Shown: positions 1 to 64,000 of the stretch, piece after piece
Position numbering within the stretch: the stretch's first letter is position 1
Layout: each line of letters begins with the position of its first letter
Assembly (NCBI RefSeq): GCF_003814835.1
Contig: NZ_RKRG01000001.1
Location: 62,001-126,000 of the forward strand
From: Methanobrevibacter gottschalkii DSM 11977
GTDB taxonomy: Archaea; Methanobacteriota; Methanobacteria; Methanobacteriales; Methanobacteriaceae
Length of the DNA: 64,000 nucleotides
Reading direction: 5' to 3'
Made by a program: the position numbers and the translations under genes
Notes under the pieces: generated by a model
The model's input: only the letters and a program-made list of their open reading frames with translations
Told to the model about the DNA's origin: nothing
The model's database searches: none

Positions 1-480
1 TTGATAGGTGAATTTAATCATAGAGATTTTACAACATTTGTAGTTAGTAATGGTCAATGTGTTGACAGATTAAGAAATCTGGAAAATGATCCATATCAAT
101 TATACCTTTCCTTAGATGCACCTAACGAGAAAATATTTAATGAAATATGTAGGCCAAGAATAAATGATGCTTGGAATAATTTAAATGAATCACTTGAAAC
201 ATTATCCAGTTTTAACTCCCGTACATGTATAAGGAATACATGCGTTAAAGGAAGAAACATGGAACAACCAGAAAAATATGCCGAACTAATAAAAAAAGCA
301 GATCCTGATTATGTAGAAGTAAAAGCATATATGTGTGTTGGTTCATCACGTGACCGATTAACCCTTGATAATATGCCAACATTTGATGAAGTTAAATCAT
401 TTGCAAAAAGAATAGGTGATGAATGCGGTAAAGAATTAGTAAATGAATCTGAAATTAGCCGTGTTGTTTTACTAGAATAA
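1..480 (+). CDS. taw1: tRNA 4-demethylwyosine synthase (Taw1/TYW1), C-terminal part
   Basis: The gene is cut by the left edge, so the radical-SAM CX3CX2C motif is not visible. The remaining 159 residues match the C-terminal half of the archaeal TYW1 family: a stretch with LYLSLDAPNE, then RTCIRNTCVKGRNM, then DYVEVKAYMCVGSSRDRL. Taw1 makes the tricyclic wyosine base at G37 of tRNA-Phe from N1-methylguanosine and pyruvate. The gene ends 42 bp before the convergent sucC gene. I am fairly sure of the family; the true start lies outside the window. Confidence 0.85.
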   Translation: MIGEFNHRDFTTFVVSNGQCVDRLRNLENDPYQLYLSLDAPNEKIFNEICRPRINDAWNNLNESLETLSSFNSRTCIRNTCVKGRNMEQPEKYAELIKKADPDYVEVKAYMCVGSSRDRLTLDNMPTFDEVKSFAKRIGDECGKELVNESEISRVVLLE

Positions 481-521
481 ATTAAAAATTTCAAATTCAT
501 TTAAAGTAAAATAAAAAATAT

Positions 522-1640
<1,119 letters not shown>

Positions 1641-1648
1641 TATAACAC

Positions 1649-2197
1649 CTATTCCACTAAAGCATATCCCGCTTCAAAAGCACTGATATTTTTCTTTTCA
1701 GTTCCTTTAGGAACACTAACTTCAATTGCTTTAATAGCTGCTTCTTTGGATATGACTCCAGTAATTTTTGTAATAGATCCAACCATAACAATATTTGCCA
1801 CTATTTTAAGTCCTATGTCATCAGTAGCTGTTTTAGTAGCAGGAGCTTCATAAACTTTAATATTATGTTCTTCAATATAGTCCCTAACATCTTCAATATC
1901 AGTTGTTCCAGGATCAACAATTAAAGTTCCATTATCTTTTAAATCCACAATATATTTAATTAAAGCTTCGTTAGACATTGCAACTAAAATATCTGGACTT
2001 TGAACTTTAGGATAGTCAACTTCAGTATCACTAATTACAACTTCACATTTAGAAGCTCCTCCACGAGCTTCCGGACCATAAGATTGAGTTTGAACAGCTT
2101 CTTTACCATCAAAAAGACATGCAGATTTACCTAAAATAATACCTGCAAGAATAATTCCTTGACCTCCAAAACCACAAATTCTAATTTCAGTTCTCAT
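1649..2197 (-). CDS. korC: 2-oxoglutarate ferredoxin oxidoreductase, gamma subunit
   Basis: The 182 residues begin with the glycine-rich RICGFGGQGIILAG motif typical of gamma subunits of 2-oxoacid:ferredoxin oxidoreductases, followed by YGPEARGG. It lies between korB and sucC with gaps of 9 and 8 bp, and a GGGGGAT ribosome site precedes its ATG. As part of the four-subunit Kor complex it helps carboxylate succinyl-CoA reductively to 2-oxoglutarate. The gamma domain is shared with pyruvate and 2-oxoisovalerate enzymes; assignment to Kor rests on the operon with sucC and fumB. Confidence 0.92.
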   Translation of the reverse strand: MRTEIRICGFGGQGIILAGIILGKSACLFDGKEAVQTQSYGPEARGGASKCEVVISDTEVDYPKVQSPDILVAMSNEALIKYIVDLKDNGTLIVDPGTTDIEDVRDYIEEHNIKVYEAPATKTATDDIGLKIVANIVMVGSITKITGVISKEAAIKAIEVSVPKGTEKKNISAFEAGYALVE

Positions 2198-2206
2198 ATT
2201 ATCCCC

Positions 2207-3070
2207 CTATAACTCTGTTTCATATGCAGAATTGATACTAGTTTTATTACCTGATTTTTCTACACTTAACTTTTCAATATTTTCAGTGAATTCACTTCTT
2301 TGAGAATTAGCGAATTCCCCGACGACAATCTTTCCTTCTAATTCTTTTGGTCTCATCCTGTCTGCAGCAGATTTGAATACAGTATTAGCTTTCATGACAG
2401 CTGCCATGGCAGTAGGAGTTTTAAGTTTATTTTTACGACCGAAATAGGTTGGACATTGAGTTGCAACTTCAATAAATGAAAATCCGGGATTTTTTAATCC
2501 ATCTTTAATGGAAGTTACTAAATTCTCAATTTGAACAGTAGTCCATCTTGCAGAATATGTTGCGCCTGCAGCTGCAACGAGTTCTGCTAATTTAAATGGA
2601 GAATCTAGATTCCCATATGGTGCAGTAGTTCCAAAACTACCTTTAGGAGATGTAGGGCTTATCTGACCACCAGTCATACCATAAATATTATTATTGATGC
2701 AAATTACAGTTAAATTAATATTTCTTCTTGCTGCATGAATTAAATGATTACCACCAATAGAAGCAGCATCACCATCACCAGTAAATACAACAACATCCAA
2801 ATTTTTATTAGCTGTTTTCAGACCGGTTGCAAAACTTAATGCTCTTCCATGAGTAGTGTGTAGAGAATCACATTTTAAGTATCCCGGAATTCTTGAAGAA
2901 CATCCAATTCCAGAAACCATAGCTATATTATCAAAATCCATTTCTGCTTTTTCCATAGCTGCTAAGAATGCATTAATAATTGCTCCATTCCCACAACCTG
3001 GACAGAAAATATGAGGTAATCTGTCATCTCTTAAGTAAGGGAGAAATCTATTTTGTTTTCCTTCATTCAT
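2207..3070 (-). CDS. korB: 2-oxoglutarate ferredoxin oxidoreductase, beta subunit
   Basis: The thiamine-pyrophosphate-binding subunit, 287 residues. FCPGCGNG (C23, C26) is the usual N-terminal motif, and TGDGDAASIGGNH near residue 96 with NNNIYGMTGGQ is the TPP/Mg binding signature. It starts with an AGGAGG ribosome site 1 bp after korA ends, so the two are tightly coupled. It works with KorA at the active site and passes electrons with ferredoxin. Family certain; substrate specificity inferred from the neighbouring sucC. Confidence 0.94.
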   Translation of the reverse strand: MNEGKQNRFLPYLRDDRLPHIFCPGCGNGAIINAFLAAMEKAEMDFDNIAMVSGIGCSSRIPGYLKCDSLHTTHGRALSFATGLKTANKNLDVVVFTGDGDAASIGGNHLIHAARRNINLTVICINNNIYGMTGGQISPTSPKGSFGTTAPYGNLDSPFKLAELVAAAGATYSARWTTVQIENLVTSIKDGLKNPGFSFIEVATQCPTYFGRKNKLKTPTAMAAVMKANTVFKSAADRMRPKELEGKIVVGEFANSQRSEFTENIEKLSVEKSGNKTSINSAYETEL

Positions 3071-3071
3071 T

Positions 3072-4190
3072 TTAGTTTCCTCCTATTTTATTAATTTCGT
3101 CTAATATTTCATCAGGAGTTGGTAATGCTCCCCCTATTTTACCAAGCAAATGAACATTTTTATCTTTAACAACACGATCCACTTCATAATACATTTGACC
3201 TAAATTCATTTCCACAACTAGAACATCACTTGCAGTTGCAGTTAATTCTTTAATTTGTTCATCAGGGAAAGGCCATGGAGTATCTATTTTAATATAACCT
3301 ACTTTTTTATCTGTTTTATTAACTGCCTCTACAACAGATCTAACAGGAGCACCATATGAAACAATGACAATATCTGCATCTTCACAGTTTTCACTTCTTA
3401 CAGAACAAATTTTATCCCTATTCATTAAAACTTTATTACAAATCCTCTTAATGAGTTTTTCATGAGTTTCAGGAGTGTTTGTATCAGGATATCCTCGTTC
3501 ATCATGAGTAAGTCCAGTCACATGCACATTGAATCCGTCCCCAAATGCAGGCATAGGTGTGGTTCCATTTTCAATATTTTCGAATGGCAAATAATCATCA
3601 GTTTTTTCTGGTCTTTTTCTAGCCACGATTTCAATATTCTCCGGAACAGTAATTTTTTCTCTCATGTGTCCAATGATTTCATCTGCCATGACAAATACAG
3701 GAACTCTGTATTCTTCAGCTAAATTAAAAGCTTTGATTGTAAAATCAAAGAATTCTTGAACACTTGAAGGAGATAATGCAATAGGTTCATAATCCCCATG
3801 TGAACCCCAACGTGCCTGCATCATATCAGCCTGTGCTGCCATGGTTGGTTGAGCAGTGGATGGAGAACCTCTTTGAACATTAACGAATACAATAGGTGTT
3901 TCAGTCATGAATGCATAGCCTATATTCTCTTGCATTAATGAAATACCTGGACCTGAAGTAGCAGTCATTGCTTTAGCTCCACCCCAAGAAGCGCCGATAA
4001 TCGCTCCTGCAGAGGCAATTTCATCTTCCATTTGAACAAATGACCCCCCCACTTTAGGCAAATCACGAGATAAAGTTTCTGCAATTTCTGTAGATGGAGT
4101 AATTGGATACCCTGCAAAGAATCTACAACCTGCAGCTAATGCTCCTTTAGCACATGCTTCATTTCCTTGAATAAAAAATTCTTCAGCCAT
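3072..4190 (-). CDS. korA: 2-oxoglutarate ferredoxin oxidoreductase, alpha subunit
   Basis: I place the start at the ATG encoding MAEEFFIQGNEACAKG because GGGTG stands just before it. A longer reading to 4247 would add 19 residues that overlap korD and have no ribosome site. The resulting 372 residues have the family features GYPITPSTEIAE, QMEDEIAS and SGPGISLMQE of the pyrimidine-binding domain. Start and korD stop are 1 bp apart, consistent with translational coupling. It forms the catalytic core with KorB. Confidence 0.93.
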   Translation of the reverse strand: MAEEFFIQGNEACAKGALAAGCRFFAGYPITPSTEIAETLSRDLPKVGGSFVQMEDEIASAGAIIGASWGGAKAMTATSGPGISLMQENIGYAFMTETPIVFVNVQRGSPSTAQPTMAAQADMMQARWGSHGDYEPIALSPSSVQEFFDFTIKAFNLAEEYRVPVFVMADEIIGHMREKITVPENIEIVARKRPEKTDDYLPFENIENGTTPMPAFGDGFNVHVTGLTHDERGYPDTNTPETHEKLIKRICNKVLMNRDKICSVRSENCEDADIVIVSYGAPVRSVVEAVNKTDKKVGYIKIDTPWPFPDEQIKELTATASDVLVVEMNLGQMYYEVDRVVKDKNVHLLGKIGGALPTPDEILDEINKIGGN

Positions 4191-4191
4191 T

Positions 4192-4464
4192 TTAACACCC
4201 ACTTTTTCCTTTTGTGAATCTAGGATTAAAGTTAATATTATTGCCATCTTTCATCCACCAATTTTCAGGCAAATCTACTGTTATTGCTTGGTCCGGACAT
4301 GCAATTTCACAGGTGCCGCATTTAATGCATCTTTCCTCAAATTTAACGAAAGGCAATTGTACTCCTTTTTTATTAACTTCAGAGGATATTGCATATACAT
4401 TTTCATGACACATGAATAAGCAGAGATGACATCCTTTACATAAGTTTTCATCAATAATAATCAA
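4192..4464 (-). CDS. korD: 2-oxoglutarate ferredoxin oxidoreductase, delta (2[4Fe-4S]) subunit
   Basis: A 90-residue ferredoxin-like subunit with two cluster-binding motifs: CKGCHLCLFMC (first and second CxxC with a later Cys) and CIKCGTCEIACP. It is the first gene of the leftward operon korD-korA-korB-korC-sucC. The role is electron transfer between the TPP site and external ferredoxin. The length and the tail DLPENWWM agree with archaeal KorD/PorD-type delta subunits. Confidence 0.92.
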   Translation of the reverse strand: MIIIDENLCKGCHLCLFMCHENVYAISSEVNKKGVQLPFVKFEERCIKCGTCEIACPDQAITVDLPENWWMKDGNNINFNPRFTKGKSGC

Positions 4465-4606
4465 TTTTTGAATCTCCTAATAATTCTATAATAAATTAGT
4501 TTAGAATGTATCATATCTTTGTTAATAAACCTTTAAATATCTTATGTAAAATCATTATAAATAAAAAAAATAAAAATTTATTAAAAAAATAGTACTATTA
4601 ATAAAT
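4465..4606. promoter_or_regulatory. Divergent promoter region of the kor operon and fumB
   Basis: These 142 bp separate korD (leftward) from fumB (rightward). A TATA-like TTATAAATAAAA at about 4556-4567 fits fumB. CTTTAAATATCTTA at about 4531-4544 reads as a BRE/TATA on the other strand for korD. fumB has no clear ribosome site, so it may have a short or weak leader. A shared upstream region for two parts of one pathway suggests joint control, which is inference. Confidence 0.5.
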
Positions 4607-5098
4607 ATGAAAGACTTAAATACACCAATTACCGATGAAGATTTATTAAACCTCAATATAGGAGATCAAATCACTATTTCTGGAACAATATATACTGGCC
4701 GTGATGCAGCCCTTCCACAATTAGTTGAGTTAATTAAAGAAAAAAAAGTGCCATTTGATTTAAATGGAAGTGTTATAATGCATACTGCATTTAGTAATGC
4801 AGGAATTGCGCCAACAACTAGCAGCAAAGTGGAAATCGAATCGACAATCCCCTATTTAAGTGAAAATGGCATTAAAATTCATATTGGAAAAGGAATGTTA
4901 AGCGATGAAACAATTAAAGAACTAGATAAAAATAATTCCATTTTTGTAATAACACCCCCTGTTGCAGCATTACTTACAAGCAAAGTCTTAGATAAAAAAT
5001 GTGTCTTATTTGAAAGTGAAGGAATGGAAGCTATGTTCAAATTAAAAGTGGAAAGAATTCCGGGAATTGTAGCTATTCATAATGGTTTAAGAATTTAA
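4607..5098 (+). CDS. fumB: Fumarate hydratase class I, beta subunit
   Basis: The 163 residues match the small (beta, C-terminal) subunit of the two-part Fe-S fumarase/tartrate dehydratase family: SGTIYTGRDAALPQL near the N-terminus and the TxFSNAGIAPTTSSKVE region. The enzyme interconverts malate and fumarate in the reductive TCA arm, which fits the divergent kor-suc operon. The alpha subunit is not in the window. L(+)-tartrate dehydratase beta is the alternative; pathway context favours fumarase. Confidence 0.88.
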   Translation: MKDLNTPITDEDLLNLNIGDQITISGTIYTGRDAALPQLVELIKEKKVPFDLNGSVIMHTAFSNAGIAPTTSSKVEIESTIPYLSENGIKIHIGKGMLSDETIKELDKNNSIFVITPPVAALLTSKVLDKKCVLFESEGMEAMFKLKVERIPGIVAIHNGLRI

Positions 5099-5143
5099 GT
5101 TATAAAATAAGTTTGGTGTAAAAAATAATTAAGAAGAATAAAA

Positions 5144-5878
5144 TTATTCTTCTTCAACTTCGTCGTCAGATTCTTCTTTTTTCTCGAATTCATCAACGAA
5201 ATTAACTTTGGTGATACCTTCAACATTATCCCAGATATCTTTAGCTATTCTGAATCTTGCGAAAGTAACATCCATGTAAGATTTTTGATCGAATTTAGCC
5301 ATTTCATCTAATTTAATGTTTGCAACACCATCAACAATGTCGATTTCAGTTTTGTCAATATCCACATTAGGATTAGCATAATGTAATTCAATCATACTTT
5401 TGATTTTGTCTTCTTCATCAGCAATGATTTCAGTTACTTCAACATCATAAACTAAATCTTTTCCTGCCAATTCATGGTTAAAATCAACTTTTACCCTTCC
5501 ACCATTTACGGTTAAGATTTTTCCATTTGAACCTTCAGATTGAATCCTCATACCTGGGAAAGGAGTCATGCCTTGTTTTTTGAACTCTTTCATAGGCACT
5601 AATTGAACCATTTTAGGATCTCTAGGACCAAATGCATTGTCAGAATCTACTTCAATGTGTTTTGTTTCTCCTTCTTCTAATCCAATGATTGCTTCTTCAA
5701 TAGCGGGCAATAAGTGGTTTCCACCTACAACAATAGGAATTGGTTTATAAGTTTTGTTTTCATCAAAAAGTCCAGCTTCTTGTGCAATTTCATCATAAGT
5801 AGTATCAAATACTTCATCAGTTTCTTTAACTTTACCTGTAAAATTTACTCTTACAAAATCTCCGTTGTCTACAGCCAT
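5144..5878 (-). CDS. FKBP-type peptidyl-prolyl cis-trans isomerase, long archaeal form
   Basis: Of the 244 residues, the first part ([21 protein letters not shown]) is the FKBP fold, with an inserted chaperone flap near residues 90-130 as in SlyD and archaeal long FKBPs. [12 protein letters not shown] and [12 protein letters not shown] are characteristic. About 80 further residues follow and end in a very acidic tail ([14 protein letters not shown]). It is cytosolic and probably acts as a folding chaperone. The ribosome site AAGGAG lies before the ATG. The gene stands alone and is divergent from the DUF763 gene. Confidence 0.92.
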
Positions 5879-5993
5879 AGTAAATACGCTCCTTAATAAT
5901 TTTGATTAAAATAATCTTGTTAATAAATATAACATTTAATAAATTTAGTAACCATTACTTATTAAGTTTTGTATATAATATTGAAAAATAAAA

Positions 5994-6012
5994 TACTTTT
6001 CAGATGCTCTTT
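5994..6012 (+). promoter_or_regulatory. Shared 19-bp motif TACTTTTCARATGMTCTYT, copy 1
   Basis: This site, TACTTTTCAGATGCTCTTT, lies 38 bp before the DUF763 start codon. Close copies occur upstream of the integrase remnant (35136-35154) and of top6B (39821-39839). It is near a TATA-like GTATATAATATTG at about 5971-5983, which would put it around the transcription start. Function is unknown; an operator or activator site is the natural guess. Confidence 0.4.
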
Positions 6013-6050
6013 CTAAAAGACCAATATTAATTAAATATAAATATTTAGTC

Positions 6051-7145
6051 ATGAAAAGACGAGGAGTAGCTAATTTACCACTTCATGGAGGACATCCCCC
6101 AAAATGGTTATTCACAAGAATGGTGGATTTATCAGGAGCTCTAGCTTCAGTTATTATTGAAGAATATAGTTTAAATGAGTTTTTAAATAGGATTTCCAAC
6201 CCATATTGGTTTCAGGCATTCTCATGTGTTTTAGGTTTTGACTGGCACTCTTCAGGAACAACAACTACAACATTGGGAGCTCTAAAAGCATCACTTAGTC
6301 CTGAAGAACATGGAATCTATTTGAGTGGTGGCAAAGGTGCAAAATCTAGAAAAACACCGCAAGGAATTGAACATGCCGGAGAAATCTTTAATTTAAAAAC
6401 AGAAACTACTGAAAAATTAGTTGAAACTAGTAAACTGTCTGCCAAGATTGACAATTCATGCATTCAAGATGGCTACACATTATACCAGCATGATTTCTTT
6501 ATTACTGAAAAAGGAGATTGGGCTGTTGTTCAACAAGGACTAAACACCTATACTAAATATGCTAGACGTTATCATTGGTTAGGTTCTGAAGTTGAAGAAT
6601 TATTAAATGACCCCCATAGTGGAATTTCATGTGATAAGAAAACACCAGATACACTAAACATGTCTTCAAAAGACAGTGCAAATGCTCAAAAAGTAAGTGT
6701 TGATTTAATAAATGACAATCCTAATCATTTAAGACAATATTTTAAAAGAAAAAATAGTCAAATGCTTTTAGACGATTTTACAATGCCTTCACATCATCCT
6801 ATTCTTGATATGGATATTTCAGATAAAGAGTTTGAAGTTTTAACAAGAGCTTATGAAATACAACCTGAAAATTACGAAGAATTAATATTACTTCAGGGAA
6901 TGGGACCTAAAAAAATAAGAGCATTAGCTCTAATATCAGATTTGGTTTATGGTGAACCTGCAAGCTGGAAAGATCCCGTAAAATACAGTTTTACACATGG
7001 CGGAAAAGATGGTTTTCCATATCCCGTTGATAGAGATGTTTATGATAACTCTATTCAAACAATAAGAGATGCGCTTGACCAAGCACATATAAAAAAAGAT
7101 GAAAAATTAAAGGCAATTAAAAGATTGGATGACTTTATCCTCTAA
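6051..7145 (+). CDS. DUF763 family protein
   Basis: The 364 residues begin with MKRRGVANLPLHGGHPPKWL, the hallmark of the DUF763 family of archaea and some bacteria; this fixes the start. A helix-hairpin-helix-like segment (LILLQGMGPKKIRALALISD, about residues 278-297) suggests DNA binding, followed by KYSFTHGGKDGFPYPVDRD. The biochemical role of the family is not established. The end overlaps the convergent trm56 gene by 4 bp. A 19-bp motif shared with the top6B upstream region lies before it, which hints at a DNA-related role. Confidence 0.85.
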   Translation: MKRRGVANLPLHGGHPPKWLFTRMVDLSGALASVIIEEYSLNEFLNRISNPYWFQAFSCVLGFDWHSSGTTTTTLGALKASLSPEEHGIYLSGGKGAKSRKTPQGIEHAGEIFNLKTETTEKLVETSKLSAKIDNSCIQDGYTLYQHDFFITEKGDWAVVQQGLNTYTKYARRYHWLGSEVEELLNDPHSGISCDKKTPDTLNMSSKDSANAQKVSVDLINDNPNHLRQYFKRKNSQMLLDDFTMPSHHPILDMDISDKEFEVLTRAYEIQPENYEELILLQGMGPKKIRALALISDLVYGEPASWKDPVKYSFTHGGKDGFPYPVDRDVYDNSIQTIRDALDQAHIKKDEKLKAIKRLDDFIL

Positions 7146-7681
7146 CGATTTTCATTGTGAATATTAACATTCTTCCCATGAGCAGTTGGAATAACTTCCA
7201 ATACAGGATTTTCGAACTTTAAATCAAATTCCTTACCATTCATTAACAAATGTTGAAATACTGCAAGTGAAGATACTTCAGAGTGAGGTTGAGTTGTAAC
7301 AGACACATTCCAGTCAGCAGCCTTATAAACACTTCCAGGAACTTTAGAGCCCCCAACCACAATCAAAATATCAGAACCATCTTCTCGTACTTCAGGAGCA
7401 ATTTCATGAGCCTGTGATCCATACATAGTCAAATGGACAACTTTACCCCCATCAGATTTCCATTTTTTAATTACACCCATGTAACTTTCACTGTATTCTA
7501 TCTCAAAATTTCCACCAAATCTTGAAGCAGTATCCCTTACATTTTCCATTAATTTAGCATCTCTTTCACCAGAAAGGTAAATTTTACTTGCTCCAAATGC
7601 ACGAGCAGTCAAACAAACATGAGTAGTAATACGGGTATCCCTTTTTAATCTATGATCTAATCTTAAAACATTAACATTCAT
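7142..7681 (-). CDS. trm56: tRNA (cytidine(56)-2'-O)-methyltransferase
   Basis: 179 residues matching the archaeal Trm56 SPOUT methyltransferase: VLRLDHRLKRDTRITTHV at the N-terminus, HLTMYGSQ in the middle, and the knot region ILIVVGGSKVPGSVYKAADWNVSVTTQ (in parts GGSKVPG and QPHSEVSSLA). It methylates the 2'-O of C56 in the T-loop of tRNAs. Length and motif order are normal. It is transcribed alone, and its stop overlaps that of the DUF763 gene. Confidence 0.92.
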   Translation of the reverse strand: MNVNVLRLDHRLKRDTRITTHVCLTARAFGASKIYLSGERDAKLMENVRDTASRFGGNFEIEYSESYMGVIKKWKSDGGKVVHLTMYGSQAHEIAPEVREDGSDILIVVGGSKVPGSVYKAADWNVSVTTQPHSEVSSLAVFQHLLMNGKEFDLKFENPVLEVIPTAHGKNVNIHNENR

Positions 7682-7758
7682 AATATCAGTTAGTTAATTA
7701 AATTGTAAAAAATAATAATGTAATATTTTATTTTAAAAATATATAATAATTTGCTTGA

Positions 7759-7856
7759 TTTGATGAAGTTATCACTTAAGATGTAATGTGAGAAAAATGT
7801 ACTGATTAGATATAATTGAAAAATGGAGGTGAACCTACAAGTGATAACTCATCAAA
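7759..7856 (+). ncRNA. Foldback element with internal Shine-Dalgarno sequence; candidate small RNA
   Basis: Two arms, 7759-7777 and 7839-7856, pair over 18 bp with one bulged A (left arm core GATGAAGTTATCACTT, right arm core AAGTGATAACTCATC). The 61-nt interior holds a perfect ribosome-binding sequence GGAGGTGA at 7825-7832. Eight bases later is a GTG (7841) that opens an 8-codon frame ending in TGA. A TATA-like AAATATATAAT at about 7736-7746 lies ahead on the + strand. It sits between two leftward genes (trm56, cobS) and belongs to neither. I cannot match it to a known RNA family; an unspliced leader-peptide element or mobile-element relic is also possible. Confidence 0.35.
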
Positions 7857-7932
7857 GAATATTTTGAAAGTTCCAATTAATAAACTAATCGTTTAATCAA
7901 TCAAAATATTGATTTGAAGTTGTAAAATTAAA

Positions 7933-8715
7933 TTAAATGAAATATAAAGCAATTGCCATAAACAGTAATGCAAATAAACGTCCAGTTTCATTACTCATTC
8001 CAAGGACATCGCCGTTAGCTAAAATGAAATTACGTTTTGAAATAGTTGCTATAATAATACCCCCAACAATAGCTCCTAAAACACCAACAACACCAATTAG
8101 ATTACCTAATAAAAACGCAATACAAATTACAAGAATTGTTGAAACTAAATAATTAACAATTGTAGTTTCTTTAATAAAATAACTTCCAATTCCCGGAATT
8201 AAAGGCTTTGATAAAAGTGCGGTAGTTATTAAAGAAGTTTTAGCGGCCATTTCACAAACTATAATCCCAAGTATAAAATAATAATCTAAAATATTATATA
8301 ATCCTGCAATAGTAAGACTTGCAACTAAAAATAAAGTTGCAACACCACCTGCACCTACAGAAGAATCTTTCATTACACTGATTTTACGTTCAGGATCACC
8401 ATGAACCATCACACCATCAGCCATGTCCATTACACCATCCAAATGATTATAACCCGTGATTAACATTAAAAACGCATAAACAATAACTGCGGTGAATAAC
8501 GCATTTAAATGTAGGACTTCAAAAGATACATATCCACAAACAGCAGCTAAAATACCTACTAAAACATGCAAGAATGGCCAACACCAAGTTAATTTAGTCA
8601 TGTACTCAATTGAGGTGTAAACATTGATTGGTAAAATTGTCGAAAAAGTTAAAAGCCCTAAAAGTGATTTTATTGGGGAAAATTCTTCATTTTCAAAATA
8701 GCTATCGTCTTCCAT
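7933..8715 (-). CDS. cobS: Adenosylcobinamide-GDP ribazoletransferase (cobalamin synthase)
   Basis: A 260-residue integral membrane protein with about six to seven hydrophobic segments. The family signature is clear: NHLDGVMDMADGVMVHG (Mg-binding DGxxD) followed by MKDSSVGAGG. CobS joins adenosylcobinamide-GDP with alpha-ribazole at the membrane in the last stage of B12 synthesis; methanogens need corrinoids for methyl transfer. The CobZ-like gene about 2.5 kb upstream may serve the neighbouring step, with one accessory gene between them. Confidence 0.93.
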   Translation of the reverse strand: MEDDSYFENEEFSPIKSLLGLLTFSTILPINVYTSIEYMTKLTWCWPFLHVLVGILAAVCGYVSFEVLHLNALFTAVIVYAFLMLITGYNHLDGVMDMADGVMVHGDPERKISVMKDSSVGAGGVATLFLVASLTIAGLYNILDYYFILGIIVCEMAAKTSLITTALLSKPLIPGIGSYFIKETTIVNYLVSTILVICIAFLLGNLIGVVGVLGAIVGGIIIATISKRNFILANGDVLGMSNETGRLFALLFMAIALYFI

Positions 8716-8954
8716 AATTTATTCCTCAACTATTCAATACAACTCATTTGAATTAAAAATATATGTTTATTTTATCAATGACACATCTTCTTGTACTAAA
8801 TTATATTTTTACTACAACACATCGAATTAATTTTTCTATAAATACTTTAATTTTTGAAACCTCTTTTTTTAATTGCATTCAAAACCAAATTCAACATCAT
8901 ATCTAATATGATTTTATACTGAAAACCACTCTGCACTAGTTAAAGAACATCTAA

Positions 8955-11069
8955 TTATTTAAAATAATCATTTAAATCGGCTGAAAAAGTATTATCAATA
9001 GCATCTCTTCCAGAGTACCTGTCCTTAAGCTCCATGTTAATTAATTTCAAATCCTCATTATTAATCAGTAATCTTTCAAAAATAATTTTAGCATCTTTTT
9101 TTGAAACAATGGACTTATTAAATTCAAAATAATCCCAAGATTCTTCAAATGAATCCAACATCTCTTCACTTGAAAATTCGTCTTTCAATGATCTTAGATT
9201 ATTTATATTTTCAGAATTCAAATGTAAATAAAAATCATGATAAACCCCCCGTGAGTAGATCGGATTAATTGTTAAACAGAACCTTCTCATTTCCCATTTT
9301 AATGCATCATTTGGATTTTTATCTAATCCTGAAAATATTGCTTTAGATGAAAAACAATTTATTAAATAATCAAAATCTTTATTATTTTTAGCTATTTTTA
9401 TATGTTCATCAAGATATTTGGAAACAATTTCATTGAAATTTCCATCGTTAGACTCATAAAATCTGTAAAAATCATCAAAATCAAAATTTTTTAAAAATTC
9501 ATTGTATAGGCCAATCCAAGAATACTCATTTAAATAATCTTTACCTTTTCTGGTTAAAAATAATTTATCGGAGCTAAATTCACTAACAGAAATATCACTT
9601 TTACCAATTCTATCGATGAGTTCTTGTTTTCTTCCTGAAACCCTTAGCCCATTATCTCTTAAAATATCTTTCAAATCATTTACTGTTAAACTATAATTAG
9701 CAAAATCAGACCATGTTTCTTCAGTAATTTCATAAGTAACATATTCCTCTTCAAATAATAAATCATTGAATATCTCTTGAGGCAATTTTAAATTATTTAA
9801 AAAATAAAATGCCACTTCCAGATTATGATATTCATCAATAAATTTTAAAATTCTATATTGATCTAAATCATAACTTGTAGGATATTGTTTTCCATAATTA
9901 ATATCTTCAAGTTTATATTTTCTGCCAAATCTTTCATATAATCCGGACATAACAGATAACACATTGTCTTTATTGATAAATATTCCATCTTCAAAATTAT
10001 CATCATCTTCAAAATCAAAATCATTTTCATAAAATAGATTATAACCACAGATTGGACATGATTCATCTGTTAAATTTATAAAGTTACAACAATATGGACA
10101 TAAATTAGCACCGATTTCAAATATATTGAATGGATCGATTTGCGAATCCAAATCATTAATAAAAAAGTTTAAACGGGTTATAATTCCATCATCAGTAACT
10201 TCACCTCGTTCATATTCTTCTTTTAATATATTATTAATTTTTTTTGCTTTATCTTCTGAAATAATGCCATCATCAATAATGTCCTGCATATACTCTGAAA
10301 ATCCATCATCATTTCCTATGACTACATCAAATCCCAATTGAGATTTTGGCAATTCTTCTTTTAAATCAAACAGTATTTGAGTAAATTCATCAGAATTTTG
10401 TAAAAATAAATCTTTGATTTCATTAAAATAATTCTTATTTAAGGATTTACGTTCCCCATATTCTTTAAAATCATTTTTAAGCTCTTCATGATAATAAATA
10501 ATATTTTTACCAGGAGTTGAGATATCCTTAAGAAATAGACAGGAACGAATATCCAAATCATATATATTGGAAGACAATATTTGATCATCATTATCAAATT
10601 CCTCACTGGAATTAGACAAAATATTTTCACTTTTAAAATCAAAGCCAATGGCACTGGCTACAATATTTTCACTTAATTTAGATGCAAATCCATAATGAAT
10701 TAAAATCTCTACAAGATTCTTTGTTGGCTGTAAAATACTCAATGTATTGCCTGCTGAAAGGAGTACATTAATTTCTAATAAAAATAAAGAATTACCCCTA
10801 AATTCAGGTAAGATATAAACCTCATTTAAAACAAAACTAGTCAATGCATTTAATTCATAAAAAGCAAATCCAACAACTTTACTATCAAACAATATCTCTT
10901 TAAAAAGATCTCCTGAATTATTTTCTATTATGAATCCTTCATTTTGAATAGCCTCATAAATATATTTATAATCCTTTTTCAAAATAGACTCAACATCCAA
11001 AGAATCTGATAAATCATTATGTATAATTTTAGGCATATCATCCATTCTAATAATAAATTCTGTCGTCAT
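8955..11069 (-). CDS. Multidomain protein: GNAT-like N-terminus, zinc ribbon, SAP domain
   Basis: No named family covers this 704-residue protein. Residues about 55-135 look like a GNAT acetyltransferase core (VVGFAFYEL, then VYILPEFRGNSLFLLEINVL). Residues 324-341 hold a zinc ribbon (CPYC...CPIC). Residues about 459-493 form a SAP domain (LTVNDLKDILRDNGLRVSGR). The rest is acidic and rich in D, N, F and Y. The ribosome site AAGGGA precedes the ATG. SAP domains usually bind DNA, so a chromatin- or DNA-associated enzyme is possible, but that is inference. It sits between cobS and the cobZ-like gene with roughly 160-240 bp on each side, like an inserted accessory gene. Confidence 0.6.
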   Translation of the reverse strand: MTTEFIIRMDDMPKIIHNDLSDSLDVESILKKDYKYIYEAIQNEGFIIENNSGDLFKEILFDSKVVGFAFYELNALTSFVLNEVYILPEFRGNSLFLLEINVLLSAGNTLSILQPTKNLVEILIHYGFASKLSENIVASAIGFDFKSENILSNSSEEFDNDDQILSSNIYDLDIRSCLFLKDISTPGKNIIYYHEELKNDFKEYGERKSLNKNYFNEIKDLFLQNSDEFTQILFDLKEELPKSQLGFDVVIGNDDGFSEYMQDIIDDGIISEDKAKKINNILKEEYERGEVTDDGIITRLNFFINDLDSQIDPFNIFEIGANLCPYCCNFINLTDESCPICGYNLFYENDFDFEDDDNFEDGIFINKDNVLSVMSGLYERFGRKYKLEDINYGKQYPTSYDLDQYRILKFIDEYHNLEVAFYFLNNLKLPQEIFNDLLFEEEYVTYEITEETWSDFANYSLTVNDLKDILRDNGLRVSGRKQELIDRIGKSDISVSEFSSDKLFLTRKGKDYLNEYSWIGLYNEFLKNFDFDDFYRFYESNDGNFNEIVSKYLDEHIKIAKNNKDFDYLINCFSSKAIFSGLDKNPNDALKWEMRRFCLTINPIYSRGVYHDFYLHLNSENINNLRSLKDEFSSEEMLDSFEESWDYFEFNKSIVSKKDAKIIFERLLINNEDLKLINMELKDRYSGRDAIDNTFSADLNDYFK

Positions 11070-11231
11070 GAAAATTCCCTTATAATATGTATTATTTAAT
11101 AATTTAATAAAACAAGTAATAAAAAAGTTGTTATTACATTTTTACTTGAAAAATTTATAACATGTGCATTATGAATTTATAGTCATGGTTTAAAGAAATA
11201 AGAAAAATTGCAAATCATCTTACCAGAATAT

Positions 11232-12314
11232 TCATAACAATTCCTCAAATATTTTAGACATGCATCCCGCAATCAGACCTGCAAAAATATCATCGAGTAT
11301 GGGAGGCAATCCTGCAATAATTCCAGGTTTTGCTTCATGATATCTCTTAAAATTAAAAGTTGCTTTTGTTCCTGCAATCTGATTTGAAATAGCAAGACCC
11401 AATACTTCATCAGTATACAAGTAATCTGAATCATCATGTACATCAAATTCCCTTATGTGATTTCCAGTTAAATCCTGTTCCATCCTCATTCCAGCAATAA
11501 TTAGTGAAACAACATTAATATCAGTCAGTGATTTAAGAATTTGTGTTTCCATTTTATCTCTAAGTTCCTGAGTTATCTTCACCCCATTTGCAAGTTCCAT
11601 ACCAGTATCCACTAAATCTCCAATTAAAATTCCTTCAGATACCAAATAATCAAGAATTCCAAATGTTAATTCAAGATAACTAAATGCATCTTCCAAACTT
11701 ATTTCAACTGCATCTTCCATTTTTATTTTTAAATCATCCCAATCTATTTCTTCATATTCTGCATTATTAATATCTAAATCTTGACTTTCAGATACATTAA
11801 TGTTGGATAAAACTGCTAAAAAGTCATTTGTATTGATTATATTTTGAATATGTGCCGGTAAACACATATTAGCCAGTACCTTTGCTTTAGTATTAGTCAC
11901 TATTTTAAATATTTTAAGCAAATCTTTTGGAGAAACTACACTATCAATGTAAATTATATGACTTAAATTAATTCTTGCATCAAAAAAACCTTTTGGAGAA
12001 TTTGCTACTTTTAAATATTCAGTGAAATCTTCAATAACAACATCATTTGCCATGAATGTAAAAATAGTTAAATCATCATAATTATTTTGAAAATAATCAA
12101 TAGAATCTGAAGCCTGAGCAATATAAGAACCTTTGGATTGATTAAATGCCTCAGCTTTTTTTGCAGTGGCTTTAAACTCATCTTTTGCTTTTACAACATT
12201 GACATTTTCTACAATATCAATCCCATCACTTACTGTAAAATCACTTAATGCTAAGAAATGATTCGGATTATTTATACAAATTCCATAATCCTTTTTAGTG
12301 ATATTTAACTCCAT
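11232..12314 (-). CDS. CobZ/PgpA-family phosphatase domain protein with extra N-terminal domain
   Basis: The C-terminal ~160 of 360 residues match the PgpA/CobZ fold ([20 protein letters not shown], then [13 protein letters not shown]). In Methanosarcina mazei CobZ is an alpha-ribazole-5'-phosphate phosphatase, and the nearby cobS supports that role here. PgpA-type phosphatidylglycerophosphatase activity is the alternative. The N-terminal ~180 residues (with [21 protein letters not shown]) do not look like CbiZ, the partner in the known CbiS fusion, and I do not recognise them. It is divergent from larC across 65 bp. Confidence 0.65.
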
Positions 12315-12379
12315 GTAGATAATATATATTAATTATTTAATTTAAATTTATATTAATAACATTAAAAGGACTTTTTATT
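12315..12379. promoter_or_regulatory. Compact divergent promoter, cobZ-like / larC
   Basis: Only 65 bp separate the two start codons. The stretch is almost pure A/T with overlapping TATA-like sequences on both strands, and AAAAGGA stands before the larC ATG. Opposing transcription from so short a spacer means the two promoters probably interfere with each other or share a regulator. Confidence 0.45.
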
Positions 12380-13549
12380 ATGGCAATTATTATTGATCCT
12401 CAAGTAAGCGGAATTGCAGGAAACATGTTAATAGGAGCGTTTGTGGATTTAGGTGCAGATGCAAACAAACTAAAAGAAGTTATGGAAAAATCCGCAGAAT
12501 GTTTTGGAAAAGTTGAAGTTACATTTAAAAAAATAAATAAAAAAGGAATTTCATCTACATATTGTCATGTTGAAATGCTTGAACATAAACATTCCATTTG
12601 TTATCCGAAGTTTATTGAAAAAATTAAAAAATTAGACTTAGATAAAAAAGTTAAAGAAACCTCAATCAAAGTATTTGAAAGAATAGCTATTGCAGAAAGT
12701 AAAATTCATGGAAAAACTTTAGATAGTGTCCATTTTCATGAAGTAGGTGCAAGTGATGCAGTAGCCGATGTTATAGGATCCATTTATGCATATTATAGTT
12801 TAAATTTAGATAATCAAAAAATAATCGGCCTCCCAATAGCTGTTGGAGGGGGAAGAGTTGAAACTGCACATGGAATTATACCAGTTCCAGCACCTGCAGT
12901 AGTGGAGGTCTTAAAAAATGCAAAAATGATTGGTGGACCAGTTGACAGTGAACTTGCAACACCAACAGGAGCTGCAGTTTATATGGAGATTTGTGATGAA
13001 ATAAAAGAATTCATACCATTAATTAAAGCTAAAAAAACAGGTTATGGAGCTGGAAAGAAAGATTTTGACCACCCTAATGTTTTAAGAATCATTGAAAGTT
13101 CAGATATTGCTGAAAGTGATAAAATTGATGTTATTGAAACAAATATGGATCATTTGACCGGTGAAGAAATTGGATACTTATTTGATAAACTCCTAGACAT
13201 TGGTGCAAGAGATGTTTCAGTTACTCCAATAATAATGAAAAAGAACAGACCCGGCAATTTACTTAAAGTGATTTCTAGAAAAGAAAATAGGGAAAAAGTT
13301 ATTGAAGCAATATTTAAAGAAACTGGAAGTTTAGGTATCCGAATAGCTCCAAATATGCACAGAGGAATTTCAAAAAGAGAATTTAGCAAACAAATATTCA
13401 ACATAAATGATAAAGATTATGAAGTGACATTTAAAATAGGTTATTTAAACGGTGAAATAATCTCTAAACGGCCAGAATATGAAGACCTGAAAAAGATAGC
13501 TCAGGATAGCGGATTACCGCTTAAAAAAATAAGTGAGATGATTAGATGA
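12380..13549 (+). CDS. larC: LarC-type nickel-insertion protein
   Basis: 389 residues of the LarC (formerly DUF111) family. Typical segments are SGIAGNMLIGAFVDLGA, HFHEVGASDAVADVIGS (His/Asp cluster), GGGRVETAHGIIPVPAPA and ELATPTGAA. In lactobacilli LarC inserts nickel into the pincer cofactor of lactate racemase; in methanogens without LarA its role may concern nickel handling more widely (inference). It overlaps queC by 4 bp (ATGA), so translation is coupled. Confidence 0.9.
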   Translation: MAIIIDPQVSGIAGNMLIGAFVDLGADANKLKEVMEKSAECFGKVEVTFKKINKKGISSTYCHVEMLEHKHSICYPKFIEKIKKLDLDKKVKETSIKVFERIAIAESKIHGKTLDSVHFHEVGASDAVADVIGSIYAYYSLNLDNQKIIGLPIAVGGGRVETAHGIIPVPAPAVVEVLKNAKMIGGPVDSELATPTGAAVYMEICDEIKEFIPLIKAKKTGYGAGKKDFDHPNVLRIIESSDIAESDKIDVIETNMDHLTGEEIGYLFDKLLDIGARDVSVTPIIMKKNRPGNLLKVISRKENREKVIEAIFKETGSLGIRIAPNMHRGISKREFSKQIFNINDKDYEVTFKIGYLNGEIISKRPEYEDLKKIAQDSGLPLKKISEMIR

Positions 13550-14223
13550 AAAAGGCTATTTCAATTTTTTCCGGGGGCCTTGACTGTACTGTTGCAACAA
13601 GCGTTTTTAGTAAAAGCCATAAAATTCATGCAATAACTTTTAATTATGGTCAAAAAGCATTCAAAAGAGAATTAAAAGCATCAAAAGAAATTTGCAAGAA
13701 GATGGATTGGACTCATGAAGTAATTGACCTCCCATGGCTAGCAAATATCAGTAATTCTAGCCTGAATACCAATGAAAAAATCCCAGAACTTTCTGCTGAA
13801 GATTTAGATAACTTAAAAATAAGTCAAGAAAGTGCCAGTAGTGTTTGGGTTCCAGCAAGAAACACTGTTTTTACATCAATTGCATTGTCTTATGCTGAAA
13901 GTATTGGTGCAAGTTCAATAATTGTTGGTTGGAATGGTGAAGAGGGAGCAACATTTCCAGATAACTCAAAAGGATATATGAAAAAATTTAATGAACTGAT
14001 CAAAGAAGGTTCACCTGAAAATATTAGAATTGAAGCACCATTAATTGATTTAGATAAAGAAGAAATTGTTAAATTAGGAGTTGAATATGATGCTCCAATG
14101 GAATTAAGTTATTCTTGCTACAAAGGCAAGAAAAAGCAATGCGGTATTTGCGAAAGTTGCATGAGACGGAAACGAGCATTCAAAAATTTAGGTATAAAAG
14201 ATAAAAGTGAATATGAAAATTAA
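13546..14223 (+). CDS. queC: 7-cyano-7-deazaguanine synthase
   Basis: 225 residues with the PP-loop SGGLDCTV near the N-terminus, VPARNTVFTSIALSYAE and GWNGEEGATFPDN, and a C-terminal zinc site (C then CGIC and CESC pattern in CYKGKKKQCGICESC). QueC makes preQ0, the precursor of archaeosine at position 15 of archaeal tRNAs. The start overlaps the larC stop. About 205 bp of featureless AT-rich sequence follow before the M48 gene. Confidence 0.94.
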   Translation: MKKAISIFSGGLDCTVATSVFSKSHKIHAITFNYGQKAFKRELKASKEICKKMDWTHEVIDLPWLANISNSSLNTNEKIPELSAEDLDNLKISQESASSVWVPARNTVFTSIALSYAESIGASSIIVGWNGEEGATFPDNSKGYMKKFNELIKEGSPENIRIEAPLIDLDKEEIVKLGVEYDAPMELSYSCYKGKKKQCGICESCMRRKRAFKNLGIKDKSEYEN

Positions 14224-14428
14224 TCATGTTTTCTTAAATCCTTTTTTCAAACCTCATTATCCAAATAATACCACCTCTTGAAAATTCAACAGCTCTTTAC
14301 ATAGAATTGAAGAAATAATCAAATTCTGCACTAATTATAATTTATTATTAACTTACACACGATATCAGTATAAGGAATAGATATTTTGATCAGATTATAT
14401 ACACAATATAACAAACTGGAAAATAAAA

Positions 14429-15427
14429 TCAAAGTTTAAATCCGCAATTAATACAAAATACATCATTATTTCCAACTGCTGATCCGCAATTTGGACATCT
14501 TAATCCAACATCAAGCTTGGTTCCAGAAGATGTGCAAAATTTAGCATCAATATCAACAGGATTTCCGCAATTTGAACAAAAACCCCCCTCAGAAGAAACA
14601 GATTTAACATTAGTTTGATTAACATCACCAATTACTGGTTTTGAATAAAAATCATTATCGTTTGCTATTTCTACAATCAATTGCTGCATAGTAGCTATTC
14701 TTTTTGAATCTGCAGGATGTGTTGAAAAGAAATCATGTTCATTAGAATTTTGCATTGACATATCCCTCCAAAATGCAGGAATGCGAGAGACATCATAACC
14801 TGCCCAATGAATAATCATCATGCCCAATCTGTCAGCTTCAAGTTCCTGGTCCCTTCCCCAAGAATTCATTAAGAGAAACTGAGACCCAATGCTTGCAACA
14901 TTAGTGGCTGCTCTTGTTAGACTGCCAAGTTCACCTAAACCAAAAAAATCCATTGCAATACTACCAATCCATGCTGCAGAAGTTATTGCATTTTGAGTAT
15001 TTTGAGCACTGATTCTGGTTCTAGCATGATCAAGAAGTGCATGAGCCATTTCATGACCCAGAATAAAAGCAATTTTTTCTTCAGTATTTGCAACTGAAAG
15101 AATACCTGAAAACATTACAATTTTACCCCCAGGCATGCAAAAAGCATTTACAGCATTATCTCCAACCAAATGAACATCCCAATCATAGTAATCTTCAACA
15201 TAATCAAGCCTACCAATTTCAGACAAATAACTGTTGACTGCATTGATTAAATTTAAAGCAACATTAATGACAATTTGACCATTTTGAGTATTATCCAAGA
15301 GTTGTACTTGATCAATCATTGAATAATATTCCTTGTATGATTCCTTGAGGAATTTATCATCATTAATTTTATCATAATGTTTTCTACCAGTGAATGGATT
15401 TATTTCACTTCTATCCTCTTTTGCCAT
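14429..15427 (-). CDS. M48-family zinc metalloprotease with C-terminal zinc ribbons
   Basis: 332 residues. The active site GHEMAHALLDH (HExxH at 125-129) and the later ELEADRLGM (third metal ligand Glu) define an M48 peptidase related to bacterial YggG/BepA. There is no signal peptide or clear membrane span except a weak hydrophobic stretch near residue 155, so it is probably cytosolic. The C-terminus carries two zinc-ribbon units: the last is complete (CPNCG...CINCG), the first is degenerate (CSNCG...CTSSG, Ser where Cys is expected). Substrate unknown. Confidence 0.87.
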   Translation of the reverse strand: MAKEDRSEINPFTGRKHYDKINDDKFLKESYKEYYSMIDQVQLLDNTQNGQIVINVALNLINAVNSYLSEIGRLDYVEDYYDWDVHLVGDNAVNAFCMPGGKIVMFSGILSVANTEEKIAFILGHEMAHALLDHARTRISAQNTQNAITSAAWIGSIAMDFFGLGELGSLTRAATNVASIGSQFLLMNSWGRDQELEADRLGMMIIHWAGYDVSRIPAFWRDMSMQNSNEHDFFSTHPADSKRIATMQQLIVEIANDNDFYSKPVIGDVNQTNVKSVSSEGGFCSNCGNPVDIDAKFCTSSGTKLDVGLRCPNCGSAVGNNDVFCINCGFKL

Positions 15428-15744
15428 AATTAGTATTATAGAAACATTATATTTAAATTGTGTTTAAAAATTAATAAAAAAATAAAAAAGTGACTGGAAG
15501 ATTTAAATTAAAATTTTAATCACATAATATACGGAATATGCAAATCCATTGAAAGATGTTCATAATCATCCATTATGTGTTTTTTCAAAAAAATTACAGC
15601 TAGCTGCTATTTATTATTGTCTCAGTAAAAAACATTAAAATTGAAATAAAAGGAAAAAAGGTTTTTATATGAAATATAAAGATAGAATAGTTGTTGAAAC
15701 TATTTTCAAAAAAGAAAGAATAGTTTTAAAATAGTCTATGCTGA
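15428..15744. other. Intergenic stretch with nested inverted repeats and one tiny open frame
   Basis: 317 bp between the M48 and flavin-reductase genes, which both run leftward. The left part is AT-rich and should hold the M48 promoter. Near 15685-15735 there are inverted repeats: ATAGTT-GTTG-AACTAT and CTATTTT...AAAATAG. They may form the trailer of the flavin-reductase transcript or of a rightward tiny gene (see 15669). Nothing else is recognisable. Confidence 0.4.
15669..15734 (+). CDS. Possible 21-residue peptide
   Basis: An ATG with AAGG upstream (AAAGGAAAAAAGG) opens a 21-codon frame ending in TAG. The peptide is basic and nearly repeats itself (DRIV...ERIV). The frame coincides with the inverted repeats at 15685-15735, so the coding appearance may be accidental. 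No homologue is known to me. Reported only because it has a ribosome site and sits in an otherwise empty gap. Confidence 0.15.
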   Translation: MKYKDRIVVETIFKKERIVLK

Positions 15745-16743
15745 TTAAAATTTAAAACAAGTACTAGTTTTTTTAGAATAGCAATTGTTACAACTTTGAC
15801 AAACTGATACTCCCTCACCATTAGCTTTCCAGTCTGCTAAAAAGTCTGCTTGAGCAACAAAGGGTTTGGACATTGAAATATACTCAACAGTCGAACTATT
15901 TAAAACATCATTTATTGTTTTCATATCTCTAAGAGATCCCCCTAAAACAACAGGAATATCAACTGCATCAATTAATTTTTCAACATAAACTAAAAAAGGA
16001 TGTTTTTCACCTTTATCATAAATTTGTGAAATTGTACGTGCAGTAAGTTGAATACTATCAGCACCTGCTTTTTCAAGTTCTTTTGCAATTGCAATACTTT
16101 CATCGGCAGTCATTCCATCTTTTCTTGCATCCCACGGATTAATCCTACAACTAACATGGATATCCATGGTCTTTTTAATAACTTTAATTATTTCAGCAGA
16201 AATTCTGACACGATTTTCAGTATTCCCACCATATTTATCATCTCTTTGATTGAAATAAGGGTTCATAAATCTTGAAAGATAAAAATTATTCCCCATGTTA
16301 ATTTGGATTCCATCAAATCCTGCAAATGAGAATTTTTTAGCTGCCATAATTACTTCAGCCTGCAATTTCCTAATGCCCTCTTGAGCAATATCATTAGCTT
16401 CTACCTTTTGATTTTCACCGTCATCATAATAAAAGAATGCAAGTTGACCAAAAATTGGAACATCATATTTATGAGCAATATCAGTGACCATTTGATAATC
16501 CTTAATGAACCCCCTGTAGTTCATATTGGTTGAATAAGGGTAAAATCTATCTTTATGGTCAAGTGCGAACATTTCAGAGACAATTAACCCTGTACCACTA
16601 CTTGCAATCTTTTCATATCTATCATAAATATCAGGTGTTAAAAATCCTCCTTCGGAAGTTTCAGTTTCCCAAGTACCTGTTCTAACTATACGACTGTTAA
16701 GTTTTAAATCTCCAAATTGAACATTATCGAAAATATCTTTCAT
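15745..16743 (-). CDS. NADH:flavin oxidoreductase, old yellow enzyme family
   Basis: A 332-residue TIM-barrel flavoprotein. Typical features are LNSRIVRTGTWE at the N-terminus, FDGIQINMGNNFYLSRFMNP with RDDKYGGNTENR, and GGSLRD near the FMN phosphate site. It ends with a short Cys-rich tail (CQSCNNC...C) that recalls the iron-sulfur motif of the larger 2,4-dienoyl-CoA-reductase-type members, but no FAD/NAD domain follows. It probably reduces an electrophilic or enone substrate; the true substrate is unknown. Confidence 0.85.
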   Translation of the reverse strand: MKDIFDNVQFGDLKLNSRIVRTGTWETETSEGGFLTPDIYDRYEKIASSGTGLIVSEMFALDHKDRFYPYSTNMNYRGFIKDYQMVTDIAHKYDVPIFGQLAFFYYDDGENQKVEANDIAQEGIRKLQAEVIMAAKKFSFAGFDGIQINMGNNFYLSRFMNPYFNQRDDKYGGNTENRVRISAEIIKVIKKTMDIHVSCRINPWDARKDGMTADESIAIAKELEKAGADSIQLTARTISQIYDKGEKHPFLVYVEKLIDAVDIPVVLGGSLRDMKTINDVLNSSTVEYISMSKPFVAQADFLADWKANGEGVSVCQSCNNCYSKKTSTCFKF

Positions 16744-16894
16744 ATTATCACGACTTAATAAAATATCATTATATTATTTAAAATACTCATTAATATACTT
16801 TAAGAAAACAAACAAAATAATGACTATAATTGTACAAAGTTATATTAATATGAAAGATTAAAATATATACAATTAAATTAATGGAGGGAAAAAT

Positions 16895-17110
16895 ATGGTG
16901 AATCCAATTATTGCAGCAATTATCTCCTTTTTCTTACCAGGTATTGGTCAGATAATACAAGGTGCAGATGTTAAAAAAGGAATAATAATGTTTGTTATTG
17001 CTATCATTTTAGGTTGGTTATTAGTAAACTTCCTTGGTAGTTTAGGAAACATTATATATTGTATTTATGCACTTTATGCAGCATACGATGCATATAAAAT
17101 AGAAGCATAA
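16895..17110 (+). CDS. Small membrane protein, TM2-like
   Basis: 71 residues with two or three membrane segments: NPIIAAIISFFLPGIGQII, then IIMFVIAIILGWLLVNF and a last segment ending in YDAYKIEA. The PGIGQ loop and the basic ADVKKG turn resemble the TM2 domain group. A strong GGAGGG site lies 6-7 bp before the ATG and a TATA-like AAATATATACAA precedes it. It is a monocistronic gene. Function unknown. Confidence 0.7.
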   Translation: MVNPIIAAIISFFLPGIGQIIQGADVKKGIIMFVIAIILGWLLVNFLGSLGNIIYCIYALYAAYDAYKIEA

Positions 17111-17222
17111 TATTATTTTATTTAATATAAAAATGGTTTAAATATATTATTTAAACCTATTATTTTTTTAAATTTTAATTTTCAAGCAAAAGTTGAATCT
17201 AAAAAAATAGAAAATAGGCAAT

Positions 17223-18938
17223 CTATTTGATTACCATTAAAGTGTCACCGGCATTAACTGCATCACCAGGTTCTACAAAGATTTCTTCCACAACACCATC
17301 AACTTCAGATTGAATGTCGTTCTCCATCTTCATAGCTTCAATAACACATATGGTGGATCCTTTTGTTACCTTATCCCCAACATTAACTTTAAGTTTAATT
17401 ACCATACCATTCATTGATGAAGTAACTCCTCCTTCAACCGGATGGAAATTACCATTATCTGCCTCTTCAATTTCCATAAATCCTGTAGGCATGATTTTGA
17501 CTTCATACATATCTCCATCAACTTCAACATTATATTGGGTTGGAATTCCAATAGCCTCATCTTCACTGAATGCATGAGGTGCTTTAAGTTCTTCTTCTAC
17601 AGTCTCTCCTTTAAGGAATTTCGGAGCTATTGGTGGATATAATGCATAAGTTAATGCATCTTCATCGGATTTAACAAATCCTTTTTCTTTACCGTCTGCT
17701 TTGATTTTATCAAATTCCGGCTCAAGTAAATCAGCAGGTCTGCATGAAATAATCTCTTCATCCCCTAAAATCTTTTTAGATAATTTTTCATCAACAGGTG
17801 CTGGTGGTTTACCGTACATTCCTTTCATGTAATCTTTAACTTCATTAGATACTGTTTTGTATCTTTCCCCACCTAAAACATTCATTACAGATTGAATACC
17901 AACAATTTGACTTGTTGGAGTTACAAGAGGAGGATATCCCATATCTTTTCTAACACGAGGCATTTCATCCAATACATCATTATACCTGTCAAGTGCATTT
18001 TGTTCTTTAAGTTGGGAAATAAGATTTGAAAGCATTCCTCCCGGAATTTGATATAATAATACATCAGCATCAATACTTGTAGAGATAGGATCTAAAATTC
18101 CTAAATATTTTTCTTTAATGTCTTCAAAGTATTCTTTAATAGAAGCCAATAATTTTAAATCAAGCCCAGTATCAAATTCGGTTCCTTGTAAAGCTGCAAC
18201 CATACTTTCTGTTGGTGGTTGACTTGTTCCCCATGCGAGAGGTGAAATGGCAGTGTCTAAAATATCAACACCCGCTTGGCATGCTGCATAATAACTAATT
18301 GGAGTCATACCACTAGTACAATGACAATGCAAATCAACAAGCAAATCAGTTTCTTCTTTTAACTTTGATACCAATTCATAAGCAGCTGCAGGAGTTATCA
18401 AACCAGCCATATCTTTAACTGCAACAGAATCACAATCAAGAGCTTCAAGATGTTTAGCCAAATCTACAAAACCATCTATAGTGTGAACTGGACTTATAGT
18501 ATAACTAATTGTACCCTGTACATGCGCACCTTGATCTTTAGCAACAGTTATCGCTTTTTCCATGTTTCTAACATCGTTTAAAGCATCAAATACTCTAAAA
18601 ATATCTACACCATTTTCGTAGGATTTTTCTACAAATTTTGTTACAATATCATCAGGATAATGCTTATAACCCACTAAATTTTGCCCTCTTAACAGCATTT
18701 GAATAGGAGTTTTCTTAAATTCAGATTTTAGTTGTCTCAATCTTTCCCATGGATCTTCATTTAAATATCTAATACAAGTATCAAAAGTAGCCCCACCCCA
18801 AGCTTCTACTGAAAAATAACCTACTTTATCCATTTCTTTAGCAACAGGAATCATGTCTCTGGTTCTCATTCTAGTTGCAAGCAGAGATTGGTGAGCATCA
18901 CGAAGTGCTGTTTCTGTAAATCTTACTTTTGCCATCAT
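17223..18938 (-). CDS. pycB: Pyruvate carboxylase, subunit B (carboxyltransferase and biotin carrier)
   Basis: 571 residues. The N-terminal TIM barrel has RFTETALRDAHQSLLATRMR and the metal-site HCHCTSG, as in oxaloacetate decarboxylase/PycB. The C-terminal biotinyl domain carries EAMKMEND with the biotinylated lysine about 35 residues from the end. With subunit A, encoded elsewhere, it makes oxaloacetate, the entry point to the reductive TCA genes at the left of this window. GAGGTG stands before two adjacent ATG codons; the second (MAKVRF) has slightly better spacing. Confidence 0.94.
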   Translation of the reverse strand: MMAKVRFTETALRDAHQSLLATRMRTRDMIPVAKEMDKVGYFSVEAWGGATFDTCIRYLNEDPWERLRQLKSEFKKTPIQMLLRGQNLVGYKHYPDDIVTKFVEKSYENGVDIFRVFDALNDVRNMEKAITVAKDQGAHVQGTISYTISPVHTIDGFVDLAKHLEALDCDSVAVKDMAGLITPAAAYELVSKLKEETDLLVDLHCHCTSGMTPISYYAACQAGVDILDTAISPLAWGTSQPPTESMVAALQGTEFDTGLDLKLLASIKEYFEDIKEKYLGILDPISTSIDADVLLYQIPGGMLSNLISQLKEQNALDRYNDVLDEMPRVRKDMGYPPLVTPTSQIVGIQSVMNVLGGERYKTVSNEVKDYMKGMYGKPPAPVDEKLSKKILGDEEIISCRPADLLEPEFDKIKADGKEKGFVKSDEDALTYALYPPIAPKFLKGETVEEELKAPHAFSEDEAIGIPTQYNVEVDGDMYEVKIMPTGFMEIEEADNGNFHPVEGGVTSSMNGMVIKLKVNVGDKVTKGSTICVIEAMKMENDIQSEVDGVVEEIFVEPGDAVNAGDTLMVIK

Positions 18939-19103
18939 TTACACCTCTTTAATATTATTATTTATAAATAATCATAAAATATCCAACTATCATATATATT
19001 TTTTGTATTATATAAAAATATGCAAAATCTCCCTATAAACCAGCAATTCAAAGAGATTTTAGAAAAAAAGTTTCAAAAAATAAAAAAATAAAAAATTGAA
19101 AAA

Positions 19104-20198
19104 TTATCTTTCCAAATCACCAGAAATGAATTTTTCAACATTTTCAAATGCTTCATCATCAGTGTATTGAATTGGAGGATGTTTCATAGTGTAAGAAGAA
19201 ATAGAAGTTAATTGTCCACCAATACCCCTTTCTAAACCAATTTTACAACATCTAACAGCATCAATTACACATCCTGCAGAGTTTGGAGAATCCTCTACAC
19301 TTAATCTAAGTTCAATGTTCATTGGAACATCCCCAAATGTACGACCTTCCATTCTAAGGAAACATAATTTATTATCATTTTGCCATGGAACATAATCACT
19401 AGGACCAATATGAATATCCCTATCATCCATTCTTTCTTTTAAAACTGATTGAACTGCTTCAGTTTTAGATTCTTTTTTAGAGTCCAATCTTTCACGATTA
19501 AGCATGTTTAAAAAGTCAGTGTTACCACCAGTGTTGATTTGATAGGTTTTATCTAATTTTACACCCCTATCCATAAATAAACTAGCTAGTGTTCTATGAG
19601 TGATAGTGGCACCGATTTGAGCTTTAATATCATCACCTACAATAGGAATTCCTTTTGCTTTAAATTTAACATCCCATTCATCATCACTTACAATAAATAC
19701 CGGCATACAATTTACATATGCAACACCTGCATCAAGAGCACATTGAGCATAATATCTTGCTGCTTTTTCTGAACCCACAGGCAAGTAATTAACTAAAATT
19801 TCTGCTCCACTTTCTTTTAAAACTTCAACAACATCAACAGGATCTTCATCACTTACAACAAATGTGTATTCATCATCATAGTTAGACATGTGTTCTGCAA
19901 CACCATCTAAAACATGACCCATACTTACTTTAGCATCATATTTAGGAATATCTTCTTGAAAAACAGTTGTGCAGTTTGGTTTTGCGAAAATAGCTTCATC
20001 AATAGTTTTTCCAACTTTTCTTGCATCCACATCAAAAGCTGCAACAACTTCAATATCACTAGGTTCATATCCTCCAATATCCCAATGCATAAGCCCTATT
20101 GCATCTTCAGGGTTCTTACCATCATAATAATGTATTCCTTGAATAAGAGAACTAGCACAGTTTCCTATTCCAACAATTGCTATTTTAATTTTATTCAA
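19104..20198 (-). CDS. ino1: myo-Inositol-1-phosphate synthase
   Basis: 364 residues with the NAD-binding IAIVGIGNCASSLIQG start, VNYLPVGSEKAARYYAQ, and GDDIKAQIGATITHRTL. The last includes the catalytic-lysine region. It converts glucose-6-phosphate to inositol-1-phosphate, used for archaetidylinositol lipids. The start codon is TTG with GGTG ahead of it. It is divergent from the ether-lipid prenyltransferase gene, which suggests joint supply of polar lipids. Confidence 0.93.
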   Translation of the reverse strand: MNKIKIAIVGIGNCASSLIQGIHYYDGKNPEDAIGLMHWDIGGYEPSDIEVVAAFDVDARKVGKTIDEAIFAKPNCTTVFQEDIPKYDAKVSMGHVLDGVAEHMSNYDDEYTFVVSDEDPVDVVEVLKESGAEILVNYLPVGSEKAARYYAQCALDAGVAYVNCMPVFIVSDDEWDVKFKAKGIPIVGDDIKAQIGATITHRTLASLFMDRGVKLDKTYQINTGGNTDFLNMLNRERLDSKKESKTEAVQSVLKERMDDRDIHIGPSDYVPWQNDNKLCFLRMEGRTFGDVPMNIELRLSVEDSPNSAGCVIDAVRCCKIGLERGIGGQLTSISSYTMKHPPIQYTDDEAFENVEKFISGDLER

Positions 20199-20326
20199 TA
20201 TAACACCAGCTTTTAATAATTATAAATTAATACTTTAATAAATAAAATACTAATATTATGTTAATTAATATACTTTATATAATTATGCTTAAATTATAAA
20301 TTAACTAGAATATAGGAAATAAAAAC

Positions 20327-21172
20327 ATGAATCCATATATAGAAATTTTGAGACCCGGAAATGCATTAATGGGTGCAATATCCATAATTTTGGTTGCACT
20401 TATTGATAAAACAATTTCAATTCCAGTAATTCTTGCAATGATTGCTGTATTTTTTGAAACATCAGCAGGAAATGTGATTAATGATTATTTTGATTATAAA
20501 ATTGATTTAATCAATAAACCTGAACGACCAATACCTTCTGGAAGAATTTCACTAAAGAATGGGAGAAACTACGGTTATTCATTATTTGCAGCTGGAACCG
20601 TATGTGGTTTTTTAATTAGCTATATTACAAATAATTGGATACCATTTGGAATTGTATTATTTGCAGACATCATCCTTTATTTATATGCATATACATTAAA
20701 AACAACACCTTTAATTGGTAATTTAACTGTTGGTTTCATGACTGGTTTCGGATTTGTATTTGGAGGATTTTCCATCAATAATCCAAATATTATAATAACT
20801 TCGTTATTTTTAGGATTTTTTGCATTTGTAATGACAACAGCACGGGAAATTGTAAAAGACATTGAAGATATTGAAGGAGATAAAACAGATGGTGCAAAAA
20901 CTTTACCTATTCTGATTGGTGAGAAAAAACCAGCAATACTTGCAGCTATTTTAATAATAATTGACAGTGCATTGTGTCCTTTATTGTATTATTACCATAT
21001 TTTTGGAATATTATATCTAGTAGTGATAGCATTTGCAGTCATGCTGTTCATTTACTCCGCAATATTAATATTAAAATCACAAAAAAGAGAGATTGCAGCA
21101 AAAGTTTCTAAAAATTTAAAAATTGGAATGCTAATAGCTTTCGTAGCATTTATATTCGGATCTTTAATATAA
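20327..21172 (+). CDS. Digeranylgeranylglyceryl phosphate synthase (UbiA family)
   Basis: 281 residues with eight or nine membrane segments. The two Asp-rich prenyl-diphosphate motifs are visible: NDYFDYKIDLINKPERPIPS near residue 62 and DIEDIEGDKTDGAKTLPI near residue 180. Members of this archaeal group add the second geranylgeranyl chain in archaeol synthesis. Placement next to ino1 supports a lipid role over quinone or heme prenylation. Confidence 0.9.
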   Translation: MNPYIEILRPGNALMGAISIILVALIDKTISIPVILAMIAVFFETSAGNVINDYFDYKIDLINKPERPIPSGRISLKNGRNYGYSLFAAGTVCGFLISYITNNWIPFGIVLFADIILYLYAYTLKTTPLIGNLTVGFMTGFGFVFGGFSINNPNIIITSLFLGFFAFVMTTAREIVKDIEDIEGDKTDGAKTLPILIGEKKPAILAAILIIIDSALCPLLYYYHIFGILYLVVIAFAVMLFIYSAILILKSQKREIAAKVSKNLKIGMLIAFVAFIFGSLI

Positions 21173-21217
21173 TATTACCCATTAATTTATATAGAGACAA
21201 TATAAAAATTACTAGTA

Positions 21218-22795
21218 ATGTTTAAAGAGTTTAACATAAACAGAAAGGACAAATATTATTTAATAGCTATTTTAATATTCAGTGCAATTCTAGTCGGATA
21301 TTATATTAATTTTAATAATGCAATAGGCATTTCATGTTCAGATGTTTATATTTATCTTATAAATTCTCTTTATTATACTGGAGAAAAAGTAAATATAACA
21401 AATTTTATCCATATATCTCCGGTTGTCTGTTTTTTGACTTCTCTTTTTTTTAGAGTGGGTTTTGTTGATAAATTGGCTATTTATGTTGTTACTGGTTTTT
21501 TTGCGATTATCGGCAATATTGGTTTTTACTTACTGTTAAAAAAATTTTTTAACGAAGAATTGAGCTTGACCGGTACAATACTGTACTCCTCATTTTCACT
21601 TTATTTAATTTGGCTTGCAAACGGAACATTAGACATTCCTGCAACAGGAGTGATAATCTGGATAGCATTATTTACAATGATTGCAGTTCGAGAAAACCCA
21701 AAATACTACCAATACCTAATCCCATTAATGGTAATCGGACTTTATACAAGATACACAGTAATATTAACCCTTCCAGCATTTTTCTTATTCTATGTTCTCG
21801 AAAACGGATTCAAAATAAAACCAGAAGACTGGAAATACATAAAAAGAGGAATCATCATCGCAACAATCATAGCAATAACAGTATTCCTAATAGTTTTTAC
21901 TATGGGAAATGGCAGATTTGATGCAGCTAGTCAAATGGCGAATGGTGTAAAAGGAACAAATGGAGAACTCACAGATCCTGCATACAATCCAGATTCAAGT
22001 TATTATTTTATGAATTATATAAATTACATATCAAATTCACATACTGTATTTGAAATAAACCCTACATTATACTCCCCTACAATTTTAGCATATGCAATAT
22101 ATGCATTGCTGTTTATTGGGGCAGGGTTCTGGTTATATGACCATAAAAAAGTAAATTTTAGAAAAACAGATGCAATTTCAATTATAATAATCCTAATGGG
22201 AATTATAAGTTTTACAAGAGTTACCTCAGTGATTACATCCATATTAATTTATATTGGAATTTATTTACTTGCCAGAGATAGAGAATATAATGATGGAGTA
22301 TTCATGTTAGGCTGGATTTTAGCAAATGCAATTTTCCTTAGTTTCAACATAGTTAAAGTTAACAGATACATAATTCCCACATTTCCACCATTTATATTCT
22401 TTGTATTAACGGCAATAGAAACTATTCATGCGCATGTCAAAATTAATAAAAACATGATACCCCTAGCATTAATAGTATTATTTGTTATTCAGGCTTTTGC
22501 ATTCACAGCAACAGTTGAACCAACAGACAAATACATGAGTCCCGAAGAAATTTCAAATTACATAATCGACAGCAATCCGGACTATGAAAATATGACCATT
22601 GGAGTTTACAACATAAGACCATACAGCTGGTGGGTTGGATCAAATACCATAGGAATCCCTTCAAGCCATCAAAGTGAAATAGAGCAAAGCAATATAAGTT
22701 ATTACATCGTGAATAAGCCTATGGACAATTTAACAAATTTTACTGAAATAAAAAATATTAATGAATTATATTTATATAAAAATAATAATTTTTAA
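21218..22795 (+). CDS. GT-C membrane glycosyltransferase (family 39-like), copy A
   Basis: 525 residues with about eleven membrane segments and a short hydrophilic C-terminus. The layout resembles polyprenyl-phosphate-sugar transferases of the GT-C fold: an acidic loop after the first span (SCSDVYIYLINSLYY), then repeated hydrophobic helices. It probably moves a lipid-linked sugar onto a surface glycan or protein; donor and acceptor are unknown. It is followed 37 bp later by a close paralogue. Parts of the two copies are almost identical in DNA and other parts differ (see repeat entries). Confidence 0.72.
   Translation: MFKEFNINRKDKYYLIAILIFSAILVGYYINFNNAIGISCSDVYIYLINSLYYTGEKVNITNFIHISPVVCFLTSLFFRVGFVDKLAIYVVTGFFAIIGNIGFYLLLKKFFNEELSLTGTILYSSFSLYLIWLANGTLDIPATGVIIWIALFTMIAVRENPKYYQYLIPLMVIGLYTRYTVILTLPAFFLFYVLENGFKIKPEDWKYIKRGIIIATIIAITVFLIVFTMGNGRFDAASQMANGVKGTNGELTDPAYNPDSSYYFMNYINYISNSHTVFEINPTLYSPTILAYAIYALLFIGAGFWLYDHKKVNFRKTDAISIIIILMGIISFTRVTSVITSILIYIGIYLLARDREYNDGVFMLGWILANAIFLSFNIVKVNRYIIPTFPPFIFFVLTAIETIHAHVKINKNMIPLALIVLFVIQAFAFTATVEPTDKYMSPEEISNYIIDSNPDYENMTIGVYNIRPYSWWVGSNTIGIPSSHQSEIEQSNISYYIVNKPMDNLTNFTEIKNINELYLYKNNNF
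21416..21890 (+). repeat. Near-identical tract, left copy
   Basis: 475 bp in copy A match 23031-23505 in copy B at a constant offset of 1615 bp with one mismatch (T at 21456, C at 23071). Shorter identical tracts lie at 21260-21349 (90 bp, one mismatch, same offset) and 22574-22633 (60 bp, no mismatch, offset 1612). The sequence between tracts differs far more, even at silent positions. Confidence 0.95.
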
Positions 22796-22832
22796 TAAAT
22801 CAATACTCATTATATGAATTGAGAGAATAGCC

Positions 22833-24407
22833 ATGTTCAACGAATTCAACATAAATAAAAAAGATAAAATTTACTTAATAGCTATTTTAATATTCAGTGC
22901 AATTCTAGTCGGATATTATATTAATTTTAATAATGCAATAGGTATTTCATGTTCAGATGTTTATGTATATCTCTTAAATGCACTTTATTATACCGGAACA
23001 AATGTACACTCAATTGACAACATTTTCTTGTCTCCGGTTGTCTGTTTTTTGACTTCTCTTTTTTTTAGAGCGGGTTTTGTTGATAAATTGGCTATTTATG
23101 TTGTTACTGGTTTTTTTGCGATTATCGGCAATATTGGTTTTTACTTACTGTTAAAAAAATTTTTTAACGAAGAATTGAGCTTGACCGGTACAATACTGTA
23201 CTCCTCATTTTCACTTTATTTAATTTGGCTTGCAAACGGAACATTAGACATTCCTGCAACAGGAGTGATAATCTGGATAGCATTATTTACAATGATTGCA
23301 GTTCGAGAAAACCCAAAATACTACCAATACCTAATCCCATTAATGGTAATCGGACTTTATACAAGATACACAGTAATATTAACCCTTCCAGCATTTTTCT
23401 TATTCTATGTTCTCGAAAACGGATTCAAAATAAAACCAGAAGACTGGAAATACATAAAAAGAGGAATCATCATCGCAACAATCATAGCAATAACAGTATT
23501 CCTAAGAGTATATGGGATGGGTAACGGGCAATTCGAAGCAGGCAGTCAAATCGCAAATGGTGTGAAAGGAACAAATGGAGAACTCACAGATCCCGCATAC
23601 AATCCAGATATAAGTTATTATTTGACAAACTTCCCCAACTTTATATCAAACTCACATACAATATTTGAATCAAATCCTGTCTTAGAATACCCTACCCCAT
23701 TATCATTTGCAGTATTCGCATTATTATTTATAGGAATCGGATTTTGGTTATATGACAATAAATTAAAAGCTGAAAAAAGAGATGTGATTCCTGTTATACT
23801 AATTTTAATTGGCATTATAAGTTTTACAAGAGTTACCTCCGTAGCTACAACCTTATTAATTCTAATTGCTTTTTATTTAATTGGTAAAAATAGTGAACAT
23901 AAAAATGAATTATTTATGTTAATATGGATACTGGCAAATGCAATATTTTTTAGCTATCACATTATTAAAGTTAACCGATACATTCTTCCAATAGTTCCAC
24001 CATTCATATTTTTCATATTGCTCGCAATAAACACCATTCCTGAACATATCAACATTAATAAAAATGTAATTCCGATTGTCCTAATCGCATTATTCGCAAT
24101 TCAAGCTTTTGCATTCACAGCAACAGTTGAACCAACAAACAAATATCTTGCAACAGAAGAGATATCAAATTATATAATTGACAGTAATCCGGACTATGAA
24201 AATATGACCATTGGAGTTTACAACATAAGACCATACAGCTGGTGGATTGGTCCAAATACGATAATTCTTCATGCAGATGCCCCTGGAGAAATAGACCAAA
24301 GTAATGTTAGCTACTACATCTCACAAAGCAGAATAGATAACCTAAAAAATTTTACTGAAGTAAAAAATAGTGGTGGTTTACATTTATATGAAAACAATAA
24401 TTTTTAA
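22833..24407 (+). CDS. GT-C membrane glycosyltransferase (family 39-like), copy B
   Basis: 524 residues, the tandem paralogue of the preceding gene with the same membrane layout. The differing parts are the first external loop (YYTGTNVHSIDNIFL here, YYTGEKVNITNFIHI in copy A), the middle after residue 225, and the last 40 residues. The central helices are identical save one residue. A GAGAG site precedes the ATG. The two enzymes may have diverged in donor or acceptor while sharing a common core; which sugars they handle cannot be told. Confidence 0.72.
   Translation: MFNEFNINKKDKIYLIAILIFSAILVGYYINFNNAIGISCSDVYVYLLNALYYTGTNVHSIDNIFLSPVVCFLTSLFFRAGFVDKLAIYVVTGFFAIIGNIGFYLLLKKFFNEELSLTGTILYSSFSLYLIWLANGTLDIPATGVIIWIALFTMIAVRENPKYYQYLIPLMVIGLYTRYTVILTLPAFFLFYVLENGFKIKPEDWKYIKRGIIIATIIAITVFLRVYGMGNGQFEAGSQIANGVKGTNGELTDPAYNPDISYYLTNFPNFISNSHTIFESNPVLEYPTPLSFAVFALLFIGIGFWLYDNKLKAEKRDVIPVILILIGIISFTRVTSVATTLLILIAFYLIGKNSEHKNELFMLIWILANAIFFSYHIIKVNRYILPIVPPFIFFILLAINTIPEHININKNVIPIVLIALFAIQAFAFTATVEPTNKYLATEEISNYIIDSNPDYENMTIGVYNIRPYSWWIGPNTIILHADAPGEIDQSNVSYYISQSRIDNLKNFTEVKNSGGLHLYENNNF
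23031..23505 (+). repeat. Near-identical tract, right copy
   Basis: Partner of 21416-21890 (one mismatch in 475 bp). The sharp edges against diverged flanks point to recent gene conversion or unequal crossing-over rather than simple protein-level selection. Confidence 0.95.
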
Positions 24408-24514
24408 GTCAATAAAATCACTACAAAAAAATTATCTTTTTAACTATTTTTAGAAACATATATAATAAAAAAAATAAAAAAATAATATCATAAAAAGTAA
24501 TTTAAGAGGATAAT

Positions 24515-26059
24515 ATGAAAGTTGTATGCTGTAAGAACTGTGGTGCAAAATACCAACTCGATGATGATGATGACATATCAACATTCGAGTGTTCTTCATG
24601 TGCAGGTGACTTAGAATACTTAGAAAACTATTCTAATGGAAAAGAATCTAATCAATCATTCGTTAGTTCAACAAAATATAATGATTCATACATTGTACAA
24701 TGTCAAGAATGTGGACTGAAATACAAAATTAAAAGTAGTGACAGCATACTTGATTATGAATGCGACAGTTGTGGTGGATCTTTAAGATATTTAGATGATG
24801 AGATGAATAAAGAATTAGATTCATACCTTGAAGAGAGACATGCAGAGCTTCAAAACATTAGAAAAGAATCAAAACCTAAAGAACCAACATCTGAAGAAAT
24901 AAACACAGAAGATAACACTCCCTCAATAAAATCGATTACTGATAAACTTGAAAATTTCTTTTCAGAAGAGCATATGTTGCAAATAGCAGATATTGAGAAA
25001 AAAGAAGAGGAAGAAATACAAGAACAGGTAATCTCAAAAACAGCAAGAACTACCATACCACAATCCGTTTTATCAAGATTTGGAAAAGAGTTTGCAACTC
25101 CCAAAACTGAAGATTATGACATCCTAAAAAATTTCCTTAAAACAGAATTTTTCAAAGGAATGGATGAATACTATCCAAAAGATAATAAACTAAAATCAAA
25201 CAAAAGTTTTCTTGATAAAATTAGCTTAAAAGAACCTGATAACGGTGAATCAAAACCTGTCAAAAGTTCAATTATAAATAATAACTCAAAATTTAACCTT
25301 GAAAATTTTAATGTTGAAAACATAGAAAGTAACAATACAATCATAATAATAGGTGTAGTTATTTTTATTTTAAGCATAATTGAAGTTTTAACTATAAATA
25401 GTGGTATAGGAATTATTGCGTTATTTATTGGAGTAATTATTTTATGTTATGGAATTTATAAAACTAGAGATGTAAAACAAGATGAAGAAAGAACAAGAAT
25501 AATCAGAGAACACTTGTTAAGTCTTCCAGAAGAGTTTTATGTATTCTACAATGTTAAAATCCCAACTTCCACTTCAGGCATTAATCATGTTGTTGTAGGT
25601 CCAACTGGAATTTATGCATTACTTTCACAAAAATATAATCCAAAACTTAGATTGGAATCAGAAAACGAAAATCTAAATTTAATTGGAAGCAGTGAATCTG
25701 AAGAAAATAAACTTGAAGAATTTTCAAGTTATGGGAATATGAGAAAATTTAGATACACTACAAAACAAGCAAAATTTTCACAAGATAACAAAGTTAAACA
25801 GAAAGCATTGAGTTTAGGTGAAGATTTAATAAACTTCCTCAATGAAAATAACATTAAAAATTGCTTTGTTGAACCATTAGTTGGATTCATAAACAATGAG
25901 GTCGTTGTTATAAATATGCCTTTAACTGATGAAGATTTATTTATTGAAGAATTATTAAATAAAATCCAAAATACTACCATTAAATTAGATTCTGAAACAA
26001 TCGACAAATGTGCTGTTTTAATTAACAAATATTCTGCAGACTGTTCCTCAGAATTTTAA
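24515..26059 (+). CDS. Membrane-anchored NERD-domain protein with two N-terminal zinc ribbons
   Basis: 514 residues. Two zinc ribbons come first (CKNCG at 6-9 with CSSC at 26-29; CQEC at 63-66 with CDSC at 83-86). A long charged linker follows, then two membrane spans at about 274-293 and 297-316. The last part is a NERD-like domain, recognised by GINHVVVGPTGIYALLSQKY. NERD domains are nuclease-related, but here the usual catalytic Lys pattern is only partly kept (SQKY), so activity is uncertain. The NERD part would face the cytoplasm if both termini are inside. Function unknown. Confidence 0.65.
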   Translation: MKVVCCKNCGAKYQLDDDDDISTFECSSCAGDLEYLENYSNGKESNQSFVSSTKYNDSYIVQCQECGLKYKIKSSDSILDYECDSCGGSLRYLDDEMNKELDSYLEERHAELQNIRKESKPKEPTSEEINTEDNTPSIKSITDKLENFFSEEHMLQIADIEKKEEEEIQEQVISKTARTTIPQSVLSRFGKEFATPKTEDYDILKNFLKTEFFKGMDEYYPKDNKLKSNKSFLDKISLKEPDNGESKPVKSSIINNNSKFNLENFNVENIESNNTIIIIGVVIFILSIIEVLTINSGIGIIALFIGVIILCYGIYKTRDVKQDEERTRIIREHLLSLPEEFYVFYNVKIPTSTSGINHVVVGPTGIYALLSQKYNPKLRLESENENLNLIGSSESEENKLEEFSSYGNMRKFRYTTKQAKFSQDNKVKQKALSLGEDLINFLNENNIKNCFVEPLVGFINNEVVVINMPLTDEDLFIEELLNKIQNTTIKLDSETIDKCAVLINKYSADCSSEF

Positions 26060-26072
26060 TTTCTTTTTTTAT

Positions 26073-27074
26073 TTATGATAACATATCATATTCTATTAAA
26101 GAACCTTTAGAAATATCCCTATTAGCATTTTTACCAATAATATCATCTACTTTTGATGGAGAAATACCCACTCCCGGCCTTTTAAAATCAATATTTGAAT
26201 TATCAATTATTTCACCAGATTTAATATCCCTTTTTGCAACAATAGATTTTCTAACATTCCTTTTTGAAAAAGACTCACAAATTAAAGGTTGTTTATTTTT
26301 ATAACCATTAATCTTAGACAATACATTAGCACTTAATCTAACAATACGTGCATCTTCTTCATCCATAGCGAATTCGTGTCCTTCAAATGACTTATCCAAT
26401 GTGAAATATTTTTCCAGCACAACAGCACCATACTGGTATGCAGTTGTTAAGATAAACATAAAATTATCAGAAACTGTATAATCCGAGTAACCAACATCAT
26501 AATCCTTGAATTGTTCTGAAAGATCTTTTATCATTAAAAGATTAGCATCTTCTAGTTTTGTAGGATATGATAAAACAGAATGCATTATAATAATTTTAAA
26601 ATTAGAATTATCTTCTATACATTTAACAGCAGATTTAATCTCCCTTAAATTAGAAGCTGCAGTTGACAATAATATAGGTTTGTGTTTATTTGAAATATAA
26701 TCAATAAGTGGAAGATTAGTTAAATCAGAAGAAGAGATTTTATAAACATCAACTACATCATTTAACTTATCCACAATTTCAATATTTGCAGGAGTTATAA
26801 TAAAAACCAAACCTAATTTCTTACAATACTCCGCCAGCTCTTTATACTCATCAAAACTTAATTGATCAGTTTGATTTGAATCTTCTTCATATTTACAATG
26901 CAAATATTCAGAATCTCCAACATGGAAATTAACTCCATTAATTCCACATTCACTACATTTTTCAATTAAAAGTTTTGCAACTCGAAAATAAGATAACTCC
27001 TCTTTTTTAGCCAGATCATAGTAATTAAAACTAATTTCACCAATTAAAAAAGGATATTTATTAAATAGTTTCAT
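26073..27074 (-). CDS. N-acetylneuraminate synthase family protein (NeuB-like)
   Basis: I start at the ATG for MKLFNKYPFLIGE because GAGGT stands at the right distance before it; an ATG 12 bp further upstream has none. The 333 residues form a NeuB TIM barrel (KLGLVFIITPAN, VYKISSSDLTNLPLIDYI, YSDYTVSD) and a C-terminal SAF/antifreeze-like domain (VAKRDIKSGEIID). Such enzymes condense phosphoenolpyruvate with a hexosamine to give sialic, legionaminic or pseudaminic acid. It directly follows the NeuA-like gene. The exact nonulosonic acid is unknown. Confidence 0.83.
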   Translation of the reverse strand: MKLFNKYPFLIGEISFNYYDLAKKEELSYFRVAKLLIEKCSECGINGVNFHVGDSEYLHCKYEEDSNQTDQLSFDEYKELAEYCKKLGLVFIITPANIEIVDKLNDVVDVYKISSSDLTNLPLIDYISNKHKPILLSTAASNLREIKSAVKCIEDNSNFKIIIMHSVLSYPTKLEDANLLMIKDLSEQFKDYDVGYSDYTVSDNFMFILTTAYQYGAVVLEKYFTLDKSFEGHEFAMDEEDARIVRLSANVLSKINGYKNKQPLICESFSKRNVRKSIVAKRDIKSGEIIDNSNIDFKRPGVGISPSKVDDIIGKNANRDISKGSLIEYDMLS

Positions 27075-27082
27075 AACATACC

Positions 27083-28747
27083 TCATTTATTCATTGCAAA
27101 CTTCCTATACTCTTCTGTTACAACAGCACAAATATTTTCATAACCATGTTGCAAATCAATAGATTTCATTTTATTATGCATGTTCAACCTAAGATCATGA
27201 TTATTAACTAATTCCAAGAATTGATTAACAAATTCCTGTTTTGTTAATGATTCAACATCACCAAGATTTAAAATTCCATTAGCACTATTTGCAAAAACAT
27301 GAGAAGTTTCTAAATCATTTTGATAAACACAAATTGTAGGAACACCTAATGCGCAAGCATCATACATGATTTTACTTGCAGAAGTAACTAATATATCTGC
27401 TTTAAACATAAAATCGCTGACATTTGGAACATTTTGATAAATTTGAACTAAAGGATTGGATTCATAGTTAGATATAAACTGTTCAATATTCTCATATCCC
27501 CTACCTACTATAATATTTATTTTCATTTCATATGTAGTGGATAAAATTGCTTCTAAAAACTTTTCAGACAAATGTTTAGGATCATTGCCATCAACCATAA
27601 TCAAAATATTATCTACATCCTGAGTAATTACTTTATGAGGCTGGAAATAAAATTCATCTTTAAGAATATGGAATTTTTGACCAGTATAAACATTTGTATC
27701 ACTCAAATCATGCTCATATAATGAATCAAATACAACATCAGCCAAATTTGACCCAACACCTAAATCATCAAAATTAGCAACAAAATACCCTCTTTCTTTT
27801 AAATCAGACATATACTCCTCCGTAGTGTCTGATACATCATTAATTATGATCTGAGGGGCAAATTCCTCCAATATATTATAAATTGCATCATGACCATTAT
27901 AAATTTTAAAATTAAAGCCAAATTTTTCAACTAAATTTTGTCCTAATTTATGTTTTTCATCTAAAATAAATAGAAATTCATGAGAAACAAGTTTTGATGC
28001 AAATGCTAAACAATTGTCAATTCTTCTAGTTCCTATTTCATTATTGGCGTTTACAACAATTCCTATTCTTTTCCTCTGAAGAATTGTTTCAACAATCCAC
28101 CAGTCTTTAAAATCATCAACTGTAATGGCTTCCTCATCAGATAATTCAATAACATCAATATTTTCCCCAATACAAGAAATTTCGTTGATAAAACCTCTAC
28201 GAGTAGCTATGATTGCACCAGTTTCTCTAAAAGAACTGGGTAAATCTTTTCTATTACATCTTTCAATATACTTGGGAAAATATATTTTATTATCATCATC
28301 ATAACCCCAAAACAACTGTTTATCTTCTACAACAGAAATTACACTTTCAAGAGAAAAATCATCAAAATTTTCAATAGCATTATCTAAAGTCTGTGTTTTA
28401 AGTAAAGGGGATGTAGGCAACATTGTAATTACAATATCATATTCATCAAATGCAGATTTTTCTTTTTGAACCATAGCATTAAACACAACAGCATCCAAAG
28501 GAATATCCTCTCCGGATAATTCTTTTGAACGTCTAATAACACTTACACCAAATTTTTCAGAAATTGATGCAATTTCAGAATCATCAGTAGTTACAACAAC
28601 ATCATCAACATATTGAGATGATTTAGCAATGTTTATTGCATAATAAATCAACGGTTTATTATTCAATAAACGAACATATTTGCGAGGAATCCCTTTTGAA
28701 ACCCCTTTAGCTGGAATAACTACTAAAATTTTATTATTATTGAACAT
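27083..28747 (-). CDS. NeuA-like cytidylyltransferase fused to a PseG-like domain
   Basis: About 554 residues in two parts. Residues 1-235 are a CMP-sugar synthetase (LVVIPAKGVSKGIPRKYV, ITMLPTSPL, then a DEEAITVDDFKDWW metal site). Residues from about 245 begin RIGIVVNANNEIGTRRIDN and resemble the GT-B fold of PseG/SpsG sugar hydrolases or transferases. Three ATGs lie at the start; AAGGATGA is best placed for the third, used here. With the NeuB-like gene it would synthesise and activate a nonulosonic acid for surface decoration. Enzymes for the amino-sugar precursor are not nearby. Confidence 0.82.
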   Translation of the reverse strand: MFNNNKILVVIPAKGVSKGIPRKYVRLLNNKPLIYYAINIAKSSQYVDDVVVTTDDSEIASISEKFGVSVIRRSKELSGEDIPLDAVVFNAMVQKEKSAFDEYDIVITMLPTSPLLKTQTLDNAIENFDDFSLESVISVVEDKQLFWGYDDDNKIYFPKYIERCNRKDLPSSFRETGAIIATRRGFINEISCIGENIDVIELSDEEAITVDDFKDWWIVETILQRKRIGIVVNANNEIGTRRIDNCLAFASKLVSHEFLFILDEKHKLGQNLVEKFGFNFKIYNGHDAIYNILEEFAPQIIINDVSDTTEEYMSDLKERGYFVANFDDLGVGSNLADVVFDSLYEHDLSDTNVYTGQKFHILKDEFYFQPHKVITQDVDNILIMVDGNDPKHLSEKFLEAILSTTYEMKINIIVGRGYENIEQFISNYESNPLVQIYQNVPNVSDFMFKADILVTSASKIMYDACALGVPTICVYQNDLETSHVFANSANGILNLGDVESLTKQEFVNQFLELVNNHDLRLNMHNKMKSIDLQHGYENICAVVTEEYRKFAMNK

Positions 28748-28826
28748 GTTCATCCTTATATCCATAAATTTAATTAATACAATAATAAATATACTAATAA
28801 TATATTATTAAATCTTTGGTGTTAAT

Positions 28827-29876
28827 ATGAATATGAAAAGTATGTCAGATAAATTATTAAAAAAAATAAATGAATTATCCACACCTGTTAAAATAATGCA
28901 CGTTTGTGGTTCCCATGAACATACAATAATGGAGAATGGAATTAGAAGTTTACTTCCAGATGAAATAGAAATCATTGCAGGACCCGGATGTCCTGTTTGT
29001 GTAGTTCCCTCTCGTGAAATTGATGAAGCTTTAGAATTAATTGATAGAGGAGTTACAATTACAACCTTCGGAGATATGTTAAGAGTTCCGGGTTCTGAAA
29101 GATCACTTGCAGATGCGAAAGCTGAAGGAGGAGATGTTAGAGTAGTTTATGGAATAAATAGAGCTATTGAAATATCTGAAAAAGAAGATAATGATGTTGC
29201 ATTCATATCTGCAGGTTTTGAAACAACTGCACCAACCACTGCTGCCGAACTATTAGCAACACCTCCTGAAAATTTCTCAGTACTATCATGTCACAGATTA
29301 ATACCACCAGCTATTGATTTTTTAATTAATTCTGGAGAGACAAGTCTAAATGCATTAATTGAACCTGGGCATGTTTGTACAATTATTGGAACTAGACCGT
29401 TTGAATATTTCTCAAAAGAGTTTGGAATTCCTCAAGCTGTAGCGGGTTTTAATCCATTAGACATATTAATGTCTGTATATATGATTTTAAGACAAATTCA
29501 TAATGAAACACCAAAAATAGAAAATGAATACACAAGAGCAGTTAGAGAAGAAGGAAATACGATTGCGCAAGAAAAAATGAATCAGGTATTTGAAGTGACC
29601 TCCAGGGAATGGAGAGGATTTCCAAAAATACCAAATTCCATCTTAGAAATTAAAGATGAATTCAGTGAATATAATGCTCGTGAAAAATACGATATTGAAG
29701 TTAAAGATGTTAATGAAGCACCTAAAGGATGTATTTGCGGACCTATTTTAAGAGGACTTGCAAGACCAGAAGACTGTAAGCTATTTAGAAAAACATGCAA
29801 TCCATTACATCCAATCGGAGCTTGTATGGTAAGTAAAGAAGGAACATGCAACATCGCCCACAGATACTCAAGATGA
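28827..29876 (+). CDS. hypD: Hydrogenase maturation protein HypD
   Basis: 349 residues with the complete HypD cysteine set: HVCGSHEHT, AGPGCPVCVVP, and the C-terminal CICGPILRGLARPEDC with further Cys for the 4Fe-4S cluster. HypD with HypC assembles the Fe(CN)2CO part of NiFe hydrogenases, which methanogens use for H2 oxidation. The ribosome site GGTG precedes the ATG. Only 4 bp separate it from the next gene, so the following two genes are probably co-transcribed. Confidence 0.96.
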   Translation: MNMKSMSDKLLKKINELSTPVKIMHVCGSHEHTIMENGIRSLLPDEIEIIAGPGCPVCVVPSREIDEALELIDRGVTITTFGDMLRVPGSERSLADAKAEGGDVRVVYGINRAIEISEKEDNDVAFISAGFETTAPTTAAELLATPPENFSVLSCHRLIPPAIDFLINSGETSLNALIEPGHVCTIIGTRPFEYFSKEFGIPQAVAGFNPLDILMSVYMILRQIHNETPKIENEYTRAVREEGNTIAQEKMNQVFEVTSREWRGFPKIPNSILEIKDEFSEYNAREKYDIEVKDVNEAPKGCICGPILRGLARPEDCKLFRKTCNPLHPIGACMVSKEGTCNIAHRYSR

Positions 29877-29880
29877 TAAT

Positions 29881-30585
29881 ATGACAATTGAAGCAATTGC
29901 AGTTGATATTGATGGAACTATAACTGATGAAAAAAGACAAATCTGTATTTCTGCTATTGAAGCATTAAGAAAAGCAGAATCAAAAGGAATACCAACCATT
30001 ATTGTAACAGGCAATGTTGTTAACTATGCTTATGCTACAGAAGTCCTTATTGGGTGTAGCGGCGGACTTGTAGCAGAAAATGGTGGTGTTGTCTTTAAAG
30101 AAGGTGAAAACAATAATGCTGTTGAAACATTAGTTGAAAGAGCTTTCGTGACATCTGCTGAAGAGCACTTAAAAGATAAATTAGGCGACAAATTTGATAA
30201 ACATGCATCCCACGACAATATGTACAGATTAACCGAAACTGTATTCTATAAAACATTAGATATAAAAGAATTAGAAGATGCATTAAAAGATTTTAAATAC
30301 TTAGACGAACTTGAAATTTATGATAGTGGTTTTGCACTACACATTACCGACAAACGTGTGAATAAAGGAACTTCACTAAAATATTTATGTGAAAGAAATG
30401 GAATAAATATGGAAAATGTTATGGCTATTGGAGATAGTCAAAATGATGAAGATTTCTTAAAACAAGCAGGATACAAAATAGCTGTGGCAAATGCTGAAGA
30501 CAAATTAAAAGATATTAGTACATACACTTGTGAGAATATGTTCGGCGATGGTGTAGCAGAAGCTATTGAAAAATTTGTATTATAG
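29881..30585 (+). CDS. Phosphoglycolate phosphatase, archaeal HAD type
   Basis: 234 residues of the HAD superfamily: nucleophile motif VDIDGTITDEKR at the N-terminus, VTGN for motif II, and GDSQNDEDFL for motif IV. The cap between them matches the Thermoplasma TA0175-type phosphoglycolate phosphatases. Sucrose- or mannosyl-phosphate phosphatases of the Cof class are the alternative. It lies in a likely operon between hypD and the TldE gene. Confidence 0.87.
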   Translation: MTIEAIAVDIDGTITDEKRQICISAIEALRKAESKGIPTIIVTGNVVNYAYATEVLIGCSGGLVAENGGVVFKEGENNNAVETLVERAFVTSAEEHLKDKLGDKFDKHASHDNMYRLTETVFYKTLDIKELEDALKDFKYLDELEIYDSGFALHITDKRVNKGTSLKYLCERNGINMENVMAIGDSQNDEDFLKQAGYKIAVANAEDKLKDISTYTCENMFGDGVAEAIEKFVL

Positions 30586-30592
30586 TGATAAA

Positions 30593-31906
30593 ATGATATA
30601 CGAAATAGCACAAGAAGCAAAAAAAGCAATAGAAAATAATTGTGATGCCTATGAAATATACATTGATGAATCAAAATCCATCCAACTTGACTCCCGAAAA
30701 GAGGAATTAAATTTTGCAAAAGAAGAAATTGACCGTGGAGTAGGCATTAGAGTAATTAAAGACAATAAAATAGGTTTTGCATTCACTTCAAACATGGATA
30801 AAATTGCTGAAACAGCAAAACATTCAATTGAAAACACTAAATTAAATAAAACTGATGAAAATTATGCATTTGCTGAAGTCGAAGAAATCCCAAGTGTTAA
30901 AAAAGTATATGATAAAAAATTTAATGAATTAGATCTTGATGAATCCATTGAATTTTTAAAAAACACAATAGATACAACAATTGACCAAGGATGTGACATA
31001 ACTGGTTCTGGATTTTCAGCAAGTGAAGGAAAATCCCTTATTTTAAACTCGAATGGGGTTTCCATTGAAGATGAAGGTACCGGATTTAGTATTGGATTAT
31101 CTGTAAATATACAAAAAGATGGAAAAATTGCAACAGCGTATAACTCACAATCTTCAAGATTCTTTGATTTGGATGGTGAAAAATTAGCTATCGAAGTGTG
31201 CAATCTTGCTAAAAGTTCTCTTGATACAAAACCAATTGAAACAAATAATTATGATGTTGTTCTTGATTATTATGCTGCAACCGGTCTTCTGCAAACATTT
31301 ATGAATGCATTCAATGGTGAAAATGTTATGAGAGGAAGATCTATCTTAAAAGATAAAATAAATTTCCAAATAGCTAATCCTAATTTAAGCATAATTGACA
31401 ATCCTCTTTTAGAAAAAGGAATGTATACTTCAAAATGTGATGGGGAAGGCATTGTAAGTCAAAAAACTGATTTGATAAAAGATGGAATTCTAAATTCATT
31501 TATTTATGATATTTATACTGCAAACAAATCAGGCGTTAAAACAACATCTAATGGTCTTAGAGGGTCTTATTTAACAACACCTATGATTTCCCCCACAAAC
31601 CTTGAGTTTAAATTTAGTGATATGAAAGATTTATCAGAAATTAAAAATGGTGTTTTAACAACTAGTGTTTTAGGAGCCCATACTGCAAATCCAATTTCAG
31701 GAGATTTTTCAGTTGAAGCAAGTAATGCATTTAAAATAGAAAATGGTGAATTAAGCGAGCCTATTAATAAAGCAATGATTTCAGGAAATATATTTGAAAT
31801 TATGGAAAAAGTAGAAGGATTGCAATCCGAAATAAAACAATATGGCCCATTTATTATTCCTAAATTATTAGTTCACGATTTAAGAGTTGTTGGACAAAAT
31901 CAATAA
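30593..31906 (+). CDS. TldE/PmbA-family protein
   Basis: 437 residues from the ATG of MIYEIAQEAKK, 7 bp after the preceding stop with GTGAT as ribosome site; a longer TTG reading would overlap the phosphatase gene. It has the PmbA/TldE fold with SRKEELNFAKEEIDRGVGIR near the N-terminus and SNGLRGSYLTTPM near residue 310. The HExxxH zinc site of TldD is absent, so this is the non-catalytic partner type. TldD is not in the window. In bacteria the pair degrades unfolded peptides and matures peptides. Confidence 0.87.
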   Translation: MIYEIAQEAKKAIENNCDAYEIYIDESKSIQLDSRKEELNFAKEEIDRGVGIRVIKDNKIGFAFTSNMDKIAETAKHSIENTKLNKTDENYAFAEVEEIPSVKKVYDKKFNELDLDESIEFLKNTIDTTIDQGCDITGSGFSASEGKSLILNSNGVSIEDEGTGFSIGLSVNIQKDGKIATAYNSQSSRFFDLDGEKLAIEVCNLAKSSLDTKPIETNNYDVVLDYYAATGLLQTFMNAFNGENVMRGRSILKDKINFQIANPNLSIIDNPLLEKGMYTSKCDGEGIVSQKTDLIKDGILNSFIYDIYTANKSGVKTTSNGLRGSYLTTPMISPTNLEFKFSDMKDLSEIKNGVLTTSVLGAHTANPISGDFSVEASNAFKIENGELSEPINKAMISGNIFEIMEKVEGLQSEIKQYGPFIIPKLLVHDLRVVGQNQ

Positions 31907-31924
31907 AAAAAAGTTGTAGAAAAA

Positions 31925-32176
31925 TTAAATCTTTTTTAATTTTTCCCTATATCTGCTTATTGTAGATTCATTATAATCAATAGAAAAATAATCTGAAGTT
32001 AACTTTTTGTTATCATCAAATTCTTTTAATTTATCTTCCATAATCTTATCAATTTCTTTATCTAATTTTCTTATTTGATTTTCAAAAGAAAATTCTGAAT
32101 TTCTCATATTAATATTAGTTTTGCGAGAAATTCTTTCAATTTCTTTATCCAGATCAAACTCTTCATTTTTAGGCAT
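31925..32176 (-). CDS. Small charged coiled-coil-like protein
   Basis: 83 residues, over 40 percent charged, with heptad-like spacing over most of its length (EIERISRKTN, IRKLDKEIDKIMEDKLKEF). No domain is recognised. It follows the GyrI-like gene by 8 bp with GGTG ahead of its ATG, so it is probably the last gene of the moeA operon. Its cocodirectional placement and ribosome site make it likely to be real. Confidence 0.55.
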   Translation of the reverse strand: MPKNEEFDLDKEIERISRKTNINMRNSEFSFENQIRKLDKEIDKIMEDKLKEFDDNKKLTSDYFSIDYNESTISRYREKLKKI

Positions 32177-32184
32177 TTAAACAC

Positions 32185-32646
32185 CTACATTTCAATAATA
32201 GGCAATTGAATCTCAGTTATGTATTCTTTTTCATCATCACAATTATGAACATTTTTTATTAAAACTTCTTTAGGTGATCCGATAATATCATAGTGATTTT
32301 CCTGAGCAATATCAACTAATTTTTCATAAGTTTCCATTATACTATCTGCAGAGCCATAATGAATACCGGATAAAACTTTGTTTGAAATCATGTCAACAAC
32401 ACGAATTCTATCTGTTTCATTAGCATCTTCTTTAATTGGAATGCTTACATCAAATACTGCATCCCCCTTATTGACTTGATGTCTTGGTGAGAAATAAACA
32501 ATGAATGGTTCACCAGCAGTTTCGATCTCTTCAGCATCAACCCAACCCATTAACATTGAAAGGAAAATTTCTAAATCAGTAATTGGAGTTTTACAATTAA
32601 TAACAGCTAATTTTTGTTCTGGAATTACTTTAACTTCACTTTCCAT
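32185..32646 (-). CDS. GyrI-like small-molecule-binding protein
   Basis: 153 residues with the stand-alone GyrI/effector-binding fold. It begins VKVIPEQKLAVINCKTPI, has GEPFIVYF in the middle, and ends with an IQLPI strand, as in the C-terminal domain of BmrR and AraC-type regulators. There is no DNA-binding domain. It lies between moeA and the small coiled-coil gene. It may bind a hydrophobic ligand or modulate another protein; the ligand is unknown. Confidence 0.75.
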   Translation of the reverse strand: MESEVKVIPEQKLAVINCKTPITDLEIFLSMLMGWVDAEEIETAGEPFIVYFSPRHQVNKGDAVFDVSIPIKEDANETDRIRVVDMISNKVLSGIHYGSADSIMETYEKLVDIAQENHYDIIGSPKEVLIKNVHNCDDEKEYITEIQLPIIEM

Positions 32647-32674
32647 TTTTACACCTTTACAGTATTTTATAATA

Positions 32675-33898
32675 TTAATTAAATAAATAAACTTCTACTT
32701 CTTCACCTTCATCTAAAAGTTCAACAGATTTTGGAACTTTTACATAACCATCAGCAGTTGAAAGTGAAAATATTGCACCTGAATCTTTAAATATTGGATG
32801 GATATCCTTTCCATCTACTTTAACAAGTTGATATTGCATTCTTCCAACAGGAGAATGAATTCTTCTAGTCATTTTGCCTTTAACAGTGTCAAGTTCAAAA
32901 TCCTTATCAATACCAGCCAATTTAGTTAACGGTTCTGCAATAAATGCATTAAATATCATTAAAGCAGAAACAGGATTTCCCGGAAGACCAATGACCAATT
33001 TATCTTCAATTACTCCAATGATAGTTGGTTTACCTGGTTGAACTGAAATACCATGAATATAAACTTCACCCAATTCTTCTAAAACGCTGTTTAAAACATC
33101 TCCAAGACCTGCAGAAGTTCCACCAGAACAAATTATAATGTCCGCTTCTTTTAAAGCATCAGTTATTTTATGTTTAACTTCATCATAATTATCCCTCATA
33201 ATGCCTAAAAAATGAGCGTCTGCACCACAAGAAATAGCGGCGTTTTTAATCATGCCTCCGTTAACATCATATATTTTACCGTAGGTTAATCCTTCTCCTT
33301 GAAGAGAAATTTCATTTCCAGAAGATATCACTCCCAAAATAGGTTTTTTATACACCTCAATAGTTTCAAAACCTTGTGAAAGCAATACTCCAATTTTACC
33401 GGGATTTAAGAAATCTCCTTTTTTAAGAATTAATTTACCTTCCTCAATATCAGATCCTTTACGAGCAACATCCTGTGTAGGAGTAGCAGTAGTTAATAAA
33501 TTAACTTTACCATCTGATTTTTCAGCATACTCCACCATTACAACAGACTCTGCACCTTCCGGCATTGCTGCACCAGTACTAATCTCAATACATTTTCCTT
33601 TTTCAACCTTTTTATCAGTAGTTGCACCTGCCTCTAAAAAATCAATTACATCCAATGTTTTAGGAGATTCTTCAGATGCTCCAAAACTATCTTCAGCAAG
33701 TATTGCAAATCCATCTTTTAAAGCTTTATCAAAGGGTGGAAAATCCATTTTTGAATAAACATCCTCAAATAAAATTCTTCCGTATGATTCTGTAACAAGA
33801 ATTTCTTCACTTTGTTGATTTAATTTTTCATCAAATAATTTTTGAATAATTTCAGTAGCTTCATCACATTCTTTAATTTTTAAAAATTCGGTACCCAT
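32675..33898 (-). CDS. moeA: Molybdopterin molybdotransferase
   Basis: 407 residues from the ATG of MGTEFLKI, chosen because GGTGAT precedes it. Domain order is as in MoeA: VTESYGRILFEDVYS with PPFDKALKDGFAI, then the MogA-like domain with GVISSGNE and SGGTSAGLGD, then a C-terminal beta domain. It inserts molybdate or tungstate into molybdopterin for formylmethanofuran dehydrogenase and formate dehydrogenase in methanogens. The Asp in the usual FDxSxMDG(F/Y)A motif is kept but Ser/Met are replaced (FDKALKDGFA). Confidence 0.92.
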   Translation of the reverse strand: MGTEFLKIKECDEATEIIQKLFDEKLNQQSEEILVTESYGRILFEDVYSKMDFPPFDKALKDGFAILAEDSFGASEESPKTLDVIDFLEAGATTDKKVEKGKCIEISTGAAMPEGAESVVMVEYAEKSDGKVNLLTTATPTQDVARKGSDIEEGKLILKKGDFLNPGKIGVLLSQGFETIEVYKKPILGVISSGNEISLQGEGLTYGKIYDVNGGMIKNAAISCGADAHFLGIMRDNYDEVKHKITDALKEADIIICSGGTSAGLGDVLNSVLEELGEVYIHGISVQPGKPTIIGVIEDKLVIGLPGNPVSALMIFNAFIAEPLTKLAGIDKDFELDTVKGKMTRRIHSPVGRMQYQLVKVDGKDIHPIFKDSGAIFSLSTADGYVKVPKSVELLDEGEEVEVYLFN

Positions 33899-34009
33899 AA
33901 TCACCACTTATATAACATACAATAAATTAATATATAATATATTGATAAATATATAAATAATTTAATTTTATTTAAAGATATAATTTTATTATAATTTGGA
34001 GGAGAGTAT

Positions 34010-34315
34010 TTGTCTAAACCTAATCAAAATCAACAACAAGAATATAGAAGAGTGAGAACTCCTAAAAAAGGTGAAATTCCTGGAGTAGTTGAACAAATTA
34101 TGGGACACGGAAAATTAAAAGTTCGTTGTGCTGATGGAAATATGAGAATGACTAGAATCCCTGGAAAAATGAAAAAACGTATTTGGATTCGTGAAGGAGA
34201 CGTGATCCTTGTAAAGCCATGGGATTTCCAATCTGATGAAAAAGCTGATGTAATTTGGAGATACACCAAAACCGAATCAAATTGGCTTGAAAGAAAAGGC
34301 TACTTAAAAATGTAG
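34010..34315 (+). CDS. Translation initiation factor aIF-1A
   Basis: 101 residues with the S1/OB fold: IPGVVEQIMGHGKLKVRCADG, RIPGKMKKRIWIREGDVILV and KPWDFQSDEKADVIWRY are diagnostic. The start codon is TTG behind a strong GGAGGAG site. It heads a cluster of information-processing genes: RIO kinase next, with the KH protein and topoisomerase VI further on. Confidence 0.96.
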   Translation: MSKPNQNQQQEYRRVRTPKKGEIPGVVEQIMGHGKLKVRCADGNMRMTRIPGKMKKRIWIREGDVILVKPWDFQSDEKADVIWRYTKTESNWLERKGYLKM

Positions 34316-34340
34316 TCTATTACTTATTTTTTTGATTTTA

Positions 34341-35111
34341 ATGGATTCGAAAATAGCTAAAGCAGATGCAAAACATGAAAAATTACATTCCCAGAAAAGA
34401 AAGAAAGATAGTTCTGATAGGAAAGTGGGGAATGAAATTTTCGATAAAATAACATTAGAAACACTATATAAATTAGCTAACCAAGGACATATCGATATTT
34501 TAAATGGTGCTATTAGCACCGGTAAAGAAGCCAATGTACTTACAGGCATTACTGATGATGGAAAATTTATAGCAGTCAAAGTTTATAGAATTGCTACATC
34601 TGATTTTAAAAAAATGGATTATTACCTTAAAGGAGATCCTAGATTTAATCTTAAAACCAAAAATAAGAGAAAAATTATTTATTCATGGGTTACAAAAGAA
34701 TTTAAAAATTTAACCCGCCTTGAATCTGCAGGAGTTAAAGTACCTCACCCAATTACAAGTGCAAATAATGTATTATTAATTGAATTTATTGGAGATGAAA
34801 ATGGAAATCCTGCACAACCTGTTAAGAATCAACCACCTAAAAATTCTGAAGAATTTTTCAAGAAGTTACTTATAAATCTAAAATTATTTGTAAATGAAGC
34901 AAAATTAGTGCATGGCGATTTGTCAAATTATAATATATTAAATAAAGATGAAGAGCCTGTAATTATTGATGTTTCACAATCTGTTGTTTTAGATAATCCG
35001 ATTTCAAGAGAACTTCTTGAAAGAGACATTAACACACTTGTTCGTGAATATACTAAACTTGGTGTTAAAACTAGTTTTGAAGAAATTTGGGAATATGTGA
35101 ATCCCCGGTAA
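34341..35111 (+). CDS. rio1: RIO1-type serine/threonine protein kinase
   Basis: 256 residues. The ATP loop is STGKEANVL, the hinge region follows ESAGVKVPHP, the catalytic loop is VHGDLSNYNIL and the metal loop IIDVSQSV. RIO1 acts in late maturation of the small ribosomal subunit. The start is the ATG for MDSKIAKADAKH; an upstream TTG in frame lacks a ribosome site. In many archaea the next gene is the KH (Dim2) protein, which here lies 3.9 kb away. Confidence 0.93.
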   Translation: MDSKIAKADAKHEKLHSQKRKKDSSDRKVGNEIFDKITLETLYKLANQGHIDILNGAISTGKEANVLTGITDDGKFIAVKVYRIATSDFKKMDYYLKGDPRFNLKTKNKRKIIYSWVTKEFKNLTRLESAGVKVPHPITSANNVLLIEFIGDENGNPAQPVKNQPPKNSEEFFKKLLINLKLFVNEAKLVHGDLSNYNILNKDEEPVIIDVSQSVVLDNPISRELLERDINTLVREYTKLGVKTSFEEIWEYVNPR

Positions 35112-35135
35112 AAGATGTTTTACTTAGATGAAAAA

Positions 35136-35154
35136 TACTTTTCAAATGATCTCT
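35136..35154 (+). promoter_or_regulatory. Shared 19-bp motif, copy 2
   Basis: TACTTTTCAAATGATCTCT, one base different from the copy before top6B. It lies 24 bp after the rio1 stop and 39 bp before the ATG of the integrase remnant. Just ahead of it is a small perfect hairpin, GTAAAA-GATG-TTTTAC. Confidence 0.4.
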
Positions 35155-35193
35155 GTTAACATTTTTTATAGAAAAACTATAAAGGTGTTAACT

Positions 35194-35604
35194 ATGAGTA
35201 ATAACGAACTGTTGAAAACCGTTGCTATAAGCTGTAACCATTCAGAAAAAACACAAAGAATATATAGATTAGAATTGACCCAATATGCTTCCTATTTTAA
35301 TCAGAATCTGCATGAACTATTAGCTGAAGCAGAATAAGATGAAAACAACAACATTAAATGGAAACACCACCGTGTAAAAGCAAAATTAACAGAATACCGA
35401 AACCACCTTCTGCAAAAATATGCGTTAAACACAGTCAAAAAAAAAAACACATGACTGGCATGACTAAATTTTACAGATCCTATGACTTTGAAATACAGAA
35501 ATTGCCTATGATAAATGAAAATACAATGCAAAAACCACAGCAGATTTATTTTAAGGACTTGCCGGACAAGGAAATTATAAAAGAGGATGTAATTTTATTT
35601 TTTT
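35194..35604 (+). pseudogene. Broken tyrosine recombinase (integrase), N-terminal remnant
   Basis: An intact ribosome site (AAGGTG) and ATG open a reading frame resembling the core-binding domain of tyrosine recombinases (KTQRIYRLELTQYASYF, then LHELLAEAE). It stops at TAA 35335-35337. The same frame continues in register (IKWKHHRVKAKLTEYRNHLL) until a run of A at about 35441-35452. There the frame must shift to continue (FYRSYDFEIQKLP, then IYFKDLPDKEIIKE). The catalytic domain with its R-H-R-Y residues is missing. So there is at least one nonsense mutation, one frameshift and a 3' deletion. It marks a past insertion downstream of rio1. Confidence 0.72.
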
Positions 35605-35755
35605 AATTTTTCAGGAAAAATAAACTGTATTTCATTATATCTAACTATAGCTAACTCTGAATCTGACTGTTGCATTTACTTATCTTTTTTATTGTTCTCA
35701 TAACAATTATGACACTAGATAATTGAGTGGGATACATTCTAATCCAACAAGACAT

Positions 35756-37042
35756 TTATCGCAAACATCCTATTGGAATAACTTTCACTCCATCAGCTCT
35801 TGTATAAGCCAGTTCACCACCAGTAATCACCGCTAGAAAACTTGGCTCTTCTAAATCAATCTTTTTGTTTTCAACACTTTTTTTAATCAAATCTTTTAGT
35901 TTAAGTAAATTTCCTGCTCCATTATCGATTTCTCGGTTGCCCAATTTAAATTCTATCAATGCATATCTGCCATCATTTAGATATATGACACAATCCGCTT
36001 CAAGCCCGCTGTCGTCATTGTAATATAATACTTTACCATTGACTGAACTTGAGTAAACAAGCAGGTCACGTATGCATAGATTTTCAAATATGAATCCGAA
36101 TGTTTCGAAATCTTTCAATAATTTTTCAGGTGTTAGGTTAAGACTTGCCACTGCTATTGATGGGTCAATGAATTCTTTTTTGTAGGATTTTCTGATGGTG
36201 TTTGCGGATCTGATGTTTGGTGACCATGCAGGAATGTTTTGGATTACATATAACCTTTCAAGAGCATCAATATAGGAATTGAATGTAGGCAATGAAATAT
36301 CAGCATATTCTGTTTTTATATCTTTCATTAATGTTTTTTTAGTTGCAAGTGTAGATATGTTTCTAGCGTAGGATTTTAGAATAGTTTTTACTCTTTGAGG
36401 ACTGCGTTTAACCCCATCCACTTCTGAAACATCACTATTGCATATTATATCGATATAATTTGATACAATTGCCAATTGCTGTTTTTTGGTTTTTTTGTTT
36501 AGTGATTCTGGCCATCCCCCTCTGCATGCGGCAAATATCAAATCAGGTATTGTTAAGTTTGAAGTTACACCATCAATGTTTAAATCATCATTATCAAACA
36601 AATCGATTAATGAGATTTCACCTGTGGATTCACCACTTTCATACAGACTCATTGGGCGCATCACTATCCTTTTTATTCTGCCTGCTCCCGAGTGCACAAT
36701 TTTACTTTCATCAACTATTGTCGATCCTGTTAAAATATACAGTCCGTCTTCATCTGATTCATCTACCAAATATCTAACAGTACCCCACAGTTCTGGTGCC
36801 ATCTGCCATTCGTCAATCAGCATTGGCTTTTCACCTTTCAGAAGTTCTATGGGATTGGTATCTGCAAGTTTTAAGTAAGATTTTCCATGAACGGGATGTT
36901 GTAGTTCTTTTAGGCTTTTGCATTGCTGTTTTGCTGTTGTAGTCTTACCACACCACTTCGGACCAGTTATTAGAACAGCACCCATGTATTCTAGAGATTC
37001 TTTCAGTTCCTGGTCAGTATATCTTGGTAAATATTTTTTCAT
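35756..37042 (-). CDS. AAA ATPase with DUF4143 C-terminal domain
   Basis: 428 residues. The Walker A motif GPKWCGKTTT is near residue 27 and Walker B is PMLIDEWQ. A winged-helix-like middle follows, and the C-terminal part (LEADCVIYLNDGRYALIEFKLG) resembles the nuclease-like DUF4143 fold, with D and ExK present. I use the second ATG (MKKYLPRYTDQE), preceded by GTGAT; the earlier ATG at 37072 lies within the upstream 23-bp repeats. Proteins of this family occur in many copies in gut microbes, often with toxin-antitoxin or mobile regions. Function unknown. Confidence 0.8.
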   Translation of the reverse strand: MKKYLPRYTDQELKESLEYMGAVLITGPKWCGKTTTAKQQCKSLKELQHPVHGKSYLKLADTNPIELLKGEKPMLIDEWQMAPELWGTVRYLVDESDEDGLYILTGSTIVDESKIVHSGAGRIKRIVMRPMSLYESGESTGEISLIDLFDNDDLNIDGVTSNLTIPDLIFAACRGGWPESLNKKTKKQQLAIVSNYIDIICNSDVSEVDGVKRSPQRVKTILKSYARNISTLATKKTLMKDIKTEYADISLPTFNSYIDALERLYVIQNIPAWSPNIRSANTIRKSYKKEFIDPSIAVASLNLTPEKLLKDFETFGFIFENLCIRDLLVYSSSVNGKVLYYNDDSGLEADCVIYLNDGRYALIEFKLGNREIDNGAGNLLKLKDLIKKSVENKKIDLEEPSFLAVITGGELAYTRADGVKVIPIGCLR

Positions 37043-37053
37043 ATTAATCACTT

Positions 37054-37168
37054 TTTTATATTTTTCACCCATTTTATTTTATACTTTTCACTAAATTTAT
37101 TTTATACTTTTCATCATATAAATTTTATGTTTTTCATATAATTTATTTTATACTTTTCATCCATTTAA
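37054..37168 (-). repeat. Five tandem 23-bp direct repeats (iteron-like)
   Basis: The core TTTTATACTTTTCA (plus-strand reading) starts at 37054, 37077, 37100, 37123 and 37146, an exact period of 23 bp. Copies 2, 3 and 5 have identical cores; copy 1 (TTTTATATTTTTCA) and copy 4 (TTTTATGTTTTTCA) differ at one or two bases. The last nine bases of each unit vary. The array begins 12 bp upstream of the ATPase start codon and reads on that strand as TGAAAAGTATAAAA, with a TATA-like core in each unit. It could bind a protein cooperatively (autoregulation or an origin) or serve as repeated promoter elements. Confidence 0.9.
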
Positions 37169-37777
37169 TCATCGATAAAAATTTATTGCACAAAATTAAT
37201 AAACATTAAAATTCAAATTTAACTACAAAAATGTTGCCAGAATAGCTGTAAGTAAAACATCTTTCCTACGGGAATATGTTAACCCTAAATTTTAATTAAA
37301 TTATTACTTAAAAGAAACCTTAGTATTAATATTTTAATTACATAATGTAACCTATTTCTTCCAATTGCTTATTTTCATTATGTTAAATAAAATTTTTACA
37401 ACTTATTTTCAATTACAGAGATTAAAACTAATTTAAAATCTATAATTTAATAATTAAGAAGTAAAATTAGAATTAAATATTATAATAATGATTAATTATG
37501 ATTAATTAATTATTTTAAGTTTTTATCATCCAATTAACTAAAAAATAAGAATAATTTCCTATTTTAAAGTATAATTGAATTTTAATACATGTTTTTTTGT
37601 ATAAAACTGTATATATTTCTTTTTAATAAATTAAACAATAATTAAAAAAAATACAAATAATATATTAAACTGTACAATAAATATAAATAATATTATACCA
37701 TATTATTTAATAGACTTAACTTTGTTGATATTAAAATTATTAACAGGTTAAGTCGAAAAATATAGAGGTTATATTAA
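37169..37777. other. 609-bp AT-rich intergenic stretch between ATPase and mtrH
   Basis: I see no gene. The sequence is well over 75 percent A+T, with palindromic patches such as TAATGATTAATTATGATTAATTAA (37487-37510 region) and many TATA-like strings. The right end should hold the mtrH promoter: AAATATAAATAA at 37679-37690 is a good TATA box, about 90 bp before the start codon. The left part is bounded by the 23-bp repeats. The length is unusual for this gene-dense window. Confidence 0.5.
37713..37754 (+). promoter_or_regulatory. Inverted repeat at the predicted 5' end of the mtrH message
   Basis: Arms GACTTAAC (37713-37720) and GTTAAGTC (37747-37754) are perfectly complementary, and an inner GTTGAT/ATTAAC helix can extend the fold. 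The TATA box at 37679-37690 predicts transcription starting near 37710. The hairpin would therefore form at the very start of the leader, 12 bases before the ribosome site AGAGGTTAT. It may stabilise the message or be a regulator site. Confidence 0.5.
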
Positions 37778-38716
37778 ATGTTTAAATTTGATAAAGAACA
37801 AGAAGTTTTTGACTTCGCTGGAGTCAAAATGGGTGGACAACCTGGAGAATACCCTACTGTATTAGCAGGAACTATTTTCTACGGTGGACACAACATTCTT
37901 AATGATGAATTAACCGGTGACTTCGACAAAGATAAAGCTGAAACATTAGTTAACGATATGGCATCCATTTCTGATGTAACTGGAAACCCATACATCGTAC
38001 AAGTTTTCGGACAAACTGTTGAAGCACTTCCAAAATACATCGAATACATTGGTGAAATTTGTGATGCTCCTTTCCTTATAGATTCCACTTCCGGAGATGC
38101 AAGAGTTGCTGGTGCACAGTACGCTGACGAAGTTGGATTAACCGAAAGGGCAATTTATAACTCAATTAACATGGCAGCAGACAAATCTGAATTAGATGCT
38201 CTCGCTTCAACTGACATTTCTGCATCCATTATCTTAGGATTCAACCCAATGAATGCTACCGTTGAAGGTAAAATGAACATGTGGGAAAATGGAGACGATG
38301 GTGCTTACGAAAAAGGTTTGCTTGAAGTAGCAGCAGATTGTGGTATTGACAAATTTATGATGGATACTGCTGTAACTCCTTTAGGACAAGGTGCAGGTAT
38401 TGCTGCTAGAACTTCCTTTGCAGAAAAAGCTAAATGGGGATATCCGGTTGGATCTGGTATTCACAACGTTCCTTCTGCATGGGACTGGTTAAGAGACTAC
38501 AAAAAAGAAGGTAATAAAACTGCATTCACAGTTTGTGATATTGGTGCAAACATTGTGCAAGTAATGTGTGGAGGAGACTTCGTTCTCTTTGGACCTATTG
38601 AAAACGCAAAAATTGCATTCCCTGCAGTAGCACAAACTGATATGTTCATTTCCGAAGCTGCAAAGCCTTTAGGAACTGAACCTGTAGATTACCATCCAAT
38701 GAACAAATTATTATAA
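37778..38716 (+). CDS. mtrH: Tetrahydromethanopterin S-methyltransferase subunit H (stand-alone)
   Basis: 312 residues, full length for MtrH, starting MFKFDKEQEVFDFAGVK, then GGQPGEYPTVLAGTIFYGGH, PFLIDSTSGDARVAG and GSGIHNVPSAWDWL. MtrH transfers the methyl group from methyl-tetrahydromethanopterin to the corrinoid of MtrA. It is normally encoded at the end of the mtrEDCBAFGH operon, but no other mtr gene is here. Compared with the Methanothermobacter protein as I remember it, a segment after DWLRDYKKE is shorter. Codons are strongly biased (TTC, TAC, AAC, GAC, ATC), unlike neighbours, which suggests very high expression. It may be the genome's only mtrH or a second copy. Confidence 0.9.
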   Translation: MFKFDKEQEVFDFAGVKMGGQPGEYPTVLAGTIFYGGHNILNDELTGDFDKDKAETLVNDMASISDVTGNPYIVQVFGQTVEALPKYIEYIGEICDAPFLIDSTSGDARVAGAQYADEVGLTERAIYNSINMAADKSELDALASTDISASIILGFNPMNATVEGKMNMWENGDDGAYEKGLLEVAADCGIDKFMMDTAVTPLGQGAGIAARTSFAEKAKWGYPVGSGIHNVPSAWDWLRDYKKEGNKTAFTVCDIGANIVQVMCGGDFVLFGPIENAKIAFPAVAQTDMFISEAAKPLGTEPVDYHPMNKLL

Positions 38717-38780
38717 ACAATTTGTTATAAACTTATCAAAAGTTTACATTTTCAAAACCTCAACATCAATTTGTTCAAAT

Positions 38781-38798
38781 ATCATTAACCCTAATGAT
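38781..38798 (+). other. Small perfect hairpin after mtrH
   Basis: ATCATTA-ACCC-TAATGAT, seven base pairs and a four-base loop, 65 bp after the mtrH stop codon. It is the first of two hairpins in the 276-bp gap and may protect or end the mtrH message. Confidence 0.5.
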
Positions 38799-38838
38799 GG
38801 TATTTAACAAATCTAAACATTAATCCAAAATACCGAAT

Positions 38839-38870
38839 TAGCACTGGACAATTAAACACATCCAGTGCTA
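38839..38870 (+). other. Ten-base-pair hairpin after mtrH
   Basis: TAGCACTGGA (38839-38848) and TCCAGTGCTA (38861-38870) are fully complementary with a 12-base loop. It is the most GC-rich element in the gap. It is followed by A-rich rather than T-rich sequence, so it is not a bacterial-type terminator on the plus strand. A stabilising 3' element, processing site or small RNA stem is possible. Confidence 0.55.
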
Positions 38871-38992
38871 TTAAAAAAAATCTATTTTTATGAAATTATA
38901 TTTTACAGAACAACACCAATTTTAACCCAAATTTTAAATAACTTCAATTAAATAACTATTAATAATTTTAATTTAAGAAAAAAGGTGAAATT

Positions 38993-39613
38993 ATGCCGGA
39001 AACAGATTATTTAAAAATACCACAAAATAGAATAGGGGCATTAATTGGAAGCAATGGAGGAGTTAAAAAATCCATCGAAAAAGCGACTGGAACTATTTTA
39101 GACATAGATAGTGATGAGGGCACTGTTTACATCACCCCTGGTGAAAATATGGAGGATCCATTAGGAGTATGGAATGCGAATCATATTGTAAAAGCAGTAG
39201 CTCGTGGATTTAATCCCGAAGTTGCATTAAAATTAGTAAGTGACGATTATTATTTAGAAGTAATTAGCTTGCCATTATACATCGGAAAATCCAAAAAAGC
39301 CCTTGCAAGACATAAAGGTAGAATCATCGGAAAAGACGGGAAAACACGTGAAATAATCATGGAAATGGCTGAAGTGAATATGGCAATCTATGGTAAAACT
39401 GTTTCATTAATTGGGGAAATGGACAATATAATGGTTGCTAAAGAAGCTATTGAAATGATTTTAAAAGGTTCTAGACACAAATCAGTTTATGGATTCTTAG
39501 AACACAAAAAAGAAGATTTAAAAATGAAAGAATTCAAAGATCTTGTCGGAATTGAAGATGATAAAATAGAATTCAAGGATGGAATCGAATTTGATGAAAA
39601 AACATTGCAGTAA
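38993..39613 (+). CDS. KH-domain RNA-binding protein, archaeal Dim2/Pno1 type
   Basis: 206 residues with two KH domains. The first has PQNRIGALIGSNGGVKKSIE; the second has HKGRIIGKDGKTREIIMEMA near residue 105. In eukaryotes Pno1/Dim2 helps mature the 3' end of 18S rRNA; the archaeal protein binds aIF2-alpha and 16S rRNA. The AAGGTG site precedes the ATG. It normally stands next to rio1 and topoisomerase VI genes; here it is cut off from rio1 but still beside top6B. Confidence 0.92.
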   Translation: MPETDYLKIPQNRIGALIGSNGGVKKSIEKATGTILDIDSDEGTVYITPGENMEDPLGVWNANHIVKAVARGFNPEVALKLVSDDYYLEVISLPLYIGKSKKALARHKGRIIGKDGKTREIIMEMAEVNMAIYGKTVSLIGEMDNIMVAKEAIEMILKGSRHKSVYGFLEHKKEDLKMKEFKDLVGIEDDKIEFKDGIEFDEKTLQ

Positions 39614-39726
39614 CATTAACGGTTACTGCCATTTCTTTTTTTAAATTAAAGTATTACTTTAATGAAATTTCAATATAATAATTAGAGTAACAATAGAAAA
39701 ATATTATATACTTTAATAAACATATA

Positions 39727-39833
39727 TAGATAGTGTAGTGTAAATACTATATTTTCTACATGTTTTTAACTTATTATTTTATTACATATTTAGCAAGTTA
39801 GATAGGGTAATGTAAAATATTACTTTTCAAATG
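39727..39833 (+). repeat. Imperfect direct repeat upstream of top6B
   Basis: Two units of about 35 bp, 39727-39762 and 39799-39833, 72 bp apart: both begin TAGATAG, continue with G-T-A-x-TGTAAA, and end TTTTC..A.ATG. The similarity runs on into a shared TAACTT downstream. The second unit ends in the 19-bp motif. Duplicated sites ahead of a promoter usually mean cooperative binding of a regulator; the regulator is unknown. Confidence 0.5.
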
Positions 39834-39839
39834 CTCTCT
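39821..39839 (+). promoter_or_regulatory. Shared 19-bp motif, copy 3 (top6B)
   Basis: TACTTTTCAAATGCTCTCT, 67 bp before the top6B TTG start and 7 bp ahead of a TATA-like TTTAAATATAAAA (39847-39859). It agrees with the two other copies at 17 or 18 of 19 positions. Confidence 0.45.
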
Positions 39840-39906
39840 AACTTCATTTAAATATAAAACCTCACATAATAAAATAAAACATATGTAATTTTAGGAGGAA
39901 AATTTT

Positions 39907-41610
39907 TTGCAAGAGCAAGATGTTGGAACCGATTGGAGAAATGATTTTAAAAACTTGACTCCATCTGAGTTCTTTAGGAAAAACAAGCAAATGTTAGGAT
40001 TTACTGGTAAGATTCGTTCATTAACCATTGTATTCCACGAATTGATTACAAACAGTTTCGATGCAGCTGAAGAAGCAGGAATTTTACCGGAAATCGATAT
40101 TGAATTAAAAAGAGTTGAAAAAGAACATTATATACTCAAACTCAAAGATAATGGTCCGGGCATTCCTGAAGATTATGTAATGAGAGTGTATTGTAGTATG
40201 TTTGCAGGATCTAAATTCAGAAACATACAATCTAGAGGGCAGCAAGGATTAGGTTGTAGTGGTTGTGTGTTACTTTCACAAATGACCACAGGTAAGCCTG
40301 CTCGTGTAATTTCATGTTATAAAGAAAATGGAGACATCAAAGGAGTGAAAATGAAATTCCAAATGGATGTAAAAAACAACCGTGGAATTTTAATGGAAAG
40401 AGAAGATTATCCTGCAGAAAGCACAGGAGTATGTATCGAATTACAATTTAAAGAAGTTTCATATTCTCTTGCAGAACAAGGTGCATTTGAATACATCAGA
40501 AGAACCATGATTGGAAACCCACATGCTAAAATTACATTCAGAGATCCATCTGGACACAAATACATATTCAAAAGAGCGGCAGACATTGTTCCAATCCTTC
40601 CAAAAGAAGTATTACCTCATCCAAAGGGTGTAAGCGCTGACGACTTAATGACAATGGCACAAAATACAGACAGTAGAAGATATAAAAGCATGTTAACATC
40701 ATCATTATCAAGAATGTCCAATAAAAGAGTGGATGAAATTTCTGAACTTACTGGAATCGACATGAACAAACGTCCAAAAGACCTTACATTCCCTGAAGCA
40801 GAAACTATTGTACATTGCTTTAAGAAAATGAAATTCATGGCACCTCCAACAGATGGACTTATACCTATTGGATCTGAACAAATCGAAAAAGGTATGAAAC
40901 AAATTCTTAAACCTGAATTTGTAACAACAATTACCAGAAAACCTGTAACATATCAAGGCGGTGTTTCATTCATTATTGAAGCAGGACTTGCATATGGCGG
41001 AGACTCTGGAAGAGTCGTAAAAGAACAAAGAAAATCTGAAATTATGAGATTTGCAAACAGAGTTCCATTGACTTTTGATGCAGGAAGCTGTGCTATTACT
41101 GAAGCTCTTAAAAGTATTGATTGGAAACGTTACGGCCTTAAAGACTTAGATAATACTCCATTGACCTTGTTTGTAAATATCATTTCAACACAAGTACCGT
41201 ATCTTTCAACTGGTAAACAAAGTGTATCTCCAGAACCTGAAATCGTTCACGAAATCAGACAATCCACTATGAAACTAGCCCGTAAACTTCAAAAACACCT
41301 TAGAGCTAAAAAAGCAGCTAAAGAAAAAGAGAAACGTTCAAAAGTATTCGAGGATTATATGCCTGTGATTATTGAAGAAGCTGCAAAACTTGGAGAAACC
41401 GGAGTTCCAGAATATCAGGAAGTTTTAGCAAAAGTTACTAAAAGGGCTCTTGCCGAATTACTTGGTGAAAAAGTTGAAGAAGAAGAGGAAGAAGAAGAAC
41501 TTGACGCAATCATCATGGAAGAAGTTGATGAAAGAGGATATGCTGTTGATGGAAACAGTACACTAGATAGCTTCGAAGAAGATGATGTTGATGACGAATT
41601 TGAAGATTGA
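39907..41610 (+). CDS. top6B: DNA topoisomerase VI subunit B
   Basis: 567 residues of the type IIB topoisomerase ATPase subunit. The GHKL motifs are clear: [25 protein letters not shown] and [18 protein letters not shown] helix-two-turn-helix and transducer domain follow ([29 protein letters not shown]) and the C-terminus is acidic. It starts with TTG behind AGGAGG. With Top6A, 9 bp downstream, it relaxes and decatenates DNA. Confidence 0.96.
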
Positions 41611-41619
41611 GTGATTTAG

Positions 41620-42714
41620 ATGACTGAAATAAAAGAAAATCAAAAAGCCCATAGAGAGAAAAGGAAAGAATACACCTACAATAAATTAAAAGGATTAGGT
41701 CAAGAAATCATTGAAGATATTGAAAAACAAAAAGTTCCTTCAGTTAAAGTTCCTTCTAGAGGTACTGGAAACATTGTTTATGATAATGCTAAAAGATACT
41801 ATGTGTTAGGGGACAGATACGGAAGAAGATCATTAGGTAATGTAAAGCAGATTAGAAAACTAGGTCAGATGGTTTATGTTGCTAATTTCTGTAAAGATTT
41901 AGTTGCTCGTGAAAAAACAGCTACAATCAGGGAAATGTATTATGTTTCAGAAGGTTGGGGAATAAGTTTTAAAACACAGCAAGAATCCAACATTGTTGGA
42001 GAGGATTTGGAAGTAACACTTGGAACCACACGTGAAGATTTAGGTTTAATGCCCGAAGAAGATGGTGCATCAGTATATGGAGACATTACACTATTAGATG
42101 ATGGCGTTGAAATTAATGCTGCAAAAGCTGGAAAATCCGGTTATACAATTTCACCAACTATTGACCAAGTAGAATTCTTAGACTGTGGTGTTGAAAGAGT
42201 TATTGCAGTAGAAACCATGGGAATGTTCCACAGGATGGTTCAGGAAAATGCTAACAAAAGATTCAACACTTTAATTGTTGGACTTAAAGGACAAGCTGCA
42301 CGTGCTACAAGAAGATTCATTAAAAGAGTTAATGAAGAAATTGGATTGCCTGTTTACATCTGTAACGACGGAGACCCTTGGGGATTCCACATTGCACAAG
42401 TAATTATTTCCGGAAGTGCAAAATTAGCTCATGTTAACCATGACTTAGCAACTCCTGACGCTAAATTTATGGGAGTAACCGCATCCGACATCATCAATTA
42501 TGATTTACCTACTGATAAACTCAAAGATGTTGATGTAATGAGACTCAAAGAGCTTTCTAAAGACCCTAGATATAAAAGCGATTTCTGGCAAACTGAAATC
42601 AAAAAAATGCTTAAAATTGGTAAAAAAGCAGAACAGCAATCCTTCTCCAAATATGGTCTTGAGTATGTAGTGGATACATACTTCCCGCAAAAACTTGAAG
42701 AATTGGAAAATTAA
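41620..42714 (+). CDS. top6A: DNA topoisomerase VI subunit A
   Basis: 364 residues. The CAP domain contains the catalytic tyrosine in [10 protein letters not shown] near residue 108. The Toprim domain has [10 protein letters not shown] and [13 protein letters not shown], which carry the Mg-binding acidic residues. This is the Spo11-related DNA-cleaving subunit, following top6B by 9 bp with a GTGAT site. Length is normal. Confidence 0.96.
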
Positions 42715-42791
42715 ATAAACAAATTTTCCTCTACTTTTTTTATTTTTTCCAGATATTTCTTAAGAAAATGTTTATATATCAAAAGATCCAT

Positions 42792-42807
42792 ATACCCTAA
42801 TAGGTAT
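42792..42807. promoter_or_regulatory. CsoR-type operator upstream of csoR
   Basis: ATACCCTAATAGGTAT, a near-palindrome 13 bp before the csoR ATG. It resembles the TACCC...GGGTA sites of copper-responsive CsoR repressors and the better copy at 43113-43128. A second half-like TATAGGTAG lies just beyond it. Its position within or at the leader fits autorepression. Confidence 0.7.
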
Positions 42808-42820
42808 AGGTAGTGTTATT

Positions 42821-43093
42821 ATGAAACAATGCATGGATACAGAAAATTTACACAGAAGACTTAAAAAAATCATAGGGCAGTTAAATGCAATTGATCGTAT
42901 GATTGAAGAAGATATTCCCTGTGAACAAATATTAATGCAGGTGAATGCATCAAAATCAGCACTACATAAAGTTGGACACATTATCGTTGAAGGACATTTA
43001 GAACATTGTGTTAAACAAGCTATGGAAGAAGATGATGTAGATGAAGCTTTAGTGGACATTTCATCAATTTTAGAATATTACTCTAGACTTTAA
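42821..43093 (+). CDS. csoR: Copper-sensing repressor, CsoR family
   Basis: 90 residues of the DUF156/CsoR/RcnR fold (LHRRLKKIIGQLNAIDRMIEED). Cys34, His59 and Cys63 have the same spacing as the Cu(I) ligands of Mycobacterium CsoR (Cys36, His61, Cys65), so copper is the likely signal. Without metal it should bind the two palindromes at 42792 and 43113 and repress itself and the metal ATPase gene downstream. An additional Cys4 is not part of the known site. Confidence 0.87.
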   Translation: MKQCMDTENLHRRLKKIIGQLNAIDRMIEEDIPCEQILMQVNASKSALHKVGHIIVEGHLEHCVKQAMEEDDVDEALVDISSILEYYSRL

Positions 43094-43112
43094 TTTTTTT
43101 TAAAATAATTTT

Positions 43113-43128
43113 ATACCCTAAGGGGTAT
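43113..43128. promoter_or_regulatory. CsoR-type operator upstream of the metal ATPase gene
   Basis: ATACCC-TAAG-GGGTAT, a perfect 6-bp inverted repeat, 26 bp before the ATPase start. It matches known CsoR operators closely. A separate operator here means the ATPase gene has its own repressed promoter rather than depending on csoR read-through. Confidence 0.78.
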
Positions 43129-43154
43129 ATCTATGTATTGGGAGGTTATAAAAT

Positions 43155-45023
43155 ATGAATCTAAAATTTAAAAATGAAGAAAAACTTGAAATCATATTTA
43201 TAATAGTATCATCAATCAGTTTAGTTTTAGGATTTTTATTATCTATTGACTATCTTTCTTGGATTTCAATAATAATATGTGGGATTCCAATATTCAAGGA
43301 ATGTATTGAAGGATTAATCACAGAATTTGATATTAAAGCGGATTTACTCGTGTCAATAGCAATCATTGCATCCATTATTATCGGTGAAATATTTGCTGCA
43401 GGGGAAATTGCAACAATAATGGCAATTGGAGGATTTTTAGAAGAATATACCGTAGCAAAAGCACAAAATCAAATCAAAGAACTCGCTAAAATGACTCCCA
43501 AAACAGCAACAAGAATAAAAAATGGAACAGAAGAAAAGGTACCTATTGAAGAAGTTAAAATTGGAGATATTTTAAAAATACTTCCCGGTGAAAGCATACC
43601 AAATGATGGAATTATAATCAATGGAGAAACATCAATTAATCAAGCTACTCTTACAGGAGAATCAATACCGGTAGATAAAACAAGAAATGACGAAGTATAT
43701 AGTGGAACTATTAACCTTTACGGATCATTTACAATGAAAACAACAAAAATAAGTGAAGATAGTTCCCTTCAAAAATTAATTAAACTTGTTGAATCATCAA
43801 AACCAGAAAATGCCAATATTGTTAGAGCAGCTGATAAATGGGCAACAATGATTGTTGTAATAGCATTTACAGCCGCAATATTAACATATTTATTTACATT
43901 TGAAATAACAAGATCAGTTACAATACTCGTAGTATTCTGTCCTTGTGCATTAGTTCTTGCAACTCCAACAGCACTAATGGCAGCAGTAAGTAATTTAACT
44001 AAATATGGAATCCTAGTAAAAAATGGAGAATCTTTAGAAGAATTAGCCCATATTGATGAAGTAATTTTTGATAAAACCGGAACATTAACTTACGGCAATC
44101 CAACTGTAATAAGAGTTATCTCCGAAAATCCACAAGAAATGATGTATCTTGCAGCATCACTTGAATCTAAATCTGAACATCCTCTAGCAAAAGCTATTGT
44201 TAAATATTATAATAACAACGATTTAGCAGCTGTTAATGAATTCAAAATACATATAGGTAAAGGAATTACTGGATATATAAATGGAGTGCAAATAATAGCT
44301 GGAAATAAAAAATTCTTAGAATCTAAAAATATACCTCTAGGTTCCAATGAAAATAGCAGTAATGGAGAAATAGAAATTTTTGTTGCAAAAGGAAATAAAA
44401 TAATAGGAAAAATATTCCTTGCAGATACCATACGCAGTAATGCTAAAGCAACAATTAAAAATCTAAAAAAATTAAGAATTAAAACAACATTGCTTACAGG
44501 AGATAATGAAAATACTGCAAAATCAATTGCAAATCAAGTTAGAATACATAATATTAAATTTAATTGCTTACCTGAAGATAAAATCCAATACATTAAAGAC
44601 GAGCAAATAAGAAACCATAGAGTTGCAATGATTGGAGATGGGATAAATGATGCTCCATCACTAAGAAAATCCAATGTTGGAATATCAATGGGAAATATTG
44701 GAAGCGATCTTTCGATTGAATCATCAAATATCACTTTAATCAAAGACAACATAGAAAATATTCCTCATTTAATTGAGGTATCGAAAAAAACAATAAAAAC
44801 GATCAACATAAGCATCGGATTTGCATTAACACTGAATATAATTGCAATGGCACTAGCTATTTTAGGAATATTGAATCCAATTGAAGGAGCATTAATACAC
44901 AACATCGGATCAGTGATTGTAATTATTTACTCTTCAATATTGGTTAACTACAAAAGTTCAAAAATAGATTATAGAACCCAACAGTTCGATGTAAACAAAG
45001 CTTTAAATATAACAATGTTCTAA
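43155..45023 (+). CDS. Heavy-metal P1B-type ATPase (probable copper exporter)
   Basis: 622 residues. The metal-path motif VFCPCALVLATPTA (CPC), phosphorylation site DKTGTLTYGNP, the HP dipeptide in KSEHPLAKAI, and GDGINDAPSLRK are all present. There is no N-terminal metal-binding domain; a separate CopZ follows. The last spans have LTLNIIAM and IHNIGSVIVI where classic CopA has YN and MxxSS, and ZntA has DxG, so metal preference cannot be read from motifs alone. The CsoR operator and CopZ neighbour favour Cu(I). GGGAGG precedes the start. Confidence 0.88.
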   Translation: MNLKFKNEEKLEIIFIIVSSISLVLGFLLSIDYLSWISIIICGIPIFKECIEGLITEFDIKADLLVSIAIIASIIIGEIFAAGEIATIMAIGGFLEEYTVAKAQNQIKELAKMTPKTATRIKNGTEEKVPIEEVKIGDILKILPGESIPNDGIIINGETSINQATLTGESIPVDKTRNDEVYSGTINLYGSFTMKTTKISEDSSLQKLIKLVESSKPENANIVRAADKWATMIVVIAFTAAILTYLFTFEITRSVTILVVFCPCALVLATPTALMAAVSNLTKYGILVKNGESLEELAHIDEVIFDKTGTLTYGNPTVIRVISENPQEMMYLAASLESKSEHPLAKAIVKYYNNNDLAAVNEFKIHIGKGITGYINGVQIIAGNKKFLESKNIPLGSNENSSNGEIEIFVAKGNKIIGKIFLADTIRSNAKATIKNLKKLRIKTTLLTGDNENTAKSIANQVRIHNIKFNCLPEDKIQYIKDEQIRNHRVAMIGDGINDAPSLRKSNVGISMGNIGSDLSIESSNITLIKDNIENIPHLIEVSKKTIKTINISIGFALTLNIIAMALAILGILNPIEGALIHNIGSVIVIIYSSILVNYKSSKIDYRTQQFDVNKALNITMF

Positions 45024-45053
45024 CTAACTTTATAAAACATAAGGTGATATATT

Positions 45054-45257
45054 ATGGCTGAAAAAGAAATTAAAGTAGTGGGTATGCACTGTTCTTCCTG
45101 TGTAAATGCTGTTGAATTATGTTTAAAAGATGTTGATGGAATTGATGATGCTAAAGCAGACCTTGATTCTGGAATTACAACCTTAACATTATCTGGCAAT
45201 GTAAGTGATGAAGACATTAATGAAGCTGTAAAAGAAGCAGGATTTGAAGTTGAATAA
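45054..45257 (+). CDS. copZ: Copper chaperone CopZ-like (HMA domain)
   Basis: 67 residues with the ferredoxin-like HMA fold and the metal-binding loop MHCSSCVNA; the rest follows the usual beta-alpha-beta pattern to GFEVE. It carries Cu(I) to the ATPase encoded 30 bp upstream. The likely ribosome site is AAGGTGAT. It completes the csoR-ATPase-copZ regulon. Confidence 0.9.
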   Translation: MAEKEIKVVGMHCSSCVNAVELCLKDVDGIDDAKADLDSGITTLTLSGNVSDEDINEAVKEAGFEVE

Positions 45258-45564
45258 ATCCTCTTCAACTTATTTTTTAAAATAACAATAAAACTTAAAC
45301 TTATTTTATAAATCAATTCTTAAATATCTACTTTAAATAGCTAAATAACTAATCAAAGCACTTATTTTATTATTTAAAATCATCTGCTCTTCAGTGGCAT
45401 TCATCAAATTTACTTAATATGCCCAACATTACTCTCAACAATCACTTAAGATAACTTTAATATCATATCATTATTATTGAATAAAATTATCAAATTATAA
45501 ATAATTTAAAAAATAAAATTAAAACCATATAATAAATTATTATATTAATAAAAAAGGGATTAAA
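45258..45564. other. AT-rich gap before the GAPDH gene
   Basis: 307 bp without a gene. The right third should hold the GAPDH promoter (TATAAATAATTTAAAA-type sequence near 45495-45510) and AAAAGGG serves as ribosome site. The left part, just after copZ, is T-rich (TTATTTTTT near 45270), suitable as an archaeal poly-T terminator. Nothing else stands out. Confidence 0.45.
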
Positions 45565-46581
45565 ATGAAAACTGTTGCAATTAATGGTTATGGAACCATC
45601 GGTAAAAGAGTGGCTGATGCGGTAGCTGCTCAAGATGACATGAAAGTTATTGGTGTAAGTAAAACTAGACCAAACTATGAAGCAAGAACTGCAGTTGAAG
45701 AAAAAGGCTATCCTTTATACATTGGAATTCCAGAAAGAGAACAAATGTTTAAAGATGCTGAAATTGAAATATCCGGTACTGTTGAAGATATGATTCAGGA
45801 AGCAGATATAGTCGTTGACTGTACTCCCGGAACTATCGGACCACAGAATCTTGAAATGTATAAAAAGGCAGGAGTTAAAGCGATTTATCAAGGAGGAGAA
45901 GACCATGATTTAACTGGTCTTTCATTTAATGCCATGTCTAATTATGATGAATCATATGGTGCAGATTACACAAGAGTCGTATCCTGTAACACTACTGGAT
46001 TAACCCGTACATTATCTACAATTGATCCAATTGCAAATATTAAAAAAGTTAGAGCAGTAATGGTAAGAAGAGGATCTGACCCATCTGAGATTAAAAAAGG
46101 CCCGATCAATGCAATTGTACCAAATCCTCCAAAAGTACCTTCTCACCACGGCCCCGATGTAAAAACTGTTATGAAAGATATTGATGTGACAACAATGGCA
46201 TTACTCGTGCCTACCACATTAATGCACCAGCACAACATCATGGTGGAAATTAATAACGAAGTGGAAACTGAAGACATTGTTGAATCATTAGAAAAACGTT
46301 CTAGAGTAATGGTTGTTTCTGCAGAAGATGGTTTAGGATCTACTGCAGAACTAATGGAATACGCTAAAGAACTTGGAAGAAACAGAAATGATTTATATGA
46401 AATCCCAGTTTGGAGAGAATCAATAAATGTTGTAGGAAATGAATTATTCTATATGCAAGCAGTTCATCAAGAATCTGATGTTGTTCCAGAAAATATTGAT
46501 GCTATTCGTGCACTTTTAGAAATGGAAAGTGACAACGAAAAATCCATTGCAAAAACTAACAAAGCTATGGGAATATTATAA
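45565..46581 (+). CDS. gap: Type II glyceraldehyde-3-phosphate dehydrogenase
   Basis: 338 residues of the archaeal phosphorylating enzyme: nucleotide-binding [17 protein letters not shown] at the N-terminus, the catalytic cysteine in [12 protein letters not shown] near residue 140, and [12 protein letters not shown]. It acts mainly in gluconeogenesis in methanogens. Codon choice is moderately biased, as expected of an abundant enzyme. Start and length are normal. Confidence 0.95.
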
Positions 46582-46612
46582 ATTCCCTCTTTTACTATTT
46601 TTAACGATTCAA

Positions 46613-47446
46613 ATGAAACAAAAAGTGATTTTTGGACCTGCAGGAAGCCCCGTTGATTATAAAGGTGCAGCATATAAAGCTCCAAAATATATTTCAGAAG
46701 AAGGTCTTGACTCTTATGAATACCAATCACCTTATGGAGTAAGAATTGGAGAATCATCTGCAAGTACATTAAAAGAAGAATCTGAAAAACATGATGTTTT
46801 AATTTCAATGCATGCCCCATATTATATTAATCTATGTGCAAAAGAAGAATCAAAACTTGATAAAAGCATTGACCATTTAATAGCTGCCGCACGTGCAGGT
46901 GAATGGATGGGCGCCTATAGATTAGTATTCCACCCTGGCGCTTATTTAAATAGAAAACCTGAAAAAGCAATGGAAATATCACGAAATACCATCAATAGAT
47001 TATTTGAAGAACTTGAATCTGAAGGAATTGAAGAGTTTACATTTGCACCAGAAACAACAGGTAAAAGAACACAACTTGGAAATATAAGGGAAGTTGTTGA
47101 ATTATGTGCTAGCTTTGACCATTTTGAACCAACAATCGATTTTGCACATATTCATGCAAGAGGCAGAGGTTTTTTGAACAAAAAAGAAGATTATAATTGT
47201 ATTTTTTCAACAATTGAAAACCAATTAAATATTGATATCCTACATTGTCATTTTACAACCATTGAATACGGCAAAGGTGGGGAGATAAAACATCATACAT
47301 TAGATGAAAATGATTACGGGCCAAACATAGACGATTTACTCTCCAATTTAATTGATAATGGCTGGAATGCAAATATCATATGTGAAACTCCACTTAGAGA
47401 TATTGATTCACTTAAAATGAAAAAAAAATATGAAGAAATGATTTAA
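46613..47446 (+). CDS. Endonuclease IV-like AP endonuclease (TIM barrel)
   Basis: 277 residues from the ATG of MKQKVIFGPAGSP; a longer frame would overlap the GAPDH gene. The metal-binding strands of the Nfo fold are present: FHPGAY, FAPETTGK, TIDFAHIHARG and LHCHFT. It should cut DNA at abasic sites in base-excision repair, though some members of this TIM-barrel group have other substrates. Its end overlaps the convergent zinc-ribbon gene by 4 bp. Confidence 0.85.
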   Translation: MKQKVIFGPAGSPVDYKGAAYKAPKYISEEGLDSYEYQSPYGVRIGESSASTLKEESEKHDVLISMHAPYYINLCAKEESKLDKSIDHLIAAARAGEWMGAYRLVFHPGAYLNRKPEKAMEISRNTINRLFEELESEGIEEFTFAPETTGKRTQLGNIREVVELCASFDHFEPTIDFAHIHARGRGFLNKKEDYNCIFSTIENQLNIDILHCHFTTIEYGKGGEIKHHTLDENDYGPNIDDLLSNLIDNGWNANIICETPLRDIDSLKMKKKYEEMI

Positions 47447-47952
47447 TAATCTTTTACAGAATCTATTAAATCATCCATATCCTCAAAAAGATTATTTATA
47501 TCCCCTGTATCTTGCTTATTAGAACTTAAATGAATAACCATTTCATCAATTAAATCATTCATCTTATCAACAAATGTTTGTAATGTTCTGATTTTATTGT
47601 CAATTTCATGCTCAATAAAATCTTTAGTTCCATCATATACTTCAATCATCCTTTTTGCAACATCCAATTGATTATTAAATAACCCATTAGATTTATTGAT
47701 GGAAGATAAAAATTTATTATAAGACATGTGGGCAGGATCGAAGAGTTTATTGACTAATTCCTTTGCCCTTTCTTGTTTAGCATCATATTCCTGCTCAATA
47801 TCATATAATAAGTCATAATATCTGGAAACAATCTCATAAGTTGGTTCAGCATGAACAACTTCTTTTCCACATTTAGTGCAAAAGTGTTGACCGAAATCTA
47901 GTTTAGCCCCACAATAAATACAAAAATGATTATGATTATCGTTAATAGTCAT
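47443..47952 (-). CDS. Zinc-ribbon protein with long helical region
   Basis: 169 residues. A zinc ribbon (CIYCG...CTKCG) occupies residues about 11-30. The rest is predicted helical and charged (YYDLLYDIEQEYDAKQERAKEL, in part; then FVDKMNDLIDEMVIHL). No membrane span. Such zinc-ribbon plus coiled-coil proteins are common in Methanobrevibacter and uncharacterised. It lies 35 bp after the metallophosphoesterase gene in the same direction. Confidence 0.6.
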   Translation of the reverse strand: MTINDNHNHFCIYCGAKLDFGQHFCTKCGKEVVHAEPTYEIVSRYYDLLYDIEQEYDAKQERAKELVNKLFDPAHMSYNKFLSSINKSNGLFNNQLDVAKRMIEVYDGTKDFIEHEIDNKIRTLQTFVDKMNDLIDEMVIHLSSNKQDTGDINNLFEDMDDLIDSVKDY

Positions 47953-47987
47953 ACACTTATTATTTTAACATTACCTTTTAATAAATA

Positions 47988-49055
47988 CTATGCTTTTTTC
48001 AATTTTAAAATAACAATTTCTGAATCAGTTCCCCATCTCATTGGAGTATCCATTGAACCTACACCAGTTGTAACATGCAAATATTTTCCTAAATTATTTT
48101 TAAATAATCCCTTATTATATTTGAATAATATATTTGCAAACCAAATAGCTGGATAAAATTGTCCGCCATGTGTATGGCCTGAAAGTTGAATATCAAATCC
48201 TAACTTAGAAAATTCATCCCAATAATAAGGAACATGATAATTTATAATATTGATTAAATTCGGATTTATCCAACTTTCATCAATTTTTGGAACACACCTA
48301 TCTTCAAAACTAAATGTTAAACCAAAAATACTTAAATCACCAAATTCCTTTTTTTCATTATCTAAAACAATAATTCCAGCGTTTTTACAAGCATTTATAA
48401 CATTATCAATACCTGGATAGAAATCATGATTTCCAGGAGTGAAAATTATTGGCATATCAACATCTTTAAATGCCAAGAAATCATCAGTTCCAACAGCAGA
48501 AGAACCATCTGCTAAATCACCAGAAATAATAGCTAACTCACATGTATCTTCAAGTTCTTTTAACTTATTGACCAATAAATTGATAATTTTTTTATGACGT
48601 ACAGATCCAAAATGAACATCAGATAAATGAACAATATTAATATCTCTTGATAAATTATTTAATTCCAATATTTTCTCATTAATAACTAATTTATGAGATT
48701 TATAAAAATTATAAATACCTAAAAACGGCACAATCAAAACCAAATCAACTATTATCTCAAAAGGCAATATTACAAACATCTTAATTAAATAAATAAACAT
48801 GAGATCAAATAAAAACATTAGCGACATCCACATCCATACACCTCCAATTGTTGTCAGAAATCGCCCTGCAACAGTTGATTTTTTAGATTCAAAAAACATT
48901 GGCATACAATGCAATAACCCAACGATTATTGCAATAATAATTAGATAGCCATCATCAAGCCCACCAAACAGCAATAATAAATATTTTAGTAAAAAGAACT
49001 GAAATATCATATAAAAAGGAGTCATGATTAATATTCTTCTAGTTCTAAAACTCAT
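47988..49055 (-). CDS. Membrane-bound metallophosphoesterase
   Basis: 355 residues. About four membrane spans cover residues 10-130, followed by a calcineurin-type phosphoesterase with all motifs: LSDVHFGS, SGDLADG, TPGNHDFYPG, NYHVP and SGHTHGGQ. It resembles bacterial YkuE/YaeI-like enzymes. The catalytic part would face the cytoplasm or outside depending on topology. It could act on lipid-linked phosphates; the substrate is unknown. Confidence 0.83.
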   Translation of the reverse strand: MSFRTRRILIMTPFYMIFQFFLLKYLLLLFGGLDDGYLIIIAIIVGLLHCMPMFFESKKSTVAGRFLTTIGGVWMWMSLMFLFDLMFIYLIKMFVILPFEIIVDLVLIVPFLGIYNFYKSHKLVINEKILELNNLSRDINIVHLSDVHFGSVRHKKIINLLVNKLKELEDTCELAIISGDLADGSSAVGTDDFLAFKDVDMPIIFTPGNHDFYPGIDNVINACKNAGIIVLDNEKKEFGDLSIFGLTFSFEDRCVPKIDESWINPNLINIINYHVPYYWDEFSKLGFDIQLSGHTHGGQFYPAIWFANILFKYNKGLFKNNLGKYLHVTTGVGSMDTPMRWGTDSEIVILKLKKA

Positions 49056-49146
49056 AATTTAAACACCTAAATGTATTATATCCCATCAAATATTTAAATA
49101 ATTAAAACAAATGTTAGACATATAAAAAATACAGGAGGTGGGTGAT

Positions 49147-50271
49147 TTGAAAAATGATAACAAAAAAGCAGAAATTAAGACAACTAATCAAAAACAAAAA
49201 TTGAAAAAAGCTGAAAGTAAAGAATGTGCTGAATGTGTCATTTTAAAACCTGTTGGATATCCATTTGAATTTAATTTAATGGATGAACATATTGAAATTA
49301 CCAACAAAAAGCTATTTGAAGAATATGCTCGTGAACAATGGTTAGGATTAGTTGTAAAAGAAAACTCACATTTATTTGATCAAAAGATAATTCCTGATTA
49401 TGGTTTTGAAGTCATAAAAGCAAAGCCTAATAACTCAATAATCTCTGAAACAACTAGAATCCAACTAATTACCAGCGATTTAGAAAATAAAAATGACAAA
49501 CTTACATTTAAATCAAACATATCTATTTCGGATATTGTTGGACAAACAAATGCTAAAAATAAAGTTAAAGTTATAATGAAATATTTAGAACATCCTGGAA
49601 AATTTGGACCCTGGGCACCTAAAAACATACTGTTTTACGGACTTCCAGGTACCGGTAAAACCATGCTCGTTAAAGCTCTTGCTAACGAACTTGAAGTTCC
49701 TTTGTATTTAATTAAAGCAACATCATTAATTGGAGATCATGTTGGTGATGGTGCATCTAAAATCCATGATTTATTCAAAAAAGCTAGTGAAAATTCACCA
49801 TCCATAATTTTTATAGATGAAATGGATGCAGTTGCTCTTCATAGATCATTTCAATCCTTAAGAGGAGATGTTTCAGAAATTGTAAACTCTTTTTTAACTG
49901 AAATGGATGGAATAAGTGAAAACGAACATGTAATAACCATTGGTGCCACTAATAGCCCTAATAGTTTAGATTATGCTATTAGAAGTAGATTTGAAGAAGA
50001 AATTGAATTTAAATTACCTGACGATGAAGAAAGATTAACAATTCTGAAAAATAACTTAAAAAGCATGCCATTAGATTATGAACTTGATTTGGAAAAAATT
50101 GTTAAACTTACTAAAGGATTATCTGGAAGAGACATAAAAGAAAAAATATTAAAAACAGCTCTTCATAATGCAATCGCTAATGATTCCGACTCAATCACAA
50201 TGAAAAATATTGATTACTCAATTGAATCTAGTAAAATTAAAAATAAAGATATTAAAGGAATGTTTGAGTAA
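49147..50271 (+). CDS. AAA+ ATPase, Cdc48/PAN-related
   Basis: 374 residues. The start is TTG at 49147: the perfect GGAGGTG at 49134-49140 is 6 bp ahead, and a GTG at 49138 would lie inside that site. The N-terminal ~120 residues are basic then globular and unfamiliar. The AAA module has GLPGTGKTMLVKAL (Walker A), IIFIDEMDAVALHR (Walker B), the sensor IGATNSP and an arginine finger region RSRFEEE. It is a single-module ATPase, shorter than Cdc48. It may remodel proteins; partner unknown. Confidence 0.8.
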   Translation: MKNDNKKAEIKTTNQKQKLKKAESKECAECVILKPVGYPFEFNLMDEHIEITNKKLFEEYAREQWLGLVVKENSHLFDQKIIPDYGFEVIKAKPNNSIISETTRIQLITSDLENKNDKLTFKSNISISDIVGQTNAKNKVKVIMKYLEHPGKFGPWAPKNILFYGLPGTGKTMLVKALANELEVPLYLIKATSLIGDHVGDGASKIHDLFKKASENSPSIIFIDEMDAVALHRSFQSLRGDVSEIVNSFLTEMDGISENEHVITIGATNSPNSLDYAIRSRFEEEIEFKLPDDEERLTILKNNLKSMPLDYELDLEKIVKLTKGLSGRDIKEKILKTALHNAIANDSDSITMKNIDYSIESSKIKNKDIKGMFE

Positions 50272-50286
50272 TATACACATCCCAAT

Positions 50287-51477
50287 TTAATTAAAAATAT
50301 ATTCACAAGCTGCAAGTATATCCTCATTTTCATCTTTAGCAGCTTTTTTAACTTTTTTGGAAATATCATAAAATATTTTATTAACAATAGAATTTGTTAA
50401 ATTATCCAATATTTTTACACTACCATCTACAGCTAACTTAACATTAGCTTTTTGAGTTTCACGTTGTCTTATATCCTCCATAGATGCCCTTAAATTACCA
50501 AGTAATTTATCAAATTCCATTATCTTAAAGGATTCTTTAAGTAAAATGAATTCTTCATTGATGATAGATTCCGCTTCAACAAATTCCTTCCTTCTAAGAT
50601 TAGTATTGATTTCAGCAATTTCTCTTAAATCATCAATGTTAAATGATTTGACACCTAATTCACAAACATCTTCAGATATATCGCGAGGATTAGCGATATC
50701 AACCATCATTAATGTTTCATAATTCCTACCGCATTTTAAAAGACGATCTTTAGTAATTACTGGATGTGGAGCACTTGTTGCACTAATAACCAAATCAGCA
50801 GTAGTTAAATATTTTTCCAAATCATTGAATAAAATAGCTTCCCCACCCAAATCTTCAGCAAGATTAACCGCAACATAATAAGTCCTATTTGCAACAAAAA
50901 TAGCTTTTAAATCTTTTTCAGCAAGAGCTTTAGCAACCAGTTTACCCATTTTTCCTGCCCCAATTACCAAAACTGATTTGTCCACTAAAGAACCTATATG
51001 TTTTTCAGCCAAATCAATTGCTGCTGATCCAATAGAAACAGAACCTTTATTAATTCTAGTTTTATTTCTAACAACTTGACCAACATGAATAGCTTTTGTA
51101 AATATTGTGTCTAAAACTTTACCGCAGTGGTGATTTTTAATAGCATTGTTTTTTGCATCCTTCACCTGACCTAAAATCTGATCCTCACCAATAATCATAG
51201 ATTCCAGACCAGAAGTCAAACGTAATAAATGCATAACAGCTGATTGACCATAATCAATTACAATACTCACATTTTCATGTGACAATAACTCATCATCTTC
51301 AGGAATATTGTTATTATGAATATAATATTCTTTCCTATTACATGTACTGATTTCTATATATTCCCCAATAGAATATTTTTCTTGTAACTCTGCAAATAAA
51401 TCATCAATGTCTTTTGCAATAACCTCCATTGACTGAATATCCGCAATCTTATGATCAACTCTTAAATTTAGTATCAA
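50287..51477 (-). CDS. hemA: Glutamyl-tRNA reductase
   Basis: 396 residues. The catalytic cysteine sits in EISTCNRKEYYIH near residue 48. ESMIIGEDQILGQVKDA and the NADPH site VLVIGAGKMGKLVAKAL follow, and the C-terminal dimerisation helices close the protein. It begins tetrapyrrole synthesis (5-aminolevulinate), needed for F430 and B12. It overlaps the upstream Met8-like gene by 4 bp (ATGA), so the two are coupled. Confidence 0.96.
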   Translation of the reverse strand: MILNLRVDHKIADIQSMEVIAKDIDDLFAELQEKYSIGEYIEISTCNRKEYYIHNNNIPEDDELLSHENVSIVIDYGQSAVMHLLRLTSGLESMIIGEDQILGQVKDAKNNAIKNHHCGKVLDTIFTKAIHVGQVVRNKTRINKGSVSIGSAAIDLAEKHIGSLVDKSVLVIGAGKMGKLVAKALAEKDLKAIFVANRTYYVAVNLAEDLGGEAILFNDLEKYLTTADLVISATSAPHPVITKDRLLKCGRNYETLMMVDIANPRDISEDVCELGVKSFNIDDLREIAEINTNLRRKEFVEAESIINEEFILLKESFKIMEFDKLLGNLRASMEDIRQRETQKANVKLAVDGSVKILDNLTNSIVNKIFYDISKKVKKAAKDENEDILAACEYIFN

Positions 51478-52094
51478 ATTAATCCCCTTATTAAATTATC
51501 AATATACAATTTAGCTTCATCAATCTTTCTATTTTTAATCAAAACATTAACTTTTTCATCTTCAAAAATTTCATAAAGATACTTTTTTCTATCTTTTTGA
51601 TTTTCAACAAGTTTCTTTAAGTTTTTGCGAGCATAATCCTGAAGTTCGATTTCCAAAATATCTTCTTCAGTGATTATTGATTGTATCTTCTTTCTAAGTT
51701 GGCGAGCCATTAATGGACTTTTACCTCCTGTAAAAATAGAAATCTCAATTTCACCAATATTAAAACTTGTTGGAACAATTACATTCCCTTCTTGTGGAAA
51801 ATCTGCACGATTAATAAGTTTATTTTTAGCAATTCCACTAACATAATCAGATAACTCCCTATCACCACTAGCTATAACAACCAAATCAGACCAATCAATT
51901 AAATCATCAACATCACTAACAGAGCATAAACTAGCTCCTTTATATTTCAATTCCTTAGGTAAACTATCTCCAACTAATTTAACATTAGCCCCATGATCTA
52001 AAAATTTATTTGCTCGCCTAGTTGCAACTTCGCCAGTACCTAAAATAAAAACATTAAAATCAAATGTTTTTAAGTAAAGAGATGTCCAGTCCAT
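51474..52094 (-). CDS. Precorrin-2 dehydrogenase (Met8/CysG-N type)
   Basis: 206 residues from the ATG of MDWTSLYLK, one base after the preceding stop codon. A Rossmann domain (VFILGTGEVATRRANKFLDHG) leads to SPLMARQLRKKI, typical of siroheme synthase N-terminal domains. It oxidises precorrin-2 to sirohydrochlorin, the precursor of F430 and, in the anaerobic route, B12. Chelatase activity of the Met8 type is possible but not readable from the sequence. Confidence 0.88.
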   Translation of the reverse strand: MDWTSLYLKTFDFNVFILGTGEVATRRANKFLDHGANVKLVGDSLPKELKYKGASLCSVSDVDDLIDWSDLVVIASGDRELSDYVSGIAKNKLINRADFPQEGNVIVPTSFNIGEIEISIFTGGKSPLMARQLRKKIQSIITEEDILEIELQDYARKNLKKLVENQKDRKKYLYEIFEDEKVNVLIKNRKIDEAKLYIDNLIRGLI

Positions 52095-52095
52095 T

Positions 52096-52578
52096 TTAAT
52101 CAGAATTCTCAAGAGATCTTGCATGTAAAACTTTTACAGCCGCCCTTAAATCATCATTACATTCATTTAAAATATTCATAGCTTCAAGTTTTGTAACATT
52201 AAATGTTTCAGCCAATGCTTCGGCTTTTTCATCAGGATCTGGTTTTTTAACACCTACCAACCGTTCAGATAATTCTTTTTTTAAGTCCAAATATTCATCA
52301 TGACTCATTCCCATATTTTTTAAAGTCATGTCTCTTAATGGGCAGGGTTTGGATGGTTTGCAACACCATACAAGTGATCCGAAACAAGTTCCTGCTCCCT
52401 CACCTAACCTGGTTTCTTTAGCAAATTGAGTTTTAATTTCAATATATTCCTTAGGAGTTAAATTAACTTCCTGCAATGCATTTAAAATTGGGCATGGTTT
52501 AACTGGAGGACAACAAAAAGCAAGCCCCCTAATGTCTCCTCCCCTACAAATATGAGATGGTGCATCTTCCCAAGTCAT
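52096..52578 (-). CDS. Methanogenesis marker 9 protein
   Basis: 160 residues from the ATG of MTWEDAPSH, behind TTGGAGG. Two similar Cys-rich units lie in the first 85 residues: [20 protein letters not shown] and [19 protein letters not shown]. The first is the hallmark of the marker-9 domain found in methanogens. The last ~45 residues look like a UBA-type helical domain ([21 protein letters not shown], in part). Grouping with precorrin-2 dehydrogenase and hemA suggests a link to tetrapyrroles or F430; the activity is unknown. Confidence 0.85.
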
Positions 52579-52749
52579 AATAAACCTCCAAAAAATCATT
52601 CATCATTGTAAATAATCATTAAAAATAATTATAAAATAATAATATAATTTATTTTAACTAAGAATATATAATCTTTTTTATAAAAGAAATATATTTTTAA
52701 CAATGATTAAATTTTAATATTCCCATTACAAATTTAAATATAGATTTTT

Positions 52750-53436
52750 ATGAAAGAAAAATTAATAGTCGAAGACATAACCATCACATTAGAGAGAAAA
52801 AATATTAAAAATATGTATCTTCGAGTCCTACCTCCAAAAGGTGATGTAAAACTATCTGTCCCATTATTTTTACCAAATAATGAAGTAATTATGTTTATCA
52901 AATCTCGAAAAAATTGGATTTTAAAAAAACAAGAATTTATTTTAAATAATAATATTCAACCTCCTTTAAAATTTATTAGTGGTGAAAAACATCAATTATG
53001 GGGCAGAGAATACACACTACAATTAATTAAAAATGACAACATAGAACATGTTCTAATTGATGAAGACACCAGTATTATGTACTTGCCACTACCTAAAAAA
53101 AGTACAATAAAGGCAAGAGAGGAAATATTAATTGATTTTTATAGAAAAGAACTTCAGAATGCAATACCTCAAGTGTTAGAAAAATGTAGTCTCATTGTTG
53201 GACAAAAACCATCCGAAGTTAAAGTTAGGAAAATGAAAAATTGGGGAAATTGTAGACAAGATAGAAGAATAACCTTAAATTTAAATTTAGCAAAAAAAGA
53301 CCCAAAATGCCTAGAATATGTAATGATACATGAATTATGTCATTTAATAGAATTCAATCACGGTGAAAAATTTAAAAAATTAATAGACAAATTCTGTCCG
53401 GACTGGAAAAAAATAAAAAAAGAATTGAATGAATAA
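52750..53436 (+). CDS. YgjP/SprT-like zinc metallopeptidase (DUF45)
   Basis: 228 residues. The N-terminal strands ITITLERKNIKNMYLRVLPP are typical, then KVRKMKNWGNC (the MK.RWGSC family motif, here NWGNC). The zinc site is MIHELCHLIEFNHGEKF (HExxH plus a later His), ending CPDWKKIKKEL. Bacterial YgjP and family members are often tied to restriction or repair islands, but here it stands alone. Substrate unknown. Confidence 0.87.
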   Translation: MKEKLIVEDITITLERKNIKNMYLRVLPPKGDVKLSVPLFLPNNEVIMFIKSRKNWILKKQEFILNNNIQPPLKFISGEKHQLWGREYTLQLIKNDNIEHVLIDEDTSIMYLPLPKKSTIKAREEILIDFYRKELQNAIPQVLEKCSLIVGQKPSEVKVRKMKNWGNCRQDRRITLNLNLAKKDPKCLEYVMIHELCHLIEFNHGEKFKKLIDKFCPDWKKIKKELNE

Positions 53437-53441
53437 GAAAA

Positions 53442-55043
53442 TTATCTATTTTCTTTAAGCATATCCTCTTTTTCATCAGCAGTCAATTTATCAACTATTT
53501 CTTCAGGAGTACCAATATCCAAAAGTTTACCTCCTCTCATTAAAGCAGCCCTATCACAGACATCTAAAACAAAATCCATATCGTGAGAAATGATAATGAA
53601 TGTTTGTTCTAATTCAGTACGTGCTTTTAGAATTGAATCTGATACAATGACACGAGTAATTGGATCCATAGTACCTGTCGGTTCATCTAAAACAATTAAA
53701 TTAGGTTCTTTAATTAAAACCTGAGCTAAAGCAACCCTATGCTTTTCACCTACACTCAATTGATCAGGATATTTATCAAGAATGCTTGCAGCGACATCAT
53801 CTGCAAAACCTACAGTAGTCAATGCATGAATAGCTTTGATTTTACCAAATTCTGCAGGTAAATTTAAACTGATTGCATCGGTCAAGTTACCAAGAACAGT
53901 CCTATGAGGATATAAAGAATATTCTTGATGTAATAAACCAATATAAGGCATGATACGACCACGGTTAAGAGGTCCAACTTTAGTCATGTCAATCCATTCA
54001 TCACCAAGTTTAATTTGAATATTACCACTGCTTGGTTCAGTTAATCCCATTAACATTCTAGTTGTAGTGGTTTTTCCAGAACCACTTAAGCCCACAATAC
54101 CAAAAATTTCTTCTTTATTGATATTTAAACTCACACCATCTACTGCTTTAACAACCCCACGTTCAATAGAGTAATAATGCTTCTTAACATCTTCAAGAAC
54201 AACTTCTGGTTCTCCAAATTCAGGAATTTCTGGTTTTTCAGGAATAGGGATTGTAGCTACAAATTCATTTACCACTTTCTCCGGTTCGCCTTCCTCTTTG
54301 ATTTGACCCTCTTCCAACCAGATTACACTATCTGCTAATTCAATCATTACTTCTGGCCAATGAGAAGTGATTAACATGGTGATTCCTTTATCTTTAACGC
54401 CTTCTTTCAAGGTATTATGAAGTTTAATTGCAGTTTGAGGATCTAAAGTTCCTGTAGGTTCATCAGCTAAAAACATCATTGGAGACTTAGCTAATTGCCT
54501 TGCAAGTACGACTCTTTGTTTTTCCCCTCCACTTAAATCACGAGCGATATGAGTAATCCTATGATTCATTTGAACCATTTCTAATAATTCCAATGCTTCG
54601 TAGATTTTCTCATCATAATCTTTGCCCTCGGGCATTGCCCTCATTACATTTTCAATTACAGTTTCTTCATCATATAATGCAAAGTTACGTTGTAACATGA
54701 TGGAAATTCTTCTTTTAATACTTGCAAATAATTTTCTCTCAGAATTAAAGAAATCTACTTCTTTCGCTTCTAAAGTAGCTCCACAACTACATTTTTCACC
54801 AACATGAGATGGTGAATCTACTGCTAAACAATCAGGACAAACTGCTACATTAACTAATATTTGACCTGCATCAGGTTTATAGTCTGATGTACCTCTAAGC
54901 ATATTAATTAAAACAGACTTTCCACTTCCACTACGACCTAAAATACCTAAGGTTTCCCCTTCATTAATTTTCAAATTTATATTTTTAAGAACATCAACAC
55001 CATCAAAAGTTTTAGTAATATTTTTAAGTGTTATAAAATCCAT
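53442..55043 (-). CDS. atwA: Methyl-coenzyme M reductase activation component A2
   Basis: 533 residues with two ABC ATPase domains. The first has [13 protein letters not shown], an inserted Cys cluster (CPDC...CSCG, residues about 70-90), [15 protein letters not shown] and LADEPTG. The second has [26 protein letters not shown] and VLDEPTG. There is no membrane domain. A2 uses ATP in reductive activation of the nickel in Mcr. Its presence marks the organism as a methanogen. It lies leftward, 89 bp after the TIM-barrel gene. Confidence 0.94.
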
Positions 55044-55132
55044 GAAATCACCTATTAAACTAATTTATATATTCAAGTATTAATAATACTTTCTAATAAC
55101 AATTGTTTTAAATAACAATTGTTTTAAAAAAA

Positions 55133-55864
55133 TTAAAAATCAGAGATATCAAATTCCAAATTTCCAGAAATAACTGAACGAGCTATTGAAAAACCATCAA
55201 CACCAGTGCCAATCATTTTTCTAACATTAATCTCAGAATTTACAGAATTATTTCCAATGACATTAATATCAACATCATTACAAATACTTCGTAAAAGTTC
55301 CCAATCGGCTTCAAAAACACCTTTTTTCATTGCATCAACATGCAAATAATCTGCTCCGGCATCTGCAATAATATTAGCTATTTCTAATGTATCAATACCG
55401 TCAACATTAGCCCTAATTTTAACAGAAACTTCACTATCAACATTATCAACAATTTGAGAGATGAATTTTTTTAAATCATCCCGTTTTAACATTTCCTGTC
55501 CACAACCAACATCTAAAATTTCTTTTTGACGACAATGACAATTAATTTCTACAATATCCAACTTTTTAATATTTCCAACATGAATTATCGGTTGAGGATT
55601 TGATGCACGTACATTCGCCGAAACTTTTACATTCTTATGATATTTTTTAATTAAATCCACTTCATTTTCAATATGATTAAAAATCACATCCAAAGGAAAA
55701 TCAAATTCTTTCCTTCCTCGCTGAATAATTTTTTTACTTGCTTCAATAGTTGGGGAATCTAAACTGTATCCTCCCAAAGTAGCTACATTAAATCCATAAG
55801 GAATAACTTTATTTAAAAAAGCAGCATTAGTTATACCTGCCATTGGAGCAACTACCTTAAGCAT
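55133..55864 (-). CDS. Archaeal NifR3/dihydrouridine synthase-related TIM-barrel protein
   Basis: 243 residues from the ATG of MLKVVAPMAGITNAAF, preceded by GAGGA. The start VVAPMAGITN and the later NCHCRQKEI, VSVKIRAN and GVDGFSIARSVISG recall dihydrouridine synthases. The protein is shorter, however, and lacks their RNA-binding C-terminus. This subgroup occurs in methanogens, as in the MJ0144 region next to the MJ0145 GTP cyclohydrolase, an order repeated here with arfA. It probably binds FMN; function not established. Confidence 0.78.
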   Translation of the reverse strand: MLKVVAPMAGITNAAFLNKVIPYGFNVATLGGYSLDSPTIEASKKIIQRGRKEFDFPLDVIFNHIENEVDLIKKYHKNVKVSANVRASNPQPIIHVGNIKKLDIVEINCHCRQKEILDVGCGQEMLKRDDLKKFISQIVDNVDSEVSVKIRANVDGIDTLEIANIIADAGADYLHVDAMKKGVFEADWELLRSICNDVDINVIGNNSVNSEINVRKMIGTGVDGFSIARSVISGNLEFDISDF

Positions 55865-55872
55865 AGAATTCC

Positions 55873-56634
55873 TCAATCTTCTTTTTCAACAACCCAAGTC
55901 CACATTCCATTATTGTGTGCACGAATTTCTTCTAATCCAATATCTGCCATATATGCAGCATCTTCAGCATTTTTAGCTCTTCCAATACCGGCTTTAAGTT
56001 TAATACCAATCTCTTCATCAATTTCAATCATTAAATTTTCAATCTCTTTTTCAGATAATCCATTACATGGAGCCATAAAATTGTCCCCACCAATAAAGAA
56101 TAGCAATGATCCCTTTTTAATCAATTTAGTCATTAAGTAATGTTGAGCCTTATTAACACTAAAACTTGTATCAAAAGCAGATTCAATATCAGTGAAAGTT
56201 TCTGTGACACTGTTAATATCAATATGCGCTGCCTGAACAAAGCTATTTTCCTCATCAACTAAACTATCAATAGCCAAAATTTCTTTTCTTTCTCCAGATT
56301 GAGCACTACCTGCTTTCTGAAGAGCAATAGTAGCTAATTTTTGAGCTTCATGTGGAGTTTCAGCAGCACCCACACCCATACTTACAGTAATAGGATATTT
56401 ATTTCTAATAGATCTTTGAATTCTTAAATGGTCTTCTTCATCTATACCATTTGAAATTGCAAGTAAGTTATCAAATCGAGTAAAGAAAACTAAACCTTTT
56501 TTAGATCCAAAATAACTATTTAAATCAGCGAATAATCTTGCTTGAAGAATTTGTAAGTCAGATTCAGTTCTTGGTCTTGGAGTAACAGTCCAAGGACCGT
56601 AATTATCAATTTGTATTAATGTCATTTGTATCAT
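55873..56634 (-). CDS. arfA: GTP cyclohydrolase III (FAPy-forming)
   Basis: 253 residues from the ATG of [15 protein letters not shown], with AGAGGTT well placed; a longer frame would run into cofD. It has the duplicated GGDEF-like fold of this archaeal enzyme: [31 protein letters not shown], then [13 protein letters not shown] and [12 protein letters not shown]. It opens GTP to 2-amino-5-formylamino-pyrimidinone, the first step to riboflavin and the Fo part of F420. Its cofD/cofE neighbours fit this. Confidence 0.93.
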
Positions 56635-56653
56635 TGAATAACCTCTTTCCATA

Positions 56654-57559
56654 TTAAGGAATACTATCAATAATAATTTCAGCCAAATTTTTTTTAGCAT
56701 CTAAATTATTCATAATTGTATTTGTAATTATCACCTTATTAACTATTTGATTTATTTCATCTTTTTTATCATTATCTTGTACATCAATTACAATTGTATC
56801 TAAAAAATCTTCATATATTGATGCAACACCATAAGATGAAACATCAATATTTAATGCCTTCATGAATTTATTTGCAGGTCCAGAAACAGAGTCTGAACCA
56901 ACAATTGGAGATACAGCTACAACGTAAGTATCTTTTAAAGCATCACAAACACCATCTAAAGACAATATTGGTGAAATTGAAGTAATTGGATTTGACGGAC
57001 CAATAATTACTGCTTCCGAATTTTCAATCGCCTCAATGACTCCTTCAGTTGGAGAAACTTTAGAAAATTTAAGATCCGACACTTCAGGTTCAGATTGATG
57101 TTTAATTAAAAAATCATGGAATTCCAATTCTCCAATATCAGTAATAATCTTAATATCAGAATCCTCTTCACTCATTGGAATAATTTTTGATTGAATATTC
57201 ATATTTTTTGCCTGAATTTCACATGCCTTGCCAAGACCATATTTTTCCATCAATTGAGTCTTTTGTATTTTAGTTGCACGATCAATGTCCCCAATTCTAA
57301 GCAGTTCAGAACATCCAAGTTCTTCAAGACGATTATGAGTGATAAAAGTGTCATTTTTAACACCATACCAAAATTCATCATTAATTATATCTGCCATAGT
57401 ATATAATACAGTATCAATATCTGCAGAGACATAAACACCAGAAAAATAATCATTTTCTAGTGTGTTAACAATAATTGTCAAATCTTTAGGGTCAACAACT
57501 TCTTTTAATCCTTGTAATAATTTTGGAGTACCTGTTCCACCAGATAAAACAGTAATCAT
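56654..57559 (-). CDS. cofD: 2-Phospho-L-lactate transferase
   Basis: About 301 residues from the ATG of [17 protein letters not shown], whose leading strand and Gly-rich loop are the CofD signature. [16 protein letters not shown] and [13 protein letters not shown] are also conserved. It joins Fo with a phospholactyl (or phosphoenolpyruvyl) group to give F420-0 precursor. AAGTGAT precedes the start; only 9 bp separate it from cofE. Confidence 0.94.
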
Positions 57560-57568
57560 AAAAATCAC

Positions 57569-58333
57569 TTAGTTTCTAAATACATCAAATTCTTTTGGCA
57601 TAAGTACTGATTTGATATTTGAATCAACATCTCTTAATTTATCAAAACCATCAAAACCGCGAATAACAACAACTGGAAGACCTTCATCAGCTTGACCCAT
57701 TATAAGAGATGCTGCTGAAGCCAATTCATCACATGTTGCAATTTCAGTAGTTTCCAATTCCCTACCATACAAATCTTTTTCACCAACTCTTTTCCATATC
57801 GGCGAAATACCAGAACATCCAATTGCAGTACCAACAGCACCAAACCTAAATGCTCTTCCTTGAGTATCAGTTATAATAACTGCAATTTCTTCATCAAATT
57901 CATTTTCCAAATATTTACGAATATTTAAAGCAGAAATATCAGCATCATTAGGCATTAGAGTAACTAAACCATCACCTACATTTGATTCATCAATACCTGC
58001 ATTAGCACAAACAAAACCATGAACAGTCTCAGTTATGATGAACTTTGGACCGACAGCAACAATTTCATTAGATTGTTGAATTATAGATTCAACTAATTTT
58101 GGATCTTTTTTAGCTTTCTTAGCCAATTCAATAGCTTGAGTTGATGGAGTTAATTCATCTAATTTTATAAAATTCTCTTCAGCTTTTGAAATTAAAGTCT
58201 CTGCAATTAATATAATGTCTCCATGACAAAGATTACAGCCCTGTTTTTCAATAGCTTCTTTAATAATTTTTGAAATATCACTATTGCCGTCAATAATAGG
58301 AATATTCTCTAAACCAAATAATTCAATACTCAT
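57569..58333 (-). CDS. cofE: Coenzyme F420-0:L-glutamate ligase
   Basis: 254 residues from the ATG of MSIELFGLENIPII. Family landmarks are DIILIAETLISKAE, CANAGIDESNVG and ITDTQGRAFRFGAVGTAIG. CofE adds gamma-linked glutamates to F420-0. It lies upstream of cofD and downstream of purO in a leftward run with short gaps, so the cof genes are probably one unit. Confidence 0.94.
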   Translation of the reverse strand: MSIELFGLENIPIIDGNSDISKIIKEAIEKQGCNLCHGDIILIAETLISKAEENFIKLDELTPSTQAIELAKKAKKDPKLVESIIQQSNEIVAVGPKFIITETVHGFVCANAGIDESNVGDGLVTLMPNDADISALNIRKYLENEFDEEIAVIITDTQGRAFRFGAVGTAIGCSGISPIWKRVGEKDLYGRELETTEIATCDELASAASLIMGQADEGLPVVVIRGFDGFDKLRDVDSNIKSVLMPKEFDVFRN

Positions 58334-58367
58334 AATAATCATCTAAAAAAAGTTAAAAAAAGAAAAG

Positions 58368-58994
58368 TTATGGATTATAGACATCAATTGCCCATTCCCC
58401 ATCAAAAATCGCAGCAGAAGAAGTTACCGGTTTTTCGTAATCTGCAAAAGCACCTTCATCAAAAATAAATTTGGCACATTCATTAGCAGTTTTTGCATCG
58501 AAATCAACTGTATCTGGAACTTGACTGCCATATGTTGAAATGAATGCTGCTTTACCATGTGGAACTTGTTCAACTAAAATTTTATTATCATTAACTATCC
58601 CAATATAACATCCGTATCCATCTTCATCAGTACTGGCTGTAACGACTGCTGCAATTCTTGGAGTATTATAACTATCTTTTTCATAATCCATAGTAAGTAA
58701 TGAATATGCCATTGCATCTCTCAAATTCATTCCCAAAGAAATTTTATCTGATATAACATCAGTTTGAGATCCATTAGATACAATTGCAACATCATCTACA
58801 ATACGAATACAATTGTATGTAATATAAGGATTTTCAAAAATATCTTTTTCAAATCCTTCTTTTGGAACAATAGCTGCACGATTTTCAAATTTAAGACATT
58901 GCCTATTTGGAAATGATCTGCTTGATACCCTATATGCTATAAAAGGTTTACCTTCACAGTTCATTCCAGTTGATAAAATTCTACCTGTATACAT
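58368..58994 (-). CDS. purO: IMP cyclohydrolase, archaeal PurO type
   Basis: 208 residues starting [18 protein letters not shown], with [24 protein letters not shown] and [11 protein letters not shown], all typical of PurO. It closes the ring of FAICAR to IMP, the last step of purine synthesis in archaea that lack PurH. It lies between exbD and cofE with gaps of 17 and 34 bp. Linking a purine step to F420 genes makes sense because Fo derives from GTP, but this is inference. Confidence 0.93.
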
Positions 58995-59011
58995 TTTTTA
59001 TTCCTCAATTT

Positions 59012-59422
59012 TTAAAGTTGTGGACGCTGAACAGCTTTATCCGGTGAAACTCCATCAGGAGTTGTAATATCAATTTCGCCAGGTTTAATTGTAATTTTAC
59101 CATTATCAATTACATTTGCTTGAACACCAACAGCACTATTCAGAATCGTGTCTGACTTATCAACACCATTAACTGTAACTTTATGTAAATTAGCTACAGG
59201 CATTACATAGTATTCAGAATCACCTGAAACAGAAGTAACATTAGGTTTTCCACTTCCACCATCTGTAACATCCGAATCATCCGTTTGAACATCAGCTGAA
59301 AAATTACTTGTTACTACTAAAAAAATCATTATTGTGAATAAAATATCAATAAACGGAACTAAATTGATACTTGGTTTGCTGTCCGAAATTTTCTTTTTAT
59401 GCTTTCCAACATCAATTGCCAT
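59012..59422 (-). CDS. ExbD/TolR-like protein
   Basis: 136 residues. A basic N-terminus (GKHKKKISDSK) precedes one membrane span, INLVPFIDILFTIMIFLVV, with the conserved Asp of proton-driven ExbD/TolR/MotB-type proteins. The rest is an extracytoplasmic domain with NGVDKSDTIL and a stretch rich in G, S and D. It follows exbB by 8 bp. The pair should form an ion-driven motor in the cell envelope; what it moves is unknown. Confidence 0.85.
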   Translation of the reverse strand: MAIDVGKHKKKISDSKPSINLVPFIDILFTIMIFLVVTSNFSADVQTDDSDVTDGGSGKPNVTSVSGDSEYYVMPVANLHKVTVNGVDKSDTILNSAVGVQANVIDNGKITIKPGEIDITTPDGVSPDKAVQRPQL

Positions 59423-59430
59423 CCAATCAC

Positions 59431-60270
59431 CTATTGTTTTAGTTTACTTTCAGTAATTTCAGCATTAACATTACATTTTTCCAATATAATATTAGAAATA
59501 CTTTTATCCAACATGCTTGGTTTAAAAGAAACCTTGATATTGGCGTATGGATCAGAAATCAATCTTGTATTAACAACACCTTCCGCTTCCTGTAATGCTT
59601 CAAGTGCACATTCAACATTTGAATCAACTCTAACTTTAACTACAGCATAACCCCAATTGGTCATTTTCGTAGCCAGTTCAATTTTATCCATTTCCACTTC
59701 AATAAGACCTTGGATATAAGTATGAATAGGCAATAAAACAATTGCAACTAAAAGACCCATGATTGTTGTAGTCAATGCAACATAAATACCTTCTGCCATT
59801 GCAGCAGAATCCGGATGGACACCTAATGATTTAAAAGTCAACCAAATACCGATAACAGTACCGATTAATCCTAAAAATGGTGCTAGTTCCGTAAGTGTTT
59901 TAATAGTACTTAATCCTTTAGTCATTTTTCCAACTTCAACAATGAATATTTGCTCCATACTTTCTTCAACTTCAGTCTTATTTTTATAACCAATTTTTAA
60001 AGTTTCAGAAATAATTCTAGAAATAGGATTTTTAAAACCATTTATCTGTTTTAAAGCCTCTACAGCCCCTCCTCTTTCCATAGATGCAGTTACAACCCCA
60101 AATATTTCAGTTGTGTCCACTTTACTAATTTTTCTAAGATATGCTATCTTTCTTAATCCAATAATAAGACCATAAATCCCAATGAAAAGAATTATATATG
60201 TAATAAATCCCCCTTGAGTAAAAATATCCACTATCCCATCAACAAATGGCATAATACTCTCAATAATCAT
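59431..60270 (-). CDS. ExbB/TolQ/MotA-family proton channel
   Basis: 279 residues from the second ATG (MIIESIMPF), favoured by the GAGGATGA site. There are three membrane spans: FITYIILFIGIYGLIIGL, the LAPFLGLIGTVIGIWLTF segment that carries the family signature, and LTTTIMGLLVAIVLLP. The C-terminal ~75 residues look like a soluble ferredoxin-like domain (VRVDSNVECALEALQEAEG), unusual for ExbB. It is coupled with the ExbD-like gene. Confidence 0.87.
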   Translation of the reverse strand: MIIESIMPFVDGIVDIFTQGGFITYIILFIGIYGLIIGLRKIAYLRKISKVDTTEIFGVVTASMERGGAVEALKQINGFKNPISRIISETLKIGYKNKTEVEESMEQIFIVEVGKMTKGLSTIKTLTELAPFLGLIGTVIGIWLTFKSLGVHPDSAAMAEGIYVALTTTIMGLLVAIVLLPIHTYIQGLIEVEMDKIELATKMTNWGYAVVKVRVDSNVECALEALQEAEGVVNTRLISDPYANIKVSFKPSMLDKSISNIILEKCNVNAEITESKLKQ

Positions 60271-60363
60271 TTTCATCCTCTATAAAATATTAAATTGAAA
60301 ATTTGTTATAAGAATTATTTTATAAATTCATATACTTAAATATTGTTTAAAAAAAGTGTCTAA

Positions 60364-60978
60364 TTACTTCATTTTTGCAACAGTAGCCCATGATTTTCTA
60401 ACAAAATCAGGCATTTCATCATAAGTATAATTAGTTAAAAATTTTTTTGTAGTTGGATCTGAAGGATAACCTGAACCAATACCTCCAAAATTAACATAAT
60501 CCATATTAATCTCATTAATATGGGCATCCCTTTCAGCTTTAGCAATAATAGATGCTGCACTAACTTCAATATACTTATCATCAGCTTTATGTTCGGCAAC
60601 AACATTGCAACATGTGTCATTGCACAAATTCTCTTGGAAACGTTCAGCTTTAACATCTACTGCATCAACAATAGTTTTTTCAGGTTTTAATTTTAAAATA
60701 ATGCTTTCCATAGCATTTTTTTCAATTTCATTAAGATTAATACCATTCGCCCTTAATTCATCAATTTCACGAGCAGAAATTACTACAATTTCATATTCAA
60801 ACATCTTTCTTAATTTTCTAGATAGAATAGTACGTCTGTTAGGAGTAAGTCTTTTAGAATCTTTAACACCCATTCTTTCAAGAACTTTATCCATTTTTTC
60901 AGGAACAATAACTCCTGCAATAACCATTGGACCTAAAACAGACCCTCTACCCGCTTCATCAATTCCTAAAATATCCAT
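60364..60978 (-). CDS. rnhB: Ribonuclease HII
   Basis: 204 residues. The catalytic acidic residues are visible: IDEAGRGSVLGPMV near the N-terminus, VDAVDVK in the middle and ASIIAKAERD (KAxRD) near residue 145. It cuts RNA in RNA-DNA hybrids and misincorporated ribonucleotides. It lies between mreB and exbB with gaps of 44 and 93 bp. GTGAT-like sequence before the ATG is weak. Confidence 0.95.
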   Translation of the reverse strand: MDILGIDEAGRGSVLGPMVIAGVIVPEKMDKVLERMGVKDSKRLTPNRRTILSRKLRKMFEYEIVVISAREIDELRANGINLNEIEKNAMESIILKLKPEKTIVDAVDVKAERFQENLCNDTCCNVVAEHKADDKYIEVSAASIIAKAERDAHINEINMDYVNFGGIGSGYPSDPTTKKFLTNYTYDEMPDFVRKSWATVAKMK

Positions 60979-61022
60979 AAAAATCAGTTAAAAAAAAAGT
61001 AAAAAGAAATAAATAAAAATAT

Positions 61023-62096
61023 TTATTTCATAGCTCTAAGACGTACTTCAGGTTCTAATGCAAGAGGTTCAGCAGCAACAATTGCAGTACCTTTTGCTAC
61101 AACAGTCATAGGATCATCAGAAACTTCTATTGGAATAGATATTTCATCAAAAATTCTTTCCTTCATACCACGAAGTCTTGAAGTTCCACCAACCGCAACA
61201 GAATTATTGTAAACCCCCATCATCAACTCAGGGGATAATCTTTCCAAGACAATATTTAATCCACTAATTATTTGTTGCATATAAGGTTCAACTGCCTCTG
61301 CAACAAGCATAGAATCAATGATGACTTTTTTAGGCCTATTAGTTTCTAAAGATTTACCAATAATTTCAACACTGAGATTTTCTAATTGCTCAGAACAGTG
61401 AACCATACCTACTTCAATTTTAGCAGATTCCGCATCATGAATACCAATAGCTACATCATATTTTTCAGCTACAAGTTCAACAATTTTGTTATCAATGTCA
61501 TCTCCACCACATCTAACAGTTTCAATATCATTAATACCACCAAGAGAAATGATAACAATATCAGTTGATCCTGCACCAATATCAACAACCATAGTTCCAT
61601 TTGGTTCAGCAATAGGTAATCCTGCACCAATAGCAGCAGCTAATCCTTCACTAATAACTAGAATATTTTGAGCCCCAGCTTTCCTACCTATTTCTTCAGC
61701 AGCATTTTTTTCTACTTCAGAAGCATCTCCAGGAATACCAATAACAATTCTTCCAACACTTTCCCCTTCATTAATACCAATTTGCATTGCTTTAATTAAT
61801 AATGCCTGAGCTTGAACAACATTCTCAATTACTCCTTTTTTCAAAGGTCTTACAGCGAGAATATCTTCAGGAGTTCTTCCTAGCATTTTTTTAGCTTCCT
61901 CCCCAACAGCCAAAACTTCTGAAGGGTCATCTTTTTTAACAGCAACAACAGATGGTATCTGATATAAGTCAAATTTATCACCTGAAGGTTTTGCAATTAC
62001 AGTGTTTAATGTTCCTAAATCAATTCCTAAACTATTGCTAATCACTTTGGTATCATTAATCTGTGGTTCTTCTTCTTCTTTTCCAAAAATGTTCAT
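61023..62096 (-). CDS. mreB: MreB-like actin-family protein
   Basis: 357 residues. The actin-fold ATP motifs are present: LGIDLGTLNTVIA (phosphate 1), VVDIGAGSTDIVII (phosphate 2) and VAVGGTSRLRGM (adenosine). PLKKGVIENVVQAQALL and RIVIGIPGDASEVEKNA are typical of MreB. Methanobacteriales have pseudomurein walls and rod or coccoid-rod shapes, so MreB may guide wall growth. It overlaps the upstream unknown gene by 4 bp. An Hsp70-like role is less likely because the substrate domain is absent. Confidence 0.9.
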   Translation of the reverse strand: MNIFGKEEEEPQINDTKVISNSLGIDLGTLNTVIAKPSGDKFDLYQIPSVVAVKKDDPSEVLAVGEEAKKMLGRTPEDILAVRPLKKGVIENVVQAQALLIKAMQIGINEGESVGRIVIGIPGDASEVEKNAAEEIGRKAGAQNILVISEGLAAAIGAGLPIAEPNGTMVVDIGAGSTDIVIISLGGINDIETVRCGGDDIDNKIVELVAEKYDVAIGIHDAESAKIEVGMVHCSEQLENLSVEIIGKSLETNRPKKVIIDSMLVAEAVEPYMQQIISGLNIVLERLSPELMMGVYNNSVAVGGTSRLRGMKERIFDEISIPIEVSDDPMTVVAKGTAIVAAEPLALEPEVRLRAMK

Positions 62097-62737
62097 GAAT
62101 AATCCTCCGTTACAATATCTTTAAAGTCAATGACGAAAATTCTGTTAGATGTAGCTATACTTTGAACTTTTTTAATTTCTTCTTTTTTATCGACGGAAAT
62201 TAAAATTGTTGATAAAACAACTTCATTCGCATTATAAAATGGTTTCAATGCAGATTTAATAAAATTGGGTAATTTAACTTCATTACTTAAGTCAACATCA
62301 ATAAATGCAGTAGTCTGTGAATCTTGTAAAATTGCAAAGGATATTTTTGATTTTTCAATTACAGAAACCGTTTTCTTAATAACATTATCCGGAGCAACAA
62401 ATACCATTAGATTCGGCTCTTCAATCAAATACTTATGCAATATCCTCACATAAGCTCCACCATATTGATCTGCAAGTTTTTTAAATTCATCAATAACAAT
62501 AGAATTGCCATAAAGCATGATAAAATCAAATTTTTTATCCAATTTACCATCATTTAACATTACATGTTCCCTAAATATTATTTTAACACGATGATTAGAT
62601 GCAATAGCTTTATAAGCTATTTTATCAATTATTTCAGCATTTCCTGCAATAACGCACCAATTTTTTTCAATTTCATAGCCACTATTGGAAGAAACTTTTG
62701 CTGCTTGTCTAAGAACACGTATATTATCTTCTATCAT
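62093..62737 (-). CDS. Uncharacterised protein coupled to mreB
   Basis: 214 residues, no membrane span and no recognised domain. The middle (AIASNHRVKIIFREHVML, FDFIMLYGNSIVIDEFKKLA) and end (ISVDKKEEIKKVQSIATSNR) have alternating strands and helices, as in an alpha/beta fold. It is the first gene of the leftward run, and its stop overlaps the mreB start by 4 bp. Translational coupling suggests a protein that acts with the actin-like filament; this is inference. Confidence 0.6.
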   Translation of the reverse strand: MIEDNIRVLRQAAKVSSNSGYEIEKNWCVIAGNAEIIDKIAYKAIASNHRVKIIFREHVMLNDGKLDKKFDFIMLYGNSIVIDEFKKLADQYGGAYVRILHKYLIEEPNLMVFVAPDNVIKKTVSVIEKSKISFAILQDSQTTAFIDVDLSNEVKLPNFIKSALKPFYNANEVVLSTILISVDKKEEIKKVQSIATSNRIFVIDFKDIVTEDYS

Positions 62738-63163
62738 TTAACTACTCACTTAATATTATTTGAATTCAATTTATATAAATAAACATTGCCTTTATTAAAA
62801 AATATTAAATTAAAACAAATAAAATGCAAATTTAATATTTTAAATTAAAGAATGCATAAGCTATTTATTAAAGTTTAACCATTACTATTTATAAAAAAAT
62901 TGTTATATATATTTTATCTTTTATAGGGCAATAATCAAAAAAATATAACAAAAAGTAATTTGAAGACATATCAAAGCAAATTAATAACTAAAAACAAAAA
63001 CATTAAGAATAATCTAATTAAATAATAAAAAACTAAAATAATTAATAAGTACAAATAAAAATAAGTAGTATTAAGAATTAACTACAAGCATGCATAAAAA
63101 TAAACTGGAATAAAAGATAAAATTAATAAGAAATAAATTGAAAAGTAATACTGGAGTTTGAAT
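62738..63163. other. AT-rich divergent intergenic region
   Basis: 426 bp without a gene. It must contain the promoters for the leftward mreB-cof run and for the rightward archaetidylserine synthase gene. TATA-like strings are TTATATATATTTTATC near 62900-62920 and several weaker ones. The middle is nearly pure A/T with a short run of direct A-rich repeats. GGAG at 63153-63156 is the ribosome site of the next gene. I see no RNA gene. Confidence 0.45.
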
Positions 63164-63859
63164 ATGAAAATTGAAAACACAAATATGAAAAGGTTTATTG
63201 CATTATCAGATATCATATCTTTACTAAATATGACATCTGGATTTTTATCCATAATCTTTTCATTTAATCATGAATTCAATATAGCTGCAATCCTTCTTAT
63301 TATTGCAATCATGTTCGACTCAGCAGATGGTTGGGTAGCGCGTAAAATAAATAGGCAAGACGAATTAGGTTTTGGGAAAAATATTGATTCATTATCTGAT
63401 ATCGTCTCATTTGGAGTTGCACCAGCAATATTTCTTTACAGTTGCATTAACACCACCCCGGGCATTTTTCAAATAATAGTAACAATTGTTTGCTTATTAA
63501 TTGTTGTTTGTGGAGTTTTAAGATTAACAAGATATAATGTAATTGCAGGCAAAATAAACACTAATGATTTTATTGGATTTCCAATTCCAGGAATGTCATT
63601 AATGATAGGTTCATTTTATCTAAGTGGAATATTCAATCCCCATATTGCAATTTTATTGAGTATAATAGTTTCATTACTTATGATAAGTAATATAAAATAT
63701 CCTAAATTCGATAACATGGCATTAATTGGAATATCCTGCATATTAATAATAATATTAATTCTTCCAATTGACATGATTTTATTTAATATAAATATTCCCG
63801 CAATACTATTACTATTCTTCTGCTTATACTACCTAATAATCAATTTAATTAAAAAATGA
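63164..63859 (+). CDS. pssA: CDP-archaeol serine O-archaetidyltransferase (archaetidylserine synthase)
   Basis: 231 residues with about seven membrane spans. The CDP-alcohol phosphatidyltransferase motif DGWVARKIN...GFGKNIDSLSD (DG-x2-AR-x8-G-x3-D-x3-D) lies near residues 56-80. The start is the ATG for MKIENTNMK, 7 bp after GGAG. The length and the single such domain fit PssA of methanogens. An archaetidylinositol-phosphate synthase is the alternative, relevant because ino1 lies in this window. Confidence 0.87.
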   Translation: MKIENTNMKRFIALSDIISLLNMTSGFLSIIFSFNHEFNIAAILLIIAIMFDSADGWVARKINRQDELGFGKNIDSLSDIVSFGVAPAIFLYSCINTTPGIFQIIVTIVCLLIVVCGVLRLTRYNVIAGKINTNDFIGFPIPGMSLMIGSFYLSGIFNPHIAILLSIIVSLLMISNIKYPKFDNMALIGISCILIIILILPIDMILFNINIPAILLLFFCLYYLIINLIKK

Positions 63860-63921
63860 GCAATATCGCTCCCATAATTAAATTATCCATCTAAATTTAT
63901 TCAAAATTAGGAGTATGAATA

Positions 63922-64000
63922 ATGAATGATAAAAAACCAAGAGATCCATTATATCCAAAAGGTTTTGAAGAGACAAGAAAATTAAAAAATCAACTAACAA
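63922..64000 (+). CDS. Start of an unidentified gene, cut by the window end
   Basis: An ATG at 63922 behind TTAGGAG (63908-63914) opens a frame that stays open to the end of the window. It begins MNDKKPRDPLYPKGFEETRK. The spacing to the ribosome site is good. Only 26 residues are visible, too few to name it; it may be co-transcribed with pssA, 62 bp upstream. Confidence 0.5.
   Translation, partial: MNDKKPRDPLYPKGFEETRKLKNQLT

What the first reader, a model, noticed from the sequence alone, without database searches (positions are those of the whole stretch)
37054..37168. Iteron-like array of five exact 23-bp repeats directly upstream of a DUF4143-type ATPase gene
The core TTTTATACTTTTCA recurs at a strict 23-bp spacing five times, ending 12 bp before the start codon. 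Exact spacing near two DNA turns implies a protein that binds side by side, or repeated TATA elements, since each unit reads AGTATAAAA on the gene's strand. Such arrays are typical of plasmid origins and autoregulated mobile genes. The array is next to an integrase relic.
Basis: partly seen in the sequence, partly recalled or inferred. Interest (0 to 1): 0.72.

Follow-up and report, generated by a model that had tools for sequence, protein, structure and literature searches.

The report
Self-tagging repeats before defence-like ATPase genes
A very common but uncharacterised defence-candidate ATPase gene carries, in both archaea and bacteria, a string of DNA repeats spaced exactly 23 base pairs apart just before its start, most likely the docking array through which the protein binds side by side and controls its own gene.

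Summary
The array is real: five imperfect copies at exact 23-bp spacing (37054-37168), ending 11 bp before the start codon of an AAA_14+DUF4143 ATPase. Only three of the five 14-bp cores are exact. It is not local. Among 130 unique intact homologs with usable upstream sequence (archaea, Bacteroidota, Bacillota and others), 23 bp is the dominant upstream repeat lag in 123. After clustering at 75% protein identity it is 57 of 62. The controls gave 1 strong lag-23 case in 132 other genes. The unit sequence turns over (49 distinct types) while the spacing does not. Two other DUF4143 subfamilies in this genus have their own fixed spacings, 40-41 and 34-35 bp. In bacteria the array abuts the -35 or -33 promoter element. 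The protein models as an AAA+ ATPase, a winged helix and a PD-(D/E)XK-like domain, and unit bases covary with the first residues of the recognition helix. PADLOC lists the family as PDC-S01, an unvalidated but very abundant defence candidate. Best reading: a cognate operator array for autoregulation. Iteron and tandem-TATA readings are not supported. Here the gene and array sit in a 2.2-kb integrated element, with an empty site in a related genome. No publication describing the arrays was found in the library searched.

The parts
37054..37168 (-). Array of five 23-bp units (37054-37076, 37077-37099, 37100-37122, 37123-37145, 37146-37168); gene-strand unit about TGAAAARTATAAAATAAATTTAG
   Evidence: lag-23 score 39
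35756..37042 (-). ATPase gene, 428 aa, AAA_14 + DUF4143; PADLOC family PDC-S01
   Evidence: Pfam (DUF4143 2.5e-32, AAA_14 7.2e-16); PADLOC (PDC-S01 1.5e-62); start chosen by homolog alignment
36593..37021 (-). AAA+ ATPase region (about residues 8-150): Walker A GPKWCGKTT, Walker B LIDEW
   Evidence: invariant columns in a 57-sequence alignment; model
36170..36400 (-). Winged helix (about residues 215-291); helix 251-263 read as the recognition helix (36254-36292)
   Evidence: AlphaFold2 model pLDDT 91; unit covariation
35759..36109 (-). C-terminal domain (residues 312-428) read as PD-(D/E)XK-like: E320, D350, E364-x-K366
   Evidence: model; E320, E364, K366 invariant and D350 nearly so; Foldseek matches to Cdn1/Card1; PMC12988326 describes PDC-S01 as ATPase + PD-(D/E)XK
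35182..35606 (+). Decayed tyrosine-integrase relic
   Evidence: tblastn 51-60% identity to a 253-aa integrase ORF in L091; weak Phage_int_SAM_1 match
35111..35126 (+). Left terminal inverted repeat AAAGATGTTTTACTTA
   Evidence: only two exact copies in the genome
37249..37264 (-). Right terminal inverted repeat AAAGATGTTTTACTTA
35089..35105 (+). Left copy of the target repeat GGGAATATGTGAATCCC, in the 3' end of the RIO1 kinase gene
   Evidence: single copy in G025 (L278), which lacks the insert
37270..37285 (+). Right copy of the target repeat GGGAATATGTTAACCC

Best explanation
The array is a cognate operator for the ATPase encoded right next to it. Subunits bind side by side, one per 23-bp unit, each using its winged helix and probably the wing to read a bipartite site (two constrained cores, roughly CAAA and TAAA). 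Because the array lies on or directly beside the core promoter, occupancy controls the gene's own transcription, most likely as cooperative self-repression that ATP state or an invader can relieve. Shown here: the array, its family-wide 23-bp register, turnover of unit sequence with the protein clade, promoter adjacency in bacteria, and residue-base covariation. Inferred: direct binding, one protomer per unit, repression, the nucleotide switch, and any defence role.
For: Lag 23 dominates upstream of 123 of 130 unique homologs, 57 of 62 after clustering at 75% identity and 26 of 28 at 65%. One of 132 other genes has a strong lag 23. Single plasmid homologs at 27-43% identity still show lag 23 as best. 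The only factor common to hosts from several phyla is the gene itself. The unit changes with the protein (Spearman 0.51), and 49 unit types share the same register. Adjacent copies differ least at unit positions 0-2 and 14-17 and most in the linkers, which points to constraint on cores. Pro252, at the start of the recognition helix, goes with A at unit position 1: 18/19 versus 11/29 representatives, Fisher 6.7e-5; pairs 251x21, 251x20 and 252x1 are among the top five. The array abuts TTGAC(A) within 9 bp in 11 of 14 Bacillota-type loci, and a TAnnTTTG box lies 19-39 bp beyond it in 27 of 35 Bacteroidota. Sister subfamilies have their own fixed periods. The genome has no other array of this unit except before a decayed gene copy.
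Against: No binding or expression data exist. Seven of 130 homologs do not have 23 as the best lag (one has 24), and relatives near 25-28% identity in Runella and Rhizobium have none. The partial correlation with the recognition helix is small (r 0.13), similarly scoring pairs lie elsewhere (207, 340, 344), and shared ancestry is not fully removed. Repression rather than activation rests on position only; in bacteria a site just upstream of -35 would also suit an activator. The -35/-7 matches were counted without a shuffled control.
Confidence: 0.68

Rival explanations
1. The ATPase binds the array but as an activator, like the signal ATPases MalT and IniR: ligand and ATP drive oligomerisation on the repeats next to -35 and recruit RNA polymerase.
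For: Bacterial arrays sit immediately upstream of -35/-33. Foldseek matches include a maltose-system regulator structure and SSO1545, and IniR, similar to SSO1545, activates iniBAC (PMC5760070).
Against: In Methanobrevibacter the array usually ends 9-60 bp before the start codon and would overlap the transcription start region. The family lacks the MalT-type sensor domain.
Confidence: 0.18
2. The array is bound by a host protein or nucleoid factor, not by the ATPase.
For: No binding data; units are A/T rich.
Against: The same 23-bp register occurs in archaea and in several bacterial phyla with unrelated transcription machinery, while the unit follows the ATPase clade. No other array of this unit is in the genome.
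Confidence: 0.06
3. The array is part of a recombination or replication element (iterons, or an end recognised by an integrase).
For: Gene and array lie in a 2.2-kb integrated element with terminal inverted repeats and an integrase relic. In close orthologs the conserved block covers the ORF plus the array with unrelated flanks. Foldseek also matches Orc1/Cdc6 bound to origin DNA.
Against: The element ends are the inverted repeats at 35111 and 37249, outside the array. Integrase homologs occur near few family members (14 sequences hit, several of them overlapping records), whereas arrays are near-universal. The window locus is chromosomal and no replicon was seen.
Confidence: 0.04
4. Tandem TATA elements or neutral slippage repeats.
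For: Units read AGTATAAAA, and neighbouring copies can be identical.
Against: Bacterial arrays have the same register outside the -35/-10. Substitutions accumulate in linkers rather than cores and the period survives complete sequence turnover.
Confidence: 0.02

Closest known systems
PDC-S01 (PADLOC candidate defence family; AAA_14-DUF4143 ATPases)
   Same: The window gene matches the PADLOC models at 1.5e-62; ATPase fused to a PD-(D/E)XK-type domain, single gene, patchy across archaea and bacteria.
   Different: The passages read in the two papers do not mention upstream arrays. Antiviral activity of PDC-S01 is itself unvalidated.
RptR repressor of a defence island (PMC12255303)
   Same: Represses its own defence promoter by binding a series of direct repeats; full repression needs two intact repeats.
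   Different: RptR is a separate homodimeric repressor reading 9-bp repeats with a 6-bp palindrome. Here the presumed effector ATPase would itself be the binder and the unit is a 23-bp direct repeat.
IniR and MalT signal-transduction ATPases
   Same: DNA-binding P-loop ATPases that act at promoters; the IniR AAA+ domain resembles SSO1545, the second Foldseek match here.
   Different: They regulate other operons as activators and have helical-repeat sensor domains; here the target is the gene itself and the C-terminus is nuclease-like.
Plasmid iterons with Rep initiators
   Same: Regularly spaced direct repeats about two helical turns apart next to a DNA-binding protein gene.
   Different: Chromosomal, promoter-adjacent, no replicon; the protein is not a Rep family member.

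Membership tests
PDC-S01 / AAA_14-DUF4143 ATPases | Profile match to PDC-S01 and to Pfam AAA_14 + DUF4143 | tested here: met
PDC-S01 / AAA_14-DUF4143 ATPases | Intact Walker A/B and PD-(D/E)XK motif residues | tested here: met
   K33, D77, E78, E320, E364, K366 invariant, D350 nearly; fold
PDC-S01 / AAA_14-DUF4143 ATPases | Antiviral activity | not testable with these tools
Autoregulatory operator array | Repeats located on or beside the gene's own core promoter | tested here: met
   for bacteria; for archaea only the distance to the start codon was measured
Autoregulatory operator array | Protein has a DNA-binding domain that covaries with the repeat | tested here: inconclusive
   winged helix in the model; covariation at 251/252 significant by Fisher test but phylogeny only partly controlled
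Autoregulatory operator array | Protein binds the array and changes transcription | not testable with these tools
   needs EMSA, footprint, reporter
Plasmid iteron origin | Located on a replicon or at a replication origin with an initiator gene | tested here: not met
   chromosomal contig of 729 kb between RIO1 and mtrH genes; an empty site exists in G025
MalT/IniR-type STAND regulators | C-terminal helical-repeat sensor domain | tested here: not met
   residues 312-428 model as an alpha/beta domain

The most novel reading that the evidence does not exclude
The array is more than an operator. It holds a self-assembled ATPase-nuclease filament in a set register on the cell's own copy of the gene, acting as the resting store and trigger of an anti-virus system. 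Each lineage continually changes its private repeat sequence so that paralogs in one genome do not cross-react, while subfamily geometry (23, 34-35 or 40-41 bp per step) stays fixed by the filament.
Probability: 0.15. Interest if true: 0.9.

Novelty: new variant of a known kind. Interest (0 to 1): 0.74.

Why it matters
One study ranks PDC-S01 as the fourth most common defence category across prokaryotes (9,986 archaeal and 29,494 bacterial instances), yet its function is unvalidated (PMC12988326). A near-universal, precisely spaced DNA array before these genes gives the family a concrete, testable ligand: which DNA it binds, in what geometry, and how specificity co-evolves. It also offers many natural protein-DNA specificity pairs on one scaffold, and a simple DNA signature for finding and sub-typing the family.

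Tried and rejected
Iteron origin: rejected (chromosomal; the array follows the gene, not a replicon). Tandem TATA boxes: rejected as a general account (bacterial promoters lie beside the array). Small ORFs: on the gene strand most units read ATG/GTG AAA AGT ATA AAA TAA (MKSIK-stop), but 23 is not a multiple of 3 and bacterial units lack this, so dropped. Neutral slippage: rejected (period kept through complete sequence turnover; cores conserved, linkers variable). Array as the mobile-element end: rejected, the inverted repeats lie outside it. No convincing solved structure matched by sequence (best E 0.12). Subfamily 3 had no relative in viral contigs. For subfamily 2 in bacterial and viral contigs the 39-41 bp lag is mostly weak (top lag in about 13 of 42), so the 40-41 claim is made only for Methanobrevibacter. 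Runella and Rhizobium relatives at 25-28% identity lack any array. Literature searches for DUF4143, COG1373, PDC-S01 and upstream repeats found no description of the arrays; most subscription papers are not in that library. The first control run was void through a script error and was repeated.

Full report
Observation. The array is present at 37054-37168: five copies at exact 23-bp spacing without indels. Three of the five 14-bp cores are exact; the others carry 1 and 2 mismatches. On the gene strand the unit is about TGAAAARTATAAAATAAATTTAG. The gene's ATG, by homolog alignment, is at 37042-37040, 11 bp from the array. The lag-23 score is 39, while 300 shuffles reached at most 15 over all lags. 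In the 1.88-Mb genome a two-unit pattern with up to 3 mismatches occurs only here and in front of a decayed second copy of the same ATPase gene at C2:337846.

The gene. It encodes a 428-aa AAA_14 + DUF4143 protein. PADLOC assigns it to PDC-S01 (1.5e-62), a single-gene candidate defence family proposed by 'guilt by embedding', described as an ATPase fused to a PD-(D/E)XK-type domain and as the fourth most common defence across prokaryotes, but not validated (PMC12988326). An AlphaFold2 model from 57 homologs (mean pLDDT 91) shows an AAA+ region, helices and a hairpin that I read as a winged helix (215-291, recognition helix 251-263), and a C-terminal alpha/beta domain with E320, D350 and E364-x-K366, all invariant or nearly so. 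Foldseek places it nearest the archaeal ATPases PAB2304 and SSO1545, with Orc1/Cdc6-DNA, STAND and Cdn1/Card1 structures further down.

The array is a family trait. Homologs were collected from 67 same-genus genomes and from named genomes of Bacteroidota, Bacillota, Spirochaetota, Verrucomicrobiota, Methanosphaera and others, plus seven viral-collection contigs. For each gene the best self-match lag (12-40) in the 250 bp upstream was computed. Over 130 unique intact genes with at least 100 bp upstream, 23 is the best lag in 123, strong (score 15 or more) in 114. After clustering at 75% protein identity it is 57 of 62, and at 65% it is 26 of 28; a uniform expectation of 1 in 29 gives about 2e-77 and 3e-36. 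Of 132 other genes in the same stretches one has a strong lag 23, in a stretch whose best lag is 12. Single plasmid homologs in B. ovatus (43%), Collinsella (39%), Prosthecochloris (31%), Lentilactobacillus (30%) and Actinomyces (27%) also have 23 as best lag, though the last is weak; Runella and Rhizobium relatives at 25-28% do not.

Register fixed, sequence free. Arrays hold about 2 to 8 units, median 3.8. There are 49 distinct unit types, yet after rotation they share a pattern, roughly yCAAAAnnyAAARTRAAATA with a variable linker (alignment score 1376 against 1144 plus or minus 4 for position-shuffled units). Neighbouring copies differ least at unit positions 0-2 and 14-17 and most in the linkers. 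This looks like a bipartite binding site, not slippage.

Cognate recognition. Unit distance follows protein distance (Spearman 0.51). After removing overall divergence the best protein window is residues 251-263, the presumed recognition helix, though the residual correlation is small (0.13) and a loop at 109-115 ties with it. Column by column, among 48 representatives below 75% identity, the top five residue-base pairs are 282x13, 251x21, 344x14, 252x1 and 251x20. Pro252 accompanies A at unit position 1 in 18 of 19 proteins against 11 of 29 without it (Fisher 6.7e-5; 10 of 11 against 2 of 15 at the stricter threshold, 1.7e-4). Residue 282 lies in the wing. These tests do not fully remove shared ancestry.

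Position. In 14 Bacillota-type arrays a TTGAC(A)-like -35 starts within 9 bp of the array end in 11. In 35 Bacteroidota arrays the TAnnTTTG -7 box lies 19-39 bp past the array end in 27, so the -33 region falls at about the last half unit (no shuffled control). In Methanobrevibacter the array usually ends 9-60 bp before the start codon. The array therefore sits on or beside the core promoter.

Other subfamilies. In the same genus a second DUF4143 subfamily (also PDC-S01 in PADLOC) has a dominant upstream lag of 40-41 bp in 27 of 30 loci, with several unrelated unit sequences. A third has 34-35 bp in 19 of 29, and the weakest of these carry palindromes around a TTTATATA box. In bacterial and viral contigs the second subfamily's 39-41 bp signal is mostly weak. 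Different subfamilies thus appear to impose different spacings.

Mobility. In the related genome G025 the RIO1 gene end joins window position 37270 directly. The window genome therefore carries an insert of about 2,165 bp (35105-37269), flanked by target repeats (GGGAATATGTGAATCCC / GGGAATATGTTAACCC) and 16-bp terminal inverted repeats that have no other exact copy in the genome. It holds an integrase relic, the ATPase and the array. Close orthologs in other species share mainly ORF plus array, with unrelated flanks. The array lies inside the element, so it is cargo and not an element end.

Mechanism. The simplest account is that the ATPase binds its own array side by side, one protomer per unit, and regulates its own promoter; repression is favoured by overlap in archaea and by analogy with RptR, which represses its defence promoter through direct repeats (PMC12255303). 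Activation in the manner of MalT or IniR (PMC5760070) is the main rival. Direct binding, stoichiometry, the sign of regulation and any antiviral role are inferred.

Noticed in passing
window 35105-37269: A 2.2-kb integrated element with 16-bp terminal inverted repeats and duplicated target at the 3' end of a RIO1 kinase gene, with an integrase relic; the empty site is seen in genome G025 (L278).
   Followed up: yes
L217-L246 (upstream of DUF4143 subfamily 2 genes): Upstream repeats with a dominant 40-41 bp period in 27 of 30 Methanobrevibacter loci and unit sequences that differ between clades.
   Followed up: partly
L247-L276 (upstream of DUF4143 subfamily 3 genes): Upstream repeats at 34-35 bp in 19 of 29 loci; the closest relatives of the query instead have palindromes (TGGTCA..TGACCA) on both sides of a TTTATATA box.
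   Followed up: partly
G000 C2:331000-343300 (L124 and neighbours): A cluster of several DUF4143 ATPase genes, including a decayed copy of the window gene that still keeps two to three of its 23-bp units.
   Followed up: partly
L091:4380-5138: A 253-aa integrase ORF about 470 bp upstream of another family member; homologs of it lie near several close orthologs of the window gene, and L024 shares the same terminal repeat.
   Followed up: partly
L104 / L141: One homolog has a 24-bp lag in place of 23; worth checking whether its protein linker differs.
   Followed up: no
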